DNA of 64,000 bases from assembly GCA_030627235.1 (NCBI GenBank), contig DAOUSL010000001.1:1-64000 (forward strand). Reading direction: 5' to 3'. The notes below the pieces were generated by a model. The model did no database searches and was not told the origin of the DNA. It saw only the letters and a list, made by a program, of their open reading frames with translations. The DNA is from Thioploca sp. (lineage in GTDB: Bacteria > Pseudomonadota > Gammaproteobacteria > Beggiatoales > Beggiatoaceae). Position numbers and translations under genes: made by a program. Shown in pieces: positions 1 through 64,000 of the stretch. The stretch's first letter is position 1. Each line of letters starts with the position of its first letter.

Positions 1-2
1 GT

Positions 3-239
3 ATTGAACGTTTTAATTGCACCATGAGACAACGAATTAATCTCACATTCGTTCGTTACTTAGTTGCTCGTCTTGTTAGAAGCACACTTTCTTTCTCTAA
101 AAAACTTTCTAATCATATTGGAGCTATATGGATTTTCATTTTTATCCTTCACTTTGATTATAAACTTTTTTTGAGCTTCTTAATACTTTTTATCTATATT
201 TTTGTAATACTTTCCGTAACTTCAGTTAAACTAATATAA
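3..239 (+). pseudogene. IS1-family transposase, C-terminal remnant
   Basis: Reading back from the track ORF start to the window edge in the same frame gives IERFNCTMRQR, then RLVRSTLSFSKKLSNHIGAIW. This is the C-terminal signature of IS1-type (DDE) transposases, whose usual form is IERxNxxLRQR...R(L/F)VRxTLSFSK. About ten extra residues (INLTFVRYLV) sit between the RQR and ARLVR blocks. The end after GAIWIFI no longer matches the usual FIHHYN tail and runs into a hydrophobic random stretch. The N-terminal part lies left of the window or is lost. I read it as a decayed insertion sequence fragment, not an active gene. Whether a frameshift lies outside the window cannot be seen. Confidence 0.65.
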
Positions 240-734
240 ATTACTAGTTCGATTATTATATAACTAATATGTAACTACCTACCATAGCAAAACTAAAAGC
301 TGTAACAATTTCTTTATAATGCGGTATACTTTATCATGTTATTCTTTCTCTTTTTTCTAATTGATTACACACCCAACTTAATAGTATTGTTAATCGTCTA
401 CCAGTATACAGCAATCTATAGAACTATATGAAACAAGAAAAACCTATTCAAATATTAAATTAACATCTAATTTAACAGCAGTTCGTAAGTTGTATAAATA
501 AAACGTCATATATCATCCCCACCATAATTAATATTATTCAAACTTATAAATTAATTTTATTTGTAAATGCGTAAATCCTATATAAAATAATTTTTAAGTT
601 GTGTCGCATTATGCAAATAACTATTATCTAATTTTAATAAAATTAATAAAAAATATTATATATCATATAATTATGTAAATAGGTAAAGTTATTGCTTAAT
701 ATTTAGCATAATATATTTTGAAAGGAAAATACAA
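240..734. other. AT-rich intergenic region, no gene seen
   Basis: About 495 bases of very AT-rich sequence between the transposase remnant and the sugar transferase gene. I find no ORF of convincing composition, no tRNA and no clear repeat. It probably contains the decayed end of the insertion sequence and the promoter of the downstream gene. The only clear signal is a ribosome binding site (AAAGGA) about nine bases before the ATG at 735. Confidence 0.5.
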
Positions 735-1370
735 ATGTCATACATTACATTAATAAATACAATAGATAATACTAATATAACTAAACGTTTATTTGATATT
801 ATCATTTCAGCAATAATTTTAATATTATTAAGTCCTATATTTTTAATTGTAGCTTTCTTAATTAAATATGACTCAAAAGGATCAGTATTTTTTTCTCAAA
901 ATAGAGTTGGCAAAAATGAAAATGAATTTAAAATGTGGAAATTTCGTTCCATGTATATTGATGCTGAAGAACGTAAAGCTGAATTAATGAAACAAAACGA
1001 AATGAATGGTGGCGTATTATTTAAAATGAAAAATGATCCCCGTATTACTTATATAGGTCGTTTTATTCGTAAATTTTCTATTGATGAATTACCACAATTA
1101 TGGAATGTACTGATTGGTGATATGTCTTTGGTAGGCCCACGTCCTCCATTACCAAAAGAAGTTGAACAATATACTATTAAACAATTACGACGTTTAGAAG
1201 TAACTCCTGGGATTACCTGTATTTGGCAAGTATCGGGTCGGTCTGATATTCCATTTTCACAACAAGTAGAATTAGATATAAAATATATTGAAAATCAATC
1301 ATTTATTAGTGATATGATAATACTTTTTAAAACTATACCAGCAGTGTTACAAGCAAAAGGCTCATATTAA
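735..1370 (+). CDS. Undecaprenyl-phosphate sugar phosphotransferase (bacterial sugar transferase)
   Basis: Initiating transferase of exopolysaccharide or O-antigen synthesis. It moves a sugar-1-phosphate from a nucleotide sugar to undecaprenyl phosphate at the inner membrane. The 211 residues cover only the catalytic domain of the PglC/WcaJ C-terminal type. KRLFD (17-21) leads into one hydrophobic membrane segment (about 22-43). QNRVGK (55-60), KFRSM (69-73), DELPQLWNV (117-125), GDMSLVGPRP (128-137) and PGIT..WQVSGR (158-169) are all present, so it looks active. The sugar cannot be told from sequence. It stands alone here, behind an insertion sequence remnant, and the rest of a polysaccharide cluster may lie to the left. 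The ATG has an AAAGGA ribosome binding site. Confidence 0.9.
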   Translation: MSYITLINTIDNTNITKRLFDIIISAIILILLSPIFLIVAFLIKYDSKGSVFFSQNRVGKNENEFKMWKFRSMYIDAEERKAELMKQNEMNGGVLFKMKNDPRITYIGRFIRKFSIDELPQLWNVLIGDMSLVGPRPPLPKEVEQYTIKQLRRLEVTPGITCIWQVSGRSDIPFSQQVELDIKYIENQSFISDMIILFKTIPAVLQAKGSY

Positions 1371-1668
1371 ATATCAAAATATATTAAAAAAATTTCTAAT
1401 ACATTCTTAGTGGAAGTTAAATTTTCCAACTTATGCTAATGTTTGGATTGATTTGATTGAAAAAACTAGAATAAATCTATGTAAATTTTTATTTACCAAA
1501 AAAATAAATGGTCAATTTTATTGTAATTAATAATATTTTTTTTCACAAACACTACCAATTTTCCATTAATTAATTTAGCATATACTGTTATCCTGATTTG
1601 AATAGTATTTTAAGACATGATTAAATGTCTATTATTAACTACCTCATAAACAAGATTAGGTGCTAATT

Positions 1669-3162
1669 TTGGAAGAGCAACAACATCGTAACGCACTCCC
1701 ACACGGTTTCAAATTATTTGAATATGAAATCCAATCTGTACTAGGGAAACCAGGTGGTTTTGGTATCACATACCTAGCTATAGATACTCATTTGCGACAA
1801 TCAGTAGCTATTAAAGAATATTTACCCAGTGATTTTGCTATACGTGAAGGTAGGAGCACGGTTTATGTAAAATCATCATCTTATGATGAATCGTTCAAAT
1901 GGGGTTTAAAGTGTTTTATTGAAGAAGCCCAAGTACTTGCAAAATTTAATCATCATAATATCATAAGAGTTTCACGTTTTTTTGAATCTAATGGTACTGC
2001 CTATATGGTAATGGAGTATCAGAACGGTCAAAGTTTGACTGAGTTTTTAAAAGAACGGAGAGTTTTAACTGAAGAAGAATTAAAAAAACTAGTAATACCA
2101 TTGCTTGAAGGATTAGAAGAAATTCATCATTCTGGTGTATTACATAGAGATATAAAACCAAATAATATATATATTAGAGATGATAATACTCCTGTTTTGC
2201 TTGATTTTGGTTCGGCTAGATTTGCAATAGGCCAAAAAACTCGTAGTGTTACTAGTATAGTTACTCCTGGTTATGCTCCATTAGAGCAGTATGATAATGA
2301 GATTAAAGATCAAGGGCCTTGGACTGATATTTATGCTCTTGGTGCAGTAATGTACAATGCAATTACTGGTGAATCTCCGCCAGCTGCAACTCGTCGGGTT
2401 ATGAAAGATCCAATGATTCCAGCTGTGAAGGTTGGTGCTGGTAGATATAGCCGCAGTTTATTATTGGCAATTGATTGGGCTTTGCAACTTAGTGAAGAAG
2501 ATCGTCCACAAACAGTAGATCAATGGCGAGATAAAATGTTGGCCACGTCTGAAGATGTGCCAAAAGAAATATTTACTCCTAAACAATATTGGAATTTAAT
2601 TAATATTATTGGGCTTGGGATTATTATATTGCTTTGCGTTATCACTAGTTATTATGGTTATAAAAATTATACTTACAGTATTGAATTACAAAATATGCAA
2701 CATGTTTTAAGTCAAACTAATCTTAGAGTTTTACAAGAACAAAATTCATGTAAAGCAGAAAGAAAACATTTAAAATTAGAAAGAGCTAAACATAAAAAAT
2801 GTAAGGCTAAATATAATGAAGCTACTGGTTTATTAAAAGAGGTTGAGCGTTTTAAGATAGGAAATGAAATTTCACAGACAGGCATATTAGAGACTAAACC
2901 AACTGGTTTTAAAACTAAGCAATACTATACTGTTATTAATGTTACACCAACTGATACTCTAAATATGCGTGAATTTGCTGGTACAATAAATGGTAAAATT
3001 GGCGAAATACCATCAGTTGGAGTTTGTATTGAATATTTGGGTAATTTTAGATTTAGAAAAGGTGGATTATGGGTCAAAGTACGTTATGAAAATATAGAAG
3101 GTTGGGTACATTCTTATTTTTTGAATGCAGCTGAAAATGGTTGTGGGGAAATAAGTGAATAA
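1669..3162 (+). CDS. Membrane-anchored Ser/Thr protein kinase with C-terminal SH3-like domain
   Basis: Hanks-type kinase. Using the 500-residue track numbering, the glycine loop GKPGGFGITYLA is at 29-40, the catalytic lysine in VAIKEYLP near 52, HRDIKPNN at 162-169 and DFGSAR at 182-187, so all core catalytic residues are present. One membrane helix (about 312-333) is followed by a charged coiled-coil stretch (340-395) and a bacterial SH3-like domain (about 425-490, LNMREFAG...GWVHSYFL) predicted outside the cytoplasm. This is a layout for sensing cell-wall or envelope ligands. The track starts at GTG 1660. I prefer TTG at 1669 because TAGGTG lies seven bases before it and the shorter N-terminus suits the family, but both are possible. 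The gene overlaps the next one by 8 bases, which suggests co-transcription and coupling. Confidence 0.88.
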   Translation: MEEQQHRNALPHGFKLFEYEIQSVLGKPGGFGITYLAIDTHLRQSVAIKEYLPSDFAIREGRSTVYVKSSSYDESFKWGLKCFIEEAQVLAKFNHHNIIRVSRFFESNGTAYMVMEYQNGQSLTEFLKERRVLTEEELKKLVIPLLEGLEEIHHSGVLHRDIKPNNIYIRDDNTPVLLDFGSARFAIGQKTRSVTSIVTPGYAPLEQYDNEIKDQGPWTDIYALGAVMYNAITGESPPAATRRVMKDPMIPAVKVGAGRYSRSLLLAIDWALQLSEEDRPQTVDQWRDKMLATSEDVPKEIFTPKQYWNLINIIGLGIIILLCVITSYYGYKNYTYSIELQNMQHVLSQTNLRVLQEQNSCKAERKHLKLERAKHKKCKAKYNEATGLLKEVERFKIGNEISQTGILETKPTGFKTKQYYTVINVTPTDTLNMREFAGTINGKIGEIPSVGVCIEYLGNFRFRKGGLWVKVRYENIEGWVHSYFLNAAENGCGEISE

Positions 3163-4087
3163 AGCTATTTTATTTTTTATAATTATAATATTACCTTTAG
3201 TAAGCAAAGCCAATTATCTGGAGAATATTTCATTTACTGATTCTACCATTACAATTCAACATAATGGTTGTTATTTGAAACAGTCAATTGAGGAACAAAA
3301 TAAGCTTATAATAGTATTAGATAATTGTAAAACTATAAAAGGAAAAATTATAGTCTCACATCCTAATGTAACTGATATCCATTGGGCTCAACATGATAAA
3401 GAAGTAGTATGGCTAGTTGTAACTTTTTTGGATAAATATAGTTTTGAAGTAAACTTATCTAAACATCAATATAAAATATGTTTATCGGATTGCGAACAAT
3501 CTGTTAATGGATTGCTCAAAATAAATGGCATTTTGCTACAAATACCAATACAGAATATGTCTATAAATGACTTTTTAGACAATTCTATTGGTTTTTTACC
3601 TAAAAATATAGTTAAGGATGGTTTGCCACATTTTGGATCTAAACGTGATGATTGGTGTAATAAAAAACGATTACATCATGGATACGATATTTATGTTAAT
3701 AACGTCAATGTAATTGCTACAGCCTATGGCAAAGTGACTAAAGTTAAACAGAGCAAACGATCAGGTCTTTATGTTAAATTACATCATGAAAATGAACTTG
3801 ATACCCTTTATATCCATTTAAGAAAATCTTTAGTAATAGAAGGTCAAATAGTTCGGGCTGGTGATATAATTGGTAAAATAGATGGCCCAGTAGGTAATGC
3901 AATCGATCCACAACTACATTTTGAAATTAAGTCCAATAATAAAAGTATTGATCCACTGCCTTTTATTGAACAGTTTTATCAATTTGATAGTAAAATTATA
4001 GCTAAAATTAACAAATATAAAAAACTGTTAATAAATAATATTATTATTCGAAATAACCAAGTTAATAAATTTTTAAATTCACGATAA
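3155..4087 (+). CDS. Secreted LytM/M23-family peptidase-like protein
   Basis: A 310-residue exported protein with a signal peptide (about 1-19), an N-terminal beta-rich domain of unknown type with two cysteine pairs, and a C-terminal LytM/M23 domain (about 150-265). Zinc-site residues are visible: H174-x3-D178 in HHGYDIY and H255 in QLHFEI. H221 in LYIHL is also kept. The first histidine of the usual HxH motif is glutamine (Q253). This loses one catalytic histidine while keeping the zinc ligands, so activity may be weak or absent and the protein could instead bind or regulate peptidoglycan enzymes. GTG start, with GGGGAAA upstream, inside the end of the kinase gene. It ends two bases before the CARF nuclease gene. 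Confidence 0.82.
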   Translation: MNKAILFFIIIILPLVSKANYLENISFTDSTITIQHNGCYLKQSIEEQNKLIIVLDNCKTIKGKIIVSHPNVTDIHWAQHDKEVVWLVVTFLDKYSFEVNLSKHQYKICLSDCEQSVNGLLKINGILLQIPIQNMSINDFLDNSIGFLPKNIVKDGLPHFGSKRDDWCNKKRLHHGYDIYVNNVNVIATAYGKVTKVKQSKRSGLYVKLHHENELDTLYIHLRKSLVIEGQIVRAGDIIGKIDGPVGNAIDPQLHFEIKSNNKSIDPLPFIEQFYQFDSKIIAKINKYKKLLINNIIIRNNQVNKFLNSR

Positions 4088-4089
4088 TT

Positions 4090-5247
4090 ATGTTTAAACC
4101 AAATATTCATCTTTGTTTAGTTCACAATACAGCGACTTCTAATGTAACTCCAGCATTAGATCCAGATTTTCGTCCCGATGAAGTCATTTTATTACACAGT
4201 CCTAAAGAAGATTACCATGCCAATTGTATGGAAGCAGTATTAAAACCAGTAGGAATTAAAGTATCAAGATGGAAAATCCAAGATACTAGAGATGTTGAGC
4301 ATATTTGTGAACGAGTTTTGGAATTAATGATAGAAAAAGAAAATGAGAATATTGCTCTAAATGTTAGTGGTGGTACTCGTCCTATGAGTATTGCAGCTTA
4401 TGAAGTATTTAAAGAATTTGACAAACCTATTTTTTATGTTAACCCTGAAACTGATTGTATTAGCTGGATTAATCGTAAAGATTTTGCTTCATTTAATGTT
4501 GCAGACCGAATAAAATTACCTGCATTTTTACATGCTCATGGTGCTGAGGTAAGTGATCAAGGTAAGCATTCTGGTGTCCCAAATGAATTGCGTCATTTGA
4601 CCAAACAGTTAGTCCAATATGCAGAAGTTTTGTCTAAACCATTATCTGCAATTAATTGGTTAGCTCAACAAGCTGAAAAGGATTTAAAATCTCCAACTTT
4701 ATCTATTGGTCAACAAAATTGGCATGAATTACAAGTATTAATCAATCAATTTGCTGAAATAGGTTTGTTGGAATACAAACAAGATTGTTTATACTTTAAA
4801 AATGAAGAAGCTCGATTTTTTGTTAATGGTGGTTGGTTAGAAGTTTACACTTATGGTTTATTATATGGATTGCGTAGTGATATTCCTAAAATACAAGATG
4901 TTGGACGTAGTGTAGAGCTTAATCGTGATAGTACTGGTAAGGCAGTTAAAAATGAATTAGATGTAGCTTTTTTACATAATAATCATTTGTATATTATCGA
5001 ATGTAAAACTAAACGTTTCATCAATACTAACAATGAACAAGCAGATAGTCATGCTGCCGATGCTTTGTATAAACTAGATACTCTAAAATGGTTGCTTGGG
5101 GGAATTCATACCAAAGTTATGTTGGTTAGTTATCAACCTTTATCTCCATGGGATAAACAAAGAGCTAAAGATTTGGAAATAGAAACTTGTACAGCCAATC
5201 AACTGGTAAGATTAGAAGGGGCTTTAAAACGTTGGATAAATAATTGA
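4090..5247 (+). CDS. Card1/Can2-like CARF-domain nuclease (DUF1887)
   Basis: 385 residues. The N-terminal Rossmann-like CARF domain carries LNVSGGTRPM (90-99), the ligand-loop motif of the Card1/Can2 family (usual form N-x-TGGT-K-x-M). A winged-helix-like middle region follows. The C-terminal PD-(D/E)xK nuclease domain shows E251 (GGWLEVYTYG), D291 (NELDVAF) and E304-x-K306 (YIIECKT), so the active site appears intact. Known family members are switched on by cyclic oligoadenylates made by type III CRISPR complexes and then cut nucleic acids. I see no CRISPR array, Cas10 or other cas gene in 64 kb. The gene starts two bases after the M23 gene and probably belongs to its operon. The activator here is unknown. 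The start follows the previous stop directly, with translation probably coupled. Confidence 0.85.
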   Translation: MFKPNIHLCLVHNTATSNVTPALDPDFRPDEVILLHSPKEDYHANCMEAVLKPVGIKVSRWKIQDTRDVEHICERVLELMIEKENENIALNVSGGTRPMSIAAYEVFKEFDKPIFYVNPETDCISWINRKDFASFNVADRIKLPAFLHAHGAEVSDQGKHSGVPNELRHLTKQLVQYAEVLSKPLSAINWLAQQAEKDLKSPTLSIGQQNWHELQVLINQFAEIGLLEYKQDCLYFKNEEARFFVNGGWLEVYTYGLLYGLRSDIPKIQDVGRSVELNRDSTGKAVKNELDVAFLHNNHLYIIECKTKRFINTNNEQADSHAADALYKLDTLKWLLGGIHTKVMLVSYQPLSPWDKQRAKDLEIETCTANQLVRLEGALKRWINN

Positions 5248-5400
5248 ACTAGGTGTGGCTTTTAAAAAACTGGCACTAATATTGCTGCAAATAAAAGTGC
5301 CATAATGAGGAACTACTCCTACCTAGTTTTGGTTATGGTGTCTTGGGTGCTGGTCACACTCAAGTGCACCGTCATTTTGCCTATAACATCATAAACAACC
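5247..5400. other. Structured intergenic region with nested hairpins
   Basis: Between the convergent CARF nuclease and VWA genes. AACTAGGT (5247-5254) pairs perfectly with ACCTAGTT (5321-5328). This closes two inner hairpins, GGCACT/AGTGCC (5272-5277 with 5296-5301) and AGGA/TCCT (5308-5311 with 5317-5320). A second domain has GTTAT/ATAAC (5332-5336 with 5393-5397) enclosing GGTGC/GCACC (5346-5350 with 5366-5370). It is more GC-rich than its surroundings. It may be a bidirectional terminator, a small structured RNA or the relic of a palindromic mobile element. I do not recognise a known RNA family. Confidence 0.5.
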
Positions 5401-5419
5401 TACCAAATCGGCAATAATA

Positions 5420-6433
5420 TTAATTTAAATTTTTTCTAAACCAAGGTAAAATAAATATTAGCATTAATCCAACCAATAAATAAAATCTTTCATGCCACAA
5501 TTTTTGTAAAGTTTTATCTTGAGTAGCAGCGGAAATACTATTATCAATTGCATCTAAAATGCTTTTGGTGTCTAAAGTACGATAATCAGCCTTATAATAA
5601 ACACCTTTACCAGCATCTGCTAATTGACGTAAATAATCTTCATTCAAACGTGAAATTACTACTTCACCATTTTTATCTTTTTGCCAATTGCCATCTTTAA
5701 TTGGGATCACGTCACCTTGGGTAGTTCCAACCCCTAGACTATGTAGATTAAAATCTCCTTTTTGTACCAATCGTAAACTACTTTTGAAATCTTGTTCATC
5801 AAAATCCCCATCACTTATGAGCAATAAATGTGGAACTGCATTATTCACAGCTTGTCCTTTTAACCAATTAACAGCATCTTCAATAGCTAAAGTAAGACGG
5901 CTACCTTGGATTGGTAATAAGTCAATATCAATTTCATACAATAAATGACGTAAGGTCTGATAATCATCTGTCAAAGGGGCTACTAAATGTGGAATACCAG
6001 CAAATACTAATAATCCAATATATATATTTTTATCTTGATTTAGTAATTCTTCAATATCTTGTATAGCTTGTTCTAAACGAGAATGAGGTAGGTCTGTAAC
6101 TCGCATAGATTCTGATAAATCTAATAAAATCATTAAATTGGCATTCTGTCGCCAAACTTCTTGTTTTTCATAATCCCAACGTGGTCCTGCTAATGCTAAT
6201 ACACCAAACAGCCATAATAATGCCCACCAAATATATTCTTTAGAATTTATTTTTGATGATGAATTTGAATTAACTAATAAATGTGGTAATAAATTAGGAT
6301 CAGCAAATTGCCGTACTCTTTTATGATGATTAACACGTAATTTTAATGCAAAAACTATTAAAGCCACTATTACTGGTATAATAATGGCAAAAAACCATAT
6401 TGGATTGGCAAAATTAAACTCTGAAAAGGTCAT
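5420..6433 (-). CDS. BatA/BatB-type VWA-domain membrane protein
   Basis: 337 residues. Two N-terminal membrane helices (about 13-31 and 67-83) precede a von Willebrand factor A domain whose metal-ion site begins with DLSESM (105-110, D-x-S-x-S) and continues with LLLISDGD near 205. One C-terminal membrane helix (about 315-333) follows. This is the layout of aerotolerance proteins BatA/BatB, which normally sit with a MoxR ATPase and a TPR partner (BatC). Those partners are not next to it: the left neighbour is convergent and the right neighbour is aceE. The role is probably envelope stress or protein-complex assembly; the precise role is unknown. The ATG is preceded by TTAGGA. Confidence 0.82.
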   Translation of the reverse strand: MTFSEFNFANPIWFFAIIIPVIVALIVFALKLRVNHHKRVRQFADPNLLPHLLVNSNSSSKINSKEYIWWALLWLFGVLALAGPRWDYEKQEVWRQNANLMILLDLSESMRVTDLPHSRLEQAIQDIEELLNQDKNIYIGLLVFAGIPHLVAPLTDDYQTLRHLLYEIDIDLLPIQGSRLTLAIEDAVNWLKGQAVNNAVPHLLLISDGDFDEQDFKSSLRLVQKGDFNLHSLGVGTTQGDVIPIKDGNWQKDKNGEVVISRLNEDYLRQLADAGKGVYYKADYRTLDTKSILDAIDNSISAATQDKTLQKLWHERFYLLVGLMLIFILPWFRKNLN

Positions 6434-6564
6434 GTTCCTAATTTTCTATATTTAAAACATATTTTGGAAGTATAACATATAATTTTATTTCTGCACTATT
6501 TACAATTTTACTTTACATATTCATTTCAAAATTTAATAACTATTTTAATAAATTATAATTTTTT

Positions 6565-6582
6565 TAGAATAAATTTATTCTA
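6565..6582. promoter_or_regulatory. Perfect 18-bp palindrome upstream of aceE
   Basis: TAGAATAAATTTATTCTA reads identically on both strands. It lies in the 368-base divergent intergenic region between the VWA gene and aceE, about 220 bases before the aceE start and 130 bases before the VWA start. It could be a dimeric regulator operator. In AT-rich DNA a chance palindrome of this length is possible but not common. Confidence 0.35.
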
Positions 6583-6698
6583 GATTAAGAATTATTTTAA
6601 CAACTATTGATACAATTACCTGTATTTATCATATTTTACATACTAAACCATATCCTTCCAATCCATAAAAATCTCTAATCAATTTAATAAATAGAATA

Positions 6699-6726
6699 TT
6701 TACTAAAAAGTAGTAGAATATATAAT
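6699..6726 (+). promoter_or_regulatory. Candidate sigma70 promoter for aceEF
   Basis: TTTACT (6699-6704), then 16 bases, then a perfect TATAAT (6721-6726), about 75 bases before the aceE ATG. The -35 box matches the consensus at four of six positions. The region is AT-rich, so a chance match is possible. The strong AAAGGAG ribosome binding site at about 6790 serves aceE. Confidence 0.35.
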
Positions 6727-6801
6727 CCGTAATTAAGACTATTTACACAAACATACGATTTACGATTATTTAATTAAGAATTATTAACAAAGGAGCCATA
6801 A

Positions 6802-9459
6802 ATGGCAGAATATCCAGATATTGATCCGCAAGAAACCCAGGAATGGATGGATGCTTTGGAAAGCGTACTAGCCAATGATGGTGAAAAGCGAGCTCATTTT
6901 CTATTGGAAAAAATGATTGATAAAGCCCGTCGTTCTGGGACTTATATTCCCCATAGTGCTAATACTGCTTACGTCAATACAATTCCATATAATCAAGAAG
7001 AACATACTCCAGGTGATCCAGAATTAGAATGGAAAATACGTTCTTTAATTCGTTGGAATGCTATGGCAATGGTGGTACAAGCCAATCGACAAAGCTCTGA
7101 ACTAGGTGGCCATATAGCTACTTTTGCTTCTATTGCAACTTTATATGATGTTGGTTTTAATCATTTTTTTCATGCTAAATCTGCTAATCACGGTGGCGAT
7201 GTAATCTATTTTCAAGGTCATTCAGCACCAGGTATTTATGCACGAGCTTTTTTAGAAGGTCGTTTAACTGAAGAGCAAATGTTAAACTTTCGTCAAGAGG
7301 TAAATGGCAACGGATTATCTTCATATCCTCATCCTTGGTTGATGCCAGATTTTTGGCAATTTCCTACAGTGTCTATGGGTTTAGGTCCAATCATGGCGAT
7401 TTATCAAGCTCGCTTTATGAAATATCTGCATGATCGAGGCATTGCGAATACTGAAAATAGGAAAATTTGGGTATTTACTGGCGATGGAGAAATGGATGAA
7501 CCAGAAGCCTTGGGAGCTATTGCATTAGCAGCTAGAGAAAAGCTAGATAATTTAATTTTTGTAGTCAATTGCAATTTACAACGACTGGATGGCCCAGTGC
7601 GTGGTAACAGCTCTATAATCCAAGAGTTGGAAGGGGATTTTCGGGGTTCTGGTTGGAATGTTATCAAAGTAATTTGGGGATCATATTGGGATTCTTTATT
7701 AGCACGAGATAAAAAAGGGTTACTCCGCAAACGAATGGAAGAAGCGGTTGATGGTGAATATCAGAATTATAAAGCTAAAGGTGGTGCTTATACCAGAGAG
7801 CATTTCTTCGGTAAATATCCAGAACTGAAAGAAATGGTTGCTAATATGACTGATAATGATATTTGGCGACTAAATCGTGGAGGTCATGATCCTCACAAGA
7901 TTTATGCTGCCTATGCTGCGGCAGTTAAACATAAAGATCAACCTACTGTTATCATTGCTAAAACCGTGAAAGGTTATGGTATGGGAGCTTCTGGTGAAGG
8001 TCAGAATATAACTCATCAACAGAAAAAGATGGGACAGAATGATATTCGTAGTTTTCGTGATCGTTTCAATTTACCAATTTCTGATGAACAGCTTACGGAA
8101 GTACCTTTTTATAAGCCGGCTGATGATAGTCCAGAAATGAAGTATTTGCATGAGCGTCGCCAATCTTTAGGTGGTTACTTACCATCTCGTAATAAGATTG
8201 CAACTCCAATTGAAGTACCAGAATTAAATGCCTTTGATGCTATGTTAAAAGGTAGTGGTGATCGGGAAATGTCAACTACCATGGCATTTGTACGGATACT
8301 TTCAACTTTAATTCGGGATAAAAAAATGGGCAAATATATTGTGCCTATTGTTCCGGATGAAGCTCGTACTTTTGGTATGGAAGGTTTATTTCGGCAGATT
8401 GGAATCTATTCTTCACAAGGTCAGCTATACGAACCACAAGATTCTGATCAAGTTATGTATTATCGGGAAGATAAAAAAGGGCAGATTATTGAAGAAGGTA
8501 TTTGCGAAGCTGGAGCAATGTCATCTTGGATAGCTGCTGCAACAGCTTACAGTACTCACGCTGTTAATATGGTACCTTTCTATGTATTTTACTCCATGTT
8601 TGGTTTTCAACGGATTGGTGATTTAGCTTGGGCAGCTGGCGATATGCGAGCTAGAGGTTTTCTGATTGGTGGTACAGCTGGTAGAACTACTTTAGCTGGC
8701 GAAGGTCTACAACATCAGGATGGTCATAGTTTAATGACGGCTTCCACTATTCCTAATTGTGTTGCTTACGATCCAGCTTTCTCTTATGAAATGGCGGTCA
8801 TAATTCAAGATGGCTTGCGAAGGATGTATAAAGAACAAGAAAATATTTTCTATTATATCACTGCCATGAATGAAAATTACACTCATCCAGCAATGCCAGA
8901 TGGAGTTGCCGAAGGTATTATTAAGGGCATATATTTATTTAAAGAAAGAACCACTAGTGAATTGAAAGTTCAATTGTTAGGTAGTGGAGCTATTTTACGA
9001 GAAGTGATTGCAGCTAGTTCTTTGTTGGCTGAAGACTTTGGAGTGTCAGCTAATATTTGGAGTGTAACTAGTTTTAATGAATTGCATCGACAGGGTAATG
9101 ATGTAGAACGGTGGAATATGTTACATCCAGAAGCAGAACCTCGCATAACTCACATTGCTGAATGTTTGCAAGATCGTAAAGGACCAATTATTGCTGCAAC
9201 GGATTATATTCGGGCTTATCCAAATCAAATTCGGTTTGGCATTCAACATAAATATTACTACGTGTTGGGTACAGATGGTTTTGGTCGTAGTGATTCTCGA
9301 AAACAATTACGGAAATTTTTTGAGGTAGATCGTTATAATATAGCAGTTGCAGCCCTTAAAGGATTGATGGATATGGGTAAATTACCAGCCAGTAAAGTTA
9401 CGGAAGCTATCCAAAAATATGGCTTAGATACTGAAAAACCAAATCCAATTACAGTTTAA
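6802..9459 (+). CDS. aceE: Pyruvate dehydrogenase E1 component, homodimeric type
   Basis: 885 residues, full length for the gammaproteobacterial AceE. It decarboxylates pyruvate with thiamine diphosphate and acetylates the lipoyl group of E2 in the cytoplasmic pyruvate dehydrogenase complex. The thiamine-binding motif GDGEMDEPEA...NCNLQRLDGPV is near residues 226-263. HAKSANHGGD and GQNITHQQKKMG are also typical of the family. AGGAG lies close before the ATG. aceF follows after ten bases, so they form an operon, and no lpd (E3) gene follows. Coexistence with the ferredoxin-dependent KorAB in this window suggests flexible oxidative or redox-balanced carbon metabolism. Confidence 0.97.
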   Translation: MAEYPDIDPQETQEWMDALESVLANDGEKRAHFLLEKMIDKARRSGTYIPHSANTAYVNTIPYNQEEHTPGDPELEWKIRSLIRWNAMAMVVQANRQSSELGGHIATFASIATLYDVGFNHFFHAKSANHGGDVIYFQGHSAPGIYARAFLEGRLTEEQMLNFRQEVNGNGLSSYPHPWLMPDFWQFPTVSMGLGPIMAIYQARFMKYLHDRGIANTENRKIWVFTGDGEMDEPEALGAIALAAREKLDNLIFVVNCNLQRLDGPVRGNSSIIQELEGDFRGSGWNVIKVIWGSYWDSLLARDKKGLLRKRMEEAVDGEYQNYKAKGGAYTREHFFGKYPELKEMVANMTDNDIWRLNRGGHDPHKIYAAYAAAVKHKDQPTVIIAKTVKGYGMGASGEGQNITHQQKKMGQNDIRSFRDRFNLPISDEQLTEVPFYKPADDSPEMKYLHERRQSLGGYLPSRNKIATPIEVPELNAFDAMLKGSGDREMSTTMAFVRILSTLIRDKKMGKYIVPIVPDEARTFGMEGLFRQIGIYSSQGQLYEPQDSDQVMYYREDKKGQIIEEGICEAGAMSSWIAAATAYSTHAVNMVPFYVFYSMFGFQRIGDLAWAAGDMRARGFLIGGTAGRTTLAGEGLQHQDGHSLMTASTIPNCVAYDPAFSYEMAVIIQDGLRRMYKEQENIFYYITAMNENYTHPAMPDGVAEGIIKGIYLFKERTTSELKVQLLGSGAILREVIAASSLLAEDFGVSANIWSVTSFNELHRQGNDVERWNMLHPEAEPRITHIAECLQDRKGPIIAATDYIRAYPNQIRFGIQHKYYYVLGTDGFGRSDSRKQLRKFFEVDRYNIAVAALKGLMDMGKLPASKVTEAIQKYGLDTEKPNPITV

Positions 9460-9469
9460 GGGGAAAATT

Positions 9470-10777
9470 ATGTTACAAGAAATAAAGATTCCCGATCTTG
9501 GTGATTTTAAAGATGTACCAGTATTGGAGATTTTGATTAGTGTGGGTGATGCTATTGAGATAGAGCAATCTTTGTTGATTTTAGAAAGCGATAAGGCTTC
9601 AATGGAGATTCCTACTTCTCAAGCTGGGATTGTGCAGGAAATTAAGCTTAATGTTGGTGATATAGTCAATGCAGGAGCTGTAATAGCTACTTTAAATACG
9701 ACAGAAACTACAAAAATAACGAAAAATTCTATTTCAGAAACAGTTGAAAAACCAACTCAACCAATCGTAGAATCTGTAGAAGCATCACCACTTTATGTTC
9801 CTAATCCAGTAAATTCTAGCGAAATTAGAAAACCACATAATTTACCATCTTTTCCAAATACTCCAATTAAAATTAAACCTTCAGTCCATGCTGGACCAGC
9901 AGTACGCCATTTGGCTAGAGAGCTTGGGGCTGATTTGTTTAAAGTTAAAGGTAGTGGGCGCAAGCAACGTATTTTGAAACAAGATTTACAGGATTTTGTA
10001 AAACAAGTAATGACTGAAAATACTGTGCCAGCAATGTCTTTCAGTGGTTCTGGAATTCCACAACTTCCCGAGATTGATTTTAGCCAATTTGGAGAAACTA
10101 CTACAAAAAAATTGAGTCGGATTAAGAAGATATCTGGCAATCATTTACATACTGGTTGGTTAAATATTCCGCATGTTACGCAATTTGATGAGGTTGATAT
10201 TACTGAATTGGAAGCTTTCCGCAAGGATTTAGCCAAACAACGTGATATTAAAATGACTTTATTAGCTTTTGTGCTTAAAGGTTGTGCTTCAGCATTGCAG
10301 GAATTTCCTAATTTTAATGCTTCTTTGGATAGCAGTAAGGAAAATATTATTTTGAAGCATTACTGTAATATTGGGGTAGCAGTAGAAACTCCTAATGGTT
10401 TAATGGTTCCAGTGTTAAAAGATGTGAATAAAAAGGGATTATTTGAATTGGCTGAAGACTTGAAAGATTTGAGTCAAAAAGCTAGGAAAGGGAAGTTGTC
10501 GGTAGATGAAATGAAAGGTGGTTGTTTTACTATTACTAGTTTGGGTGGCATTGGTGGAACAGCTTTTACACCAATTATCAATGCCCCTGAAGTAGCTATT
10601 TTAGGTTTGTCTCGTTCTAAAATGCAACCAATTTATACTAATGGCGAGTTTGTACCACGTTTAATGTTGCCGTTATCTTTGTCATACGATCATCGAGTTA
10701 TTGATGGAGCTGATGGAGTACGATTTACCCAGTATTTAAGTTTTATTTTATCAGATGTAAGAAGATTATTGTTGTAA
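9470..10777 (+). CDS. aceF: Dihydrolipoamide acetyltransferase (PDH E2)
   Basis: 435 residues, the core subunit of pyruvate dehydrogenase. There is one N-terminal lipoyl domain with the lipoylated lysine K42 in ESDKASMEIPT, against up to three in E. coli. A flexible linker follows (about 75-140), then a peripheral-subunit-binding domain (about 143-182, AVRHLARELGADLF) and the catalytic domain ending with SYDHRVIDGADG. The active-site histidine is about 408. AGGGGAAA precedes the ATG ten bases after aceE. No E3 gene follows, so lipoamide dehydrogenase must be encoded elsewhere. A hairpin lies just after the stop. Confidence 0.96.
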   Translation: MLQEIKIPDLGDFKDVPVLEILISVGDAIEIEQSLLILESDKASMEIPTSQAGIVQEIKLNVGDIVNAGAVIATLNTTETTKITKNSISETVEKPTQPIVESVEASPLYVPNPVNSSEIRKPHNLPSFPNTPIKIKPSVHAGPAVRHLARELGADLFKVKGSGRKQRILKQDLQDFVKQVMTENTVPAMSFSGSGIPQLPEIDFSQFGETTTKKLSRIKKISGNHLHTGWLNIPHVTQFDEVDITELEAFRKDLAKQRDIKMTLLAFVLKGCASALQEFPNFNASLDSSKENIILKHYCNIGVAVETPNGLMVPVLKDVNKKGLFELAEDLKDLSQKARKGKLSVDEMKGGCFTITSLGGIGGTAFTPIINAPEVAILGLSRSKMQPIYTNGEFVPRLMLPLSLSYDHRVIDGADGVRFTQYLSFILSDVRRLLL

Positions 10778-10787
10778 ATTTAACCAG

Positions 10788-10808
10788 TGTCGAGGCTTTG
10801 CCTTGACA
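10788..10808. terminator. Hairpin downstream of aceF
   Basis: TGTCGAGGC and GCCTTGACA pair with one G-U wobble around a TTT loop, starting 11 bases after the aceF stop. There is no clean U-run after it, so it may stabilise the mRNA 3' end or work with Rho instead of acting as a full intrinsic terminator. Confidence 0.45.
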
Positions 10809-10970
10809 TTCATCATGAATAATATTTATATAGTTTGACTTTATGTTATGACTATAATAATATTGCATATTTATGGTATAAAGTAGGAAAAAAAATAATT
10901 GCAATCTATGTCGTAATTATCCATTCAAATAAATTTATAGAAGTTACTAGCAAATTATTTAGGAATCAAT

Positions 10971-11831
10971 ATGCGAATTAAATTAACAAAAGAAGCTGTA
11001 ATAAAAGCAATTCAAGTTTTAGAGCAACAGGACATTTACCCTTCAATTGAGAGGATTCGTAAAATAACAGGTGGCTCAAGTAAACGTATTTCACAACTAA
11101 GAAAAGAACTTACAAGTACAGCAGCTACTACTACAGTTGAAAATATTAATAATTTTGAATCTAAAATCATGTCGCAAGATGCTGTTTCACGTATCGAATT
11201 ACGCATGATGCAGATGGAAATGTTATTTACTCAACGTTTTGCAGATATCGATGCTAAATTTGCTCTTAAAAATGATGTGGCTAATAAGAGTAATAAAATC
11301 ACAGAATTACAGGATGAAAATAAAAATCTAAAATCAAAAAATTCTTTACTTATTAAACAATTAAATCAAGAGTTAACTAGAGTTAAGGAATTAAGTAAGT
11401 TACTCCAACAAGCTAATAATAAAGTTACTGAGTTAGAAAAATCTAAAAATACCCAATCAAATATTAGCACTGAAGATGAAGATGAAGTTGATATAAAAAA
11501 CAAAGTTATTCAACAATTTAATATTCTTATGGAAGCTCAATGGGATGAAAAACAAAATGCAGAAATTGCCTTACAAAAAGTTGCACGACAATGGTTAATG
11601 GAAAAATGGCCAGAAGACTCACATTTATTAGATAATGCAGTGTTGGATAGTAATATTAATGAAAAACGCTATGTGATTGTTTCTATCTCAAAAGACATAA
11701 AAACAGAGCATATTTATATTGTTCATTGTCTTATTTTTCATCGTGATACGGAAGAATTAGTAAGACAACGTAAGGATTATATCAGAGCTAAATCAGCACA
11801 TGATAAAGCTCATCAATTACTTAATGGTTAG
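10971..11831 (+). CDS. KfrA-like coiled-coil DNA-binding protein
   Basis: 286 residues. The N-terminal 50 residues (VIKAIQVLEQQDIYPSIERI then GGSSKRISQLRKEL) resemble the helix-turn-helix domain of KfrA-type plasmid and chromosome proteins. A long coiled coil covers about 95-155, followed by an acidic spacer (TEDEDEVD) and a C-terminal helical region with an AQWDEKQNAEIALQKVARQW stretch. KfrA proteins bind DNA and form filaments, and roles in segregation or autoregulation are known. No plasmid partition gene is nearby, so the role here is inferred only from the fold. An AGGAAT sequence lies shortly before the ATG. Confidence 0.55.
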   Translation: MRIKLTKEAVIKAIQVLEQQDIYPSIERIRKITGGSSKRISQLRKELTSTAATTTVENINNFESKIMSQDAVSRIELRMMQMEMLFTQRFADIDAKFALKNDVANKSNKITELQDENKNLKSKNSLLIKQLNQELTRVKELSKLLQQANNKVTELEKSKNTQSNISTEDEDEVDIKNKVIQQFNILMEAQWDEKQNAEIALQKVARQWLMEKWPEDSHLLDNAVLDSNINEKRYVIVSISKDIKTEHIYIVHCLIFHRDTEELVRQRKDYIRAKSAHDKAHQLLNG

Positions 11832-11855
11832 GATAGGTCTTGCTAAATTAAAAAC

Positions 11856-13202
11856 TTATATATCATCTTCACATTGCTGTTCATCCATATCTGGACAATG
11901 CAACCAATCTGGTAATGGAGTCATTTCACCATTCATATTCCAGCCTTGTTGAATGGCTAATTCATTAAGATAATCAATTCGTTCCTGATTTTTAGGATGA
12001 CTAGAAAAATATTTGGAAACTTGCGGAAATCCTTCAGCTTTAGATTTTTTAAGTTCATCAAAGAAATCGAGACTATGACCACCATGTCCATAATGATTTA
12101 CTACTCTAGCTAAACCATATTCATCTGCTTCAGTTTCTTGGTTTCTACTATAATGCAACATAGTAAATTCACCAGTCCAAGATACAACACTTGATAATCC
12201 TTCTGAAGAACTGGAAGTACCAATACCAGCAGCTGCTAAAGCAGATATAACAACCAAAGAACGACCTAAACTCTTAAGTGGGTCTTTATTTTGAAAATGG
12301 CCTAATTCATGTGCTAATACAAAAGCTAATTCATTTTCTGATTTTACTTCTCGTAACAAACCAGTATTTATTAAAACATGTCCACCAGGTATAATTGCAG
12401 CATTTACGATATCAGTATCAAGCAAGTGAATCTTAAGAGGAATACGAAGATTTTCTTCCACATTCAACATATCCTGTAATAATTCATCCAAATAGTAAAT
12501 TCGTCTATCATCAATAACTTCGGTCTCTGATATTGTATTATATAATATATTGCCAACCCTATTTTCATTATCTGGACTAATTTTGGTAGTTAACCAACTT
12601 GCAGTATAACCTAACACCATAAAAATAATACCACTTACTACTACAACAATAGTTAGTAAATAAATAAAATTTATAATTGGATGGCGGCGGCGAGTTACAA
12701 CAACATCTTTTATTGGTTTTTCTACATATTTAATACTCATTTTATCTCCTTTTATCCCCGTTCCATATGCAATTACCTCAACAGAACCTGGATCAGTTTT
12801 ACCACCAAACCGACCACCTATAGCTACTGTTTCTAAACGAACATTTAAAACTTGGCTTGCTCCCCATTCAATTGCTTCTTCTTGCATTCTCAATATTGCT
12901 TCTCGACGACTTCTATCCAATAAACTTTCATATACAATAACCCTACCTCCTACTAAATTTCTTAACATTGCAGAAATCTTTTTGAAATAATCGATTGAGA
13001 TAACTACACTACCAGTTAATAATTTAGTTTCTGTAATACCGTCTGGTAAAGCTTGCTTGCTAAAAGTTGATACTGGTAGATTTAATACCTTTTTTTCTCG
13101 TTTTTGTAAATCCCGAAAATGTCGCTTTTCCCGATAACTACCAAATAAATATCCTAAAATTAGTAAAACTAATAGAATAATAAATTGCGGTGTACTTTCC
13201 AT
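11856..13202 (-). CDS. YbjQ-domain membrane M48 metalloprotease
   Basis: 448 residues with an unusual architecture. An N-terminal membrane helix (about 8-24) is followed by a YbjQ/UPF0145 domain (about 58-150, ending EVIAYGTGIK), a second membrane helix (about 175-203) and an M48 peptidase domain. The zinc motif HELGH is at 298-302 and a downstream ligand lies in QETEADEYG (about 355-362). This resembles HtpX/BepA-like envelope quality-control proteases, so misfolded membrane or outer-membrane proteins are the likely substrates. The gene starts two bases after a free-standing YbjQ gene, so the same domain occurs alone and fused in one transcription unit. Confidence 0.85.
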   Translation of the reverse strand: MESTPQFIILLVLLILGYLFGSYREKRHFRDLQKREKKVLNLPVSTFSKQALPDGITETKLLTGSVVISIDYFKKISAMLRNLVGGRVIVYESLLDRSRREAILRMQEEAIEWGASQVLNVRLETVAIGGRFGGKTDPGSVEVIAYGTGIKGDKMSIKYVEKPIKDVVVTRRRHPIINFIYLLTIVVVVSGIIFMVLGYTASWLTTKISPDNENRVGNILYNTISETEVIDDRRIYYLDELLQDMLNVEENLRIPLKIHLLDTDIVNAAIIPGGHVLINTGLLREVKSENELAFVLAHELGHFQNKDPLKSLGRSLVVISALAAAGIGTSSSSEGLSSVVSWTGEFTMLHYSRNQETEADEYGLARVVNHYGHGGHSLDFFDELKKSKAEGFPQVSKYFSSHPKNQERIDYLNELAIQQGWNMNGEMTPLPDWLHCPDMDEQQCEDDI

Positions 13203-13204
13203 GA

Positions 13205-13519
13205 TTATTCTACTTTCACTGCAGTCCCATAAGCAAATAGCTCGGCTGCTCCTTGGGCAATTGAAGATGTTGCAAAACGAATGTTAACTACAGCATTTGC
13301 TCCTTTTTGAGTTGCTTCTTCTTCCATACGTTTAACTGCTTCTTTACGAGATTCTTGTAATAGTTCTGTATAAGCTGTAAGCTCTCCACCCACAATATTT
13401 TTAAAAAAAGCTAAAATATCCTTACCAATATGTTTAGCACGAATAGTACTACCTTGCACAAGACCATAATGCTCTATAATATTTTTACCAGGCACTGTTT
13501 CTAAGTTTGTTAAAATCAT
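13205..13519 (-). CDS. YbjQ/UPF0145 family protein
   Basis: 104 residues, full length for YbjQ, a small oligomerising fold called a putative heavy-metal-binding domain. Family features include NIVGGELTAYTELLQESRKEA and the C-terminal ELFAYGTAV. The function of the family is not settled. It is immediately upstream of, and probably co-transcribed with, the protease gene that contains a second copy of this domain, which suggests that the free subunit may co-assemble with the membrane-bound one. The start ATG follows a TAGGAT sequence. Confidence 0.88.
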   Translation of the reverse strand: MILTNLETVPGKNIIEHYGLVQGSTIRAKHIGKDILAFFKNIVGGELTAYTELLQESRKEAVKRMEEEATQKGANAVVNIRFATSSIAQGAAELFAYGTAVKVE

Positions 13520-13681
13520 ATTATTATCCTAGGTTGTTATCTAAGTTTCAAAATTGAGTATAAACTGATGTTATTAAAAATACAATAATACTAGTTGCGA
13601 TTATTTATCGGAAAAATAATTATAGCAATTCTTAATTAAATTTAAAATAAATTACTTATATTTACTATATATATTTATAAG

Positions 13682-14248
13682 TTACATTATTTTAATTGCA
13701 GGTAAGGCTTTATTAATATCTTGTAATGGCCCTAATGGATTTCTTTTATCTTCAATCTTAGATACATTAGGTTCTCCACTCCATACTTTATGCACAACTA
13801 AATTTTCTTTTAATACAATTAAAGCATCAAATTTCCAACCTCTGGTAAGAGTTTTCCTTCTAAAATTAAATAAATCTAAGAATACATTACCATATCGTTT
13901 AGAACTAATAACTTTAGGATTAACTTCATAACCTTGACAAAATTCTCTAACACTTAAACATTGCTGAACTCCTAAATCAAGGTCTTTCATACGAATAGAC
14001 TGATTAGGCATAAATTTTTCTATTAATTCTAAATAGGTAATCAATTTTACATTTGGAGTTTCAAAAGGGTCAAAACCAAGTCTCTTTAAGTCTTCACTAT
14101 TAGTTTTATTTGCTTCTATTTTATCAAAGGAACGTTTTGCATCTTCAAAAGTTTTCCATGGAGATTTTGTTGTTTGCTTCATCGAAGGCAACATACCAGC
14201 ACAACCAGTAATAGCTAATATACATATAAAAACAATTATTTTATTCAT
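13682..14248 (-). CDS. Putative lipoprotein of unknown function
   Basis: About 188 residues when started at ATG 14248 (MNKIIVFICILAITGC). The longer track start at GTG 14260 is less likely because GGGTGAG then fits as the ribosome binding site of the ATG. The lipobox LAITGC predicts a lipid-anchored cysteine, followed by a periplasmic or outer-membrane domain of about 170 residues with two further cysteines (QCLSVREFC). I do not recognise the domain. It lies downstream of soxYZ on the same strand but is separated from them by a strong terminator, so it is probably transcribed separately. Confidence 0.7.
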   Translation of the reverse strand: MNKIIVFICILAITGCAGMLPSMKQTTKSPWKTFEDAKRSFDKIEANKTNSEDLKRLGFDPFETPNVKLITYLELIEKFMPNQSIRMKDLDLGVQQCLSVREFCQGYEVNPKVISSKRYGNVFLDLFNFRRKTLTRGWKFDALIVLKENLVVHKVWSGEPNVSKIEDKRNPLGPLQDINKALPAIKIM

Positions 14249-14263
14249 AGACTCACCCACATT

Positions 14264-14299
14264 AAAAAACCCCGTTAATTTTTACAATCTAACGAGGTT
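14264..14299 (-). terminator. Rho-independent terminator of soxYZ
   Basis: On the minus strand AACCTCGTTA pairs with TAACGGGGTT (one mismatch) around a 12-base loop, followed directly by a run of six T. It is about 60 bases after the soxZ stop and in the correct orientation to end the soxY-soxZ transcript. Confidence 0.85.
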
Positions 14300-14359
14300 T
14301 ATCAAAATTTGACTAGAAAAGCTTAACCATTTTAATTCTTTATATAGAATAATTAATGA

Positions 14360-14671
14360 TTACTTAATTTTTGCTTCTTTGGAATCAGTTTCACCCTTAT
14401 TATCTTTCCAAGTAATTTTTAAAGTATCTCCTTTAGAAGCTCCTTTAATTTTAAAAGACCAATAAGGATTTTTAGAAACAGCACCGCTCCAAATTGCAGA
14501 CACTACTACTTTGTCGCCATAAGTACATTCTATTTCTTTGATAAAATGTGCTGGTACTAATGCTCCAGTCTCTAAATCTTTACGTATCCCATTTTCCATA
14601 GGATGTTTGATTAAAGCTTTAACCTCAGTAATACCATCTTTTTCTTTGGCTTTAATACGTATTGATGCCAT
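14360..14671 (-). CDS. soxZ: Thiosulfate oxidation carrier complex protein SoxZ
   Basis: 103 residues, the normal SoxZ length. It shows family features ASIRIKAKEKDGITEVKALIKHPM, GALVPAHFI and the C-terminal GDTLKITWKDNKGE immunoglobulin-like fold. SoxZ dimerises with SoxY in the periplasm and holds its sulfur-carrying arm during thiosulfate or sulfide oxidation. It has no export signal and is expected to travel with SoxY through Tat. It has a strong AGGAGG ribosome binding site and lies 16 bases after soxY. No soxA, soxX, soxB or soxCD is seen in the window. Confidence 0.96.
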   Translation of the reverse strand: MASIRIKAKEKDGITEVKALIKHPMENGIRKDLETGALVPAHFIKEIECTYGDKVVVSAIWSGAVSKNPYWSFKIKGASKGDTLKITWKDNKGETDSKEAKIK

Positions 14672-14687
14672 ACATTCCTCCTTTTAA

Positions 14688-15149
14688 TTAACCTGCACAA
14701 CCGCCTTTTGCAACTGTGACTGATTTACGGGTACTATATAAATTACCATCTTTAGTTTTTACTACCACTATTACATCAGATTTTTTAGCCATTTTAATCC
14801 GAGTTTTTAACCAAGCAACTGAATTTTCAGTAAAGTTAAATTGGCTTACCAATGGTACAGGATTATTTTCTACGATGATGGCAATTGACTCAACCTGTTC
14901 CAAAGAAGTTGATACTTCAACTGGAACTACAGCACCATTTTCAGCAGTTTCAGGTACGTCAAGAGTAATTTGCTTGCTATCTTGAACATCTTTTCCTGAA
15001 AATAAAGCCATTAAAGCTTCATCAGTAGTTTTAGCTTGAAATGCTACATCAGGCCAATCTGCCATTGAAGGTAGTACTGCTGTTCCAAGCACTAATGCTC
15101 CACCAGTAGCTAAAATATTTTTTAAAAAGTTCCTACGTGGGGTATTCAT
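14688..15149 (-). CDS. soxY: Thiosulfate oxidation carrier protein SoxY
   Basis: About 153 residues from ATG 15149, which has AGGAGG upstream. The longer track ORF to 15296 runs into the neighbouring DUF928 gene and is rejected. A twin-arginine signal (PRRNFLKN, then a hydrophobic segment) directs Tat export, and cleavage is likely after an A-x-A-like site near residue 30. The C-terminal GGCAG carries the single cysteine to which sulfur intermediates are attached; the family form is GGCGG or GGCAG. With SoxZ this forms the carrier for periplasmic thiosulfate oxidation. It is the strongest indicator of sulfur metabolism in the window. Confidence 0.95.
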   Translation of the reverse strand: MNTPRRNFLKNILATGGALVLGTAVLPSMADWPDVAFQAKTTDEALMALFSGKDVQDSKQITLDVPETAENGAVVPVEVSTSLEQVESIAIIVENNPVPLVSQFNFTENSVAWLKTRIKMAKKSDVIVVVKTKDGNLYSTRKSVTVAKGGCAG

Positions 15150-15267
15150 CCAAATTTTTCCTCCTAGATGAAAAGAAATTAACCATTGCCAATAGTAACC
15201 TATTGAATATAAATTATCAAGGCATGACTTTAAATTACAAAAAAAATCTATAACTATAACTGTTTTT

Positions 15268-16350
15268 TCAATTAGAAATAAGTTGTACTGTATCATAATT
15301 AGCCACTTTAGACATTTTAACTTCCTGATTTAAAGTGGCACGTATGGCACGTAATTCCGTGTTATACGGATGTGCTTCAATTTGGCTACAAATATTTTCT
15401 ATTGCATCATACCATATTCCAGCTTTTGCGTAAGTTTTATACCACTGTTCTTGTGGTGTTTGCTGTAAATTAGCAGTTAAACTTGCTGATGCTGGTATAT
15501 ATTGAATAGTTCCACTGCTTAATAAATCACCAGAACGTTGTTTTGGATCAGGAACAATTACTACAAACCATTCATATTCAGTATCAGGTTTAAGAGATAC
15601 ATCATAATCAGCTAAATTTAATCTATTCATACCAGCTTTATGAATTCCAACTTCAGGCAGACCAATAAATAGTTCTAAAATTGGTTCAACTGCTCCAACT
15701 TCATTCAAAGAAAATTCAATTATACCATCCCAATCATCAGACATATACCAGTAAAAATTTGGTTGGGATACGGTGGTTAAACCGGTATGTTGCGGAGCAA
15801 GTGGAGCTATCAGCTTTGGAAATGATAATGGTTGTTGGATTATTTCTTCTTTTACTACTATTTCATCCTTAAGTTCACTACCACCCCTAAGTCCACGAAC
15901 ACCCCTAAGTCCACGAACACCTCTAAGTCCACGAAGACCTCTAAGTCCACGAACACCCCTGACTCCACGAACGCCTCTGATTCCACGAACGCCTCTGACT
16001 CCACGAACGCCTCTGACTCCACGAACACCTCTGACTCCACGAACGCCTCTGACTCCACGAACGCCTCTGACTCCACGAACGCCTCTGACTCCACGAACGC
16101 CCCTGACTCCACGAACTCCTCTGACTCCACGAACGCCCCTGACTCCACGAACTCCTCTGACTCCACGAGATACGTTTCCGTTTTCTCCATTTACAAAACC
16201 TGATTCCCTTCTACGCAATGGAGCATCTGGTATAAGTTGTTTATATAACTTAGTTTCTTTATTATCAGTAGAAATATCATTAGCTATTGCTATATTACTG
16301 AAAGAAAAAACAATAATAAAACTACTCAAAAATATTCTTAACATATTCAT
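15268..16350 (-). CDS. DUF928-type secreted protein with long Arg-Gly-Val repeat
   Basis: A signal peptide (MNMLRIFLSSFIIVFSFSNIAIAN) suits the ATG at 16350 (AAGAG upstream) better than the longer track start at 16425. After a short mature segment comes an insert of about 32 RGX triplets, mostly RGV with a few RGL and one RGI, then a domain resembling DUF928: LIAPLAPQHTGLTTVSQPNF, then Y.EWFVVIVPDP. DUF928 occurs mainly in cyanobacteria and sulfur bacteria and has no known function. The insert is very basic with glycine every third residue, as in collagen-like sequences, but without proline. It is upstream of soxYZ on the same strand with a 118-base gap, so co-transcription is possible. Confidence 0.8.
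   Translation of the reverse strand: MNMLRIFLSSFIIVFSFSNIAIANDISTDNKETKLYKQLIPDAPLRRRESGFVNGENGNVSRGVRGVRGVRGVRGVRGVRGVRGVRGVRGVRGVRGVRGVRGVRGVRGVRGVRGVRGVRGVRGIRGVRGVRGVRGLRGLRGLRGVRGLRGVRGLRGGSELKDEIVVKEEIIQQPLSFPKLIAPLAPQHTGLTTVSQPNFYWYMSDDWDGIIEFSLNEVGAVEPILELFIGLPEVGIHKAGMNRLNLADYDVSLKPDTEYEWFVVIVPDPKQRSGDLLSSGTIQYIPASASLTANLQQTPQEQWYKTYAKAGIWYDAIENICSQIEAHPYNTELRAIRATLNQEVKMSKVANYDTVQLISN
15883..16169 (-). repeat. 18-bp coding minisatellite, about 16 units
   Basis: The plus strand shows tandem units such as GAACGCCTCTGACTCCAC, about 287 bases in total, with scattered single-base variants (acccct, acctct, aagtcc). On the minus strand each unit encodes two RGV triplets. The 18-base period keeps the reading frame, so unit gain or loss only changes protein length. 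The repeat leaves other frames open too, which explains three shadow ORFs on the track. Confidence 0.95.
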
Positions 16351-16509
16351 AATATATACTCTTAATTTTATCATACATAAGATATGATTATATTTTGGAT
16401 CAAATAAAAGCAATAAACACACCATAATGTTATCTATATGTAAATAATAGTTTATAATACTATAATTAGCAATTTAATGTAATAATTTATTCAGGATTTA
16501 GAAAAAATA

Positions 16510-17172
16510 ATGAAATCACATTGTTGGATATGGAATGTTAGTAAAATAAATAAAAAATACTTTATAGAGCAGCTTAAGACAAATCAAATGATCGGACAAG
16601 AGTGTGGTTATAATAAAAGAATAAACTTACATTATCTTAATGCTAAAAGTAAAAAAAATTTGATTAATGAAGAATGGTATATATGGGATAGTTGTAAAAT
16701 GATGTTGATTGATATTAAAAAAAATGATTTAATTATTATAAAAAACATTCCAAATTATGATCATTTTACCATAGTCAGGGTAATAGGAGAATATAGATTT
16801 AACTTTGCTCCAAAAAAAGGCAATTTAAGTCATTTTTTACCAATTGAAACCTTAGGTGAGTTTTATAAATATTCAAAAATTGTTCCTTCATCATTATTAA
16901 GGGTTTTAAATAGAGAAATACATCCAATTCATATGACTCGTAATTATCAATGTGACACTGTTAAAAATTTAGTTTTACAGGTTAATAAAAATCCTAAAAT
17001 AACTAAAAAATCAGCTAATTTCATCGTTCAACTATGGCAATGGGAAGTAGAACATTTAGGATTTATAGGAGCTATTTTCTTATTTATTATTGCTTTTTTT
17101 CAAGTTGCATCGTCTATAGAAGGTGCAGTAGTGGATTTTGATAGATTCATTAATATTATTAGATTTTGGTAA
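16510..17172 (+). CDS. Unknown membrane-anchored protein, paralog 1 of a tandem pair
   Basis: 220 residues, not recognised. The N-terminal half begins CWIWNV and includes DLIIIKNIPNYDHFTIVRVIGEYRF, HFLPIETLGEFYKYS and IVPSSLLR. The pattern of short beta strands, with a ligand-like loop and an I-x-GEY strand, is faintly reminiscent of PUA/EVE-like modules or the N-terminal domains of Mrr-type enzymes, but this is only an impression. A hydrophobic segment (about 184-203) followed by a short charged tail anchors the C-terminus. The same layout is repeated in the next gene three bases downstream, so the pair arose by tandem duplication and is probably co-transcribed. Confidence 0.65.
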   Translation: MKSHCWIWNVSKINKKYFIEQLKTNQMIGQECGYNKRINLHYLNAKSKKNLINEEWYIWDSCKMMLIDIKKNDLIIIKNIPNYDHFTIVRVIGEYRFNFAPKKGNLSHFLPIETLGEFYKYSKIVPSSLLRVLNREIHPIHMTRNYQCDTVKNLVLQVNKNPKITKKSANFIVQLWQWEVEHLGFIGAIFLFIIAFFQVASSIEGAVVDFDRFINIIRFW

Positions 17173-17175
17173 TAT

Positions 17176-17868
17176 ATGTTTAAAAAATCTCCCAATTGGT
17201 TTTGGAGTTATAAGCCACAGTGCTGGTTTTGGAATGTTGAAGAAGTAAATCAAGATTGTTTTATAGAACAATTAAAATATCATAATAAATTAAGCCAAGG
17301 TTGGGGATACCATAAAAAATTAAACTTAAAAATCCTTAAAGATAAAGAATATCTAAATTCAGAGGAAAAACAAGTCTGGCATTCTTGCAAGTCAATGCTC
17401 TGTGATATTAAGGAAGATGATTTAGTCGTGGTAAAAAATATTCCTGATTCTAACCATTTTACTTTAGTAAAAATTATTGGGGAATATGATTTTGATTCTG
17501 AAGATAATGATTTAGGACATTTTTTACCAATTGAAATTTTAGGGGAATTTTATAAATATTCTAGTATTGTGCCAGCATCATTACTACGTTCTATACACCA
17601 AGATCATAACCTGATTAATATAGCAAGTAACACTCAACGAAATATTATTGCTAGTTTATCTTCACAAATATTAAACGGTTATGAACCATCAAATGTTGTT
17701 ATTGAATTGTGGCAGCGAATGGAAGAATATCTTGGTAGAGTTGGAGCAGTTGTAGTATTTTTATTTACTATTATTGAAATAATATCAGCTGTTGAGGGAA
17801 CTGTGGTGGATTACTCGGAATTTAAAGAAATTTTAAAACAATGGTATTGGAGTTTAAGGCAATTATAA
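17176..17868 (+). CDS. Unknown membrane-anchored protein, paralog 2 of a tandem pair
   Basis: 230 residues and clearly homologous to the preceding gene. It shares CW.WNV, FIEQL, DIK.DDLVVVKNIP, HFTLVKIIGEYDF, GHFLPIEILGEFYKYS.IVPASLLR and an E..LG..GA hydrophobic segment near 195-215, followed by the shared (I/V)EG.VVD tail. It begins three bases after the first gene stops. The central loop (GEYDFDSEDNDLGH) differs in length and charge from the partner, where binding specificity might lie. No function is assigned. It is convergent with mgtE, with only six bases between the stops. Confidence 0.65.
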   Translation: MFKKSPNWFWSYKPQCWFWNVEEVNQDCFIEQLKYHNKLSQGWGYHKKLNLKILKDKEYLNSEEKQVWHSCKSMLCDIKEDDLVVVKNIPDSNHFTLVKIIGEYDFDSEDNDLGHFLPIEILGEFYKYSSIVPASLLRSIHQDHNLINIASNTQRNIIASLSSQILNGYEPSNVVIELWQRMEEYLGRVGAVVVFLFTIIEIISAVEGTVVDYSEFKEILKQWYWSLRQL

Positions 17869-17874
17869 GAATAT

Positions 17875-19200
17875 TCATAATAAAAATATAGTTGCTAATC
17901 CTAATAATGTACCAAAACCAATAATATCAGTAATTGTAGTCAAGGTAACTCCTGCGGCTAAAGCTGGGTCGATAGATAACCGACGTAAAATAAATGGTAT
18001 AAATACTCCTGATAAAGCAGCTAATGATAAATTAATCAGTAAGGCACAACCAATAATTATTCCTAATTTTACATTGCTAAACCATACGATAGCAATTAGA
18101 GCCACCACAATTGCCCATATCATCCCATTTAATAATCCAACAGCTAATTCTTTCTTTAATAACCATATTATATTAGTATTACTAATCTGATTTAATGCCA
18201 TACCACGAATTACAATAGTTAAAGTTTGACTACCAGCAATTCCTCCCATACTAGCTACTACCGGCATCAATATTGCTAGTGCAACCATTTGTTCTAAAGT
18301 AGTTGAAAACAAACCAATTACATATGCAGCTAAAAATGCTGTAGCTAAATTTACTCCTAACCATAATGCTCTATCTTTCATGGTAGTTAAAATTGGAGCA
18401 AACATATCGTCATCACCATCTAATCCAGCTTGTCCCATTAAATGATGATCAGCTTCAGAACGAATTACATCCACTACATCGTCAACTGTAATACGCCCCA
18501 TTAAATAACCTTGTTCATCAACTACTGGAGCAGATAATAAGTCTCTTTGTTCAAACAGAATAGCAACGTCATGGGCAGATAAATGAGCAGAAATTGGCTC
18601 TATTTCAGAAGACATCACTTGTGAAACTGTGAATTTGGGAGTATTAGTTAATATATCTAGCAATGATAACATTCCACGATAACAATTATTACAATCGACT
18701 ACCATTAGAACATCAGTTTTTTCTGGCAATTGTTTTAACCGACGTAAATAATATGATACCATTTTTAAAGTCATTTCCATACGAACTGTCAATACATCCG
18801 TATTCATCAAACCACCAGCTGAATCTTTTGGATAAAACAGCACTTGTGTTAAACGTTGCCGATGTCTCCAGTTCATAGCTTGTAAAACTTTTTCCACTAT
18901 TTCATCTGGTAAATTTTGAAGTATATCAACAGCATCATCAATTGCCATATTTTCAGCAGCGACAGTAATGTTTGCAATCGGCATGTTGAGCATTAACTCA
19001 AGTCGTACATTTTCACTTATATGAGGTAGAATATCCCCTGGATCAATATTTTTTAGTTGCCATAATTCAAATCTTTGTTTGATCGGTAATGACTCTAAAA
19101 CATCAGCAATTTCAGATGGATGTAATTCATTAATAATATTGTTTATTTCAGCTTTAATCCCATTATTTAGGGCTTCATGCAAGCTGTCCAGAGTGGTCAT
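17875..19200 (-). CDS. mgtE: Magnesium transporter MgtE
   Basis: 441 residues. The cytoplasmic N-terminal MgtE domain (about 15-125, with LHPSEIADVLESLP and RLTQVLFYPKDSAGGLM) is followed by two CBS domains (about 130-255) and five membrane helices (about 280-441) with the pore motif VASMGGIAGSQT. It is a Mg2+ channel gated by intracellular Mg2+. It is the last gene of the EIIA-ptsH-ptsI unit, ten bases after ptsI. This PTS-mgtE linkage is recurrent in gammaproteobacteria and suggests a regulatory connection. Confidence 0.95.
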   Translation of the reverse strand: MTTLDSLHEALNNGIKAEINNIINELHPSEIADVLESLPIKQRFELWQLKNIDPGDILPHISENVRLELMLNMPIANITVAAENMAIDDAVDILQNLPDEIVEKVLQAMNWRHRQRLTQVLFYPKDSAGGLMNTDVLTVRMEMTLKMVSYYLRRLKQLPEKTDVLMVVDCNNCYRGMLSLLDILTNTPKFTVSQVMSSEIEPISAHLSAHDVAILFEQRDLLSAPVVDEQGYLMGRITVDDVVDVIRSEADHHLMGQAGLDGDDDMFAPILTTMKDRALWLGVNLATAFLAAYVIGLFSTTLEQMVALAILMPVVASMGGIAGSQTLTIVIRGMALNQISNTNIIWLLKKELAVGLLNGMIWAIVVALIAIVWFSNVKLGIIIGCALLINLSLAALSGVFIPFILRRLSIDPALAAGVTLTTITDIIGFGTLLGLATIFLL

Positions 19201-19210
19201 AGGCAGGAAT

Positions 19211-20932
19211 TTAGAGATTGATATACTTCAACGATTCAGTAATTGCTGTTGGAGAATTCATTGCCATAGTTTGGCTAGTAAATTTAGTTAAATTTTTTAT
19301 ATTACTATTTTTAATAATTTGTTTAACTTCTAAAAAAGATTCTGGATTAACACTAAATGAACGTAAACCTAAGCCTAATAATAATTTTACATACTGGCTA
19401 TCACTTGCCATCTCACCACACATACTAATTGGTTTATTGGCCTTAGTAGCTGCATCAACACTCATTTTAATTAAACGTAGTATTGCCGGATGTAAAGGAT
19501 CGTATAAATAATTTACTGCCTCATCACCTCTGTCTATTGCTAAAGTATATTGGATTAAATCATTAGTACCAACTGACAAAAAATCAACTTGAGGAGCTAT
19601 TAAATCAGTACAAATAGCCATAGCTGGAACTTCTAACATAACCCCAAATGGCATTTTCGGATTAAAAGCTAAAGATTTTTCTTGTAATTCTTGTCTTATT
19701 TCTTTGATTATATTAAATACTTGAGTTAATTCTTGAAATCCAGTTATCATCGGAATCATCATCCGTACTTGGCCAAGTGCAGAAGCTCGGATAATTGCTC
19801 GTAACTGTGGTTTAAATAGCTTGGAATTATTTAGGCATAGTCTGATAGCTCGTAGGCCAAGAGCTGAATTACAGGTTGTTGCATGATTACCTAATATTTG
19901 TTTATCAGCCCCTAGATCAAGGGTACGGATTGTTATTGGGCCACCTTGCATAGCATTTATAACTTTTAGATATGCATCAAAATGTTCATCCTCTTCTGGT
20001 GGAGTATGCCGATTCATAAATAGAAACTCAGTACGATATAGACCAACTCCTTTGCCACCAACCCGTTTTACTGCATCCATATCTTCCGGAAACTCAATAT
20101 TGGCATGTAAAGTAATGGGAATTCCGTCTTGAGTAACAGTTGGAGAAGATTTTATTTTGCTTAAAACAGCTCGGAAATGTCTTTGTTCATTTTGACGAAT
20201 TTGGTAATGACGTAAACAATGTTCATCTGGTGATATAAATATTACTCCTTGTTCACCATCAATAATCAAAGTATCATCAGCTTTTATATAAGGCTGAGCT
20301 TTTCGCAAACCAACTATTGCAGGAATCCCCAAACTACGAGCCAAAATAGCCGTATGTGAAGTAGTTCCTCCAAATTCAGTAGCAAATGCTAAAATGCCTT
20401 GATGTTGCATCAATACAGTATCAGCTGGACTTAAATCATCAGCTAAAATGATAGTATTTGCTAAACAAGTTAATGTAGTTTCGAATGATATATCGGCATG
20501 ACCGTGGAGAATTCTTTGAATCCGAATAACTACTTGTTCAATATCATTTTTACGAGAACTTAGATATGGATCATCCATATTATCAAAAATCTGAATAATT
20601 TCATTACTCTGCATTTGCAAAGCCCATTCAGCGTTACAATTATGTTCGTAAATTAAGTCAATTGGAGCTTTAGCTAACAGGCTGTCCTCAAGCATTAAGA
20701 GGTGGGAATCAATAAATGAGGCTATGTCAACGGTTGAGTCTACAGGAATTTGTTCTTTTATATGTTCTAATTGTTGATGAGCTAAGTCAATAGCATTTTT
20801 AAAACGGATAACCTCTGCATCAATATCAGTCACAGATTCATGGCTGATTTCTAAAACATCACGACGGATAACGTGAACTTTACCAATAGCAATACCTTTT
20901 GATACTCCAATGCCATGTAAAGTTAAACTCAC
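19211..20932 (-). CDS. ptsI: PTS enzyme I (phosphoenolpyruvate-protein phosphotransferase)
   Basis: 573 residues, full length. The active-site histidine is H193 in GGTTSHTAILARS. The PEP-binding barrel shows GGKGVGLYRTEFLFM, TIRTLDLGADK, the FGVMLEVPA stretch and SVGTNDLIQYTLAIDR. It transfers phosphate from PEP to HPr. It overlaps ptsH by four bases. No PTS permease (EIIB/EIIC) is in the window, so the chain probably regulates rather than transports sugar. Confidence 0.97.
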   Translation of the reverse strand: MSLTLHGIGVSKGIAIGKVHVIRRDVLEISHESVTDIDAEVIRFKNAIDLAHQQLEHIKEQIPVDSTVDIASFIDSHLLMLEDSLLAKAPIDLIYEHNCNAEWALQMQSNEIIQIFDNMDDPYLSSRKNDIEQVVIRIQRILHGHADISFETTLTCLANTIILADDLSPADTVLMQHQGILAFATEFGGTTSHTAILARSLGIPAIVGLRKAQPYIKADDTLIIDGEQGVIFISPDEHCLRHYQIRQNEQRHFRAVLSKIKSSPTVTQDGIPITLHANIEFPEDMDAVKRVGGKGVGLYRTEFLFMNRHTPPEEDEHFDAYLKVINAMQGGPITIRTLDLGADKQILGNHATTCNSALGLRAIRLCLNNSKLFKPQLRAIIRASALGQVRMMIPMITGFQELTQVFNIIKEIRQELQEKSLAFNPKMPFGVMLEVPAMAICTDLIAPQVDFLSVGTNDLIQYTLAIDRGDEAVNYLYDPLHPAILRLIKMSVDAATKANKPISMCGEMASDSQYVKLLLGLGLRSFSVNPESFLEVKQIIKNSNIKNLTKFTSQTMAMNSPTAITESLKYINL

Positions 20933-21198
20933 TCTTCTTCTCCAAAACGGTCCTTAATAAGGTCGCTTATCTGTAACATAGCTGTTTTTTCATCAATTCC
21001 ATCAACTGATAATTCTATTTCACAACCTTTAGCAGCTGCTAATAACATTACTCCCATAATACTTTTGCCATTTACTTCTCGTTGTTTACGTTTTACTTGA
21101 ATTGAACTATCAAATTGTGAAGCTAATCTAACCAATTTGGTTGCTGCTCTCGCATGTAAACCTAATTTATTAACAATAGTAATGGTTTGTTTTAACAT
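20929..21198 (-). CDS. ptsH: Phosphocarrier protein HPr
   Basis: 89 residues. Phosphorylatable H15 is in GLHARAATKLV and the serine regulatory site S46 is in GKSIMGVMLLAA, both in their usual positions. Keeping S46 suggests control by an HPr kinase (HprK), which in related gammaproteobacteria is encoded just upstream of this unit but is not present here. It lies 13 bases after the EIIA gene and overlaps ptsI. Confidence 0.96.
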   Translation of the reverse strand: MLKQTITIVNKLGLHARAATKLVRLASQFDSSIQVKRKQREVNGKSIMGVMLLAAAKGCEIELSVDGIDEKTAMLQISDLIKDRFGEEE

Positions 21199-21211
21199 GA
21201 TTACATATATT

Positions 21212-21613
21212 TTATTCTTCTATTACTGAATTAACATCTAATATCCCTTGACATCCACCAGATATGGCTATACTCACCATTGTATCTAAATCAGCTGTTG
21301 AATAGTTCATAATTCTAACTAACATAGGGAAATTTACCCCTGCTACCACTCGAACTCTACAATCAGGAATCAATTTACTAGCAATATTACAAGGTGTAGC
21401 AGCAAATAAATCGGTAAGTACTAATACCCCATGTTCTTTATTTAGAGTGTTACAGATATTTTTTGCATGATAACAAAATTCAAAAAATTCATTTTCATGA
21501 CGAACAGGCAATATCTTAACCGGCAATGGTAAAGTACCTAGCATCTTCTCTAAGCTCTCCAATAGGGCAGAGCCTATATCATCATGGGTAATTAGTAAGA
21601 TACCTACACTCAT
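21212..21613 (-). CDS. PTS EIIA component, mannose family
   Basis: 133 residues of the EIIA-Man fold. The predicted phosphorylated histidine is H10 in GILLITHDDIG, and LVLTDLFAATPCNIA is the second family motif. No EIIB-Man or membrane subunits follow, so it is a stand-alone regulatory EIIA that accepts phosphate from HPr. First gene of the EIIA-ptsH-ptsI-mgtE unit; ahcY lies upstream on the same strand with a 64-base gap that may hold the promoter. Confidence 0.92.
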   Translation of the reverse strand: MSVGILLITHDDIGSALLESLEKMLGTLPLPVKILPVRHENEFFEFCYHAKNICNTLNKEHGVLVLTDLFAATPCNIASKLIPDCRVRVVAGVNFPMLVRIMNYSTADLDTMVSIAISGGCQGILDVNSVIEE

Positions 21614-21677
21614 TTTATGCTGTTGCTAGATTTATTGATACTGAGAATGTGATACACAGTGATAGCAATTAAAACTA

Positions 21678-23000
21678 TTAATATCTGTAATGTTCTGGTT
21701 TATAAGGACCTTCTACAGGTATATTTAAATAAGTGGCTTGATTTGGTGTTAATTCGGTTAAGTTAGCTCCTAAACGTTGTAAATGCATTCTTGCAACCTT
21801 TTCGTCTAAATATTTAGGTAATACATATACTTTATTTTCATAGCTTGCATGATTTTTCCATAATTCCATTTGGGCTAATACTTGATTAGCAAAAGAATTG
21901 GACATTACAAAACTAGGGTGACCGGTAGCACAACCTAAATTAACTAAACGGCCTTCTGCTAGTAAAATTAATCTTTTACCATCAGGAAATATTATATGAT
22001 CAACTTGTGGTTTAATATTTTCCCATTCATATTGACGAATTTCAGCAACTTCAATTTCTGAATCAAAATGACCAATATTACACACTATAACTTGATCTTT
22101 CATTTGTTTCATATGTTCATGAGTTACCACGCCAACATTACCTGTAGTAGTAACAAAAATATCAGCCAATGGAGCAGCTTGCTCCATAGTTACAACTCGA
22201 TAACCTTCCATAGTTGCTTGTAACGCACAAATTGGATCTATTTCTGTTACCCATACAGTTGCTCCTAAACCACGAAATGCTTGAGTACAGCCTTTACCAA
22301 CATCACCATAGCCTAAAACTACACAAACTTTACCAGCAATCATCACGTCTGTAGCACGTTTGATACCATCCATCAAAGATTCACGACAACCATATAAATT
22401 ATCAAATTTTGACTTGGTAACTGAATCATTAACATTGATAGCAGGAACTTTTAAAGAACCATCTTTCATCATTTCATACAGACGATGTACGCCAGTAGTA
22501 GTTTCTTCAGAGATACCTTTTATATCTTTAAGTAAATCAGAATATTTATCATGCATGATCTGAGTTAAATCTCCACCATCATCCAAGATCATATTAGGCC
22601 GCCAACCATCAGGACCAAAAATAGTTTGTTCTATACACCACCAAAATTCTTCTTCTGATTCTTCTTTCCAAGCAAATACTGGAATATTTTGATCAGCAAT
22701 AGCAGCAGCAGCATGATCTTGAGTAGAGAAAATATTACATGAAGACCAACGTACTTCTGCCCCTAAAACCACTAAAGTTTCAATTAAAACTGCAGTTTGG
22801 ATTGTCATGTGTAAACAACCAGCAATGCGAGTTCCTTTTAATGGTTTTTCATCTCCATATTCTTTTCGTAATTGTATTAAACCGGGCATTTCTGTTTCTG
22901 CAATCGCAATTTCTTTATGACCCCATTCGGCCAATTTCATATCAGCAACTTTATAATCTGGGGTTAAATTAACGATTGGTGGTTGTGTACTCATTTTCAC
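21678..23000 (-). CDS. ahcY: S-adenosylhomocysteine hydrolase
   Basis: 440 residues. It splits S-adenosylhomocysteine into adenosine and homocysteine using bound NAD. Signature sequences include [37 protein letters not shown] and the NAD-binding [20 protein letters not shown]. It ends with the typical KPEHYRY. The gene follows metK on the same strand after 148 bases, joining two steps of the SAM cycle. AGGAGTG precedes the ATG. Confidence 0.98.
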
Positions 23001-23053
23001 TCCTGTTGGATTGCTAAATTATAAATCTATACAAATTTATATAACAAGCTATG

Positions 23054-23073
23054 ATGGGGTTTAAATCCCCCAT
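23054..23073. promoter_or_regulatory. Hairpin in the metK-ahcY spacer
   Basis: ATGGGG and CCCCAT pair around an eight-base loop, about 55 bases upstream of the ahcY start. No U-run follows on the minus strand. It may weaken read-through from metK or shape the ahcY leader. It does not match any SAM or SAH riboswitch that I can recognise. Confidence 0.4.
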
Positions 23074-23148
23074 ACAATTATAAATTCATATAAATCCGGA
23101 TTTCTATTGAATTATATCAGAAATATATAATATTATACAGCATATAGT

Positions 23149-24309
23149 TTAAATACCAGCCGCTTCTTTAAGCTGAGTGGCTTTATCAGTATTTTCCCAT
23201 GTAAACTGAGTTTCTTCACGGCCAAAGTGACCATAGCTAGCAGTATCAGCATAAATTGGTCGTAATAAATCTAACATTGCCACTAAACCACGAGGACGTA
23301 AATCAAAATGTTCCCGTATTAATTGGGTTAAACGAGCTTCATCGATTTTACCAGTACCGAAAGTTTCTACTCTAATCGAAGTTGGTTCAGCCACTCCAAT
23401 TGCGTAAGATATTTGGATTTCACATCTTTCTGCCAAACCAGCAGCCACAATATTCTTAGCCACATAACGAGTTGCATAAGCAGCAGAACGATCAACCTTA
23501 GAAGGGTCTTTGCCAGAAAATGCTCCACCACCATGTCGTGCCATGCCGCCATAAGTATCTACAATTATCTTACGACCAGTTAAACCACAATCTCCTACTG
23601 GGCCACCAATTACAAACCGACCTGTTGGATTAATGTGAATTTGAGTATTGTTATCCATCCATTCCGCTGGTAAAACAGGTTTAATAATTTCTTCCATCAC
23701 AGCTTCACGAATGGTTTTATTATCAACTTCTGGATTATGTTGAGTTGACAAAACTACTGCATCAATTCCAACTGGTTTACTACCTTCATAACGAAATGTT
23801 ACCTGACTCTTAGCATCTGGCCGCAACCAAGGCAAAGTACCATTTTTACGCACTTCAGCTTGGCGTTTTACTAAACGATGCGCATAAGTTATCGGAGCTG
23901 GCATCAATACATCAGTTTCATTAGTAGCATAACCAAACATCAGACCCTGGTCTCCAGCGCCTTGTTCATGAGATTCAGTTTCATCAACACCCATGGCAAT
24001 GTCAGTTGATTGTTTTCCAAGTGCTGATAAAACTGCACATGATTCCCAATCAAATCCCATATCTGAACTGTTATAACCAATTCCTTTTATAGTTTCTCGT
24101 ACGACATGTTCTACATCAATATTGGCATTAGTAGTTATTTCACCAGCTACTATTACCATACCAGTTTTAATCATGGTCTCACAAGCAACTCGTGATTTAA
24201 TATCTTTGGTTAATAAAGCATCTAAGATAGCATCAGAAATTTGATCAGCAACTTTATCAGGATGGCCTTCAGAAACAGATTCAGAAGTAAAAAGTAACTT
24301 TTCAGACAT
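23149..24309 (-). CDS. metK: S-adenosylmethionine synthetase
   Basis: 386 residues, full length. It makes SAM from methionine and ATP. Motifs include [32 protein letters not shown] (ATP/methionine site) and [26 protein letters not shown] lies before the ATG. The leader upstream is long (about 440 bases to rplY) and very AT-rich. Together with ahcY it forms a SAM-recycling unit. Confidence 0.98.
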
Positions 24310-24748
24310 AAATATCCTCTTTTATATATATATATGTGTTTATTCAAGTAAGATTAAGTACTTAAATATAGCTAAAATTCTTGGTATTTTAAAATGACAG
24401 ACTTTGATTGATGACAAAAATTTAAATACTGGAATTGACAGTCAGCATAGTTGTGATAGTGTCATAATCATTATAATGCAATGCTAGGTGATTTGCATCT
24501 AATATTTTTTAGATGGTATTTTAAGGACAATTATTTATATACTATAATTCTGATTATTTAAAATCGAGTATTTATATAAATGGTCAGAACTATTTATTTT
24601 TAAGTGAATATCATATCTATATTTTAAATTATAGATTGGGTAAAGTGATAATAAAACCTAAAGTTTGGTTTCAGTTAAAATTCTACCCAACCTACATTTA
24701 ATTACTTAAAAATTAGATTATCATCAAAATAATATTTAATATACAATT
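24310..24748. other. Intergenic region between metK and rplY with repeat-like hairpin
   Basis: About 440 bases without a gene. Near the rplY end, TTGGGTA (24636-24642) pairs with TACCCAA (24684-24690), enclosing an inner AAACC/GGTTT stem. The flank AATGTAGGTTGGGTA (minus strand) resembles palindromic MITE ends common in cyanobacteria and sulfur bacteria. A related AATGTAAGTTGGGTA occurs at about 46690-46705 between murJ and the FHA gene. The hairpin may also end the rplY transcript. The rest should hold the metK promoter; I cannot place it with confidence. Confidence 0.45.
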
Positions 24749-25384
24749 TTATTCTTTTTCTTCAGGTTGTTCTTCACTTACTTCATCTTCGTCAGCTGTA
24801 TCACCACGAGCTAAATGTATAGATACAACAGGCAAGTCATGCTTATCACCTTTATTAGTTACAACAGCTAATTCAACTCCTTCAGGCAATATTAAATCTG
24901 ACATATGTACAATCTGATTAAGCTCAATTTTAGCAATATCAACTTCTATAAATTCTGGTAAATCTTTAGGTAAACAACGAATATCAAGGTCAGATTTCTG
25001 ACGAGCGATAACTCCACCACCTTGTTTGACACCAAGACATTCTTCTTCATTCATAAAATGCAATGGCACTTTCATATGAATTTTTTCATTCTCGTTCACT
25101 CTTTGTAAGTCCATATGTAAAATAACTGACTTATAAGGATGACGCTGTAAGTCTTTTAGTACTACTTTTTCTGGCTGATTATCTATATTAACAGTTAGAA
25201 TATGTGAATAAAAAGCTTCATTTTCTAAATGTTTTAACAATTCATTATGAGATACTGTTAAAGGTATTGGTTTTTTGCCTCCACCATAAATAATTGCTGT
25301 AGTATTACCGGTACGACGTAGGCGGCGGCTCGCACCTTTACCCATATCAGTACGCGTTTGTGCATTAATTTCAAAATTTTCCAT
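24749..25384 (-). CDS. rplY: 50S ribosomal protein bL25, CTC type
   Basis: 211 residues, the long CTC form with the 5S-rRNA-binding L25 domain (about 1-95, TRTDMGKGASRRLRR) and a C-terminal beta domain (about 100-185), ending in an acidic tail (EDEVSEEQPEEKE). It is on the same strand as prs with a 52-base gap, the standard gammaproteobacterial prs-rplY order. The usual next genes pth and ychF are absent here. Confidence 0.96.
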   Translation of the reverse strand: MENFEINAQTRTDMGKGASRRLRRTGNTTAIIYGGGKKPIPLTVSHNELLKHLENEAFYSHILTVNIDNQPEKVVLKDLQRHPYKSVILHMDLQRVNENEKIHMKVPLHFMNEEECLGVKQGGGVIARQKSDLDIRCLPKDLPEFIEVDIAKIELNQIVHMSDLILPEGVELAVVTNKGDKHDLPVVSIHLARGDTADEDEVSEEQPEEKE

Positions 25385-25436
25385 TTTTTATAATCTTATA
25401 TTTTAAGTTTAAAATATTAACTTCCGCGACCAGAAG

Positions 25437-26390
25437 CTAATCCATAAATAAAGAACTGACTGATTCTTCTTCACTGATACGGCGCATAATTTCAGCTAGC
25501 ATTGCTGCAATACTTAGTTGACGAATATTATGACATTCTGCGGCATTTGTTGCAAGTGGGATAGTGTTTGTAACAATTAATTCATCTAATAGTGAATTTT
25601 CAATATTGGTCACTGCCTTACCAGATAATACTGGATGAGTGCAATAAGCTACTACCTTAGAAGCTCCGTGTTTTTTTAATGCTCCAGCGGCTTCACATAA
25701 AGTTCCAGCTGTATCAACCATATCATCAATAATTACACAAGTACGATTTTCCACTTTACCAATGATATTCATTACTATAGATTCATTTGGACGTGGTCGA
25801 CGTTTATCAATAATAGCTAGGTCAGCATCGTCTAATTGTTTGGCTAAAGCTCTAGCTCGAACTACTCCTCCAACATCTGGTGATACTACCATTAAGTTAG
25901 GATATTCAAGTCGCCAAATATCACTGACTAGAATTGGTGAAGCATAAACATTATCAACTGGAAAATCGAAAAAACCTTGAATTTGTTCGGCATGTAAATC
26001 GACGGTTAATACTCGATCAGTACCAACGCTAGCAAGCATATTAGCGACTACCTTAGCACTAATAGGAACTCTAGCAGAACGGGTGCGACGATCTTGACGC
26101 GAATAACCAAAATAGGGAATTACGGTTGTGACTCTACTAGCTGAAGCACGTCGAACTGCATCAACAAAAACCAATAATTCCATCAAATTATCATTGGTAG
26201 GAGCACAAGTTGGTTGGATAATAAAAACATCTTTGCCACGAACATTTTCGTGCAGTTCTACCATAGTTTCACCATCGCTAAAACGGTTAACTACAGCTTT
26301 TCCCAAAGGTAAATTCAGATGTTTAGCTACTGAGTTGGCTAAAGTAGGATTGGCATTGCCAGTAAAGACCATCATGCGGTTAGCAGACAC
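25437..26390 (-). CDS. prs: Ribose-phosphate pyrophosphokinase
   Basis: 317 residues. It makes PRPP from ribose 5-phosphate and ATP. Recognisable parts are [19 protein letters not shown], the catalytic flexible-loop region [22 protein letters not shown] and the PRPP-binding loop [12 protein letters not shown]. It lies between tRNA-Gln and rplY in the conserved ispE-tRNA-Gln-prs-rplY cluster and is probably co-transcribed with both. Confidence 0.98.
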
Positions 26391-26430
26391 AGCAAGGACT
26401 CCCGCGAGTTTAAGTTGATGAATTTAGAAT

Positions 26431-26504
26431 TGGCTGGGGTACCAGGATTCGAACCTGGGATCATGGGATCAAAACCCAGTGCCTTACCGCTTGGCTATAC
26501 CCCA
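26431..26504 (-). tRNA. tRNA-Gln (anticodon UUG)
   Basis: On the minus strand the acceptor stem TGGGGTA pairs with TACCCCA, followed by discriminator G and an encoded CCA. The anticodon arm CTGGG-TTTTGAT-CCCA gives anticodon TTG, reading CAA glutamine codons. The T arm GGTTCGAATCC is intact. It lies between ispE and prs, the conserved place in gammaproteobacteria. Confidence 0.97.
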
Positions 26505-26524
26505 ATTATAGAGAAGATTGGAAA

Positions 26525-27379
26525 TTATAAGGTTGTTTTCATATTTTTAAAATGAGCCGGAGAAATATTTTTTCCTTGAGTAACAAAACCCCGCCACCTT
26601 TTTGGTAATTGTTTAAATACTACATTAGCTTTAGTATAATCATCAAACTTAGCAAACAAACAAGCTCCAGTTCCAGTTAACTTAGCAGAACTATATTGAT
26701 TCAACCATTTAATAGCTTGATTCACTTGTGGATAATTCTCACATACTATTGCTTCAAATGTATTAACACTTTTACCTACTACGAAATCCCGCATTATAAT
26801 AGGAAAAGAATCTCTTGTCAAGTCTTTAGCATTAAAAACTTCGGCTGTTGATATATTACAACCTGGATGGATTACTAAATACCAAGGTTCATCTAAATCT
26901 ACTGGGGTTAAAATTTCACCTATTCCTTCAGCCCATGCAGCATGACCATATATAAAAACTGGTATATCTGCTCCTAATTCTAATCCTAATTTAGCTAAAA
27001 TATCAAGTGATAAATTTAGTTTCCATAGCTGATTTAAGGCTAATAAGGCAGTTGCGGCATCAGAGCTACCCCCTCCTAATCCACCACCCACTGGAATTTT
27101 TTTTTCTACCTTTATATCTACACCTTGTTTTGTATTACTGTATTGTTTAAGTAAACGAGCTGCTTTTAGGGTCAAATCTTGTTCTGGATTTAAATCTGTT
27201 AATGTAGATACGCAAAATAACTGACCGTCTTGTCTAAGTTTAAAATTTAAAATATCACTATAATCAAGAAATTGAAAAATGGTTTGTAAATTATGATAAC
27301 CATCTTTTCTACGAGATGTAATATGTAAAAATAAATTTAATTTAGCTGGAGCTGGCCAACTTGTAACAGTTATAGTCAT
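26525..27379 (-). CDS. ispE: 4-diphosphocytidyl-2-C-methyl-D-erythritol kinase
   Basis: 284 residues of the GHMP kinase family. It phosphorylates CDP-methylerythritol in the non-mevalonate isoprenoid pathway. The family start PAPAKLNLFLHI (9-20) and the ATP loop PVGGGLGGGSSDAAT (96-110) are intact, and the C-terminal motif KLTGTGACLFAKF is present. It is upstream of tRNA-Gln and prs on the same strand. lolB, its frequent neighbour, is replaced here by tsaB. Confidence 0.96.
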   Translation of the reverse strand: MTITVTSWPAPAKLNLFLHITSRRKDGYHNLQTIFQFLDYSDILNFKLRQDGQLFCVSTLTDLNPEQDLTLKAARLLKQYSNTKQGVDIKVEKKIPVGGGLGGGSSDAATALLALNQLWKLNLSLDILAKLGLELGADIPVFIYGHAAWAEGIGEILTPVDLDEPWYLVIHPGCNISTAEVFNAKDLTRDSFPIIMRDFVVGKSVNTFEAIVCENYPQVNQAIKWLNQYSSAKLTGTGACLFAKFDDYTKANVVFKQLPKRWRGFVTQGKNISPAHFKNMKTTL

Positions 27380-27403
27380 TTCAATAATATGAAAAATAAG
27401 TTT

Positions 27404-28069
27404 TTATCTATTCATTCCACGTAAATATACTGGACTAATATTTTCAGCAGAAACTACTTGGCCTTGTTTAAATAAGTTTAATGCCAATGGAATCATTGCA
27501 CTAGCTTGGGTATATTTATCTATTTGATAATTTTGTAATAACGTTTTTAGTTTGTTTTGTAATATTTCGGCATAAATCCAGCCACTACCAGTTCCATACC
27601 ATTTTTCAGTTATAGGTAAATCAATAGAATTTGGTTTGGCTACTTTATCTACAGTCTGACACTGCATAATTTCTTGTGAATTTAAGATATAATATCCATA
27701 ATAAATTTCTTCCATTCTAGCGTCAATTACAGATAAAATTTGTTTTTCCCCAGTTTCAATATAAGCAGCTTGAGCTAAAGTTGCTAAAGAAGATATTGGA
27801 GCTATTGGTATGTCAACAGCAAATGCTATGCCTTGTGCTACTCCACAAGCAATCCGTAGTCCAGTAAAACTACCAGGCCCTTTTCCAACAGCTACACCGT
27901 CCAGTTGATTGGGGTTTATACCAGCTTCGGCAAGTAATTCATCTGCCATTGGTAGGATTAGTTTAGTATGTTGTCTTGGGGTAAGTTGGCTACGAAATTG
28001 GGTTTCGCCATCTATATATAAAGCACAGGAACAGGCTTCAGTGGAAGTATCAATTGCTAGTAATTTCAT
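27404..28069 (-). CDS. tsaB: tRNA threonylcarbamoyladenosine synthesis protein TsaB
   Basis: 221 residues. TsaB is the inactive ASKHA-fold partner of TsaD in making t6A37 of tRNAs that read ANN codons. It starts with MKLLAIDTSTEACSCALY and has the diagnostic GVAVGKGPGSFTGLRIACGVAQG (about 60-82). It is between ispE and the CheC-like gene with short spacing, so it may share their transcript. Confidence 0.95.
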   Translation of the reverse strand: MKLLAIDTSTEACSCALYIDGETQFRSQLTPRQHTKLILPMADELLAEAGINPNQLDGVAVGKGPGSFTGLRIACGVAQGIAFAVDIPIAPISSLATLAQAAYIETGEKQILSVIDARMEEIYYGYYILNSQEIMQCQTVDKVAKPNSIDLPITEKWYGTGSGWIYAEILQNKLKTLLQNYQIDKYTQASAMIPLALNLFKQGQVVSAENISPVYLRGMNR

Positions 28070-28085
28070 TTATTAAGAAATCTAT

Positions 28086-28697
28086 TTAAGTATTTTCAGA
28101 CAGGTATTTATCAATATTAACTTTCAATTGTTCGATTGCTGAGGTTTCCAAAATAAATACTACATAACCATCTATATATTCATGCTGTAAACTGAATTTA
28201 ACTTGTATAAATAATATTATATTATTATCAAATCCATTATTAAATATTTCTTCAGCTGTACCTTTTATAAAGACTGGTATCTCAGTAATTAAATCCTTGG
28301 ATAATAAATTGCTACAAGTTGCAAGACAAGTATTTAGTACAATATTCCCAATTTCTTTTATAGCATCTGCTTCTAACTCTAATAATTCTGTAGCAGATAC
28401 TTGGTTTTTCATCAAAATATTAATCAATCTCATCCCTTTATTTTGAGCAAATATTAGCAAAGCATCGCCATAAAAAGCTCCTTGAAAAGATTGTTTGATT
28501 ACAACTATATTTTTGGATAAAGTATCGAAATATTCAACCATTTGTTGTTTATATAAAAATTCAAGACTAGGAACTGATAATTTAATTTCTTCATTAACTA
28601 TTTCGCTTAAAGCTTTAGCAGAATATCCCATTCCAATGTTTAATAATTCAACAATTGCATCGTACTGTAATTCGGACAATTGAATGTTATCATCCAT
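28086..28697 (-). CDS. CheC-like phosphatase-family protein
   Basis: 203 residues. The CheC/CheX-type repeats are visible: an N-terminal LQYDAIVELLNIGMGYSAKALSEIV helix and a second ELEADAIKEIGNIVLNTCLATCSNLL helix (about 107-133), each matching the E-x-x-N-x-G/N phosphatase-helix pattern. Such proteins dephosphorylate CheY-type regulators. Its start overlaps the end of a CheY-like gene by eight bases, so the response regulator beside it is the likely partner. No chemoreceptor or CheA is present. Confidence 0.82.
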   Translation of the reverse strand: MDDNIQLSELQYDAIVELLNIGMGYSAKALSEIVNEEIKLSVPSLEFLYKQQMVEYFDTLSKNIVVIKQSFQGAFYGDALLIFAQNKGMRLINILMKNQVSATELLELEADAIKEIGNIVLNTCLATCSNLLSKDLITEIPVFIKGTAEEIFNNGFDNNIILFIQVKFSLQHEYIDGYVVFILETSAIEQLKVNIDKYLSENT

Positions 28698-29058
28698 AAA
28701 TGAAACTCAAGATTTTTTCTTCAGTAATTGGTTTTGGGATAAAACTTATTCCTAAATCTTTAGCTTTCTGTCGGATCATATCCTGAATATTAGCAGTCAG
28801 TAAACCTATCTTAATATCAGGAAAATGCTGTAATAACTCTTTCGCTAACATTAACCCATCCATACCGGGCATATTCAGATCCAAAATTGCAGTATTTACA
28901 ACAATATCCTTAATTTTTGTTAAGGCTTCTTCTCCAGTATTAGCTTCTACAATTTGCAATTTTTTATCGGCATGATCAATAATAGCCCGTACTAGCATCC
29001 TAGAAACTCGGCTATCATCAACAACTAATATAGTTTGGGATGTCATATTTGCTTCCAA
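28690..29058 (-). CDS. Single-domain CheY-like response regulator
   Basis: 122 residues forming only a receiver domain. The acidic pair is in VVDDSRVSRM (residues 13-14), the phosphorylated aspartate is in TAILDLNMPGMDG (about 57), and the conserved lysine is in FIPKPI. There is no output domain. It overlaps the CheC-like gene, which suggests a two-protein phosphorylation/dephosphorylation switch. The controlling kinase is not adjacent; the hybrid kinase at 31.9-35.2 kb is the nearest candidate. Confidence 0.92.
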   Translation of the reverse strand: MEANMTSQTILVVDDSRVSRMLVRAIIDHADKKLQIVEANTGEEALTKIKDIVVNTAILDLNMPGMDGLMLAKELLQHFPDIKIGLLTANIQDMIRQKAKDLGISFIPKPITEEKILSFIYG

Positions 29059-29114
29059 GCAGTTAATATAATATATTGTAACATTAAATCTAATTATTTG
29101 CTACACTATCAACG

Positions 29115-29834
29115 ATGACTACTTTAGTTTTAGAATTGAAAAATATATTAAAACACCGTGAACAAGGTGGGGCAACTTTTGAACTTTATATTGAACAATT
29201 ACAATTATATAAAGGCCAATTTGTCGCTGTTGTCGGTGAAAGTGGTTGTGGTAAAAGTACCTTATTGGATATACTAGCTTTAGTTTCTAAACCTAATTCT
29301 TGTGAACAATTTACTTATTATGATTCAAAAACAATTGATATTAAACAATTATGGGAACAACAACAAGAAGAAACTTTAGCAATGCTACGTCGATTGCATT
29401 TTGGTTATGTATTACAAACTGGTGGTTTATTGCCATTTTTAACTGTATTGCAAAATTTGCGATTGGTATCAGAAATTAATGGATTTCATGATTCTAAAAT
29501 TAAAGAATTAGCCGAACGACTTGATATAAGTGGAATACTGAATAAAAAACCACAATATTTATCTGGTGGTCAACGTCAACGAGTAGCTATTTTACGAGCT
29601 ATAAGTCATCACCCACAAATTATACTTGCTGATGAGCCTACAGCTGCAGTTGATGAAAGGAGAGCATTAAATATTATTCAAGAGTTTCATAATATAGCTA
29701 AAGAAAATGGCACGATTATTGTGATGGTTACTCATAATCATAATTTAGTTGCTCCTTTTGCAGATGTAACTTATAGTTTTGATGTTTCTGATGTATCTGA
29801 TACCTTAACTCAATCATACTTGTTAAAACAGTGA
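29115..29834 (+). CDS. ABC transporter ATP-binding protein (MacB/LolD type)
   Basis: 239 residues. Walker A GESGCGKST (41-49), the signature LSGGQRQRVA (about 154-163), Walker B IILADEPT (about 174) and a switch histidine in MVTHNH are all intact. The subtype resembles the ATPases that pair with FtsX-fold permeases in lipoprotein sorting or efflux. It overlaps the permease gene by four bases (GTGA). Substrate unknown. Confidence 0.92.
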   Translation: MTTLVLELKNILKHREQGGATFELYIEQLQLYKGQFVAVVGESGCGKSTLLDILALVSKPNSCEQFTYYDSKTIDIKQLWEQQQEETLAMLRRLHFGYVLQTGGLLPFLTVLQNLRLVSEINGFHDSKIKELAERLDISGILNKKPQYLSGGQRQRVAILRAISHHPQIILADEPTAAVDERRALNIIQEFHNIAKENGTIIVMVTHNHNLVAPFADVTYSFDVSDVSDTLTQSYLLKQ

Positions 29835-31630
29835 AATTACCTATAATAACTCGGCTCGCTATCTTAGATTTATGGCATGAATGGATTTTAACTTTGTGCA
29901 TGGTGTTAGCAATAGCATCTATATTGACTCCATTATTAGTTCTATTAGGATTGAAATATGGCACAATTCAAACTATGCATGAACGTTTAATGGAAGACCC
30001 AGTTAATAGAGAAATCCGTCCAGCTAGAACCTTACGGCTTAGTTCACAATGGTTTACACAGTTTAAACAACGGGATGATATTGAGTTTGTAATCCCAACT
30101 ATTTTACGTGGTTCTTCAGTTATCAGAGTGACAACTAATAAGAAACGTTTGTTAATTGATTTAGTGCCTACAGATTACAACGATCCATTAATTTTAACCA
30201 ATAATGGTGTTATCCCCCAGCAAGATGAGTGTGTATTGAGCTATACTGCTGCTAAAGATTTAGGAGTAAAAAAAGGTGACATACTTAATGCTGAAATTAC
30301 TCGTACTAGAGATAAAAATAAAGAATCAGTACAAGTAAAATTACGGGTAGTGGCAATATTAAATCCTAGAGCAGATTCTCTGACACGAATTTATGCTCCA
30401 TTTGAGTTTGTCAATGATGTTGAGACCTATAAAGAAGGTCGAGCTGTTTATAATCGTAATTGGCCTGGTGGCATAGTATTACCACCTTTAAATTATGATG
30501 GATTATGGCTTTTATTACCTCAAAATTTGACCTCAATAGATGAAATCAATTTAACCGTTAGCACCGGACTTACCGAAATTATTAAAGTTCAAGCAAATGA
30601 ATTTGAACAGGAATTAAACTTTTACCCTCCTAATAATTATGCTATTTATAAAATATCAGCTAAGAATAATCCAATTACAACAAATAGTTTAAATATTGTC
30701 AAAAATAAGCTTCGTGGTAAATCAGCTATCATTTTACCATTTGTAAACAATGTTATGATTACAGATAAAAATAATACTAAAATTATTGGCTTATCTTTAT
30801 CTAAATTACAAACTGATATTTTAGGATTGCCAGAATTACCCTGGGGTAAATTTGATATTAATACCAATTTCGCTCGTCAAGGGCAAGCTTTATTGCCTAA
30901 TAATGATAAATCTCCAGTAATTTCATTAACTAGTAAAGTCATTGGAGGAGAAGTGGTATTTCCAGTTAATAATCAAGGTGCTAGTTTCAATAAGAATATA
31001 ATAGTACCAATTGAATTGATTGGTATTTTGCGTACTGGACAAATCAATCAAATTATTTTTGATCAGAGACAGAAAACGTTCTTATCAGCTAAAACTAATT
31101 ATCATGGTTTTCGTTTATATGCTAAAAGTATTGATGATATTCCAGAATTATATAGCTATTTTATTTCTCAAGACATTGATATTATAGCTCAAATTCAAGA
31201 AATAGAAAAACTTAAGATATTAGATAAAGGATTAACTAGGATATTTTGGCTTATTGCAATTGTTGGCATCGCTGGCGGTATGGCTGCTTTAATTGCTAGT
31301 TTATATGCTTCAGTGGAAAGAAAAAAACGTGATATTGGAGTACTTAGATTAATGGGATTATCTTGCTTGCAGGTCTTTAGGTTTCCTGTTTATCAGGCAA
31401 TTATTATTGTTATCCTAAGTAATATAGTTGCGGGTAGTGGTTATATCGCAATTTCTTATACTATTAATTTAATGTTTATTAATGAGATAGGAAGTAAAAT
31501 TTGTACCTTACCATCCACTTATTTTGGATTAATTTTTATAATCACAATAGTTATCGCTACACTTAGTTCTTTATTAGCCGCTTGGAAGACTACAGCCATT
31601 GAACCAGCAGAAGCAATTAGAGAAGAATAA
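29831..31630 (+). CDS. ABC transporter permease, FtsX/MacB fold
   Basis: 599 residues with GTG start inside the ATPase stop. One N-terminal membrane helix (about 14-38), a large periplasmic domain (about 40-470) and three C-terminal helices (about 475-590) ending in TTAIEPAEAIREE, the typical FtsX-family tail. The pair is likely an exporter or mechanotransmission complex rather than an importer, since no binding protein is present. Periplasmic domain not recognised beyond the family. The gene is followed by MITE copy A. Confidence 0.88.
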   Translation: MKLPIITRLAILDLWHEWILTLCMVLAIASILTPLLVLLGLKYGTIQTMHERLMEDPVNREIRPARTLRLSSQWFTQFKQRDDIEFVIPTILRGSSVIRVTTNKKRLLIDLVPTDYNDPLILTNNGVIPQQDECVLSYTAAKDLGVKKGDILNAEITRTRDKNKESVQVKLRVVAILNPRADSLTRIYAPFEFVNDVETYKEGRAVYNRNWPGGIVLPPLNYDGLWLLLPQNLTSIDEINLTVSTGLTEIIKVQANEFEQELNFYPPNNYAIYKISAKNNPITTNSLNIVKNKLRGKSAIILPFVNNVMITDKNNTKIIGLSLSKLQTDILGLPELPWGKFDINTNFARQGQALLPNNDKSPVISLTSKVIGGEVVFPVNNQGASFNKNIIVPIELIGILRTGQINQIIFDQRQKTFLSAKTNYHGFRLYAKSIDDIPELYSYFISQDIDIIAQIQEIEKLKILDKGLTRIFWLIAIVGIAGGMAALIASLYASVERKKRDIGVLRLMGLSCLQVFRFPVYQAIIIVILSNIVAGSGYIAISYTINLMFINEIGSKICTLPSTYFGLIFIITIVIATLSSLLAAWKTTAIEPAEAIREE

Positions 31631-31704
31631 TTCTTAATTAAATTCAAACTAAACTACTTATATTACTATAGTTTATCTAATTGGGAAATGCTATGTCTGA
31701 TATT

Positions 31705-31865
31705 AGAAATCGTTTCCTAAATACCGAAAATAGCTAAGTATGTATTAACGACGTGAAATTGACCAAAGCTAGTAGGATGTAATGAGTTTACGAATTACAT
31801 CTTGATGCAATTCCCTTCGTTCATTGCATCCTACATTTATTTAACCTTATTTAGGAATGATGTCT
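31705..31865. mobile_element. MITE-like element, copy A
   Basis: About 161 bases between the permease and hybrid kinase genes. The right end TTATTTAGGAATGATGTCT matches the inverted repeat of copy D with one mismatch; the left end AGAAATCGTTTCCTAAATA is a diverged partner. The core (31772-31834) is the inverted version of that in copies B to D, with GTAGGATGTAATGAG and CATTGCATCCTAC arms. Non-coding. No transposase with these ends is in the window. Confidence 0.8.
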
Positions 31866-31897
31866 AATTAAAATTAATATTGCGTCACTTATTAAAT

Positions 31898-34800
31898 TTA
31901 TGAACATTGCATAACTGCCCAACGTTTAAGGTAAGATTTTGCAACTGTATCCAGTGGATTTTGGATTAAACATTCATCAAATAATTTTTTTGCTTGAGTA
32001 TATTCGTTCTGTTCATATAAAAATACAGCATTTGTAAATATATCCTTAGTTACTAATTTACCTTGTTTATTTTCTGGTTCATCAGCATCGAATATCTCAT
32101 AAATACTGACTGGCTTACTGTTTTCTTGAAGAGAAATTCCATCTATCATCCGTAAAGAATATTTGTTTGGGTCTTTTAATTTAGCATAAGTATTTTGAGT
32201 AATTAATAATGATACTTCATAATTATCAGTTAAATCAATTATTTGAGAGGTGAGGTTAACCACTTCACTAACTAGAGTTAAATCCATTTGTTGCTGTTTT
32301 CCAACCACTCCCAATGTAAAGTCACCAGTATCAATGGCAATGCTAATTTGGATAGGAACATAACCGACTCTTATTCTATGTTGATTATATTGCTTTAATT
32401 CATCTAGCATATTTAACCCAGCTTGGATCGCTATATCAACATCATCATTAAACAAAGTTACCAACATATTGCCAATATATTTATTTAAAAATCCTCCATG
32501 TTTACTTATGATAGGATTCATGCGTTTAAGATAAGAATTAACAAATTTCAAATTATTTTGAGCTGTCATATCTTTTGATAAATTATTAAAATCTCTGATT
32601 CTACTACTTAAAATAGACATTTCTGTACAAATTTGATCACCTAAATACACTTCACTAAAATCTTTTTTGTTGAGCAAAGATAAAATTTGTGGAGATACAA
32701 ATCTATTTAATGATCTGAATTGTTTAGATAAACTTAATTGAACTCCAATTCTTGCAACTAATTCATATTTAGAAATCGGTTTTACTAAATAATCATTAGC
32801 TCCAGCATCAAAAACTTGGTTTAAGGTAGTAATTTCATTTTCAGTAGTTAAAGTTATGATTGGTAATTCATTAGCTGTAAAATGCTGTCTTATTTTATGA
32901 CAATTTTCAATTAATCCGGTTTCCAACATATCCAGTAAAACCAAATCTGGTTGATAACCATCAGTTTTTAAAAATTTAGCATCATTTATTGCAATATCAG
33001 TTAGATAATTTTTTTCTAAATAGCTTACTAAAATTTGTATGCTTGCCAATTCATCGCCAATTATAAAAATCTTACAGTTTTTACATGAATATTTTGAAAC
33101 TGAATGTATATAATTAGTTTTTTTATTAAGAATTGGAATTGATACAAATGGCAATTTATTTTTAGGAATATTGATCGGTAAAGTAAACACAAATCTAGAA
33201 CCTATGCCAAGTTCAGAAGAAACTGAAATTTTACCACTGTGTAATTCTACTAGTTGTTTAGTGATAGTTAAACCTAAACCAGTTCCTCCGTAAACTCGTG
33301 CAGTAGTACCATCGGCTTGTTCAAACGATTTAAAAATACTATCTAGCTTATTAGACGGAATTCCGATCCCAGTGTCAGAAATACTAACTTTAATAAAACC
33401 TTTTTTAATCTTCGCAAGAATTTCTACATGACCACTATCAGTAAATTTAACCGCATTACTAATTAAATTGTGTAAAATTTGTTGCAATCTATTTTCATCA
33501 GCTGCTGCTTGAGGTAAATTTTCTGAAACTAAATTAATTAATTTTAATTTTTTCTTACCTATAAGTGGTTTGCTTAAGGTAAAAACTACATCAACACATT
33601 TGTGTAAATCTATTGATTGTACTTCTAATTCTATATTTTTGTGTCTTAGCTTAGAAAAATCGAGAATATTATTGACTAAATTAGCTAAACGTCTGCCACT
33701 AAGAACAATCATATTTAAATTATCACAAGTAGCTTGTGGCAATTCACCAGTAGAACCGTCGTTTAAAGAATCTGCAATCCCAATAATACCATTTAATGGA
33801 GTACGTAATTCATGAGAAGTATTAGCCAAAAATTCATTTTTTAATCTGTCCAAACGTTGCAACTCAGAATTTTGTTCTTCAAGAGTATTAAAAGAGGTTT
33901 TTAGTTGTTTAGCCATGCTATTAAATGAATTAGCAAGAGCCCCTAACTCATCAGCTCGATCAACTGGTAAGGTCTGTTCCCAATCACCGGCAGCCAATTT
34001 TTTAGCAGCTTGATTAAGGCGTAAGATAGGTTGTACTATAAATTTAGAAGTAAAAATCCCAATTAAAGTTGCAATAATTAAAGCTATTAAAGTTAACCAT
34101 AATGTATTGTAAGTGTTAGCATTAATCCGTTCCATAAAATCTGCTTCTGGAACTACCACTATAATTAACCAATCTAAATCAAACTTATTATGAAAAGGTG
34201 ACACATGCACTAATTGTTTTTCATTCTGATAAGAAAAATTGATCTTTTTACTATTATTAATTTGGCTAAAATCACCATAATGACTGACTAAATATTTAGC
34301 TGTAGCTTGAATCAATGGGTCTTTAACATCCCTAGCTTTAAGACGCTGTTTTTTCTCATCAAAAGAAGCATATGAAAATGAACCACCAACTAATAATCCA
34401 GACCGTTCAACGATAAATGTTTTGCCAGTCTTACCAATTTTCATACTACGTAAAAAGTCACTAATTCTATTTAAAGTAAAATCTGAACCTAATACTCCTA
34501 ATAAAGTTCCATCTTTATCATAGTAAGGATATACAAAACTCATTCCTGGTTGATTAGTGCCTTTAGAACCGATAAATGGATAAATATTAGTCCATCTAGC
34601 TTTAGCAGCTTTTACTGCAAGTTGATACCAAGGACGTAAACGTGGATCGTAAGTTGTATTATCAATATTAACCGCATTACCTGTTTCATCAAATCTATAA
34701 TCTGCCATTAAGCCATTAGTTTTATTATCTTTTATATTGTAAGCTAATTTGCCATTATTTAATCTTTGGAAAGCAATGTAATCACCTTTGTAATTACCGC

Positions 34801-35155
34801 AATAGATATAACTTAATTCTTTAAATATATGACTTTGTTTTAATAAATATGGTAACCAACTGCGTAACTCGTGTATATCAAGTAGTTCATTAGCTACAGA
34901 ATTAGCATTCATATTGACTACTAATGATGGAAAATTTAGATAAGTATTAATATATTGTTCAATTCTGGCGGTAATTTCACTATGTAATTGAGTAGCTAAA
35001 TCATTAATAGTTTCTTGGCCATTACGGAAAGAAAAATAACCGGTTAGGCTCACTGCTAAAATAATCTGTATCATAAATGGTACGATTAATACTGCCCGAA
35101 TATGAACTTTTTCAGATAGTTTGCTGATTAAATGATTAAGGAAGAAATTTTTCAC
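31898..35155 (-). CDS. Hybrid sensor kinase with dCache, HAMP, receiver and degenerate cyclase domain
   Basis: 1085 residues. Two membrane helices (about 22-43 and 353-375) flank a periplasmic dCache-type sensor. HAMP, HisKA with H448 in [12 protein letters not shown], and HATPase_c (GGTGLGLTI) follow. A receiver has its phospho-aspartate near 739 (LVLLDML). A class III nucleotidyl cyclase-like domain spans about 845-1000, with a short TPR-like tail. Both cyclase metal aspartates are lost: the usual F-x-D-I-x-G-F reads LSSRIRDF (near 851) and the usual YIGD reads YIGN (near 894). The cyclase module is therefore probably a dimerisation or ligand-sensing domain. Divergent from the SIR2-TPR region. 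Confidence 0.9.
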   Translation of the reverse strand: MKNFFLNHLISKLSEKVHIRAVLIVPFMIQIILAVSLTGYFSFRNGQETINDLATQLHSEITARIEQYINTYLNFPSLVVNMNANSVANELLDIHELRSWLPYLLKQSHIFKELSYIYCGNYKGDYIAFQRLNNGKLAYNIKDNKTNGLMADYRFDETGNAVNIDNTTYDPRLRPWYQLAVKAAKARWTNIYPFIGSKGTNQPGMSFVYPYYDKDGTLLGVLGSDFTLNRISDFLRSMKIGKTGKTFIVERSGLLVGGSFSYASFDEKKQRLKARDVKDPLIQATAKYLVSHYGDFSQINNSKKINFSYQNEKQLVHVSPFHNKFDLDWLIIVVVPEADFMERINANTYNTLWLTLIALIIATLIGIFTSKFIVQPILRLNQAAKKLAAGDWEQTLPVDRADELGALANSFNSMAKQLKTSFNTLEEQNSELQRLDRLKNEFLANTSHELRTPLNGIIGIADSLNDGSTGELPQATCDNLNMIVLSGRRLANLVNNILDFSKLRHKNIELEVQSIDLHKCVDVVFTLSKPLIGKKKLKLINLVSENLPQAAADENRLQQILHNLISNAVKFTDSGHVEILAKIKKGFIKVSISDTGIGIPSNKLDSIFKSFEQADGTTARVYGGTGLGLTITKQLVELHSGKISVSSELGIGSRFVFTLPINIPKNKLPFVSIPILNKKTNYIHSVSKYSCKNCKIFIIGDELASIQILVSYLEKNYLTDIAINDAKFLKTDGYQPDLVLLDMLETGLIENCHKIRQHFTANELPIITLTTENEITTLNQVFDAGANDYLVKPISKYELVARIGVQLSLSKQFRSLNRFVSPQILSLLNKKDFSEVYLGDQICTEMSILSSRIRDFNNLSKDMTAQNNLKFVNSYLKRMNPIISKHGGFLNKYIGNMLVTLFNDDVDIAIQAGLNMLDELKQYNQHRIRVGYVPIQISIAIDTGDFTLGVVGKQQQMDLTLVSEVVNLTSQIIDLTDNYEVSLLITQNTYAKLKDPNKYSLRMIDGISLQENSKPVSIYEIFDADEPENKQGKLVTKDIFTNAVFLYEQNEYTQAKKLFDECLIQNPLDTVAKSYLKRWAVMQCS

Positions 35156-35295
35156 TGTGACTGATTTATGTTTTTAGTAAGTTATGTGGGTTCAGATTTG
35201 TTTAAATTATCGCACTTAAGTTAGTATTCAGCAAGAACATTTACTGATAATCCTAAATAAACTAGTGATAGTTATAAAAACCCTGTCAGAAATAC

Positions 35296-35315
35296 ATATT
35301 GTAGAGCTACAATAT
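35296..35315. promoter_or_regulatory. 20-bp inverted repeat in kinase/SIR2 divergent region
   Basis: ATATTGTAG and CTACAATAT are a perfect 9-bp inverted repeat with a two-base centre. They lie in the 270-base divergent region upstream of both the hybrid kinase gene and the small ORF/SIR2 gene. It is a candidate operator site. Nothing else is recognised in 35156-35425. Confidence 0.35.
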
Positions 35316-35425
35316 ATTCCAAATTAAGAATTGCTATAATTAACTATTTTAATGATATTTAGCCTTAATCTTGTTTATCTTTATAATCCGTGTAATCATG
35401 TTCAAAAACTTCAAAGGAATAAAAA

Positions 35426-35512
35426 ATGAAATATCTACTAATAATACCATTATTAATCATCACTATATCTACACAGTCTGCTATTTACATGGCAAGATTA
35501 GCTAAAATATAA
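35426..35512 (+). CDS. Possible 28-residue signal-peptide-like small ORF
   Basis: Too short for the ORF track. It starts at an ATG with AAAGGA at proper spacing and encodes MKYLLIIPLLIITIS, then TQSAIYMARLAKI and a stop. The N-terminus is a convincing export or membrane segment, and the good ribosome binding site is unusual for chance. It is 26 bases upstream of the SIR2-TPR start. It may be a small membrane peptide, a leader affecting SIR2-TPR translation, or the truncated start of a lost secreted protein. Confidence 0.4.
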   Translation: MKYLLIIPLLIITISTQSAIYMARLAKI

Positions 35513-35538
35513 TTTTCGTCCTATGTAACTTACAAAAC

Positions 35539-37290
35539 ATGAAAACCGCAACTATAAAATACTTAGCTCATGCTATAAAAGAGGGGAAATCCAAGCCAAT
35601 TTTCTTTTTGGGAGCTGGAGCTTCAAAGACTGGCCAAATTCCATTGGCAAATGAGATCGTTAAAGATATATTGACTAAATATCCAGATCATCCACTTAAA
35701 GATTCTGATGAAACTATTAAAGATTTGAAGGATAAAACTTATACCAATTTGATGGATTGTTTAAGTCCAGAAACTCGTAATAAATTGCTTAAAGGTTATA
35801 TTGATAAGGCAAAAATTAATGTAACCCATATTTATCTAGCTCAGTTGATGGTTAATAATTATGTTGATTATGTATTAACGGTCAATTTCGATAATTTAAT
35901 GTTGCGAGCTTTGGCATTGTATAATGAGTTTCCACCTATTTATGATATGGCGATTTTGAAAGATTTAACTACCACTGCTCCGCCATTAAAATCTGTGATT
36001 TATTTGCATGGTCAACATCATGGGGAATGGCTGTTAAATACTAAAGAGGAAATGGCTAAGGTGAAAGATACTATTTCGTCGATGTTGAATAGTATAAAGG
36101 ATCGTAGTTGGGTATTTATTGGTTATAGTGGTGAAGACCCTATTCTTGAGCATATTAAAAAAATGGGTAGATTTAATAAACAATTGTATTGGGTGGCTTA
36201 TAAAGATGAAGAACCTTCTGCTAAGGTGTGTGATGCTTTGTTTAATAAGAGTAATACCGAAGCTTATCTGATTAAGGGTGACGATGCAGATTCGTTTATG
36301 CTGAGGTTAAATTCAGAGTTGAATTTGCCGCAACCGCAAATACTGGAAAATCCTTTTTATGCTTTAGGTAAAGAGTTGGATAGTATAGTTGATATTGAAG
36401 ATAAAGAGCCGTATAAGGGAGTAAAGCAACGGTTAGATAATGCAAAGGCTAAAGTTAAAGAAGCAGTTCAGCAATTTGAAAAAACCGAAGTGGAGATAGA
36501 GAAGAAAAAGATTATTGATTTTATAATAGCAAAGAATTATCAAGCAGATGAAATCAGCGAAATAGCAGCTAAAGTAAAGTCATTAAATAATCCTGAACTT
36601 GATGATTCATTAGCTAATTTATATTTTAATTGGGGAATTTACTTAGGAAATTTAGCAACTAATGAAGCCGAATCTTTATATAAGCAAGCCATTGAAAAAT
36701 TCCAATGGGCTATTGCTATTAAACCAGATTTACACGAAGCCTTTTACAACTGTGGAATTGCTTTAGAAAAATTAGCAGCGACCAAATCCGGAGCTGAACC
36801 TTTATATAAGCAAGCATTTGAAAAATACCAACAGGCTATTGATATTAAACCAGATAAACACGAAGCCTTTTACAACTGGGGAACTTGTTTAGGAAAATTA
36901 GCAGATAGCAAATCTGGAACTGAGGCTGAATCTTTATATAATCAAGCGTTTGAAAAATACCAACAGGCGATTACTATTAAACCAGATGACCATAAAGTCT
37001 TTAACAACTGGGGAACTTATTTAGGAAAATTAGCAGATAGCAAATCTGGAAGTGAGGCTAAATCACTATATAACCAAGCTTTAGAGAAAACTAAAAAGGC
37101 AGTTGAATTAGGTGGAAGTTGTTATAATCTTGCGTGTTCTTATGTTTTAACCTCGGACAAGGAAAACGCCCTATTTTACCTAAAACAAAGCCTAGAAAAT
37201 GGAGACTATGAAGCAGAATTCGTCCAAAAAGATGAAGACTGGAAAAATTACTTAGAAGATGAAGATTTTAAAAGAATTATAAACAACTAA
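35539..37290 (+). CDS. SIR2-like domain protein with C-terminal TPR repeats
   Basis: 583 residues. The N-terminal SIR2_2-type NAD-binding fold has FFLGAGAS (22-29), TVNFDNL (114-120), YLHGQHHG (155-162) and FIGYSGEDP (193-201). The asparagine and histidine expected for NAD hydrolysis appear kept. A coiled linker (about 285-340) is followed by four long TPR-like units (about 355-530, 40-44 residues each) and a final partner-like helix pair. SIR2-family NADases are effectors in several anti-phage systems (Thoeris ThsA, DSR, SIR2-pAgo), so an immune role is plausible here but inferred. The gene stands alone with a convergent neighbour and follows a small possible ORF. Confidence 0.85.
   Translation: MKTATIKYLAHAIKEGKSKPIFFLGAGASKTGQIPLANEIVKDILTKYPDHPLKDSDETIKDLKDKTYTNLMDCLSPETRNKLLKGYIDKAKINVTHIYLAQLMVNNYVDYVLTVNFDNLMLRALALYNEFPPIYDMAILKDLTTTAPPLKSVIYLHGQHHGEWLLNTKEEMAKVKDTISSMLNSIKDRSWVFIGYSGEDPILEHIKKMGRFNKQLYWVAYKDEEPSAKVCDALFNKSNTEAYLIKGDDADSFMLRLNSELNLPQPQILENPFYALGKELDSIVDIEDKEPYKGVKQRLDNAKAKVKEAVQQFEKTEVEIEKKKIIDFIIAKNYQADEISEIAAKVKSLNNPELDDSLANLYFNWGIYLGNLATNEAESLYKQAIEKFQWAIAIKPDLHEAFYNCGIALEKLAATKSGAEPLYKQAFEKYQQAIDIKPDKHEAFYNWGTCLGKLADSKSGTEAESLYNQAFEKYQQAITIKPDDHKVFNNWGTYLGKLADSKSGSEAKSLYNQALEKTKKAVELGGSCYNLACSYVLTSDKENALFYLKQSLENGDYEAEFVQKDEDWKNYLEDEDFKRIINN
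36628..37110 (+). repeat. Four in-frame tandem repeats of about 120-130 bp (TPR units)
   Basis: Near-identical blocks encode AFYNWGTCLGKLADSKSG-like units followed by SLYNQAFEKYQQAI and IKPD. Units 3 and 4 are the most alike (KLADSKSG with GTEAES or GSEAKS), which implies recent duplication. The nine-residue insert within each TPR makes the unit longer than the canonical 34 residues. Confidence 0.85.
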
Positions 37291-37353
37291 TCGATTAGAT
37301 TCATTTTTTTATCAAAACTATATTATAATCCTATATTTATGAAAATAATTGTA

Positions 37354-37373
37354 GGGTGGATAATATCCACCTT
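37354..37373. terminator. Hairpin between convergent SIR2-TPR and Uma2-like genes
   Basis: GGTGGAT and ATCCACC pair perfectly around AAT (37355-37371), and the stem extends by a wobble pair. Flanked by T-rich sequence on both sides, it can act as a two-way terminator for the convergent genes. Confidence 0.5.
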
Positions 37374-37387
37374 ACTATCACTAGGAA

Positions 37388-37819
37388 TTAATATTCTTCT
37401 GCATCAAAAATATCGGTAATTGGTAAACGTATATTCATCTGTTCATCAATAACATCTCCAGTATTAAATAAACGGGCACTTTCCGGAGAAGTATATACAA
37501 CTACTGAACCTCCAATTGGGACTACCAACCAACAAGATTTTACCACTGCTCCAAAATAAACACTAAATTGGTCTAATATTTCTTCTAAAGTTTGAGTATG
37601 AGATAGAACTTCTATAGCTATCGCAGGCATTTCAATCATTTCCATTGGCTCTGGTAATGATAAATTAACATCCCGTTTTGGGTAAAGACTTATATCTGGA
37701 GCGTAATTTTTATTATCTAAATTTAGAGTTAAGTCAGTGAAAACTGAGAATTTTTCTAGCTTTAATAATGCTCCAATTAGTTTGGCTTTAGCATAGGCAT
37801 TATTATAATAAGGTAACAT
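37388..37819 (-). CDS. Uma2-family (DUF820) endonuclease-like protein, short form
   Basis: 143 residues. The restriction-endonuclease-like Uma2 pattern is seen in YAPDISLYPKRD (39-50), PAIAIEVLSHTQTLEE (65-80) and FSVYFGAVVKSCWLVVP. Family proteins are usually about 180-200 residues, so the N-terminal part is short here and the lysine of the catalytic site is not in its usual context, which leaves activity uncertain. Its ATG overlaps the queA stop by one base (TAATG), so translation is coupled to queA. Uma2 genes are very numerous in cyanobacteria and some sulfur bacteria, with unknown biological role. Confidence 0.75.
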   Translation of the reverse strand: MLPYYNNAYAKAKLIGALLKLEKFSVFTDLTLNLDNKNYAPDISLYPKRDVNLSLPEPMEMIEMPAIAIEVLSHTQTLEEILDQFSVYFGAVVKSCWLVVPIGGSVVVYTSPESARLFNTGDVIDEQMNIRLPITDIFDAEEY

Positions 37820-38847
37820 TAAACATCTCCATAATTTTTGGCGTTTATAAACATAGCATCACCATAACTGAAAAAACGATATTGTTGTTCCACAGCATGT
37901 TGATAAGCATCTAAAGTTGTTGTATGACTGGCAAAAGCACATACTAACATTAACAAAGTGGATTCTGGTAAATGAAAATTGGTTAATAAAGCATCAACAC
38001 TAATAAATTTGTAACCAGGAGTAATAAATATACAAGTTTCACCAGTATACGGTTTGATAATTCCTGAAGTTGAAGCAGCTTCTAATGCTCGTACACTAGT
38101 AGTCCCCACCGCAATAACTCGACCACCATTAGCACGAGTTTGTTTAACTAAATCACAGACATGAGAAGAAACTTCCAAATATTCAGAGTGCATATTATGC
38201 TGGCTAATATCATCAACTCGCATTGGTGAAAATGTTCCAGCTCCAACATGTAAAGTTATAAAAGCTGTTTGCACTCCCATCGACTTGATATCGTCTAACA
38301 TACCCGTATCAAAATGTAAACCAGCAGTTGGTGCAGCCACAGCTCCAGGTTGTTGAGCGTATACAGTTTGATAACGTTCATTATCAGATTTAGTATCAGT
38401 GCGTTTAATATATGGTGGCAAAGGAATATGCCCAATTTCTTCTAAAATATCATATATTGACTTAGAATTATTAAACTGTAATTCAAAAAAAAATTTTACT
38501 CGTTTTAAAACTATTACTTCAATATTGTCATCTAAATATAGCTTAGTATTCGGTTTAGGAGCTTTACTAGCTTTGATTTGAACTATGGCCTTTGTCTCAG
38601 ACAATATTCGTTCAATCAAAATTTCAACTTTACCACCAGACTCTTTATGGCCAAATAAACGAGCTGGAATAACTCGAGTATTATTAAATATCAAGAGATC
38701 TTTAGGGGATAATAAACTGGGAAAATCTGTAAATTGTAAATCTTGTAGTTGGTTTACATATAATAACCGACTAGCAGTACGAGATTCAGTAGGATGTTGG
38801 GCAATTAAATTTTCGGGTAAATAAAAAGAAAAATCAGTACGTTGCAT
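37819..38847 (-). CDS. queA: S-adenosylmethionine:tRNA ribosyltransferase-isomerase
   Basis: 342 residues. QueA transfers ribose from SAM to 7-aminomethyl-7-deazaguanine in tRNA, the penultimate step of queuosine synthesis. Family motifs include FSFYLPENLIAQHPTESR, PARLFGHKESGG, PTAGLHFDTGMLDDI and TNFHLPESTLLMLVCAF. The end is coupled by TAATG to the Uma2-like gene. The usual neighbour tgt is not present. Start supported by family N-terminus (MQRTDFSF). Confidence 0.97.
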   Translation of the reverse strand: MQRTDFSFYLPENLIAQHPTESRTASRLLYVNQLQDLQFTDFPSLLSPKDLLIFNNTRVIPARLFGHKESGGKVEILIERILSETKAIVQIKASKAPKPNTKLYLDDNIEVIVLKRVKFFFELQFNNSKSIYDILEEIGHIPLPPYIKRTDTKSDNERYQTVYAQQPGAVAAPTAGLHFDTGMLDDIKSMGVQTAFITLHVGAGTFSPMRVDDISQHNMHSEYLEVSSHVCDLVKQTRANGGRVIAVGTTSVRALEAASTSGIIKPYTGETCIFITPGYKFISVDALLTNFHLPESTLLMLVCAFASHTTTLDAYQHAVEQQYRFFSYGDAMFINAKNYGDV

Positions 38848-39022
38848 TGTTTATTAAAATAATAAATTATTAGATAGAAAAAAAATATAACGAAATCCCT
38901 TTACAAATATCATATAAATTCATTATAATGGCTAGGATTTATAGATTTAAAAGCTGTGTAATTCAATCTAATAAGATTATTACTAGATAATGACCTCAAA
39001 CACAGTTTCAACTCTTCAAATT

Positions 39023-39109
39023 GCCGAGGTGGCGAAATTGGTAGACGCGCTAGACTCAAAATCTAGTGGTGGTAACATCGTGTCGGTTCGAGTCCGACTC
39101 TCGGTACCA
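39023..39109 (+). tRNA. tRNA-Leu (anticodon CAA)
   Basis: The acceptor stem GCCGAGG pairs with TCTCGGT, followed by discriminator A and an encoded CCA. D arm GGTAGACGC; anticodon arm CTAGA-CTCAAAA-TCTAG gives anticodon CAA for UUG leucine codons. A long class II variable arm (GTGGTAACATCGT) and T arm GGTTCGAGTCC complete an 87-base tRNA. Confidence 0.97.
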
Positions 39110-39147
39110 ATTGTTATAATCATTCCCATTATAACGGATTTCTCATT

Positions 39148-39816
39148 ATGTTTATAGAATATACCTTTACCATGGATGATGGCAAGGGTTTAAATTATAG
39201 AATAGAATTTGAGAGATCACGAGAACATATTTTAGAACAATCCTCCTACCCAAAATGGACTAAACTAGATTTTCATCAATGTCCTAATTGCCCTTTAAAT
39301 ATTGATAAATATTCCCATTGTCCTATAGCTATTGATGCCCATGAAATTGTAATGGGATTTACCGAAATTTTATCTTGTAAGGAAGCTGATATTCGAGTTT
39401 TGACTCCAGAAAGAGAATATTTTAAGCATACTGATACTCAAACCGGTTTACGAGCTTTAATAGGCTTTGTAATGGCTACTAGCACTTGTCCTATCATGTT
39501 TCCATTCCGAGGCATGGCATATTATCATTTACCATTTGCTTCACTTGATGAAACCGTATTTCGGGTAACATCTTCCTATTTATTACGTCAATATTATATT
39601 CATAAAAAAACTGGAGAATTTGATATAAAATTTGCCGGCTTAAAAGATCATTTTAAAGAAATGCAAACTTTAAATCGCCATTTTTTAGAAAGAATTCGAG
39701 CAGCATGTGAAGCAGATTCTAACTTAAATGTGTTAGCCACTTTATTTACAATTTCCTCAATGTTATCACTTTCACTAGAAAGACATTTAGGAGAAATTGA
39801 ACATTTGTTCATCTAG
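39148..39816 (+). CDS. Conserved-looking protein of unknown function with CPNCPL motif
   Basis: 222 residues, no signal peptide or membrane segment. It begins FIEYTFTMDDGKGLNYRIEF and has a cysteine cluster CPNCPL...HCPIA (about 48-64) that could bind metal, though spacing C-x2-C-x9-C does not match a zinc finger I know. A helical C-terminal half follows. The sequence is well structured and codon use resembles its neighbours, so it is a real gene. It starts 38 bases after tRNA-Leu and may be co-transcribed with it. Function not assigned. Confidence 0.7.
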   Translation: MFIEYTFTMDDGKGLNYRIEFERSREHILEQSSYPKWTKLDFHQCPNCPLNIDKYSHCPIAIDAHEIVMGFTEILSCKEADIRVLTPEREYFKHTDTQTGLRALIGFVMATSTCPIMFPFRGMAYYHLPFASLDETVFRVTSSYLLRQYYIHKKTGEFDIKFAGLKDHFKEMQTLNRHFLERIRAACEADSNLNVLATLFTISSMLSLSLERHLGEIEHLFI

Positions 39817-39955
39817 TATTTTATAACATATCCTATCTATAATTCCAATTATTCTAGCATAATAATCAAATAAAACTCTCTACTAAAATTTATTGCAATA
39901 TCTCATTGAATTAATTAAAAATAAATTTATTATTAACATAATAAGTCAAATATAG

Positions 39956-40011
39956 TTTTTCCATATTTTGGAAAATTTTTCCATATTTTGGAATTTTTCC
40001 ATATTTTGGAA
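39956..40011. repeat. Three direct copies of an 18-bp near-palindrome
   Basis: TTTTTCCATATTTTGGAA occurs at 39956-39973, 39976-39993 and 39994-40011. Each contains the inverted pair TTCCA and TGGAA. Spacing is 20 and 18 bases, about two helical turns, as in clustered operators or iterons. They lie in a 735-base region with no long ORF, about 65 bases upstream of a promoter-like sequence. Confidence 0.85.
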
Positions 40012-40075
40012 TATATTTTAAACCCCATTAATTACGAAATAACATATTAAATACAATTAGTTAAGCCATAAAGTA

Positions 40076-40105
40076 TGAGTTGGTACGCCTATTGCGTTAT
40101 ATAAT
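40076..40105 (+). promoter_or_regulatory. Candidate promoter of an orphan transcript
   Basis: TGAGTT (40076-40081), 18 bases, then a perfect TATAAT (40100-40105), downstream of the three 18-bp repeats. The -35 box is weak, as expected if an activator is needed. No CDS of good quality follows on this strand before the terminator at 40432. Confidence 0.3.
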
Positions 40106-40431
40106 AGCAAAACTAAAAATAAATTAGTATATATACAGAAAGCAAGGCAATAGTTTCTGGTGAATTTATTTACAATACTACTAGAAAATAAATAATATTA
40201 AGTAGTAGTTTAACTCATAGAATTGTATTAGTTTCATAATAACTTAATTATGACAATACAAGGGGATATCTTACAGTTAAACAGTTATATTAAATTTATA
40301 TAATTTTGTATTCTAAATACTTTTGCAAAAAATTGTAGTAACCGATTTAAAATAAGTGACTGATATGATACAAGGAGAATATTATATCTGATATTATTAA
40401 ATACAATACTTTGAGAATATTTTTTTCTAAT
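40106..40431 (+). ncRNA. Possible small RNA gene between promoter-like site and terminator
   Basis: About 320-360 bases on the plus strand lie between the promoter-like site and a strong plus-strand terminator, with no coding gene. The only start with a fair context (ATG near 40366) stops after eight codons. An AAGGAG motif at about 40371 lacks a following start codon. It may be a non-coding RNA. Alternatively, the terminator may end a long tail from the 39148 gene. Confidence 0.3.
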
Positions 40432-40472
40432 CCTGAATATTTGTGATTGAACAATTATTCAGGTTTTTTTTT
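40432..40472 (+). terminator. Strong rho-independent terminator on the plus strand
   Basis: CCTGAATA (40432-40439) pairs with TATTCAGG (40456-40463), followed by nine T. The hairpin and U-run fit the plus strand. No gene on this strand ends nearby: the closest upstream CDS stops at 39816, more than 600 bases away. It therefore points to an unannotated transcript. Confidence 0.8.
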
Positions 40473-40551
40473 GCATATTGATAAGCAGTCGAAAATTAGA
40501 TATATTATAAATTTTGACCTCAATATCCTACTAGCTTTAATCATGCTCAAT

Positions 40552-42678
40552 TCAAACATTAACTTCTTCAAGCATTTCAATCACAAATCGTCTGTAACTA
40601 CTATTTGGAACTTCTGTAAGTCTTTGTAATAACTTAGTGGTACTCTGTGCAACATTCAAAGAACGTAAACTTTTTCCTATATCACGAGCAATAGCTCCAT
40701 CAGTAGTAAATGCAGAATCAATCATTGCATCCAAAGCACCTAAATATTCTAATTTTGCAAATACTACGGCAATATTTTTACGCACATTTATATCAGTATC
40801 TTGTAATAATTTAATAAATTTAGGAATATTTTCTTTAGCAATATTTGTAATTTTTAATGATTGAATAGTTTGAGTTCTAACTTCAGCTGATTTATCTTGT
40901 AAATAGTTAAATAAAATTTCATTTTGATTGCCTAAATAACCTAAAGTTCTTACACAAGCTAAACGAATATTACTATCTTCAATAGTTAAATTTGCTCTCA
41001 AATCTACAATAGCATTAGCCAATTCTTTAATTTTTGGAGAACGTTTAGCAATATGCCCCAAAGCAGTAATGGCAATCAGTCGTAATTTTAAATCAGTATC
41101 ATTTAGAACTGTAATTAATGCTGTAATCGCTTCTGGTTTATCACTATTTCCCAAAATATTAGCACTCAAATAACGTATATCAGTTATAACATTAGATTGT
41201 TTTTCAACAAATAATTTCTCTCCTAGATGGATATTTTTTTGAGCAATAGTCATATATTCTTGAACATCTTCTAACTCAGAATTTTGGAGTAATGTCGTAC
41301 TATCTTCATCTACCACAACTTTTTCATTATTTTTAATGATAGCTTCTAAAGTAGATTGTGGCGGATGATCTTCTGATAAATCTTCAGTATTTGATGGTTT
41401 TTTATGAGCTGGGATAGATTCAGAATGGTTTTCTATTGGAACAATTTTATTAATTAGATTATTAATTACTGCTTCTAATGGGTCTGCCATTTTAGTTGGA
41501 TTTTCTAAATCAGCCAATTGCATTAAAGAATTCAAAGCTGCCATTCTAACTATTTGTTCTTTATCCTCAATTGCCCAAGTTAGAATACTGACAGCTTCTA
41601 AATTACCAAGTATTCCAAGAGCAGTTGCTACTTTACTACGCAATGTTACATCACGTCCAACATCAGATAATATTTGTAATAATGTAATTAAGATACTTTG
41701 TTCCTTTGAACGAGCCAGCAATAAAGCCGCAGATGCAACTATATTGTTATTTTGTTCATTAAGGCAAGGTTTTATTTGGGTTAAAATTTCTTTAGGAATT
41801 ATATCAATGTCATATAAAGAGTTTAATACTACAAGCCTTACTCTAGGACTAGGATCAAAAAGTAAATTAGCAAGTTGTTCTGGGGTTGCAATCGAGGTTA
41901 AAACTTCAATAACTATCTGCCGCATTTCTGGTTCTGGGTCTTGTAAAAAACGCAATATAATATCAAAGTACATTGTTGCACCTTGTTTGCCAAGCGATTT
42001 AATAGCAGCTATTCTAACCTCAACATTTTTATCTGCTAATGCTAAAGCAAGAGCTTTTCGAGCAGATTTAGAATCTGATAAACCTAAAGCTATCGCAGCT
42101 CTACGTCGTTCTTTAACAATTCCTGTAGTTAGTCGTTTAATTAAAAATTCTTCTCCAGTACCACCTATTTGAGCCAGTGAAGTAAGTATTTCACTTTCAA
42201 TATCTTGAGCTTCTTCATCAGCTAAAATATTTACTAATATTGGTACTGCTTCTACAATTTTTCTAGTCCCTAATGTTTTTACTGCTATAAGCTGCATATC
42301 CCACCAAGTATTCCACTCATTAGTTTCATCCCAAATTATATTTTCTGGATTAGTTTGAGCAATTTCAAGCAAAGGTGCAATTGTTTCTAGACTATTAATA
42401 TTAGCTAATGCCTCAACTACAGCAGTTTTAACTTCACCATCTGGATCGTTATTCAATGATTCTAATAAAGCTGGAATAACTGTTGAATCTCCAATATTCC
42501 CCAAAGCTGTTATAGAATCTATCACAACATCTACATCTTCATCACGTAGACATTTAATAAGAATTGGTATAGCTTGTTTATCTTTTAGTTTGCCTAAAGT
42601 TTGAGCTGAATAACATCGATCTACTTCATCACCAGTATTTATTAAATTGCATAATGCTTCTATTACTTGTTTGCTCAT
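40552..42678 (-). CDS. HEAT-repeat protein
   Basis: 708 residues built almost wholly of HEAT/PBS-lyase-type helical repeats of about 31 residues, such as AIPILIKCLRDEDVDVVIDSITALGNIGD. The N-terminal array covers about 5-400, a charged linker without repeats about 415-500, and a second array about 505-705. No catalytic motif or export signal is seen, so it is a cytoplasmic scaffold. Such proteins are abundant in cyanobacteria and sulfur bacteria, often tied to phycobilin-type or signalling complexes. It is downstream of typA on the same strand with a 144-base gap. Function not assigned. Confidence 0.88.
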   Translation of the reverse strand: MSKQVIEALCNLINTGDEVDRCYSAQTLGKLKDKQAIPILIKCLRDEDVDVVIDSITALGNIGDSTVIPALLESLNNDPDGEVKTAVVEALANINSLETIAPLLEIAQTNPENIIWDETNEWNTWWDMQLIAVKTLGTRKIVEAVPILVNILADEEAQDIESEILTSLAQIGGTGEEFLIKRLTTGIVKERRRAAIALGLSDSKSARKALALALADKNVEVRIAAIKSLGKQGATMYFDIILRFLQDPEPEMRQIVIEVLTSIATPEQLANLLFDPSPRVRLVVLNSLYDIDIIPKEILTQIKPCLNEQNNNIVASAALLLARSKEQSILITLLQILSDVGRDVTLRSKVATALGILGNLEAVSILTWAIEDKEQIVRMAALNSLMQLADLENPTKMADPLEAVINNLINKIVPIENHSESIPAHKKPSNTEDLSEDHPPQSTLEAIIKNNEKVVVDEDSTTLLQNSELEDVQEYMTIAQKNIHLGEKLFVEKQSNVITDIRYLSANILGNSDKPEAITALITVLNDTDLKLRLIAITALGHIAKRSPKIKELANAIVDLRANLTIEDSNIRLACVRTLGYLGNQNEILFNYLQDKSAEVRTQTIQSLKITNIAKENIPKFIKLLQDTDINVRKNIAVVFAKLEYLGALDAMIDSAFTTDGAIARDIGKSLRSLNVAQSTTKLLQRLTEVPNSSYRRFVIEMLEEVNV

Positions 42679-42777
42679 ATTTAACTTATAGTTTTGGTTA
42701 GAAATTAATTGGGAGGGGATATGTGAGTTCCTAAAAGCAGGACATTACTAAAGGAATTTTCAATACCATTATAGATC

Positions 42778-42801
42778 AGGGCAACCGTAAAGGATTGCCC
42801 T
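42778..42801. terminator. Hairpin downstream of typA
   Basis: AGGGCAA pairs perfectly with TTGCCCT around a ten-base loop, about 22 bases after the typA stop (minus strand). No clear U-run follows, so termination strength is uncertain. It may protect the typA mRNA end. Confidence 0.45.
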
Positions 42802-42822
42802 CAATAGCTCAATTGCTATATA

Positions 42823-44637
42823 TTATTCACCACGAGCAGACCGTTTTCGTTCAAATTCTTTTAAAAATCTTTTTCTGATTCTGATAGATTTAGGAGTTAT
42901 TTCTACTAATTCATCATCATCAATAAATTCAATGGCTTGTTCTAATGAAAATTTAATTGGTGGAACAAGTAGAATATTCTCGTCAGTACCAGCAGCTCGA
43001 ATATTGGTTAACTGTTTAGCTTTTAGAGGATTAACCACTAAATCATTACCACGGGCATGAATTCCAATAACCATACCTTCATAAACTTCAGTACCATGTC
43101 CTAAAAATAAACGTCCTCTTTCTTGCAAATTGAATAAAGAATAACCCAAACACTTTCCTTCTCCATTAGAAATCAACACTCCATTAACTCGTTGCCCAAT
43201 ATTACCAGATTTAACAGGAGCATAATGATCAAAAACGTGATATATCAGTCCAGTACCTGAGGTAGAAGTCATGAATTCAGTACGAAAACCAATTAAGCCA
43301 CGAGCTGGAACGATGAAATCTAATCGAACTCGACCTTTTTCATCTGGTAACATATTGGTTAATTCTGCTTTTCTTTCTCCCAATAATTCCATTATCGTAC
43401 CTTGATGTTCTTGTTCGACATCTATCGTCAAACTTTCATAAGGTTCGCATAGTTCGCCTTCAATTTCTTTAGTAATTACTTTAGGTCGTGAGACTGCAAG
43501 TTCATAACCTTCACGTCGCATATTTTCGATCAGAATTCCTAAATGCAATTCTCCACGTCCAGAGACCAAAAATTTATCTGGATCATCAGTAGCAACAACT
43601 CTTAATGCTACATTATGTAATAATTCCCGATTTAGACGTTCCATAATTTGGCGAGAAGTAACATATTTACCATCTTTACCAGAAAATGGAGAGGTATTTA
43701 CCTGAAAAGTCATGCTGACAGTAGGTTCATCAACGGTAAGAGCTGGTAGCGGGATTACATGTTCTGGATCGCAGACGGTATCAGAAATATTGAGTTTATC
43801 TATTCCAGTAAAACAAATAATATCACCAGCAGTGGCTTCTGGCATTTCAATTCTTTCTAAACCATGAAAACCCAATACTTGTAAAATACGTCCTTGTCGT
43901 CTGTTATTTTCTGCATCAACTATTGTAACAGGAGTATTAGTTTTGATACGACCGCTATTGATTCTTCCAATACCAATCACTCCAACATAACTAGAATAAT
44001 CTAACGCACTAACTTGTAGTTGAAATGGCTCTTCTGGATCAACATCTGGAATTGGTACATACTTAACAATGGACTCAAATAATGTTTCCATATCTCCAGA
44101 ACGTACATTGCTATCAAGACTTGCATAGCCATTAAGTGCAGAAGCATAGATAACTGGAAAATCTAATTGAGCATCGTCAGCTCCTAAACGATCAAATAAT
44201 TCAAAAGTTTGGTCTAAAACCCAATCAGGACGAGCTCCATCTCGGTCAACTTTATTGATTACCACGATAGGACACAAACCACGTTCTAAGGCTTTCTGAG
44301 TTACGAATCTAGTTTGTGGCATTGGTCCTTCCACTGCATCAACTAATAGTAACACTGAATCAACCATCGATAAGACTCGTTCAACTTCACCACCAAAGTC
44401 AGCATGGCCAGGAGTGTCAACTATATTTATTCGATAGTCCTGCCAAGTGAGTGAAGTATTTTTAGATAAAATAGTAATTCCACGTTCTTTTTCTAGTTCG
44501 TTAGAATCCATAACTCGTTCCACTTCAATGTTTCGAGTTCCTAAGATACCTGATTGTTGTAAAAGTTTATCAACCAGGGTAGTTTTACCATGATCAACAT
44601 GGGCAATAATAGCAATGTTACGCAGTTTGGTAATCAC
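42823..44637 (-). CDS. typA: Ribosome-associated GTPase TypA/BipA
   Basis: 604 residues, full length. It is a translational GTPase linked to 50S assembly and stress responses. G1 is AHVDHGKTT (12-20), the switch region ERGITI, G3 [13 protein letters not shown]4 NKVDR and the C-terminal [13 protein letters not shown] and [22 protein letters not shown] motifs are all intact. It is isolated, with long non-coding gaps on both sides. Confidence 0.97.
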
Positions 44638-44892
44638 AAATAATTCCGAGATGTGTTTAAAGGAAGGTATAATTCAATGGAAGTAAAAATTTCCATTCAT
44701 ACTGATAGATGGGGATGATTTTTTATGAATAAACTTTTTAATATTTATATATTAAACATATTTTTTAAATATTTTTTTACTTTTTATATCAATACTTTAT
44801 TTATAACATATTGATATAATAGGTTTTTAATAAAAGATTAGATTAATCTGAATTCAATGTAAAATTTTACATTATTGTATTGAATATTAAAT

Positions 44893-45024
44893 AGACATAT
44901 TTCTTAAATAAGTGTATATAAATGTAGAATGCAATGAACGAAGTGAATTGCATCAATCATCTTAATGCAACTCGAAAGATGTAATTCATAAACTCATTAC
45001 ATCCTACATAAAGTCCGTAATTAA
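44893..45024. mobile_element. MITE-like element, copy B, abutting murJ
   Basis: The left end AGACATATTTCTTAAATAA matches the copy D inverted repeat with two mismatches. The core GTAGAATGCAATGAACGAAG...CTCATTACATCCTAC is shared with copies C and D. The right end stops at AAGTCCGTAATTAAC, where murJ begins on the opposite strand. The usual right inverted repeat is missing. The TAA stop codon of murJ falls in this shared sequence. Confidence 0.75.
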
Positions 45025-46586
45025 CTTATATTCTCTAGTTTAGAATCATTAGTATTCAAACTAATATGCCGAATTCGTAAACCAAATATAAATAAACATC
45101 CTACATAAGTTAGCATACCAATTATTATCAAACCAAACAAGTTATATACTCTATCTAATACGCTCATAGTAAACCAAACGGATAAATAATCACTGCCCCA
45201 CCATAACAAAACAGCCATACAGATATTAGCTAAAAAAATCCGTAATAATAATAACTTCCATCCAGTTTGCGGTTGAAATAATTTTTGCTTGCGTAAACCT
45301 AAATATAATAATGACGCATTCAATAATGCTGCTGCTGAAGTTGCTAAGGCTAAACCTATATGAGCTAAGTGCCAAATTAAAGTTAAGTTTAGTACAATAT
45401 TGGTAACCATCGAAATAACTGCAATTTTAACTGGGGTACGAGTATCCTGTCGGGAATAAAAACCAGAAGCTAATACTTTAACCAATATAAAACCTAATAA
45501 TCCAATAGCATAAGCCATTAAACTGTAGTTAGTTTTGATTATATCGCTGTCAGTGAATTCTCCACCATAAAATAAAGTGGTTAAAATTGGCCCTGATAAA
45601 ATCATTAAACCAAACATAGCTGGAGTAGCAATCAAGAATACCCAACGTAATGCCCAGTCTAACGTATTGTTATAACTACTGATATCATTACGAGATATAG
45701 CTCTGGATAAATTAGGTAACATTACAGTTGCTAAGGCTAAACCAAACACTCCTACTGGAAATTCCATCAAACGGTCTGCATAATATAGCCATGAAACGCT
45801 ACCAGTAACTAAAAAAGAGGCCATCAGAGTATCCATGAGTAAATTTATTTGAGATACTGATACACCAAATAATGCTGGAATCATCAAATGGTGAATCTGT
45901 TTAACTCCTTTATCATGACGGTTAAAACGTGGTTTGGGTAATAATTTTAGTCGATATAAAAATGGCAATTGAAAAGTCAGTTGAACTATACCAGCAATTA
46001 GTACTCCATAAGCTAATGCTATAATTGGTTTATCAAAGTAGGAAGTGAACCATAAAGCCGATGAAATTAAACATAAATTTAGAAATACTGGGGTTAAAGC
46101 TGGAATAGCAAATTGACCATAAGTATTTAATATTGCCCCAGCAAATGCGGTTAAAGCTATAAATAATAGATATGGAAAAGTAATGCGTAACATTTCCACT
46201 GCTAAATCAAATTTTTCGGGATGTTGGATAAAACCTGGAGCAAATATCATTACTAATATGGGGGCAATTACAACTCCAATTACTGTAATCCAGAATAAAA
46301 TTCCACCTAAATTTCCGGCTACATGATCTACTAAATGTTTAACTTCAGTTTTTCCATGTTTCGTTTGATATTCACTTAATACTGGGGTAAATGCTTGTGA
46401 AAAAGCACCTTCAGCGAATAATCGGCGCATGAAATTGGGAATTTTAAATGCCACCAAAAAAGCATCAGTACTAACACTTGCTCCAAATATATGGGCAATC
46501 ACAACATCTCTAATAAAACCTAAGATACGGGAAATCAACGTCAATCCACCCACCATTGCGGTAGATTTAAGTAATTTTTTACTCAT
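45021..46586 (-). CDS. murJ: Lipid II flippase MurJ
   Basis: 521 residues with about 14 membrane helices. It flips lipid II across the inner membrane for peptidoglycan synthesis. The N-terminus SKKLLKSTAMVGGLTLISR, then LGFIRDVVIAHIFGA, is characteristic, as is RRLFAEGAFSQAFTPVL. The C-terminal tail (KLENIS) and its stop codon coincide with the edge of MITE copy B, so the insertion may have replaced the original end. The length is nevertheless normal for the family. Confidence 0.96.
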   Translation of the reverse strand: MSKKLLKSTAMVGGLTLISRILGFIRDVVIAHIFGASVSTDAFLVAFKIPNFMRRLFAEGAFSQAFTPVLSEYQTKHGKTEVKHLVDHVAGNLGGILFWITVIGVVIAPILVMIFAPGFIQHPEKFDLAVEMLRITFPYLLFIALTAFAGAILNTYGQFAIPALTPVFLNLCLISSALWFTSYFDKPIIALAYGVLIAGIVQLTFQLPFLYRLKLLPKPRFNRHDKGVKQIHHLMIPALFGVSVSQINLLMDTLMASFLVTGSVSWLYYADRLMEFPVGVFGLALATVMLPNLSRAISRNDISSYNNTLDWALRWVFLIATPAMFGLMILSGPILTTLFYGGEFTDSDIIKTNYSLMAYAIGLLGFILVKVLASGFYSRQDTRTPVKIAVISMVTNIVLNLTLIWHLAHIGLALATSAAALLNASLLYLGLRKQKLFQPQTGWKLLLLRIFLANICMAVLLWWGSDYLSVWFTMSVLDRVYNLFGLIIIGMLTYVGCLFIFGLRIRHISLNTNDSKLENIS

Positions 46587-46723
46587 TTTTGCTAATTTTC
46601 CATTATTTATGATAGATTTTTATATTACTGATTTATTTTTCAATAGTTAAATTTAAGTTGGATATAATTCTTAATAATATTTACAAAAATACCCAACTTA
46701 CATTTACAATCTCAAATTATAAA

Positions 46724-49700
46724 TTACTGCTTAATATTGTCTCGCTTACAATTTACATAAGCTAATTTTTCTGGTGGATTTTTAATAGTTGCAGTCTCAT
46801 TCTTATTTTCAGATAAATAATGTGCAACTCTATAATCATAAGGAGTTTGAGAACTACCAATTAATTTTTTTACAACAAAACTACTACCTCTCATACTACA
46901 AGGTTTTTTCATTAAATTACTAGCTTCTACAATTCCACCAGGTAATATTACTAGAAAACCTTCCATATCCATATCTGGAGAATCAATTTTAATTTCACCA
47001 TCAATTCCTAATTTGGAAGAAGCACTAATCATACTGCCAGGAGAATCTATAATTCTTTCAGAAGCAAGATTAATATTACCACCATTACCTTTATTAGCTT
47101 GGGCAACAATTTTACCTTGATTTAGCACAATAAACTTAGGATTTTCAATGCTTAAACTACCACCATTACCAGAACCTTCTTTAACACTAGTAGTAATTTT
47201 ACTATTTGCAACTTGAGCTAAATTACCAACTTTAATGTTAATTCCGCCACCACCAGCACTAATTGACTCAGTGGTAATCGAACTATTATTGGTTAAATTA
47301 ATTCCATCAGTTACAGTGATATTAATTCTGCCAGCATCGCCACCTTTAATCTGTTGTAGCCATTGGCCATCAACATAAAAAAATGAATCACCGCCTATAT
47401 TTACTAAATCACCATTATTGGCTGTTTGTAATTCTTCTAAACTATTTACTGTTTGATTAGTATTATTTAAAGTAATCCAATCGTTACCAGTATAAATCAT
47501 ACCTTGTTTTACATGACCAACTTGAGCTTTAACTAACTTATTCATTGCGCCTATATCAGCAACTACATGGGTATTATTAAATTTAATCCATTCTTGATTA
47601 TAATAAACAAACTTATGTTCACTTGAATTCAAACTTGCTAAACTACCATTTTGTAAACTATTGTGTTCTAATTCTGTCAAGTTAGGAACAGTAAATGAAC
47701 TAATTTGTATTGGAGCACCAAAAACATAACCAGGTGTAAATGGGTCTGTTGTAACAGCATAAACAAATGTTGCTTCATTCCCTAAATGAATGACCTGACC
47801 ATTAGTATAAGGAGGAGGAGTTTCTGGTGGATACCAGCCATCAGTGTTATATATTTCTTCTTTACTATTAAAAGTTATTACATTAGTAGAATTCGTATCA
47901 AATTTTATCCAATTTTCTATAAATCCATACGTTGTCTTATATATATAACGTCCAGATTTATTATTATCAATATCAGCTACTTCAACTATATCGCCAGTTG
48001 TTAATACATATTTTTTACTCAATTGATTCAATTCTTCCAGATTGTCAACTTTATAAATAGGATTAAAACGGGTTAGACCCAGACCAACATTAATATAATA
48101 GCTTTTTCTACCATCAATATCCTCAACCACTATAACATCGCCTTTACTTAACATATCAGCAGAACTAACATTATTAAACAAGCTTTCCGAAGACACAGAA
48201 CCTTTGGCTAATTGTAATTGTTTTGCCGAAATTATTATATTGCCAGCTAGTCCATTACCATTACTTGAAGTGGAAATTATTCCATTATTATTAACAGTTA
48301 AACTTTTTGCAGTAATATTTATTGAGCCGCTATTGCCACTATTACTAGTAGCTCCATTAGAACGAGCATAGATACCACTGTTAGATTTATTATATTCTTC
48401 GGGAACACCCCTAGATAAATATCGTATTTGACGTGAACCAAGTTCCTTTAGAACTGCATTATTAGCATCCCCAGTTATTAAAATATTATCCTGAACCACA
48501 ATATTAATATCACCACCTTTGGTAGAACTGTTGGTATCACTTTTAATAACCGCACCTTGTTCAATTACTAAACTACCAGTTTGTAAATTAATTTGTCCAC
48601 TTTTACCATTAGTATCACCTATACCTGTAGTTGTTGCATAAATACCCGAACCAAATCCATCATTATTTTCACCATAAAGATTAACTCCAGATAGCTTAGT
48701 TTCCTCATTTACTCGAATGATAATTTTCCCAGCATCACCACTGTGATTATTATAAAAAGAACTAGAATTACTATTAATTATACCACCGTCTTTAAGTGAC
48801 AAATTATTAGCTTTTATAGTAATAGTTCCTCCATTGCCACCCTGTGTATTAGCTACAAATGGTAAAGAACCAGACGTAATACCACTAGCTCTTCCTTTGC
48901 CTTCTTGACTAGCTCCAGAAATAGTAAGAGTGCCACTAGCATTAATGTTTATATCACCAGAATTACCAGAAATATTTTTAGTTTCACCATTAATAAATGC
49001 TCCATCTAACAATACAATATCTTTACTAGTAAAATTGACTTCGCCACCATTGCCAGAACCTAAATAAGCATCGACATAAATATGAACATTATCAATTAGA
49101 TTAATGGAATTTTCAGCAATAAGAGTCATATTACCACCATCTCCCTTACCAAGAACTCCTAAATTAATAGCATTACCAGAAATAGTAATGTCTTTAGCAG
49201 TAATAGTAAGATTACCACCTTTGCCAGCATCAATTTGTTGGCCTTCACTATTCACTAATATTGTTGTATCTGTTAAATTAACTGCCTGATTAGCGGTAAA
49301 AGTTACATCACCACCGTTACCAGAGCCATAATTCTTAGATTTAATCTCACTATCTGTTATATTAATTGATTCAGTAACTTGAATTTTAATATCACTACCT
49401 TTAGCAGGAATATTTGTAGTAGAAGTCAGATTGGCATTGTTTAATTGCACATTTTCAGCTTGAATATCAGTTGTTCCAATTGAATTATCCAGGTTAATAC
49501 TACTGTTATCTAATAAGAACCTATCACCACGAATAGTTACATTACCTTGTAATAACGAGTTTTCTTGAATAGATATATTTGCTAATTTGCTGAATGAACT
49601 AGTATCAAAATTACTTACTTCACCACCACTAGCAACACCAATTAGATTAATATTTGGAGCTGAAATTAATGGTAAACTATTAGCTGATTCTCTGCCTCTT

Positions 49701-50323
49701 TTATCAACTGTTGTAGTAAATGTACCATTTTTAATCGTAATTTCACCACCAATAAAAGATAAGTCATAATCGCTAGATAAATTTGTAACTTCAGTATTAA
49801 CTTTTCCATAACCGGAGATAGAAATTGGAGCTGGAGAATTAAGAAAACCGAACGCTTCCACTGGGGAAACGGTTAATAAACTATTATTAATATTTCTGGC
49901 ATCAAAGCGTCCTGCATTCCCTAATTTTAAATAATCTGCAGTACTAGAATGAAAACTTCCTTGTATATCTAATCTAGCATTAGGCCCAAACATAATTCCA
50001 TATGGATTGAGAAAATAGAAATTAGCATTAGGAATTGTCGAACGAATTAAGCCATCAATGTTAGACGGATTTCCACCAGTTACTCGACTGAGAATATTTT
50101 GGACATTATTTGCTCCAGAAAAAGTAGCACTTTCTAAACTATTCAAATTAAAATTTTCAAAGCTATGGAACAGATTTTCACCATGCTGCTGACCTAAATC
50201 AGAAGTGATTTGAAAATTAGGACCAGATAGATTGATTTGCTGGCCTAGACTACCATCAGTAATAATCTCAGCTGTTACTGACAACGATAAAATTAATGCT
50301 AAAAATAAGATTTGTAGTTTCAT
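46724..50323 (-). CDS. Large secreted FHA-type protein with inserted modules
   Basis: 1199 residues. A signal peptide (1-18) leads to the filamentous-haemagglutinin N-terminal TPS domain (about 20-150: GQQHGENLFHSFENFNL, NIDGLIRSTIPNANFYFLNP, GIMFGPNARLDI) and long beta-helix repeats with GNGG motifs. The C-terminal C-S-M-R-G-SSFVV resembles the end of cyanobacterial and Beggiatoa-type FHA proteins. Residues about 713-993 are unlike the rest: tandem modules with G-(D/x)-x-V, aromatic pairs, W-I-x-(F/L)-N-N-T and L-E-E-L spacers. The protein is probably exported by a two-partner TpsB pore, but no TpsB gene is in the window. Likely an adhesin or surface fibre. Confidence 0.88.
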   Translation of the reverse strand: MKLQILFLALILSLSVTAEIITDGSLGQQINLSGPNFQITSDLGQQHGENLFHSFENFNLNSLESATFSGANNVQNILSRVTGGNPSNIDGLIRSTIPNANFYFLNPYGIMFGPNARLDIQGSFHSSTADYLKLGNAGRFDARNINNSLLTVSPVEAFGFLNSPAPISISGYGKVNTEVTNLSSDYDLSFIGGEITIKNGTFTTTVDKRGRESANSLPLISAPNINLIGVASGGEVSNFDTSSFSKLANISIQENSLLQGNVTIRGDRFLLDNSSINLDNSIGTTDIQAENVQLNNANLTSTTNIPAKGSDIKIQVTESINITDSEIKSKNYGSGNGGDVTFTANQAVNLTDTTILVNSEGQQIDAGKGGNLTITAKDITISGNAINLGVLGKGDGGNMTLIAENSINLIDNVHIYVDAYLGSGNGGEVNFTSKDIVLLDGAFINGETKNISGNSGDININASGTLTISGASQEGKGRASGITSGSLPFVANTQGGNGGTITIKANNLSLKDGGIINSNSSSFYNNHSGDAGKIIIRVNEETKLSGVNLYGENNDGFGSGIYATTTGIGDTNGKSGQINLQTGSLVIEQGAVIKSDTNSSTKGGDINIVVQDNILITGDANNAVLKELGSRQIRYLSRGVPEEYNKSNSGIYARSNGATSNSGNSGSINITAKSLTVNNNGIISTSSNGNGLAGNIIISAKQLQLAKGSVSSESLFNNVSSADMLSKGDVIVVEDIDGRKSYYINVGLGLTRFNPIYKVDNLEELNQLSKKYVLTTGDIVEVADIDNNKSGRYIYKTTYGFIENWIKFDTNSTNVITFNSKEEIYNTDGWYPPETPPPYTNGQVIHLGNEATFVYAVTTDPFTPGYVFGAPIQISSFTVPNLTELEHNSLQNGSLASLNSSEHKFVYYNQEWIKFNNTHVVADIGAMNKLVKAQVGHVKQGMIYTGNDWITLNNTNQTVNSLEELQTANNGDLVNIGGDSFFYVDGQWLQQIKGGDAGRINITVTDGINLTNNSSITTESISAGGGGINIKVGNLAQVANSKITTSVKEGSGNGGSLSIENPKFIVLNQGKIVAQANKGNGGNINLASERIIDSPGSMISASSKLGIDGEIKIDSPDMDMEGFLVILPGGIVEASNLMKKPCSMRGSSFVVKKLIGSSQTPYDYRVAHYLSENKNETATIKNPPEKLAYVNCKRDNIKQ

Positions 50324-50451
50324 TTTATTATAAAATAATTGAGAATTAATATCTTATACCTAATTAGATATATTTATTGAAAGATAGAAACTTATTAAAA
50401 AAGTGAACATAAATAATTTTATACTATAATCATACTTTGGTACAGAACATT

Positions 50452-50585
50452 AGACATCATTCCTAAACAAGGTTAAATGTAGGATGCAATGAACGAAGTG
50501 AATTGCATCAATAATGCGACTCGAAAGATGTAATTCGTAAACTCATTACATCCTACAGTCCGTAATTAACTGTAAAAATATCTTA
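50452..50585. mobile_element. MITE-like element, copy C
   Basis: The left end AGACATCATTCCTAAACAAGG matches the right end of copy A read in reverse with a single change. The core GTAGGATGCAATGAACGAAG, ATTGCATCA and CTCATTACATCCTAC follows, and AGTCCGTAATTAACTG marks the right part. The right inverted repeat is degraded (about 50572-50585). It lies in the 525-base divergent region between the FHA gene and korA; the rest of that region shows no gene. Confidence 0.75.
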
Positions 50586-50848
50586 TAATATTGAATCATC
50601 TCGATGTGATTATTAAACTAATTATATCTTACTTAAAATTTATTTTATATATATTACGTAATATTGGCTTATAATAATTTTTTAAATCATAGTATTATTA
50701 GCTTTTTATCTAAAATTATAATTATATTAATCACGTATTTCCTCAGAAATTAAAACTGATTAAGTTATATATCATAAACTTTAAATACAATTGAAAAACT
50801 GATATTTAGCTCAATTTTATAAATAAGTTCTAATATTGAGGAAAAAAT

Positions 50849-52720
50849 ATGGGAAATCCAATTCCTAGAAAACAAATTAATGAACATATTGTAGAAATCG
50901 TCAGTGATTCTGGAGAAGGAGCTCAAAAAGCTGGTCAAACTTTTGGTAATATTAGTGCTAAAATGGGGAATGGAGTTTGGACTGTTGAAATTATTCCAGC
51001 TGAAATTAAACCACCAGCACGTTCCCCAGCCGGAGCTAGTGGGATTAGGATTCGGGTTGGCTCCCAATATATGACCAATATGGGTGATGCTGCTGATATT
51101 GTAGTAGCACTAAATGAACAAGTATTATATTCCCGTATTGCAGCTCATGCCTATAAAAAAGGTACAGTTATTTTACTAGAAGGCAAATGGCTTACCGATC
51201 AAAATCCTAAAATAGTTGAGCAATATAAAACAGCGTTACAAGAATTCCGTGACAACGGTCTGATCGTACATGAAATCCAAATGGAAGAAGAGTGTTTAAA
51301 ATATACTCCAAAACCACGTTTGGGTAAAAACATGTTTGTATTGGGTATGATATGTAATATCTATGATCGTGATGTCAAAAAAGCTTATAATGAAATTGAA
51401 AACACCTTTACTCATAAAGGTATAAAAGTAATTGAATTAAATCAACAATTATTTCAAGCTGGCTATGATTTTGCCGAAAATAATTTAGAATTTCATTATA
51501 ATATCCCACCATGGCAAACAGAAGATTCTAAAGAAAAACTAATCGTTACCAGTGGTAATCAAGCATTGGGTTTAGGAATTATGGCTTCAGGCATGGATAT
51601 GGTAGCTATGTATCCAATTACTCCTGCAACTTCTGCTTCTCATTATTTAGCTGATGTTTATCATACAGTTGGTGGTTTTGTCCATCAAGCCGAAGATGAG
51701 ATTGCTGCAGCTGGGTTTGCTATTGGCTCATCATTTGCCGGCAAGACAGCTTGCACTATAACATCTGGCCCTGGTTTAGCTTTAAAAACTGAACTACTAG
51801 CTTTAGCAGTGATGGCCGAAATTCCATTAGTAGTCTGTTTAGTACAACGTGGTGGCCCTTCTACTGGTTTACCGACCAAAGTTGAACAAGGTGATTTGTT
51901 AGCAGCATTATATGGAGAACCTGGCGATGCTCCAAAAATTGTAATTGCGGCTGCAACTATTGAAGAATGCTTACATTTTGTAATAATGGCTCGTAAATTA
52001 GCAGAAGCTTTCCGTGGCCCTGTTATTTTATTGACCGATGCCAACTTAGCCACTGGAGTACAACCATATCCTCGTCCTGAATCTAAAGCTGAATGGTTAG
52101 CTTCTCCAATTGATCAATCCGAATGGACTAAAGGAATGCCAGCTTATAACTGGGATGAAAAAACTGGATTATCAACTCGTCCTATTGTTGGACAAGTTGA
52201 TGGGCAATATGTACTTACCGGATTAGCTCATACCAATAAAAGTAAGGTCGCTTATGATCGTGAGTCTAATCAACGTGGCTGTGAGATGCGAAGTCGTAAA
52301 TTAGCTACTCTTTGCAGTACTTTAAAACCACCTAAAATAAATGGTGAAGCAGAAGGTGATTTATTAGTAGTTGGCTGGGGTTCTACTTTAGGAGCAATTG
52401 AAGAAGCAATAAGTAAATTACAAGCCGAAGGTCATAAAGTATCATCCATTCACTTACGCTTTTTATCACCATTAGAACCAGGTTTAAAAGCTATATTTGC
52501 TAAATTTACCAATGTATTAACAATAGAAATAAATTATAGTGATAAAGCTGATGCCCCTTTCATCACACCAGATAATCGACGTTATAGTCAATTGGCAACT
52601 ATACTAAGATCGCAGACTTTAGTGGACATTGATTGTTGGTCAAATGTGCATGGACAACCAATGCAACCCGGTTTAATTTATGAAGAATTACTCAGTCGCA
52701 TCAACCAAGGAGCAGCATAA
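50849..52720 (+). CDS. korA: 2-oxoacid:ferredoxin oxidoreductase alpha subunit (gamma-alpha fusion)
   Basis: 623 residues. The N-terminal gamma-type domain (about 15-195) with SDSGEGAQKAGQTFG is fused to the alpha-type pyrimidine and core domains (about 210-610), with MVAMYPITPATSASHYL and GPGLALKTELL. With KorB it converts 2-oxoglutarate (or another 2-oxoacid) and CoA to the acyl-CoA while reducing ferredoxin, using thiamine diphosphate. The reaction is reversible and is used in oxidative and reductive TCA pathways. GAGGAAAA precedes the ATG. korB begins at the next base after the stop. The exact substrate cannot be fixed from sequence alone. Confidence 0.92.
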   Translation: MGNPIPRKQINEHIVEIVSDSGEGAQKAGQTFGNISAKMGNGVWTVEIIPAEIKPPARSPAGASGIRIRVGSQYMTNMGDAADIVVALNEQVLYSRIAAHAYKKGTVILLEGKWLTDQNPKIVEQYKTALQEFRDNGLIVHEIQMEEECLKYTPKPRLGKNMFVLGMICNIYDRDVKKAYNEIENTFTHKGIKVIELNQQLFQAGYDFAENNLEFHYNIPPWQTEDSKEKLIVTSGNQALGLGIMASGMDMVAMYPITPATSASHYLADVYHTVGGFVHQAEDEIAAAGFAIGSSFAGKTACTITSGPGLALKTELLALAVMAEIPLVVCLVQRGGPSTGLPTKVEQGDLLAALYGEPGDAPKIVIAAATIEECLHFVIMARKLAEAFRGPVILLTDANLATGVQPYPRPESKAEWLASPIDQSEWTKGMPAYNWDEKTGLSTRPIVGQVDGQYVLTGLAHTNKSKVAYDRESNQRGCEMRSRKLATLCSTLKPPKINGEAEGDLLVVGWGSTLGAIEEAISKLQAEGHKVSSIHLRFLSPLEPGLKAIFAKFTNVLTIEINYSDKADAPFITPDNRRYSQLATILRSQTLVDIDCWSNVHGQPMQPGLIYEELLSRINQGAA

Positions 52721-53674
52721 ATGTTTGGTTTAAAATCAGATTGGTCACTTGACATTAAAACTCGTTATTTTGCTTTGGGCGATTATGCTGGCGGTGAAGC
52801 TCGTTGGTGTCCTGGTTGTGGAGATCATGGTGTCCTTACTGTAGTCCAAAGAATTTGTCGAGATAAACAGATTCCTCCAGAAAAAACTGTGGCTGTATCT
52901 GGAATTGGATGTTCTAGCCGTTTACCACATTATATGGGAACTTATGGTTTTCATGGTCTGCATGGTAGGGCATTACCGTTGGCCTGCGGAATTAAATCTA
53001 GACGACCTGAATTGGATATTTGGGTAGCCACTGGCGATGGAGATTGTTATTCTATTGGAGCTGGGCATTGGATTCATGCAGTGCGTTACAATATGAATAT
53101 GACCGTATTAGTATTTGATAATAGTGTGTATGGTTTAACTAAAAAACAAACTTCTCCAACTACACCAATAGGTTATAAAACTAATACTCATCCAGAAGGA
53201 GCTGTATTAGAAGCCCATAATCCTTTGACCACAACTTTGGGGATTGCTAATGTTTCCTTTTTGGCTCAAACAGTTGACTGGAATCCAAATCATCTCTATG
53301 CAACTATTAAAGCAGCTCATGATCATAAGGGTTTCAGTCTAGTAAATATCATTCAACGCTGTCCAGTTTTTCTGCCAAATTTCTTTCAGGGTTATCAAGA
53401 TGATCCAAGCAGAGTGTTATTATTGACTCATGAAAATGGAATTCCAATGGAAGATAAGTTTGCTCGGTTATTTCCTACTCAAAAGGAACATGATCCAGCT
53501 AATATGGTAGATGCTTATGCCATTGCTTCAAAAAGAAATCCATTGCCAATTGGTCTGTTATATCATAATCCTGCTGTTCCTTGTTATGAAGATATTTCTA
53601 GTGTAGGTAAAGATATGGGTATGGAAGAAAAATTAGCTGGGATTGAAAAAGCTTTCGATCAGTTTGCAATTTGA
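52721..53674 (+). CDS. korB: 2-oxoacid:ferredoxin oxidoreductase beta subunit
   Basis: 317 residues. The thiamine-binding subunit shows RWCPGCGDHGVLT (29-41), GIGCSSRLPHYMGTYGFHGLHGRA and the TPP motif ATGDGDCYSIGAGH followed by the NSVYGLTKKQTSPT stretch. Directly adjacent to korA with no gap. No separate ferredoxin gene follows; the beta subunit lacks a fused 4Fe-4S ferredoxin domain, so a free ferredoxin must serve. Confidence 0.93.
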   Translation: MFGLKSDWSLDIKTRYFALGDYAGGEARWCPGCGDHGVLTVVQRICRDKQIPPEKTVAVSGIGCSSRLPHYMGTYGFHGLHGRALPLACGIKSRRPELDIWVATGDGDCYSIGAGHWIHAVRYNMNMTVLVFDNSVYGLTKKQTSPTTPIGYKTNTHPEGAVLEAHNPLTTTLGIANVSFLAQTVDWNPNHLYATIKAAHDHKGFSLVNIIQRCPVFLPNFFQGYQDDPSRVLLLTHENGIPMEDKFARLFPTQKEHDPANMVDAYAIASKRNPLPIGLLYHNPAVPCYEDISSVGKDMGMEEKLAGIEKAFDQFAI

Positions 53675-53683
53675 TCTAGAATT

Positions 53684-53757
53684 AAGATAATTAAGAATAA
53701 CCGGATTACCCCTACATAATATCATTATAAGTAGGGATAATCCCTTGTGGTTATCTT
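53684..53757. terminator. Long inverted repeat between korB and a convergent gene
   Basis: ATTACCCCTAC (53705-53715) pairs with GTAGGGATAAT (53731-53741) with one mismatch. ATAACC/GGTTAT and AAGATAA/TTATCTT add outer pairing. It begins ten bases after korB stops and probably terminates both korAB and the convergent gene, or is a small palindromic repeat. Confidence 0.6.
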
Positions 53758-53813
53758 TATCTATTTAGGATAGGAATCTAATTTTTTAGACTTTTCTTAT
53801 CATAGAATTCAGA

Positions 53814-54353
53814 TTATTTAAAAATAGCTGAATCAATATCATTTTCAGAAATATCAGTTATATTACGAAAATCAATTACTGTTTTTAATAAGGCAACATC
53901 AAAAATTGGTTGGATAGATTCTTCTACATAAAACGCTGGTAAAATATGATATTGCTTAAACTTTGCGAAAGAAGACTTAAAATCAGCTAATCCGGTAGAA
54001 TTTTCTGAAGCAACTAATCTTTGATGCTTATTTATGATATCTATCTGTATTTCACTATCAGCCTGTTTTAAAAATTCATCTAAGTTAGGAGTAATATGGA
54101 TAGTATATCCGTCTTCTTGTTCCGGTTGGTCTGGAAGTTCACCTTCAATTATAGAGACACGTAATTTCTCATCCACATCAATTTTGCCAAAATCAGCTTG
54201 CCATTGTTGAAAAATTTCTATTGCTGGGGTTTCTGTTTCAAATACCAACGCAATAGCAGGTATTTCATCATCAGAAGAAGCAAAAGCAGTTCCAATCCAA
54301 TTAGCTTTTTCCCAAAGTTCTTCATTGATTATTATGGATGATTCATGGAGCAT
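53814..54353 (-). CDS. Acidic cytoplasmic protein of unknown function
   Basis: 179 residues, acidic, without signal peptide or membrane helix. The N-terminal 45 residues (ELWEKANWIGTAFASSDDEIPAIALVFET) suggest an alpha/beta fold, and EIFQQWQADFG suggests a ligand or partner helix. The C-terminal half is helical. I do not recognise a family. It lies 52 bases downstream of ubiD on the same strand and may share its transcript, but no functional link is evident. Confidence 0.65.
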   Translation of the reverse strand: MLHESSIIINEELWEKANWIGTAFASSDDEIPAIALVFETETPAIEIFQQWQADFGKIDVDEKLRVSIIEGELPDQPEQEDGYTIHITPNLDEFLKQADSEIQIDIINKHQRLVASENSTGLADFKSSFAKFKQYHILPAFYVEESIQPIFDVALLKTVIDFRNITDISENDIDSAIFK

Positions 54354-54405
54354 AGTTTTTCCGTAAGTTACTATTTAAGTTAAATATTTCAAAGATTGAT
54401 GAAAG

Positions 54406-55887
54406 TTATTTGATTTTTGTATCAAATATGCCAAGTTCATCCCAAATATCATCAATTTTATTTTTTACTGTTTTATTCATACTAACCGGTTTACCCCATT
54501 CACGTTGGGTTTCACCTTGCCATTTATTAGTAGCATCAAAACCTATTTTACCACCTAATCCAGATACTGGTGAAGCAAAATCTAAATAATCAATTGGAGT
54601 ATTTTCAATAATAGTAGTATCACGAACTGGATCCATACGAGTTGTCACAGCCCAAATAACATCTTGCCAATCTCGCACGTTAATATCAGCATCAGTGATG
54701 ATTACAAATTTAGTATACATAAACTGGCGTAAAAATGACCAAATACCAAACATTATTCGTTTTGCATGACCAGGATATTGTTTATTAATACTAACTATGG
54801 CCATTCGATAAGAACAACCTTCTGGTGGCAAATAAAAATCAATAATTTCAGGGAATTGTTTTTGTAAAATTGGAATAAATACTTCGTTTAACGCCACTCC
54901 TAATACCGCTGGTTCATCAGGAGGACGGCCAGTATAAGTGCTGTGATAAATTGGGTCAGAACGATGAGTAATACGTTCAACTGTAAAAACTGGAAAGCTT
55001 TCTACTTCATTATAATAGCCAGTATGATCACCAAAAGGCCCTTCAGCAGCAACTTCATCTGGATAAATAAAGCCTTCTAAAACAATTTCGGTAAAAGCTG
55101 GTACTTGTAAATCATGAGTTACACAAGTTACAACTTTAGTACGATTACCACGTAATAAACCAGCAAAAGCATATTCTGATAAAGAATCGGGAACTGGAGT
55201 TACAGCTCCTAAAATTGTAGCTGGATCACATCCTATAGCCACTGCAATAGGAAAAGGTTTACCCGGATGAGCTTGTTGCCATTCTTGATAGTCTAATGCT
55301 CCACCACGATGTGATAACCAACGCATTATAACTTTATTTTTACCAATAACTTGTTGCCGATAAATTCCTAAATTTTGCCGTTTTTTAAAAGGGCCTTTAG
55401 TAATAACCAAACCCCAAGTAATCAAAGCTCCGACATCTTCTGGCCAACAGGTTTGAATAGGTAAGGTAGACAAATCAACTTCTGCACCAGTTAATATATT
55501 TTCTTGACAAGCCGCATTTTTTATTATTTTAGCTGGCATATTCATAACTTGCTTGAACATTGGTAATTTATTAAATATATCTTTAACCCCTTTAGGAGGT
55601 TCTGGTTCTTTTAGAAAAGCTAATAAAGTTCCAACATCACGCAATGCTGTCACTGATTCCTGTCCCATTCCTAAGGCAACTCGTTTGGTTGTGCCAAATA
55701 GATTAGTTAAAACTGGAATATTATAATTTTTAGGTTTAGTAAATAATAAAGCTGGCCCTTCACTTTTTAAGGTGCGGTCACTAATTTCAGTCATTTCTAA
55801 ATAAGGATCGATAGTTAGCTTAATTCGCTTTAACTCTCCAAATTCTTCTAGTTTAGTTATAAAATCTCGTAAATCTTGGTATTGCAT
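54406..55887 (-). CDS. ubiD: UbiD family 3-polyprenyl-4-hydroxybenzoate decarboxylase
   Basis: 493 residues, normal UbiD length. It decarboxylates the polyprenyl-hydroxybenzoate intermediate of ubiquinone synthesis with prenylated FMN from UbiX. Motifs are [43 protein letters not shown] and [16 protein letters not shown]. It is divergent from a hybrid kinase gene; ubiX is not in the window. Confidence 0.95.
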
Positions 55888-56022
55888 AAATTTTTATTAA
55901 GGCAGAATATTTTCTGATTAATTATGTACAGAACAATTTTTAATTGAATAAAATGATGTAAAACTAAGTATTGATAATATCTGTAAAAATTCCTATAATT
56001 AAAGATTATCTTGTATAAAATA

Positions 56023-56061
56023 AATATAATCAAATTTTCAGGAACAATATTTGATTATATT
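56023..56061. promoter_or_regulatory. 13-bp perfect inverted repeat upstream of a hybrid kinase
   Basis: AATATAATCAAAT (56023-56035) and ATTTGATTATATT (56049-56061) are exact reverse complements separated by 13 bases. They lie in the 305-base divergent region between ubiD and the kinase gene, 130 bases upstream of each start. The centre-to-centre spacing of 26 bases suits a regulator on one face of DNA, or a cruciform/RNA hairpin. No other feature is seen in the region. Confidence 0.5.
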
Positions 56062-56192
56062 CCTAATCAATAAATCAATCAAGATGTGGAATAAAAATCA
56101 TTTTTATGTTTTAATTATAATATTGTGATAAATTATGTATCATAATGATTATTAACTAATCTAAGTTATATGTAAAAAATATATTAAATAAT

Positions 56193-58766
56193 ATGTCAGA
56201 TAAAGAACCATTAAATATTTTAATTGTCGATGATAATAAAAATAACCTATTTACCTTGCACACCCTAATCAAGGAACATATTGAAGCGGAAATATTTGAA
56301 GCTGATTCAGGGATTGATGCTTTACAAATAATTTTACAAGAGCAAATAGATTTAATTATCCTTGATGTGCAGATGCCAGAAATGGATGGTTTTGAGACTG
56401 CTAAACTAATCCGGTCGAGAAAAAGAAATCGTCATATTCCAATTGTATTTTTGACAGCTGCATATAAATCTGAAGACTTTAAACAAAAAGGTTTTGCAGT
56501 GGGTGCTGCTGATTACTTAACAAAACCAATAGATACCGCACAATTAATCACCAGAATTAAATCATATATACGTTTTATTGAGCAAGAACGACAACATAAC
56601 AAAGAATTAGGCCAAAAAGTCAAAGAACGTACTGCTGAATTTTTTGAAGCAAATGAAAAACTTAAACAAGAAATTACTGAACGTAAACAGATAGAACAAG
56701 AATTACAACAAGCTCATGATGAATTAGAACAACGAGTACAAGAACGTACCGCCGAATTATCCATAATTAATCAACAGTTAACCTTGGAAATTAATGAGCG
56801 TAAACAAGTAGAAAAAGCTTTAGAACATCTTAGCCATCAGACTAAACAAATTTTAGAAAGTGCTGGAGAAGGTATTTTTGGGCTTAATTTAGATGAGGAA
56901 ACTATTCTGGTTAACCCAGCAGCTGCAAAAATGTTAGGATTTGGAGTTGAAGAATTAATTGGCCGCAAACAGCATGAAATTATCCATCATTCTCAAAAAA
57001 ATAATATCCCTTATCCAACTGAAGATTGTCCAATTATAAAAGCCTTAACCAATGGTAATAGCTATCACCGAGATGATGAAGTTTTTTGGCGTAAAGACGG
57101 AACTTATTTTGCCGTAGAATATATGACTACTCCAATTATAGAAAATGACATAATAACGGGGGCAGTTGTAACATTTAGGGATATTACTGAGAGAAAACAG
57201 TATGAAGCAGTATTACAGGATGCAAAAAATACTGCTGAAAATGCTAGAGCTGTTGCAGAAGCAGCTAATCTTTCAAAAAGTCAATTTTTAGCAAATATGA
57301 GTCATGAATTACGTACTCCATTAAATGCTATTATTGGTTATAGTGAAATGTTAAAAGAAGAGGCAGAAGATATTGGACAAGATGATTTTATTCCTGATTT
57401 ACAAAGAGTTCATTCGGCTGGTAAGCATTTATTAGGATTGATTAATGATGTATTAGATTTATCTAAAATCGAAGCTGGTAAAATGGATTTGCATTTGGAA
57501 ACTTTTGATTTAACTACAGTTTTATCTGAAATACAAAGCACTATTCAACCATTAGTAGAAAAACGAGGCAATACTTTAACAGTAAAATGTGAAAGTAATA
57601 TTGATCAGATTCATGCTGATATAACCAAATTCAGGCAAATTATCTTAAACTTACTCAGTAATGCTACTAAATTTACTGAACAAGGTCTTATAACTGTAGA
57701 CGTTTCTTATCAAACTGATACCGATGATTTGGTGCGTATTTGTGTTACTGATGATGGAATAGGCATGACTCCAGAACAACAAAATAAATTATTTCAACCA
57801 TTTACTCAAGCTGATTCTTCTACCACCCGTAAATATGGAGGCACTGGATTAGGATTGACTATTACCAAAAAATTTGTTGAACTAATGGGTGGCAATATCA
57901 GTTTAGTTAGCGAATTTGGACATGGTAGTATGTTTATAATTACTTTACCAATTGTTGTTAATGAACTAGTAATTAAAACTGAAGAATTATTGCAAAAAGA
58001 AGATGGTATAGTTTTAGTGATTGATGATGATAGTGTGGTACGTGGATTATTAAAAACTTATTTAACTCAATTAGGTTATTCTGTTGCAGCGGCAGCAGAT
58101 GGCAAAGAAGGCTTAAGATTAGCAAAAAAATTAAGACCTGATGCTATTTTATTAGATATTAAAATGCCAGGTATTGATGGTTGGAATGTATTATCAACTC
58201 TAAGAAGTAATCCTTTATTAACTGATATTCCGGTTATAATGACCTCGGTAGAAAATAATCATGGTTCAGCTCATGAAGCAACTGATTATTTAGTAAAACC
58301 AGTTGGTTATGATCAATTAACTGGAGTATTTAAAAAATATAATATTGGTGATAACTCTCAAAATTTAATCATGGTAATTGAGGATGATTTAGTAATTGGA
58401 GAAGTAATATCCAGTATGATTAAAACTGCTGGTTGGCGAGTTTTTAGAGCTGAAAATGGTGAAGTTGCTTTAGAACATCTTGATAATAAAAAACCAGTGT
58501 TAATTTTATTAGATTTAATCATGCCAGTTATGAATGGATTTGATTTCCTAACCAATTTACGCAAGAAAGAAAAATGGAGTTCAATTCCGGTAGTAATATT
58601 AACCTCGACTCATCTTTCTCCAGAAGAACAAGCTAAACTACAAAATAATAATGTAGAAACTATCTTACAAAAAGAGACTTATAACCATAATGATTTATTA
58701 GAACATATTCATAAATTGATTACGGATTTTAAACCAAATTCAGAAATTAATTATCAACTTATATAA
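56193..58766 (+). CDS. Soluble hybrid histidine kinase with three receiver domains
   Basis: 857 residues with no membrane segment. The order is: REC1 (about 8-125, aspartate near 57 in [12 protein letters not shown]), a long coiled coil with two ERTAE-type repeats (130-215), PAS (about 220-330), HisKA with histidine near 371 in [14 protein letters not shown], HATPase_c (GGTGLGLTI), REC2 (about 605-720, aspartate in ILLDIKMPG) and REC3 (about 727-850, aspartate in [11 protein letters not shown]). In REC3 the usual K-P after the fifth strand is replaced by Q-K-E, so its phosphorylation output may be altered. It is a phosphorelay hub with cytoplasmic input. Neighbours give no target. Confidence 0.93.
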
Positions 58767-58771
58767 GTAAT

Positions 58772-59191
58772 TTAGTTTGCATCTACCCATCTTACTTCAT
58801 TATTTACTAGAGTTTCTCGTTTCCAAAACGGGGCTTTAGCTTTCAATTCTTCCATCAAAAAACGGCAAGCTTCAAAAGCTGGAGCTCGATGTCCAGCCCA
58901 AGCTGCTACTAATACAATGTTATCTCCTGGTAATATTTCTCCAACTCTATGAATAATTAGAGTATCTAAAATATCCCAGCGTTGTAAAGCAATATTACTA
59001 ATTTTTTGTAAATGTTTTTCAGTCATATTTGGATAATGTTCTAAAAACATAGATTTTACTGTATCACCAACATTATAATCTCGCATTGTACCTATAAAGG
59101 TAGCTGTAGCTCCAAATTTACCAGCTTGCAGTTCATGTTCTTGCAAATATTTCCAAGGATTAAACTCATTTGGAATTATTTTAACTAACAT
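58772..59191 (-). CDS. moaE: Molybdopterin synthase catalytic subunit
   Basis: 139 residues. MoaE holds cyclic pyranopterin while MoaD supplies sulfur to form molybdopterin. Family motifs are GATATFIGTMRDYN (28-41), VLVAAWAGHRAPAFEACRFLMEELK and FWKRE with the catalytic lysines. It follows moaD by one base. Earlier (moaA, moaC) and later (moeA) pathway genes are absent here. Confidence 0.95.
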   Translation of the reverse strand: MLVKIIPNEFNPWKYLQEHELQAGKFGATATFIGTMRDYNVGDTVKSMFLEHYPNMTEKHLQKISNIALQRWDILDTLIIHRVGEILPGDNIVLVAAWAGHRAPAFEACRFLMEELKAKAPFWKRETLVNNEVRWVDAN

Positions 59192-59192
59192 A

Positions 59193-59423
59193 TTAACCTC
59201 CGGTTACTGGTGGAAAAAATGCTACTTCATCACCATCTTTGACCAAAGAATTTAAATCAGTATATTCCATATTTATTGCCATAAGAACATGATTTGGTAA
59301 TGGAATACCATCACAAACCTGATTCCATATTTTAGCAATAGTTAATTGTTCACCAGCTTCAATTTGAACTTCATTTTTACCAACTTCTTCTCGTAAACTC
59401 GCAAAAAATTTAATTGTTACCAT
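59193..59423 (-). CDS. moaD: Molybdopterin synthase sulfur carrier subunit
   Basis: 76 residues of the ubiquitin-like fold, ending in the required double glycine (PPVTGG) that is adenylated and thiocarboxylated. VKDGDEVAFFPPVTGG is characteristic. It is translated just before moaE. The start is supported by MVTIKFFASLREEVG, the usual MoaD N-terminus. Confidence 0.95.
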   Translation of the reverse strand: MVTIKFFASLREEVGKNEVQIEAGEQLTIAKIWNQVCDGIPLPNHVLMAINMEYTDLNSLVKDGDEVAFFPPVTGG

Positions 59424-59513
59424 ATTTTAAATTTCCATTATTTTATATATTATTCAATTAAAAAATACTATATCTATAACTTTTCATAGAATTAACAGTT
59501 AGTTATAATTATA

Positions 59514-59657
59514 AGACATCTTTCCTAAATAATTATATATAAATGTAGGATGCAATGAACGAAGGGAATTGCATCAAGATGCAATTCGTAAACTCATTAC
59601 ATCCTACATAAAGTCCATAATTAACTGTATTACTTTCGTTATTTAGGAAAGATGTCT
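59514..59657. mobile_element. MITE-like element, copy D, complete
   Basis: The two ends, AGACATCTTTCCTAAATAA and TTATTTAGGAAAGATGTCT, are perfect 19-bp inverted repeats, 144 bases apart end to end. The core carries GTAGGATGCAATGAACGAAGGGAATTGCATC and the inverted-sense CGTAAACTCATTACATCCTAC. It is the best preserved of four copies. ATA occurs on both sides (59511-59513 and 59658-59660), which may be the target duplication. It is non-coding and sits upstream of moaD and downstream of the heptose-type gene. Confidence 0.9.
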
Positions 59658-59663
59658 ATAGTT

Positions 59664-60926
59664 TTAATCTATGATTAATTTTACTGCTGTTGTTAAATCG
59701 GGAACTATATGCCAGCTTACTGGTAACGAAGTTTTATCTTCCAAATCTTTATCAGTTTCTATAAGAATTAAGCCTTTACACTTAGCATGATATCCAGCTA
59801 AAATATCACTGATCATATCACCAATTAACCATGAATTAGTTAAATCAATTTGCATTTCTTGGGCAGCTTTAAATAACATTCCTGGGCCAGGTTTACGATC
59901 ATAGCTATCAACTACTGTTCTATCTTTAACCTGTGGCACAGCTGGACAATGATAAAAACCATCCAATTGGGTTCCATGTTCTGCTAATTGTGCAGATAAA
60001 GCCTTATGAATTTCTGTCAAATCAGCTTCTGTAATAATGCCTTGTCCTATTGGTGATTGATTAGTTACTAATATGCAAGCAAATCCTGCTTTTCGTAACT
60101 GTTTAATAGCTTCACCACCACCAGCAACTAATTCCACTTGTTCAGGATCAGATAAATAATGTACTGATTTTATTAAAGTTCCATCACGATCTAAAAATAT
60201 TGCTGGTCGACCTCGATTAAATTTATCAATTGTAAGTTCAACCGCATCACGCTGAGATTGTAGATAAGTTTTATAAGTTCCAACATCAGTATGATAACCA
60301 TCCCAGACCCAACCTCGCATTTTACCAACAAATTTAGGCAATACATCAAATCCTAAGTCAAAAACTTGCATTGCTGCAATTTCTTTGTAAGTATTGGAAT
60401 CAATAACATATATGCCAGCATTAGCAAAATCAGTTTTCGGTTGCTTAGGTTTTTCTACAAAACTGGTAATTATATTTTGTGCATCTAATTCCGCAATACC
60501 GCAAGCTTTAGGATTTGGAGCATGGAATAATAACATGGTGATTGGATCAGGATGCTGACGATGAAAATTAAGCAATTCAGCTAGATTTACATCACTAAAA
60601 TTATCAGCATAAATAATAATTATTTCATCTGCATCATCAGCAAAATTTGGATTAGCCGCAATAGTTCCAGCTGAACCTAGTAATTTTGGTTCATAGAACT
60701 CAATTAATTGTAACTCACCATCTAATTGTTCAATATAGTCTCGTACTTGTCCAGCTAAGTGATGAGTATTTAATAGAGCTTCTGTTATTCCAACTTCAAT
60801 TATTTTTTCAATCCAATAATCCAGTAATGGTCGTCCAGCGATTGGAACTAAACATTTCGTCACTTGATTAGTAAGTGGACGTAATCTAGTCCCAAGGCCA
60901 GCAGCTAATAATATTACTTTAGTCAT
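59664..60926 (-). CDS. Nucleotidyltransferase-HAD phosphatase fusion (HddC/GmhB-like)
   Basis: 420 residues in two parts. The N-terminal sugar-phosphate nucleotidyltransferase (1-230) has LAAGLGTRLRPLTNQVTKCL and EPKLLGSAGTI. The C-terminal HAD-IIIA phosphatase (about 238-415) has FLDRDGTLI and VTNQSPIGQG. The arrangement suggests GDP/ADP-heptose synthesis: GmhB-like removal of a phosphate and HddC-like nucleotide transfer, with gmhA directly upstream in transcription. The zinc-loop cysteines of typical GmhB are mostly replaced (YHCPAVPQ...SYDRKPGPGM keeps one cysteine), so metal binding may be lost. It overlaps gmhA by four bases. Confidence 0.88.
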   Translation of the reverse strand: MTKVILLAAGLGTRLRPLTNQVTKCLVPIAGRPLLDYWIEKIIEVGITEALLNTHHLAGQVRDYIEQLDGELQLIEFYEPKLLGSAGTIAANPNFADDADEIIIIYADNFSDVNLAELLNFHRQHPDPITMLLFHAPNPKACGIAELDAQNIITSFVEKPKQPKTDFANAGIYVIDSNTYKEIAAMQVFDLGFDVLPKFVGKMRGWVWDGYHTDVGTYKTYLQSQRDAVELTIDKFNRGRPAIFLDRDGTLIKSVHYLSDPEQVELVAGGGEAIKQLRKAGFACILVTNQSPIGQGIITEADLTEIHKALSAQLAEHGTQLDGFYHCPAVPQVKDRTVVDSYDRKPGPGMLFKAAQEMQIDLTNSWLIGDMISDILAGYHAKCKGLILIETDKDLEDKTSLPVSWHIVPDLTTAVKLIID

Positions 60927-61495
60927 GGTAAAATTTGATGTAAACGTTGACCGATAATATGACCGATAGACATATGTAAATCCTCGATAATTCCATAATT
61001 ATTACTTGGAACATGGATTTGAATATCTGCCAGTTCCTGAACTTTACCACCATCAAAACCGGTTAGTGCAACTACTGTAACTCCATTTTCTTTCGCCCAC
61101 TGACAAGCATTTACAATATTAGGTGAATTTCCAGAACCGGTAATTGCTATAGCTATATCGCCAGCAGTGGCAAAAGCATTTAATTGATAACGAAAAATTT
61201 CAGCATAAGAAGTATCGTTAGCTAGTGCTGTCAATAGTCCAACATTATCACTAAGGCTGTGAACTTGTAAAGCTTTTGGTCCTCCAGGAGCTCCTGTCAT
61301 AACAAATTCTAAACCAAAATGACCTGAAGTACTGGCACTACCACCATTACCAAATACAAAAACTTTACGATTATCTTGTTGAGCTTGTACAAGTTTGTCA
61401 ACTAATTCATCAATTATTTTATAGTCAATAGCACTAATCACCTCATTCATAGTAGTGAAATAGTCTTGTGCCGATTGACACATACTTCTATTCAT
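60923..61495 (-). CDS. gmhA: Phosphoheptose isomerase (sedoheptulose 7-phosphate isomerase), SIS domain
   Basis: 190 residues. It catalyses the first step of heptose biosynthesis for LPS core or other glycans. SIS motifs FVFGNGGSASTSGHFGLEF (about 46-64) and AITGSGNSPNIVNACQWAK are clear. It overlaps the HddC/GmhB-like gene by four bases, which supports a heptose function. A CTCCTTTT-complement (AGGAG) precedes the start. Confidence 0.92.
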   Translation of the reverse strand: MNRSMCQSAQDYFTTMNEVISAIDYKIIDELVDKLVQAQQDNRKVFVFGNGGSASTSGHFGLEFVMTGAPGGPKALQVHSLSDNVGLLTALANDTSYAEIFRYQLNAFATAGDIAIAITGSGNSPNIVNACQWAKENGVTVVALTGFDGGKVQELADIQIHVPSNNYGIIEDLHMSIGHIIGQRLHQILP

Positions 61496-61533
61496 AATTC
61501 TCTCCTTTTATCTAAGAATAATTAAATTCATCG

Positions 61534-63228
61534 TTATTCTGAACATGATAATCCTTGTATGCTTTCCGAATATAATAAATCATTTTTGGGATTAACGCTT
61601 TCTGTATAAATAAACATATCAATACTATCTGCATTATAGATTATGCTACCATCTTGCAATCGATAGCCAAATAAAACTTGCACAAAACCAGATAATGGTA
61701 TCTTTCCCTGATAAATAAAGAAATCATGTTCTGGTTGTAATGTAATATTTTGTTGGAAAACCTGTAAATTTTCTAAATCACCATCCCATTCTGCAACTGC
61801 TTTACCTTCATTAACTATTGTGTAGAATTTTTCTACTTTAGATTCTGGATATGGTTTGTGAATAGCAATTGCTAAAATATCTGCTTGTTTACCAATATCA
61901 TAGTTATCAACAGTAATTTTACCTTTAATTTTAACATTATCAGGTGTACATTGGGTAGTAATGCGTTCATATGGACCACAATTTACTGAGACACTACCGG
62001 TAATTTCAGTAGCAGTATTCATTTGATTGAAATTTATAGCTTTACCTTCTGGTACTTCTCCAACTGCCCAAGCTTGAAAGTTATCAAATACTAGAAGAGT
62101 AGATTCATGAAGAAAAGTATATGTAGCAAAATAAACACCAACTGCTTGTACATCTTGAAATTTATGTTCAATAAAAGTAGTATTTTGCGGTTCAAATTGC
62201 ATTTTATTCACTTCTGTTAACAGTTCATCACTTGTAGTTTGATATAATTGTTTTTCTGCATCAGTAGCTTGTTTAGGTTTATATTTTATATCCTCAAGAG
62301 TTGTTACAAGATTATCAACTTTTATAGTATCTTGATGTGGATTATATTTGGCCCAACGTGAATTTAAAGGATTTAATTGGACAACAGCTCCTCGTTTTAA
62401 AGCTTCAACTGACATACCATCTACACCAGTAGAAAATTTGTCAGTTTTTTCATTATTTATAATTTTAGCTTCACTAATCCAAAATTGTTCACCATCTTGG
62501 ACAATAAATCTACCTTCTTCAATATTATCACGTCGACGAGTCAAATTAACCGAAAGCTTACTAGTTGCATCAAAAGTAATCTGTTTAGCATCATTTCCAC
62601 CATTAATAAAACCTTTCTTCTTCCATAAGTAAAAAGCCGAAAAATTAACCTTGGCATCTTTGGTACTATAAAAAGCTTTAGATAATGGTTGTTTCCACTT
62701 TTCTGGTTCTACAAAAAAAAGAGTCATATCAGACCGTTGTTTTTTATCTGCCCTGCTATGAAGTGAATTATTAGGATAATCAATAGCATAAGAGCATGGT
62801 CTGCTACCTTCTGAAGGCTGTACTGTAGCTTGGGGTATTTTATTGAATAGATTGTATTTATTACCTTTTTTATCTTCTATGGTAACGTCTGAAACATTAG
62901 TGAAACGAGCAATCATGCCACCATAAAATATTGCACTTGGAAAATCAGTTCGATATCTATGTTGTTCTTTACCAGTTTCATTATATGAGGCTGGACTAAA
63001 TGGTTTATTCAAATCAAATTCATACCAAATTAGTGCATCATTATATATACCATCTTTATCTAAATCTTGATATTGCATTGAGTTTTTATTCCGGTAACCA
63101 CCAGGATAGATTTTATCATGTTTTGGTAGATACTCTCCCCACCATTGAACAAATTTAGCAGATTCAGCATAAGCAGGTGAAATAAAAGATATTGCTATAA
63201 TAATTAAATTAATAATTAAATTTTTCAT
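61534..63228 (-). CDS. Secreted protein of unknown function
   Basis: About 564 residues from ATG 63228 (the track GTG at 63240 is less likely because GTGGAAAA then forms the ribosome binding site). A signal peptide MKNLIINLIIIAISFISPAYA is followed by a long beta-rich periplasmic or extracellular domain. A DLDKDGIYNDALIWYEFDL segment (about 53-71) resembles a calcium-binding D-x-D-x-D-G loop. No known family recognised. Four cysteines occur mainly near the C-terminal half. It lies 38 bases upstream of gmhA on the same strand, so co-transcription with the polysaccharide genes is possible. Confidence 0.75.
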   Translation of the reverse strand: MKNLIINLIIIAISFISPAYAESAKFVQWWGEYLPKHDKIYPGGYRNKNSMQYQDLDKDGIYNDALIWYEFDLNKPFSPASYNETGKEQHRYRTDFPSAIFYGGMIARFTNVSDVTIEDKKGNKYNLFNKIPQATVQPSEGSRPCSYAIDYPNNSLHSRADKKQRSDMTLFFVEPEKWKQPLSKAFYSTKDAKVNFSAFYLWKKKGFINGGNDAKQITFDATSKLSVNLTRRRDNIEEGRFIVQDGEQFWISEAKIINNEKTDKFSTGVDGMSVEALKRGAVVQLNPLNSRWAKYNPHQDTIKVDNLVTTLEDIKYKPKQATDAEKQLYQTTSDELLTEVNKMQFEPQNTTFIEHKFQDVQAVGVYFATYTFLHESTLLVFDNFQAWAVGEVPEGKAINFNQMNTATEITGSVSVNCGPYERITTQCTPDNVKIKGKITVDNYDIGKQADILAIAIHKPYPESKVEKFYTIVNEGKAVAEWDGDLENLQVFQQNITLQPEHDFFIYQGKIPLSGFVQVLFGYRLQDGSIIYNADSIDMFIYTESVNPKNDLLYSESIQGLSCSE

Positions 63229-63323
63229 AGTATTTTCCACATGTTAAAATTATTTTAATAGATTAAGGGTAATTTATTTAGCTTTGATTACGTCATTTTG
63301 CAGTTTTTAACAACTAGAATACT

Positions 63324-64000
63324 CTACATATTTAAACGTTTTTTAAAAATATTAGCCAATCTTTTAGTATTTTGTTGTAATTCATAATCTTTTTTAACTT
63401 TTTGTCCAGCTGCAATGCTAAGTTGTTGCCGAAAATCAGGTTTATCCATTAATTCAGCTATTGCAACGGCTAAACCATCTATATCTGAAGGAGCAACTAA
63501 TAAACCATTAACTCTATGTTCGATTAATTCTGGAATTCCAGTAATATTAGTAGTTACGCAAGGAATTTCCATTGCCATGGCTTCCATTAATACAACTGGT
63601 AAACCTTCAGCAAAACTAGCTAACACAAAGATGTCAGTATTAGCATAAAATTGGATGATCTGATCTTGATTAACTGCTCCAGCAAACACAATTTGCTTAG
63701 TTAATCCTCTTTGTTTTACTTCAGTTTCTAGAGTTGATCTATCTGGACCATTTCCTACTAGACATAAGCGTAATTTATAACCTTTAGCAACTAAATGAGT
63801 TATTGCTTCAATTAGAATAAATTGGCCTTTATCTGGCACTAATCTACCTACACAAAGTATTTCAAATGGTTCTGGATATTGACGAAATTGATTAGGAGTA
63901 AATATATTAGGATTGACTCCTAGTGGACTTACTTCTAATTTATCCCAACAAGTTGGTGGTGATAACATCATCAATTGACTATTTGCAAAATTGGTAATAC
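63324..64000 (-). CDS. Glycosyltransferase family 4, truncated by window edge
   Basis: The track start at 63974 is not the true start: the frame continues without a stop (ITNFANSQLMM...) to the last base, so only the C-terminal 225 or so residues are seen. The GT-B fold donor domain shows VSPLGVNPNIFTP, EILCVGRLVPDKGQ, LCLVGNGPDR, FVLASFAEGLPVVLMEAMAMEIP and GIPELIEH with the nucleotide-sugar E-x7-E motif. It probably builds a surface polysaccharide with the neighbouring heptose genes. Confidence 0.92.
   Translation of the reverse strand, partial: ITNFANSQLMMLSPPTCWDKLEVSPLGVNPNIFTPNQFRQYPEPFEILCVGRLVPDKGQFILIEAITHLVAKGYKLRLCLVGNGPDRSTLETEVKQRGLTKQIVFAGAVNQDQIIQFYANTDIFVLASFAEGLPVVLMEAMAMEIPCVTTNITGIPELIEHRVNGLLVAPSDIDGLAVAIAELMDKPDFRQQLSIAAGQKVKKDYELQQNTKRLANIFKKRLNM

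Follow-up and report, generated by a model that had tools for sequence, protein, structure and literature searches.

Length-variable Arg-Gly arrays under selection in DUF928 proteins of Thioploca and its relatives

The DUF928 gene and its triplet array

The window, which is the whole stretch of 64,000 nucleotides analyzed here (Thioploca sp., GenBank assembly GCA_030627235.1, contig DAOUSL010000001.1, positions 1 to 64,000), encodes a DUF928 protein with a long array of Arg-Gly triplets beside two sox genes:

15268..16350, reverse strand: DUF928 gene with the Arg-Gly triplet array, 360 amino acids (open reading frame; PF06051 match)
16282..16350, reverse strand: probable Sec signal peptide, residues 1-23 (MNMLRIFLSSFIIVFSFSNIAIA), read from the sequence
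16198..16227, reverse strand: conserved DAPLRRRESG motif, residues 42-51, N-terminal to the array (comparison of N-terminal regions)
15880..16167, reverse strand: 32 RG-x triplets, residues 62-157, an 18-bp minisatellite (Tandem Repeats Finder; codon listing)
15298..15816, reverse strand: DUF928 domain, residues 179-351 (PF06051)
14688..15149, reverse strand: soxY (PF13501), 118 bp downstream of the DUF928 gene and on the same strand
14360..14671, reverse strand: soxZ (PF08770), on the same strand as the DUF928 gene

The PF06051 match scores 103.6 bits (E 1.4e-29) against a Pfam gathering cut-off of 26, and the array lies in frame between the signal peptide and the domain. A preliminary description of this DNA had placed about 32 triplets, built on an 18-bp minisatellite, in a DUF928 protein adjacent to soxYZ; the gene coordinates, the count, the period and the three Pfam assignments all agree with it. 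Its label of RGV holds for 25 of the triplets, the others being five RGL, one RGI, and a final RGG. Tandem Repeats Finder reports 15.4 copies with 92% matches (score, 421), making this one of the two strongest tandem arrays in the window, and synonymous codon usage differs between the two halves of each 18-bp unit. All six frames are open across the array because the repeat has no stop codons, and this is not evidence for other genes. The RG dipeptides, spaced three residues apart in a low-complexity context, resemble those of RGG/RG domains. The protein had also been called exported and its repeat stretch basic, which fits a probable signal peptide and a mostly basic array; by a simple heuristic, nearly all full-length array-bearing relatives have a signal-peptide-like start. 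The part C-terminal to the array is acidic (pI about 4.5).

Within the host genome, the RG-triplet pattern is limited to DUF928 genes, and reversed control patterns in the same search gave no match. The proposed check for other RGV-repeat proteins did turn up a second gene, on contig C449, yet it carries a short RGM array and is itself a DUF928 gene. In the named genomes, four pattern matches fell in odd frames or unrelated short open reading frames rather than in DUF928, and RG patterns at G028:C339, G028:C389, and G003:C77 corresponded to no convincing genes.

A single-sequence AlphaFold model for the structure of the domain reached a pLDDT of 33 and was discarded. Profile search against solved structures gave only a weak match, to a designed TPR over the C-terminal part (E 0.52), and defence-system models gave no match. 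Two further features of the window are recorded here. Divergent from the DUF928 gene lies a related protein pair (16510-17172 and 17176-17868, forward strand) that is kept beside DUF928 in the genus; the first protein has no Pfam match and the pair no NCBIfam match. At 36663-37079, a 132-bp tandem repeat (3.2 copies, 84% matches) has a consensus that looks TPR-like.

Relatives, unit turnover, and selection on the peptide

DUF928 was detected in 30 of 43 genomes of the host's bacterial family (86 matches) and is far less frequent in the rest of the class, with 10 of 274 sampled genomes, two of those ten belonging to the host's family. We compared the N-terminal regions of 85 distinct DUF928 domains and observe an array of at least 12 amino acids in 23 of the 30 DUF928-bearing genomes, at the same position in orthologs from many genera. 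In the tree, a tandem array is present in all rows with a readable linker within one clade of 30 rows (support, 100/99); one row (L073) is cut short at a contig end, and its linker is not readable. By subclade, the units are VSRG, VARG, LSRG, ISRG, RGV, GGFDTR, RFAFKANRG, and RAGLVAFKRKVG, RGV being confined within this clade to the window genus. Triplets (RGM, RGL, or RGV) are also found in a nine-row clade elsewhere in the tree (support, 100/91) and therefore have at least two origins. A small open reading frame with tandem KAKALYSNY-like repeats (L060:1431-1793, reverse strand) was seen beside one DUF928 gene.

An Arg-Gly motif and a signal peptide before the folded domain are traits that the window protein shares with the DUF928 family at large, including its cyanobacterial members. 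Where the window protein has 32 units, members sampled outside the host's family and on cyanobacterial plasmids have a single motif at the array position, for example RGAPTTRVGGGTR or RSAAGSRGGAASRG. In addition, DAPLRRRESG seemingly matches the GAPxRRxGGGTRG of short DUF928 proteins. From these comparisons, the array is best read as an expansion of the single Arg-Gly motif that precedes the DUF928 domain in Gammaproteobacteria and cyanobacteria, and not as a foreign insert; "expanded" is therefore a better word than "inserted", as the triplets had been called.

Copy number differs among close relatives. Three species of the window genus, with DUF928 domains up to 80% identical to that of the window, have 32, 31, and 21 triplets in frame on differing DNA unit architectures, in line with the length variation without frameshift that had been anticipated; in a fourth member (L142), about 11 triplets are seen where the contig ends, and the array may be cut there. 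The DNA units are recently homogenized, with lag-18 or lag-36 identity of 0.92 to 0.93. If the DNA repeat were merely slipping, changes between copies would be mostly nonsynonymous. Counting each codon type once per column across 28 arrays, we instead find 210 synonymous and 34 nonsynonymous types (expected, 79 and 165), with 14 of the 34 coming from one array (L065) in which the counted stretch entered a decayed tail. The binomial p of about 1e-67 overstates independence, since codon types were treated as independent although the species are related; the synonymous excess holds irrespective of that value, in 27 of the 28 arrays. A raw codon count gives 904 versus 52 (synonymous expected, 308), in arrays that were delimited by pattern and are thus biased towards conformity. 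In one ortholog (L072), neighboring VSRG copies encode their serine by TCA and by AGT, codons that cannot be interconverted in one synonymous step; the peptide repeat therefore probably predates the 24-bp DNA unit seen today. The array peptide is under purifying selection, whereas its DNA copies are gained, lost, and homogenized and the unit type has turned over between genera.

Some arrays lie at contig ends or contain Ns (L028, L046, and L083), and short-read assembly errors are accordingly possible; arrays within contigs of 1.2 and 1.5 Mb (G036 and G002) argue that the feature is real.

The position beside soxYZ had suggested a link to the sulfur machinery. SoxZ is present in 37 of the 43 family genomes and adjoins DUF928 in only three of them (G000, G010, and G011), all of the window genus. 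With the adjacency limited to one genus and linkage to sox genes not conserved, a sulfur link is not supported.

A candidate envelope linker and competing readings

Our leading, though tentative, reading is that the array forms a selected, length-variable, probably disordered, mostly cationic and multivalent Arg/Gly linker in an exported DUF928 protein. Disorder is probable on the basis of composition, and chains of the Arg/Gly type behave as sticker-and-spacer polymers. After export, the linker would act as a multivalent, mostly cationic sticker: its arginines may bind acidic surface polymers (lipopolysaccharide, sheath, or exopolysaccharide) or other acidic DUF928 domains, glycine and small hydrophobic residues would keep the chain flexible, and copy number would tune reach and binding strength. 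The DUF928 domain is the folded part, and many genomes have it in loci that also encode exported CHAT proteases and two-partner-secretion (TPS) proteins. Most unit types carry a net charge of +0.25 to +0.33 per residue, and DUF928 domains are a little more acidic in the array clade than outside it (median, -6 versus -3; p 0.001, uncorrected for kinship); the length of an array shows no correlation with the charge of the domain. The GGFDTR unit has no net charge, which shows that charge alone is not the conserved property. The commoner thread among the units is Arg and Gly with a hydrophobic or aromatic residue. The dense Arg-Gly repeats and probably disordered chain liken the arrays to RGG/RG domains, and some DUF928 units add aromatics (GGFDTR and RGRFAFKAN). 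However, RGG/RG domains are intracellular and bind RNA, whereas the window protein has a signal peptide, and nucleic acid binding by its array is unlikely because of export.

The neighborhoods of DUF928 genes bring up another, rather unlikely, explanation, in which secreted caspase-like proteases (CHAT or C14) cut or dock at the RG dipeptides and a tandem series of such sites lets the DUF928 domain be freed in graded or repeated steps. A CHAT or TPR-CHAT-type gene is the neighbor of at least 17 DUF928 loci, against an expectation of about 2 given 560 CHAT matches in 190 Mb; these loci comprise nine with CHAT in the fetched flank (1.6 expected), six by coordinates, and two where the TPR part alone was fetched. 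Among the nine flank CHATs, seven have the HG...SxC dyad and several a signal-peptide-like start. Two kinds of neighbor recur across genera: TPR-CHAT genes sit directly downstream of DUF928 in six array-clade genomes, and genes for TPS-domain proteins lie near it in five genomes. CHAT matches occur in all 43 family genomes, with up to 42 per genome. Between DUF928 and a TPS protein, we also observe a gene with repeats such as GGDPNACPPEDPNCA (L111:4739-7738, forward strand, without a Pfam match, and L115:1189-4005, reverse strand). Cyanobacterial members likewise have CHASE2, CHAT, or TPS genes nearby: they adjoin CHASE2 proteins, with an additional CHAT domain in one of these, and a TPS protein is also present at one locus. 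Another DUF928 gene of the host genome, on contig C267, adjoins the TPR part of a CHAT-type gene, but no CHAT or TPS gene was found among the neighbors examined at the window locus.

Literature on these enzymes cuts both ways. Substrates of CHAT proteases are commonly encoded near the protease (PMC9729208), and cleavage after Arg or Lys is reported for C14 members that are not caspases (PMC5756287); the best-studied TPR-CHAT, in contrast, cuts after Leu and is missing the residue with which separase reads Arg at P1 (PMC9729208). Craspase-Csx30 (TPR-CHAT) similarly pairs a CHAT protease gene with an adjacent gene for a possible substrate, although DUF928-linked CHATs have the look of exported proteins, CRISPR genes were not seen adjacent to them, and cleavage here is putative. 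Apart from DUF928, a single convincing gene with an (x)SRG array was found, which encodes an exported WD40-C14 caspase in genome G001 (L131:2444-5551, reverse strand), with two RGISRGISRGISRGISR blocks (RGIS arrays) just before the protease domain; the array occurs in that one genome, and the inspected homologs have none. Moreover, one DUF928 unit, RANSxAFKRKVG, lacks the RG dipeptide altogether. The stronger proposal, that the Arg-Gly arrays of exported DUF928 proteins serve secreted caspase-like proteases (CHAT or C14) as multisite substrates and make a proteolytic switch at the surface, with copy number setting its gain, appears more doubtful still.

It is similarly unlikely that the array is a mere flexible spacer from the membrane or cell wall, for which any soluble low-complexity sequence would suffice. 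Turnover among units of 3, 4, 6, 9, 12, and 19 residues would be at home in such a spacer, but the retention of Arg and Gly in nearly every unit type and the strongly synonymous codon variation indicate that not any sequence will do. A neutral or selfish minisatellite tolerated in frame would account for the recent homogenization and copy number change and is nevertheless highly improbable, given the codon ratio (210:34 against 79:165), the VSRG conserved across two serine codon families, and a repeat that tracks DUF928 and not other genes. Least probable of all is a collagen-like triple helix: the window genus does have Gly at every third residue, as in the bacterial collagen-like proteins Scl and Lcl, and the Pfam collagen model scores 62.6 bits against a cut-off of 27.2, but the array lacks proline and an acidic partner residue, scores fall far below the curated cut-offs of the NCBIfam collagen adhesin models, and orthologs break the triplet with units of 4, 6, 9, and 12 residues, namely (VSRG)n, (GGFDTR)n, (RFAFKANRG)n, or (RAGLVAFKRKVG)n, so the G-x-y spacing of the preliminary description is not conserved.

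Significance for the DUF928 family

The protein belongs to the known DUF928 family. The initial remark that no function had been described for this arrangement stands, as we found no description of Arg-Gly arrays in the DUF928 family in the open-access literature. Here, selection maintains across many genera the Arg-Gly character of a repeat whose unit is replaced again and again, in length as well as in sequence, and such selection on the peptide amid changing copy number and unit suggests a working surface or periplasmic linker and not a DNA accident. DUF928 is a domain family with almost no literature, the one paper found on it naming it only in passing, and the arrays offer a way into it and into the abundant secreted CHAT proteases.
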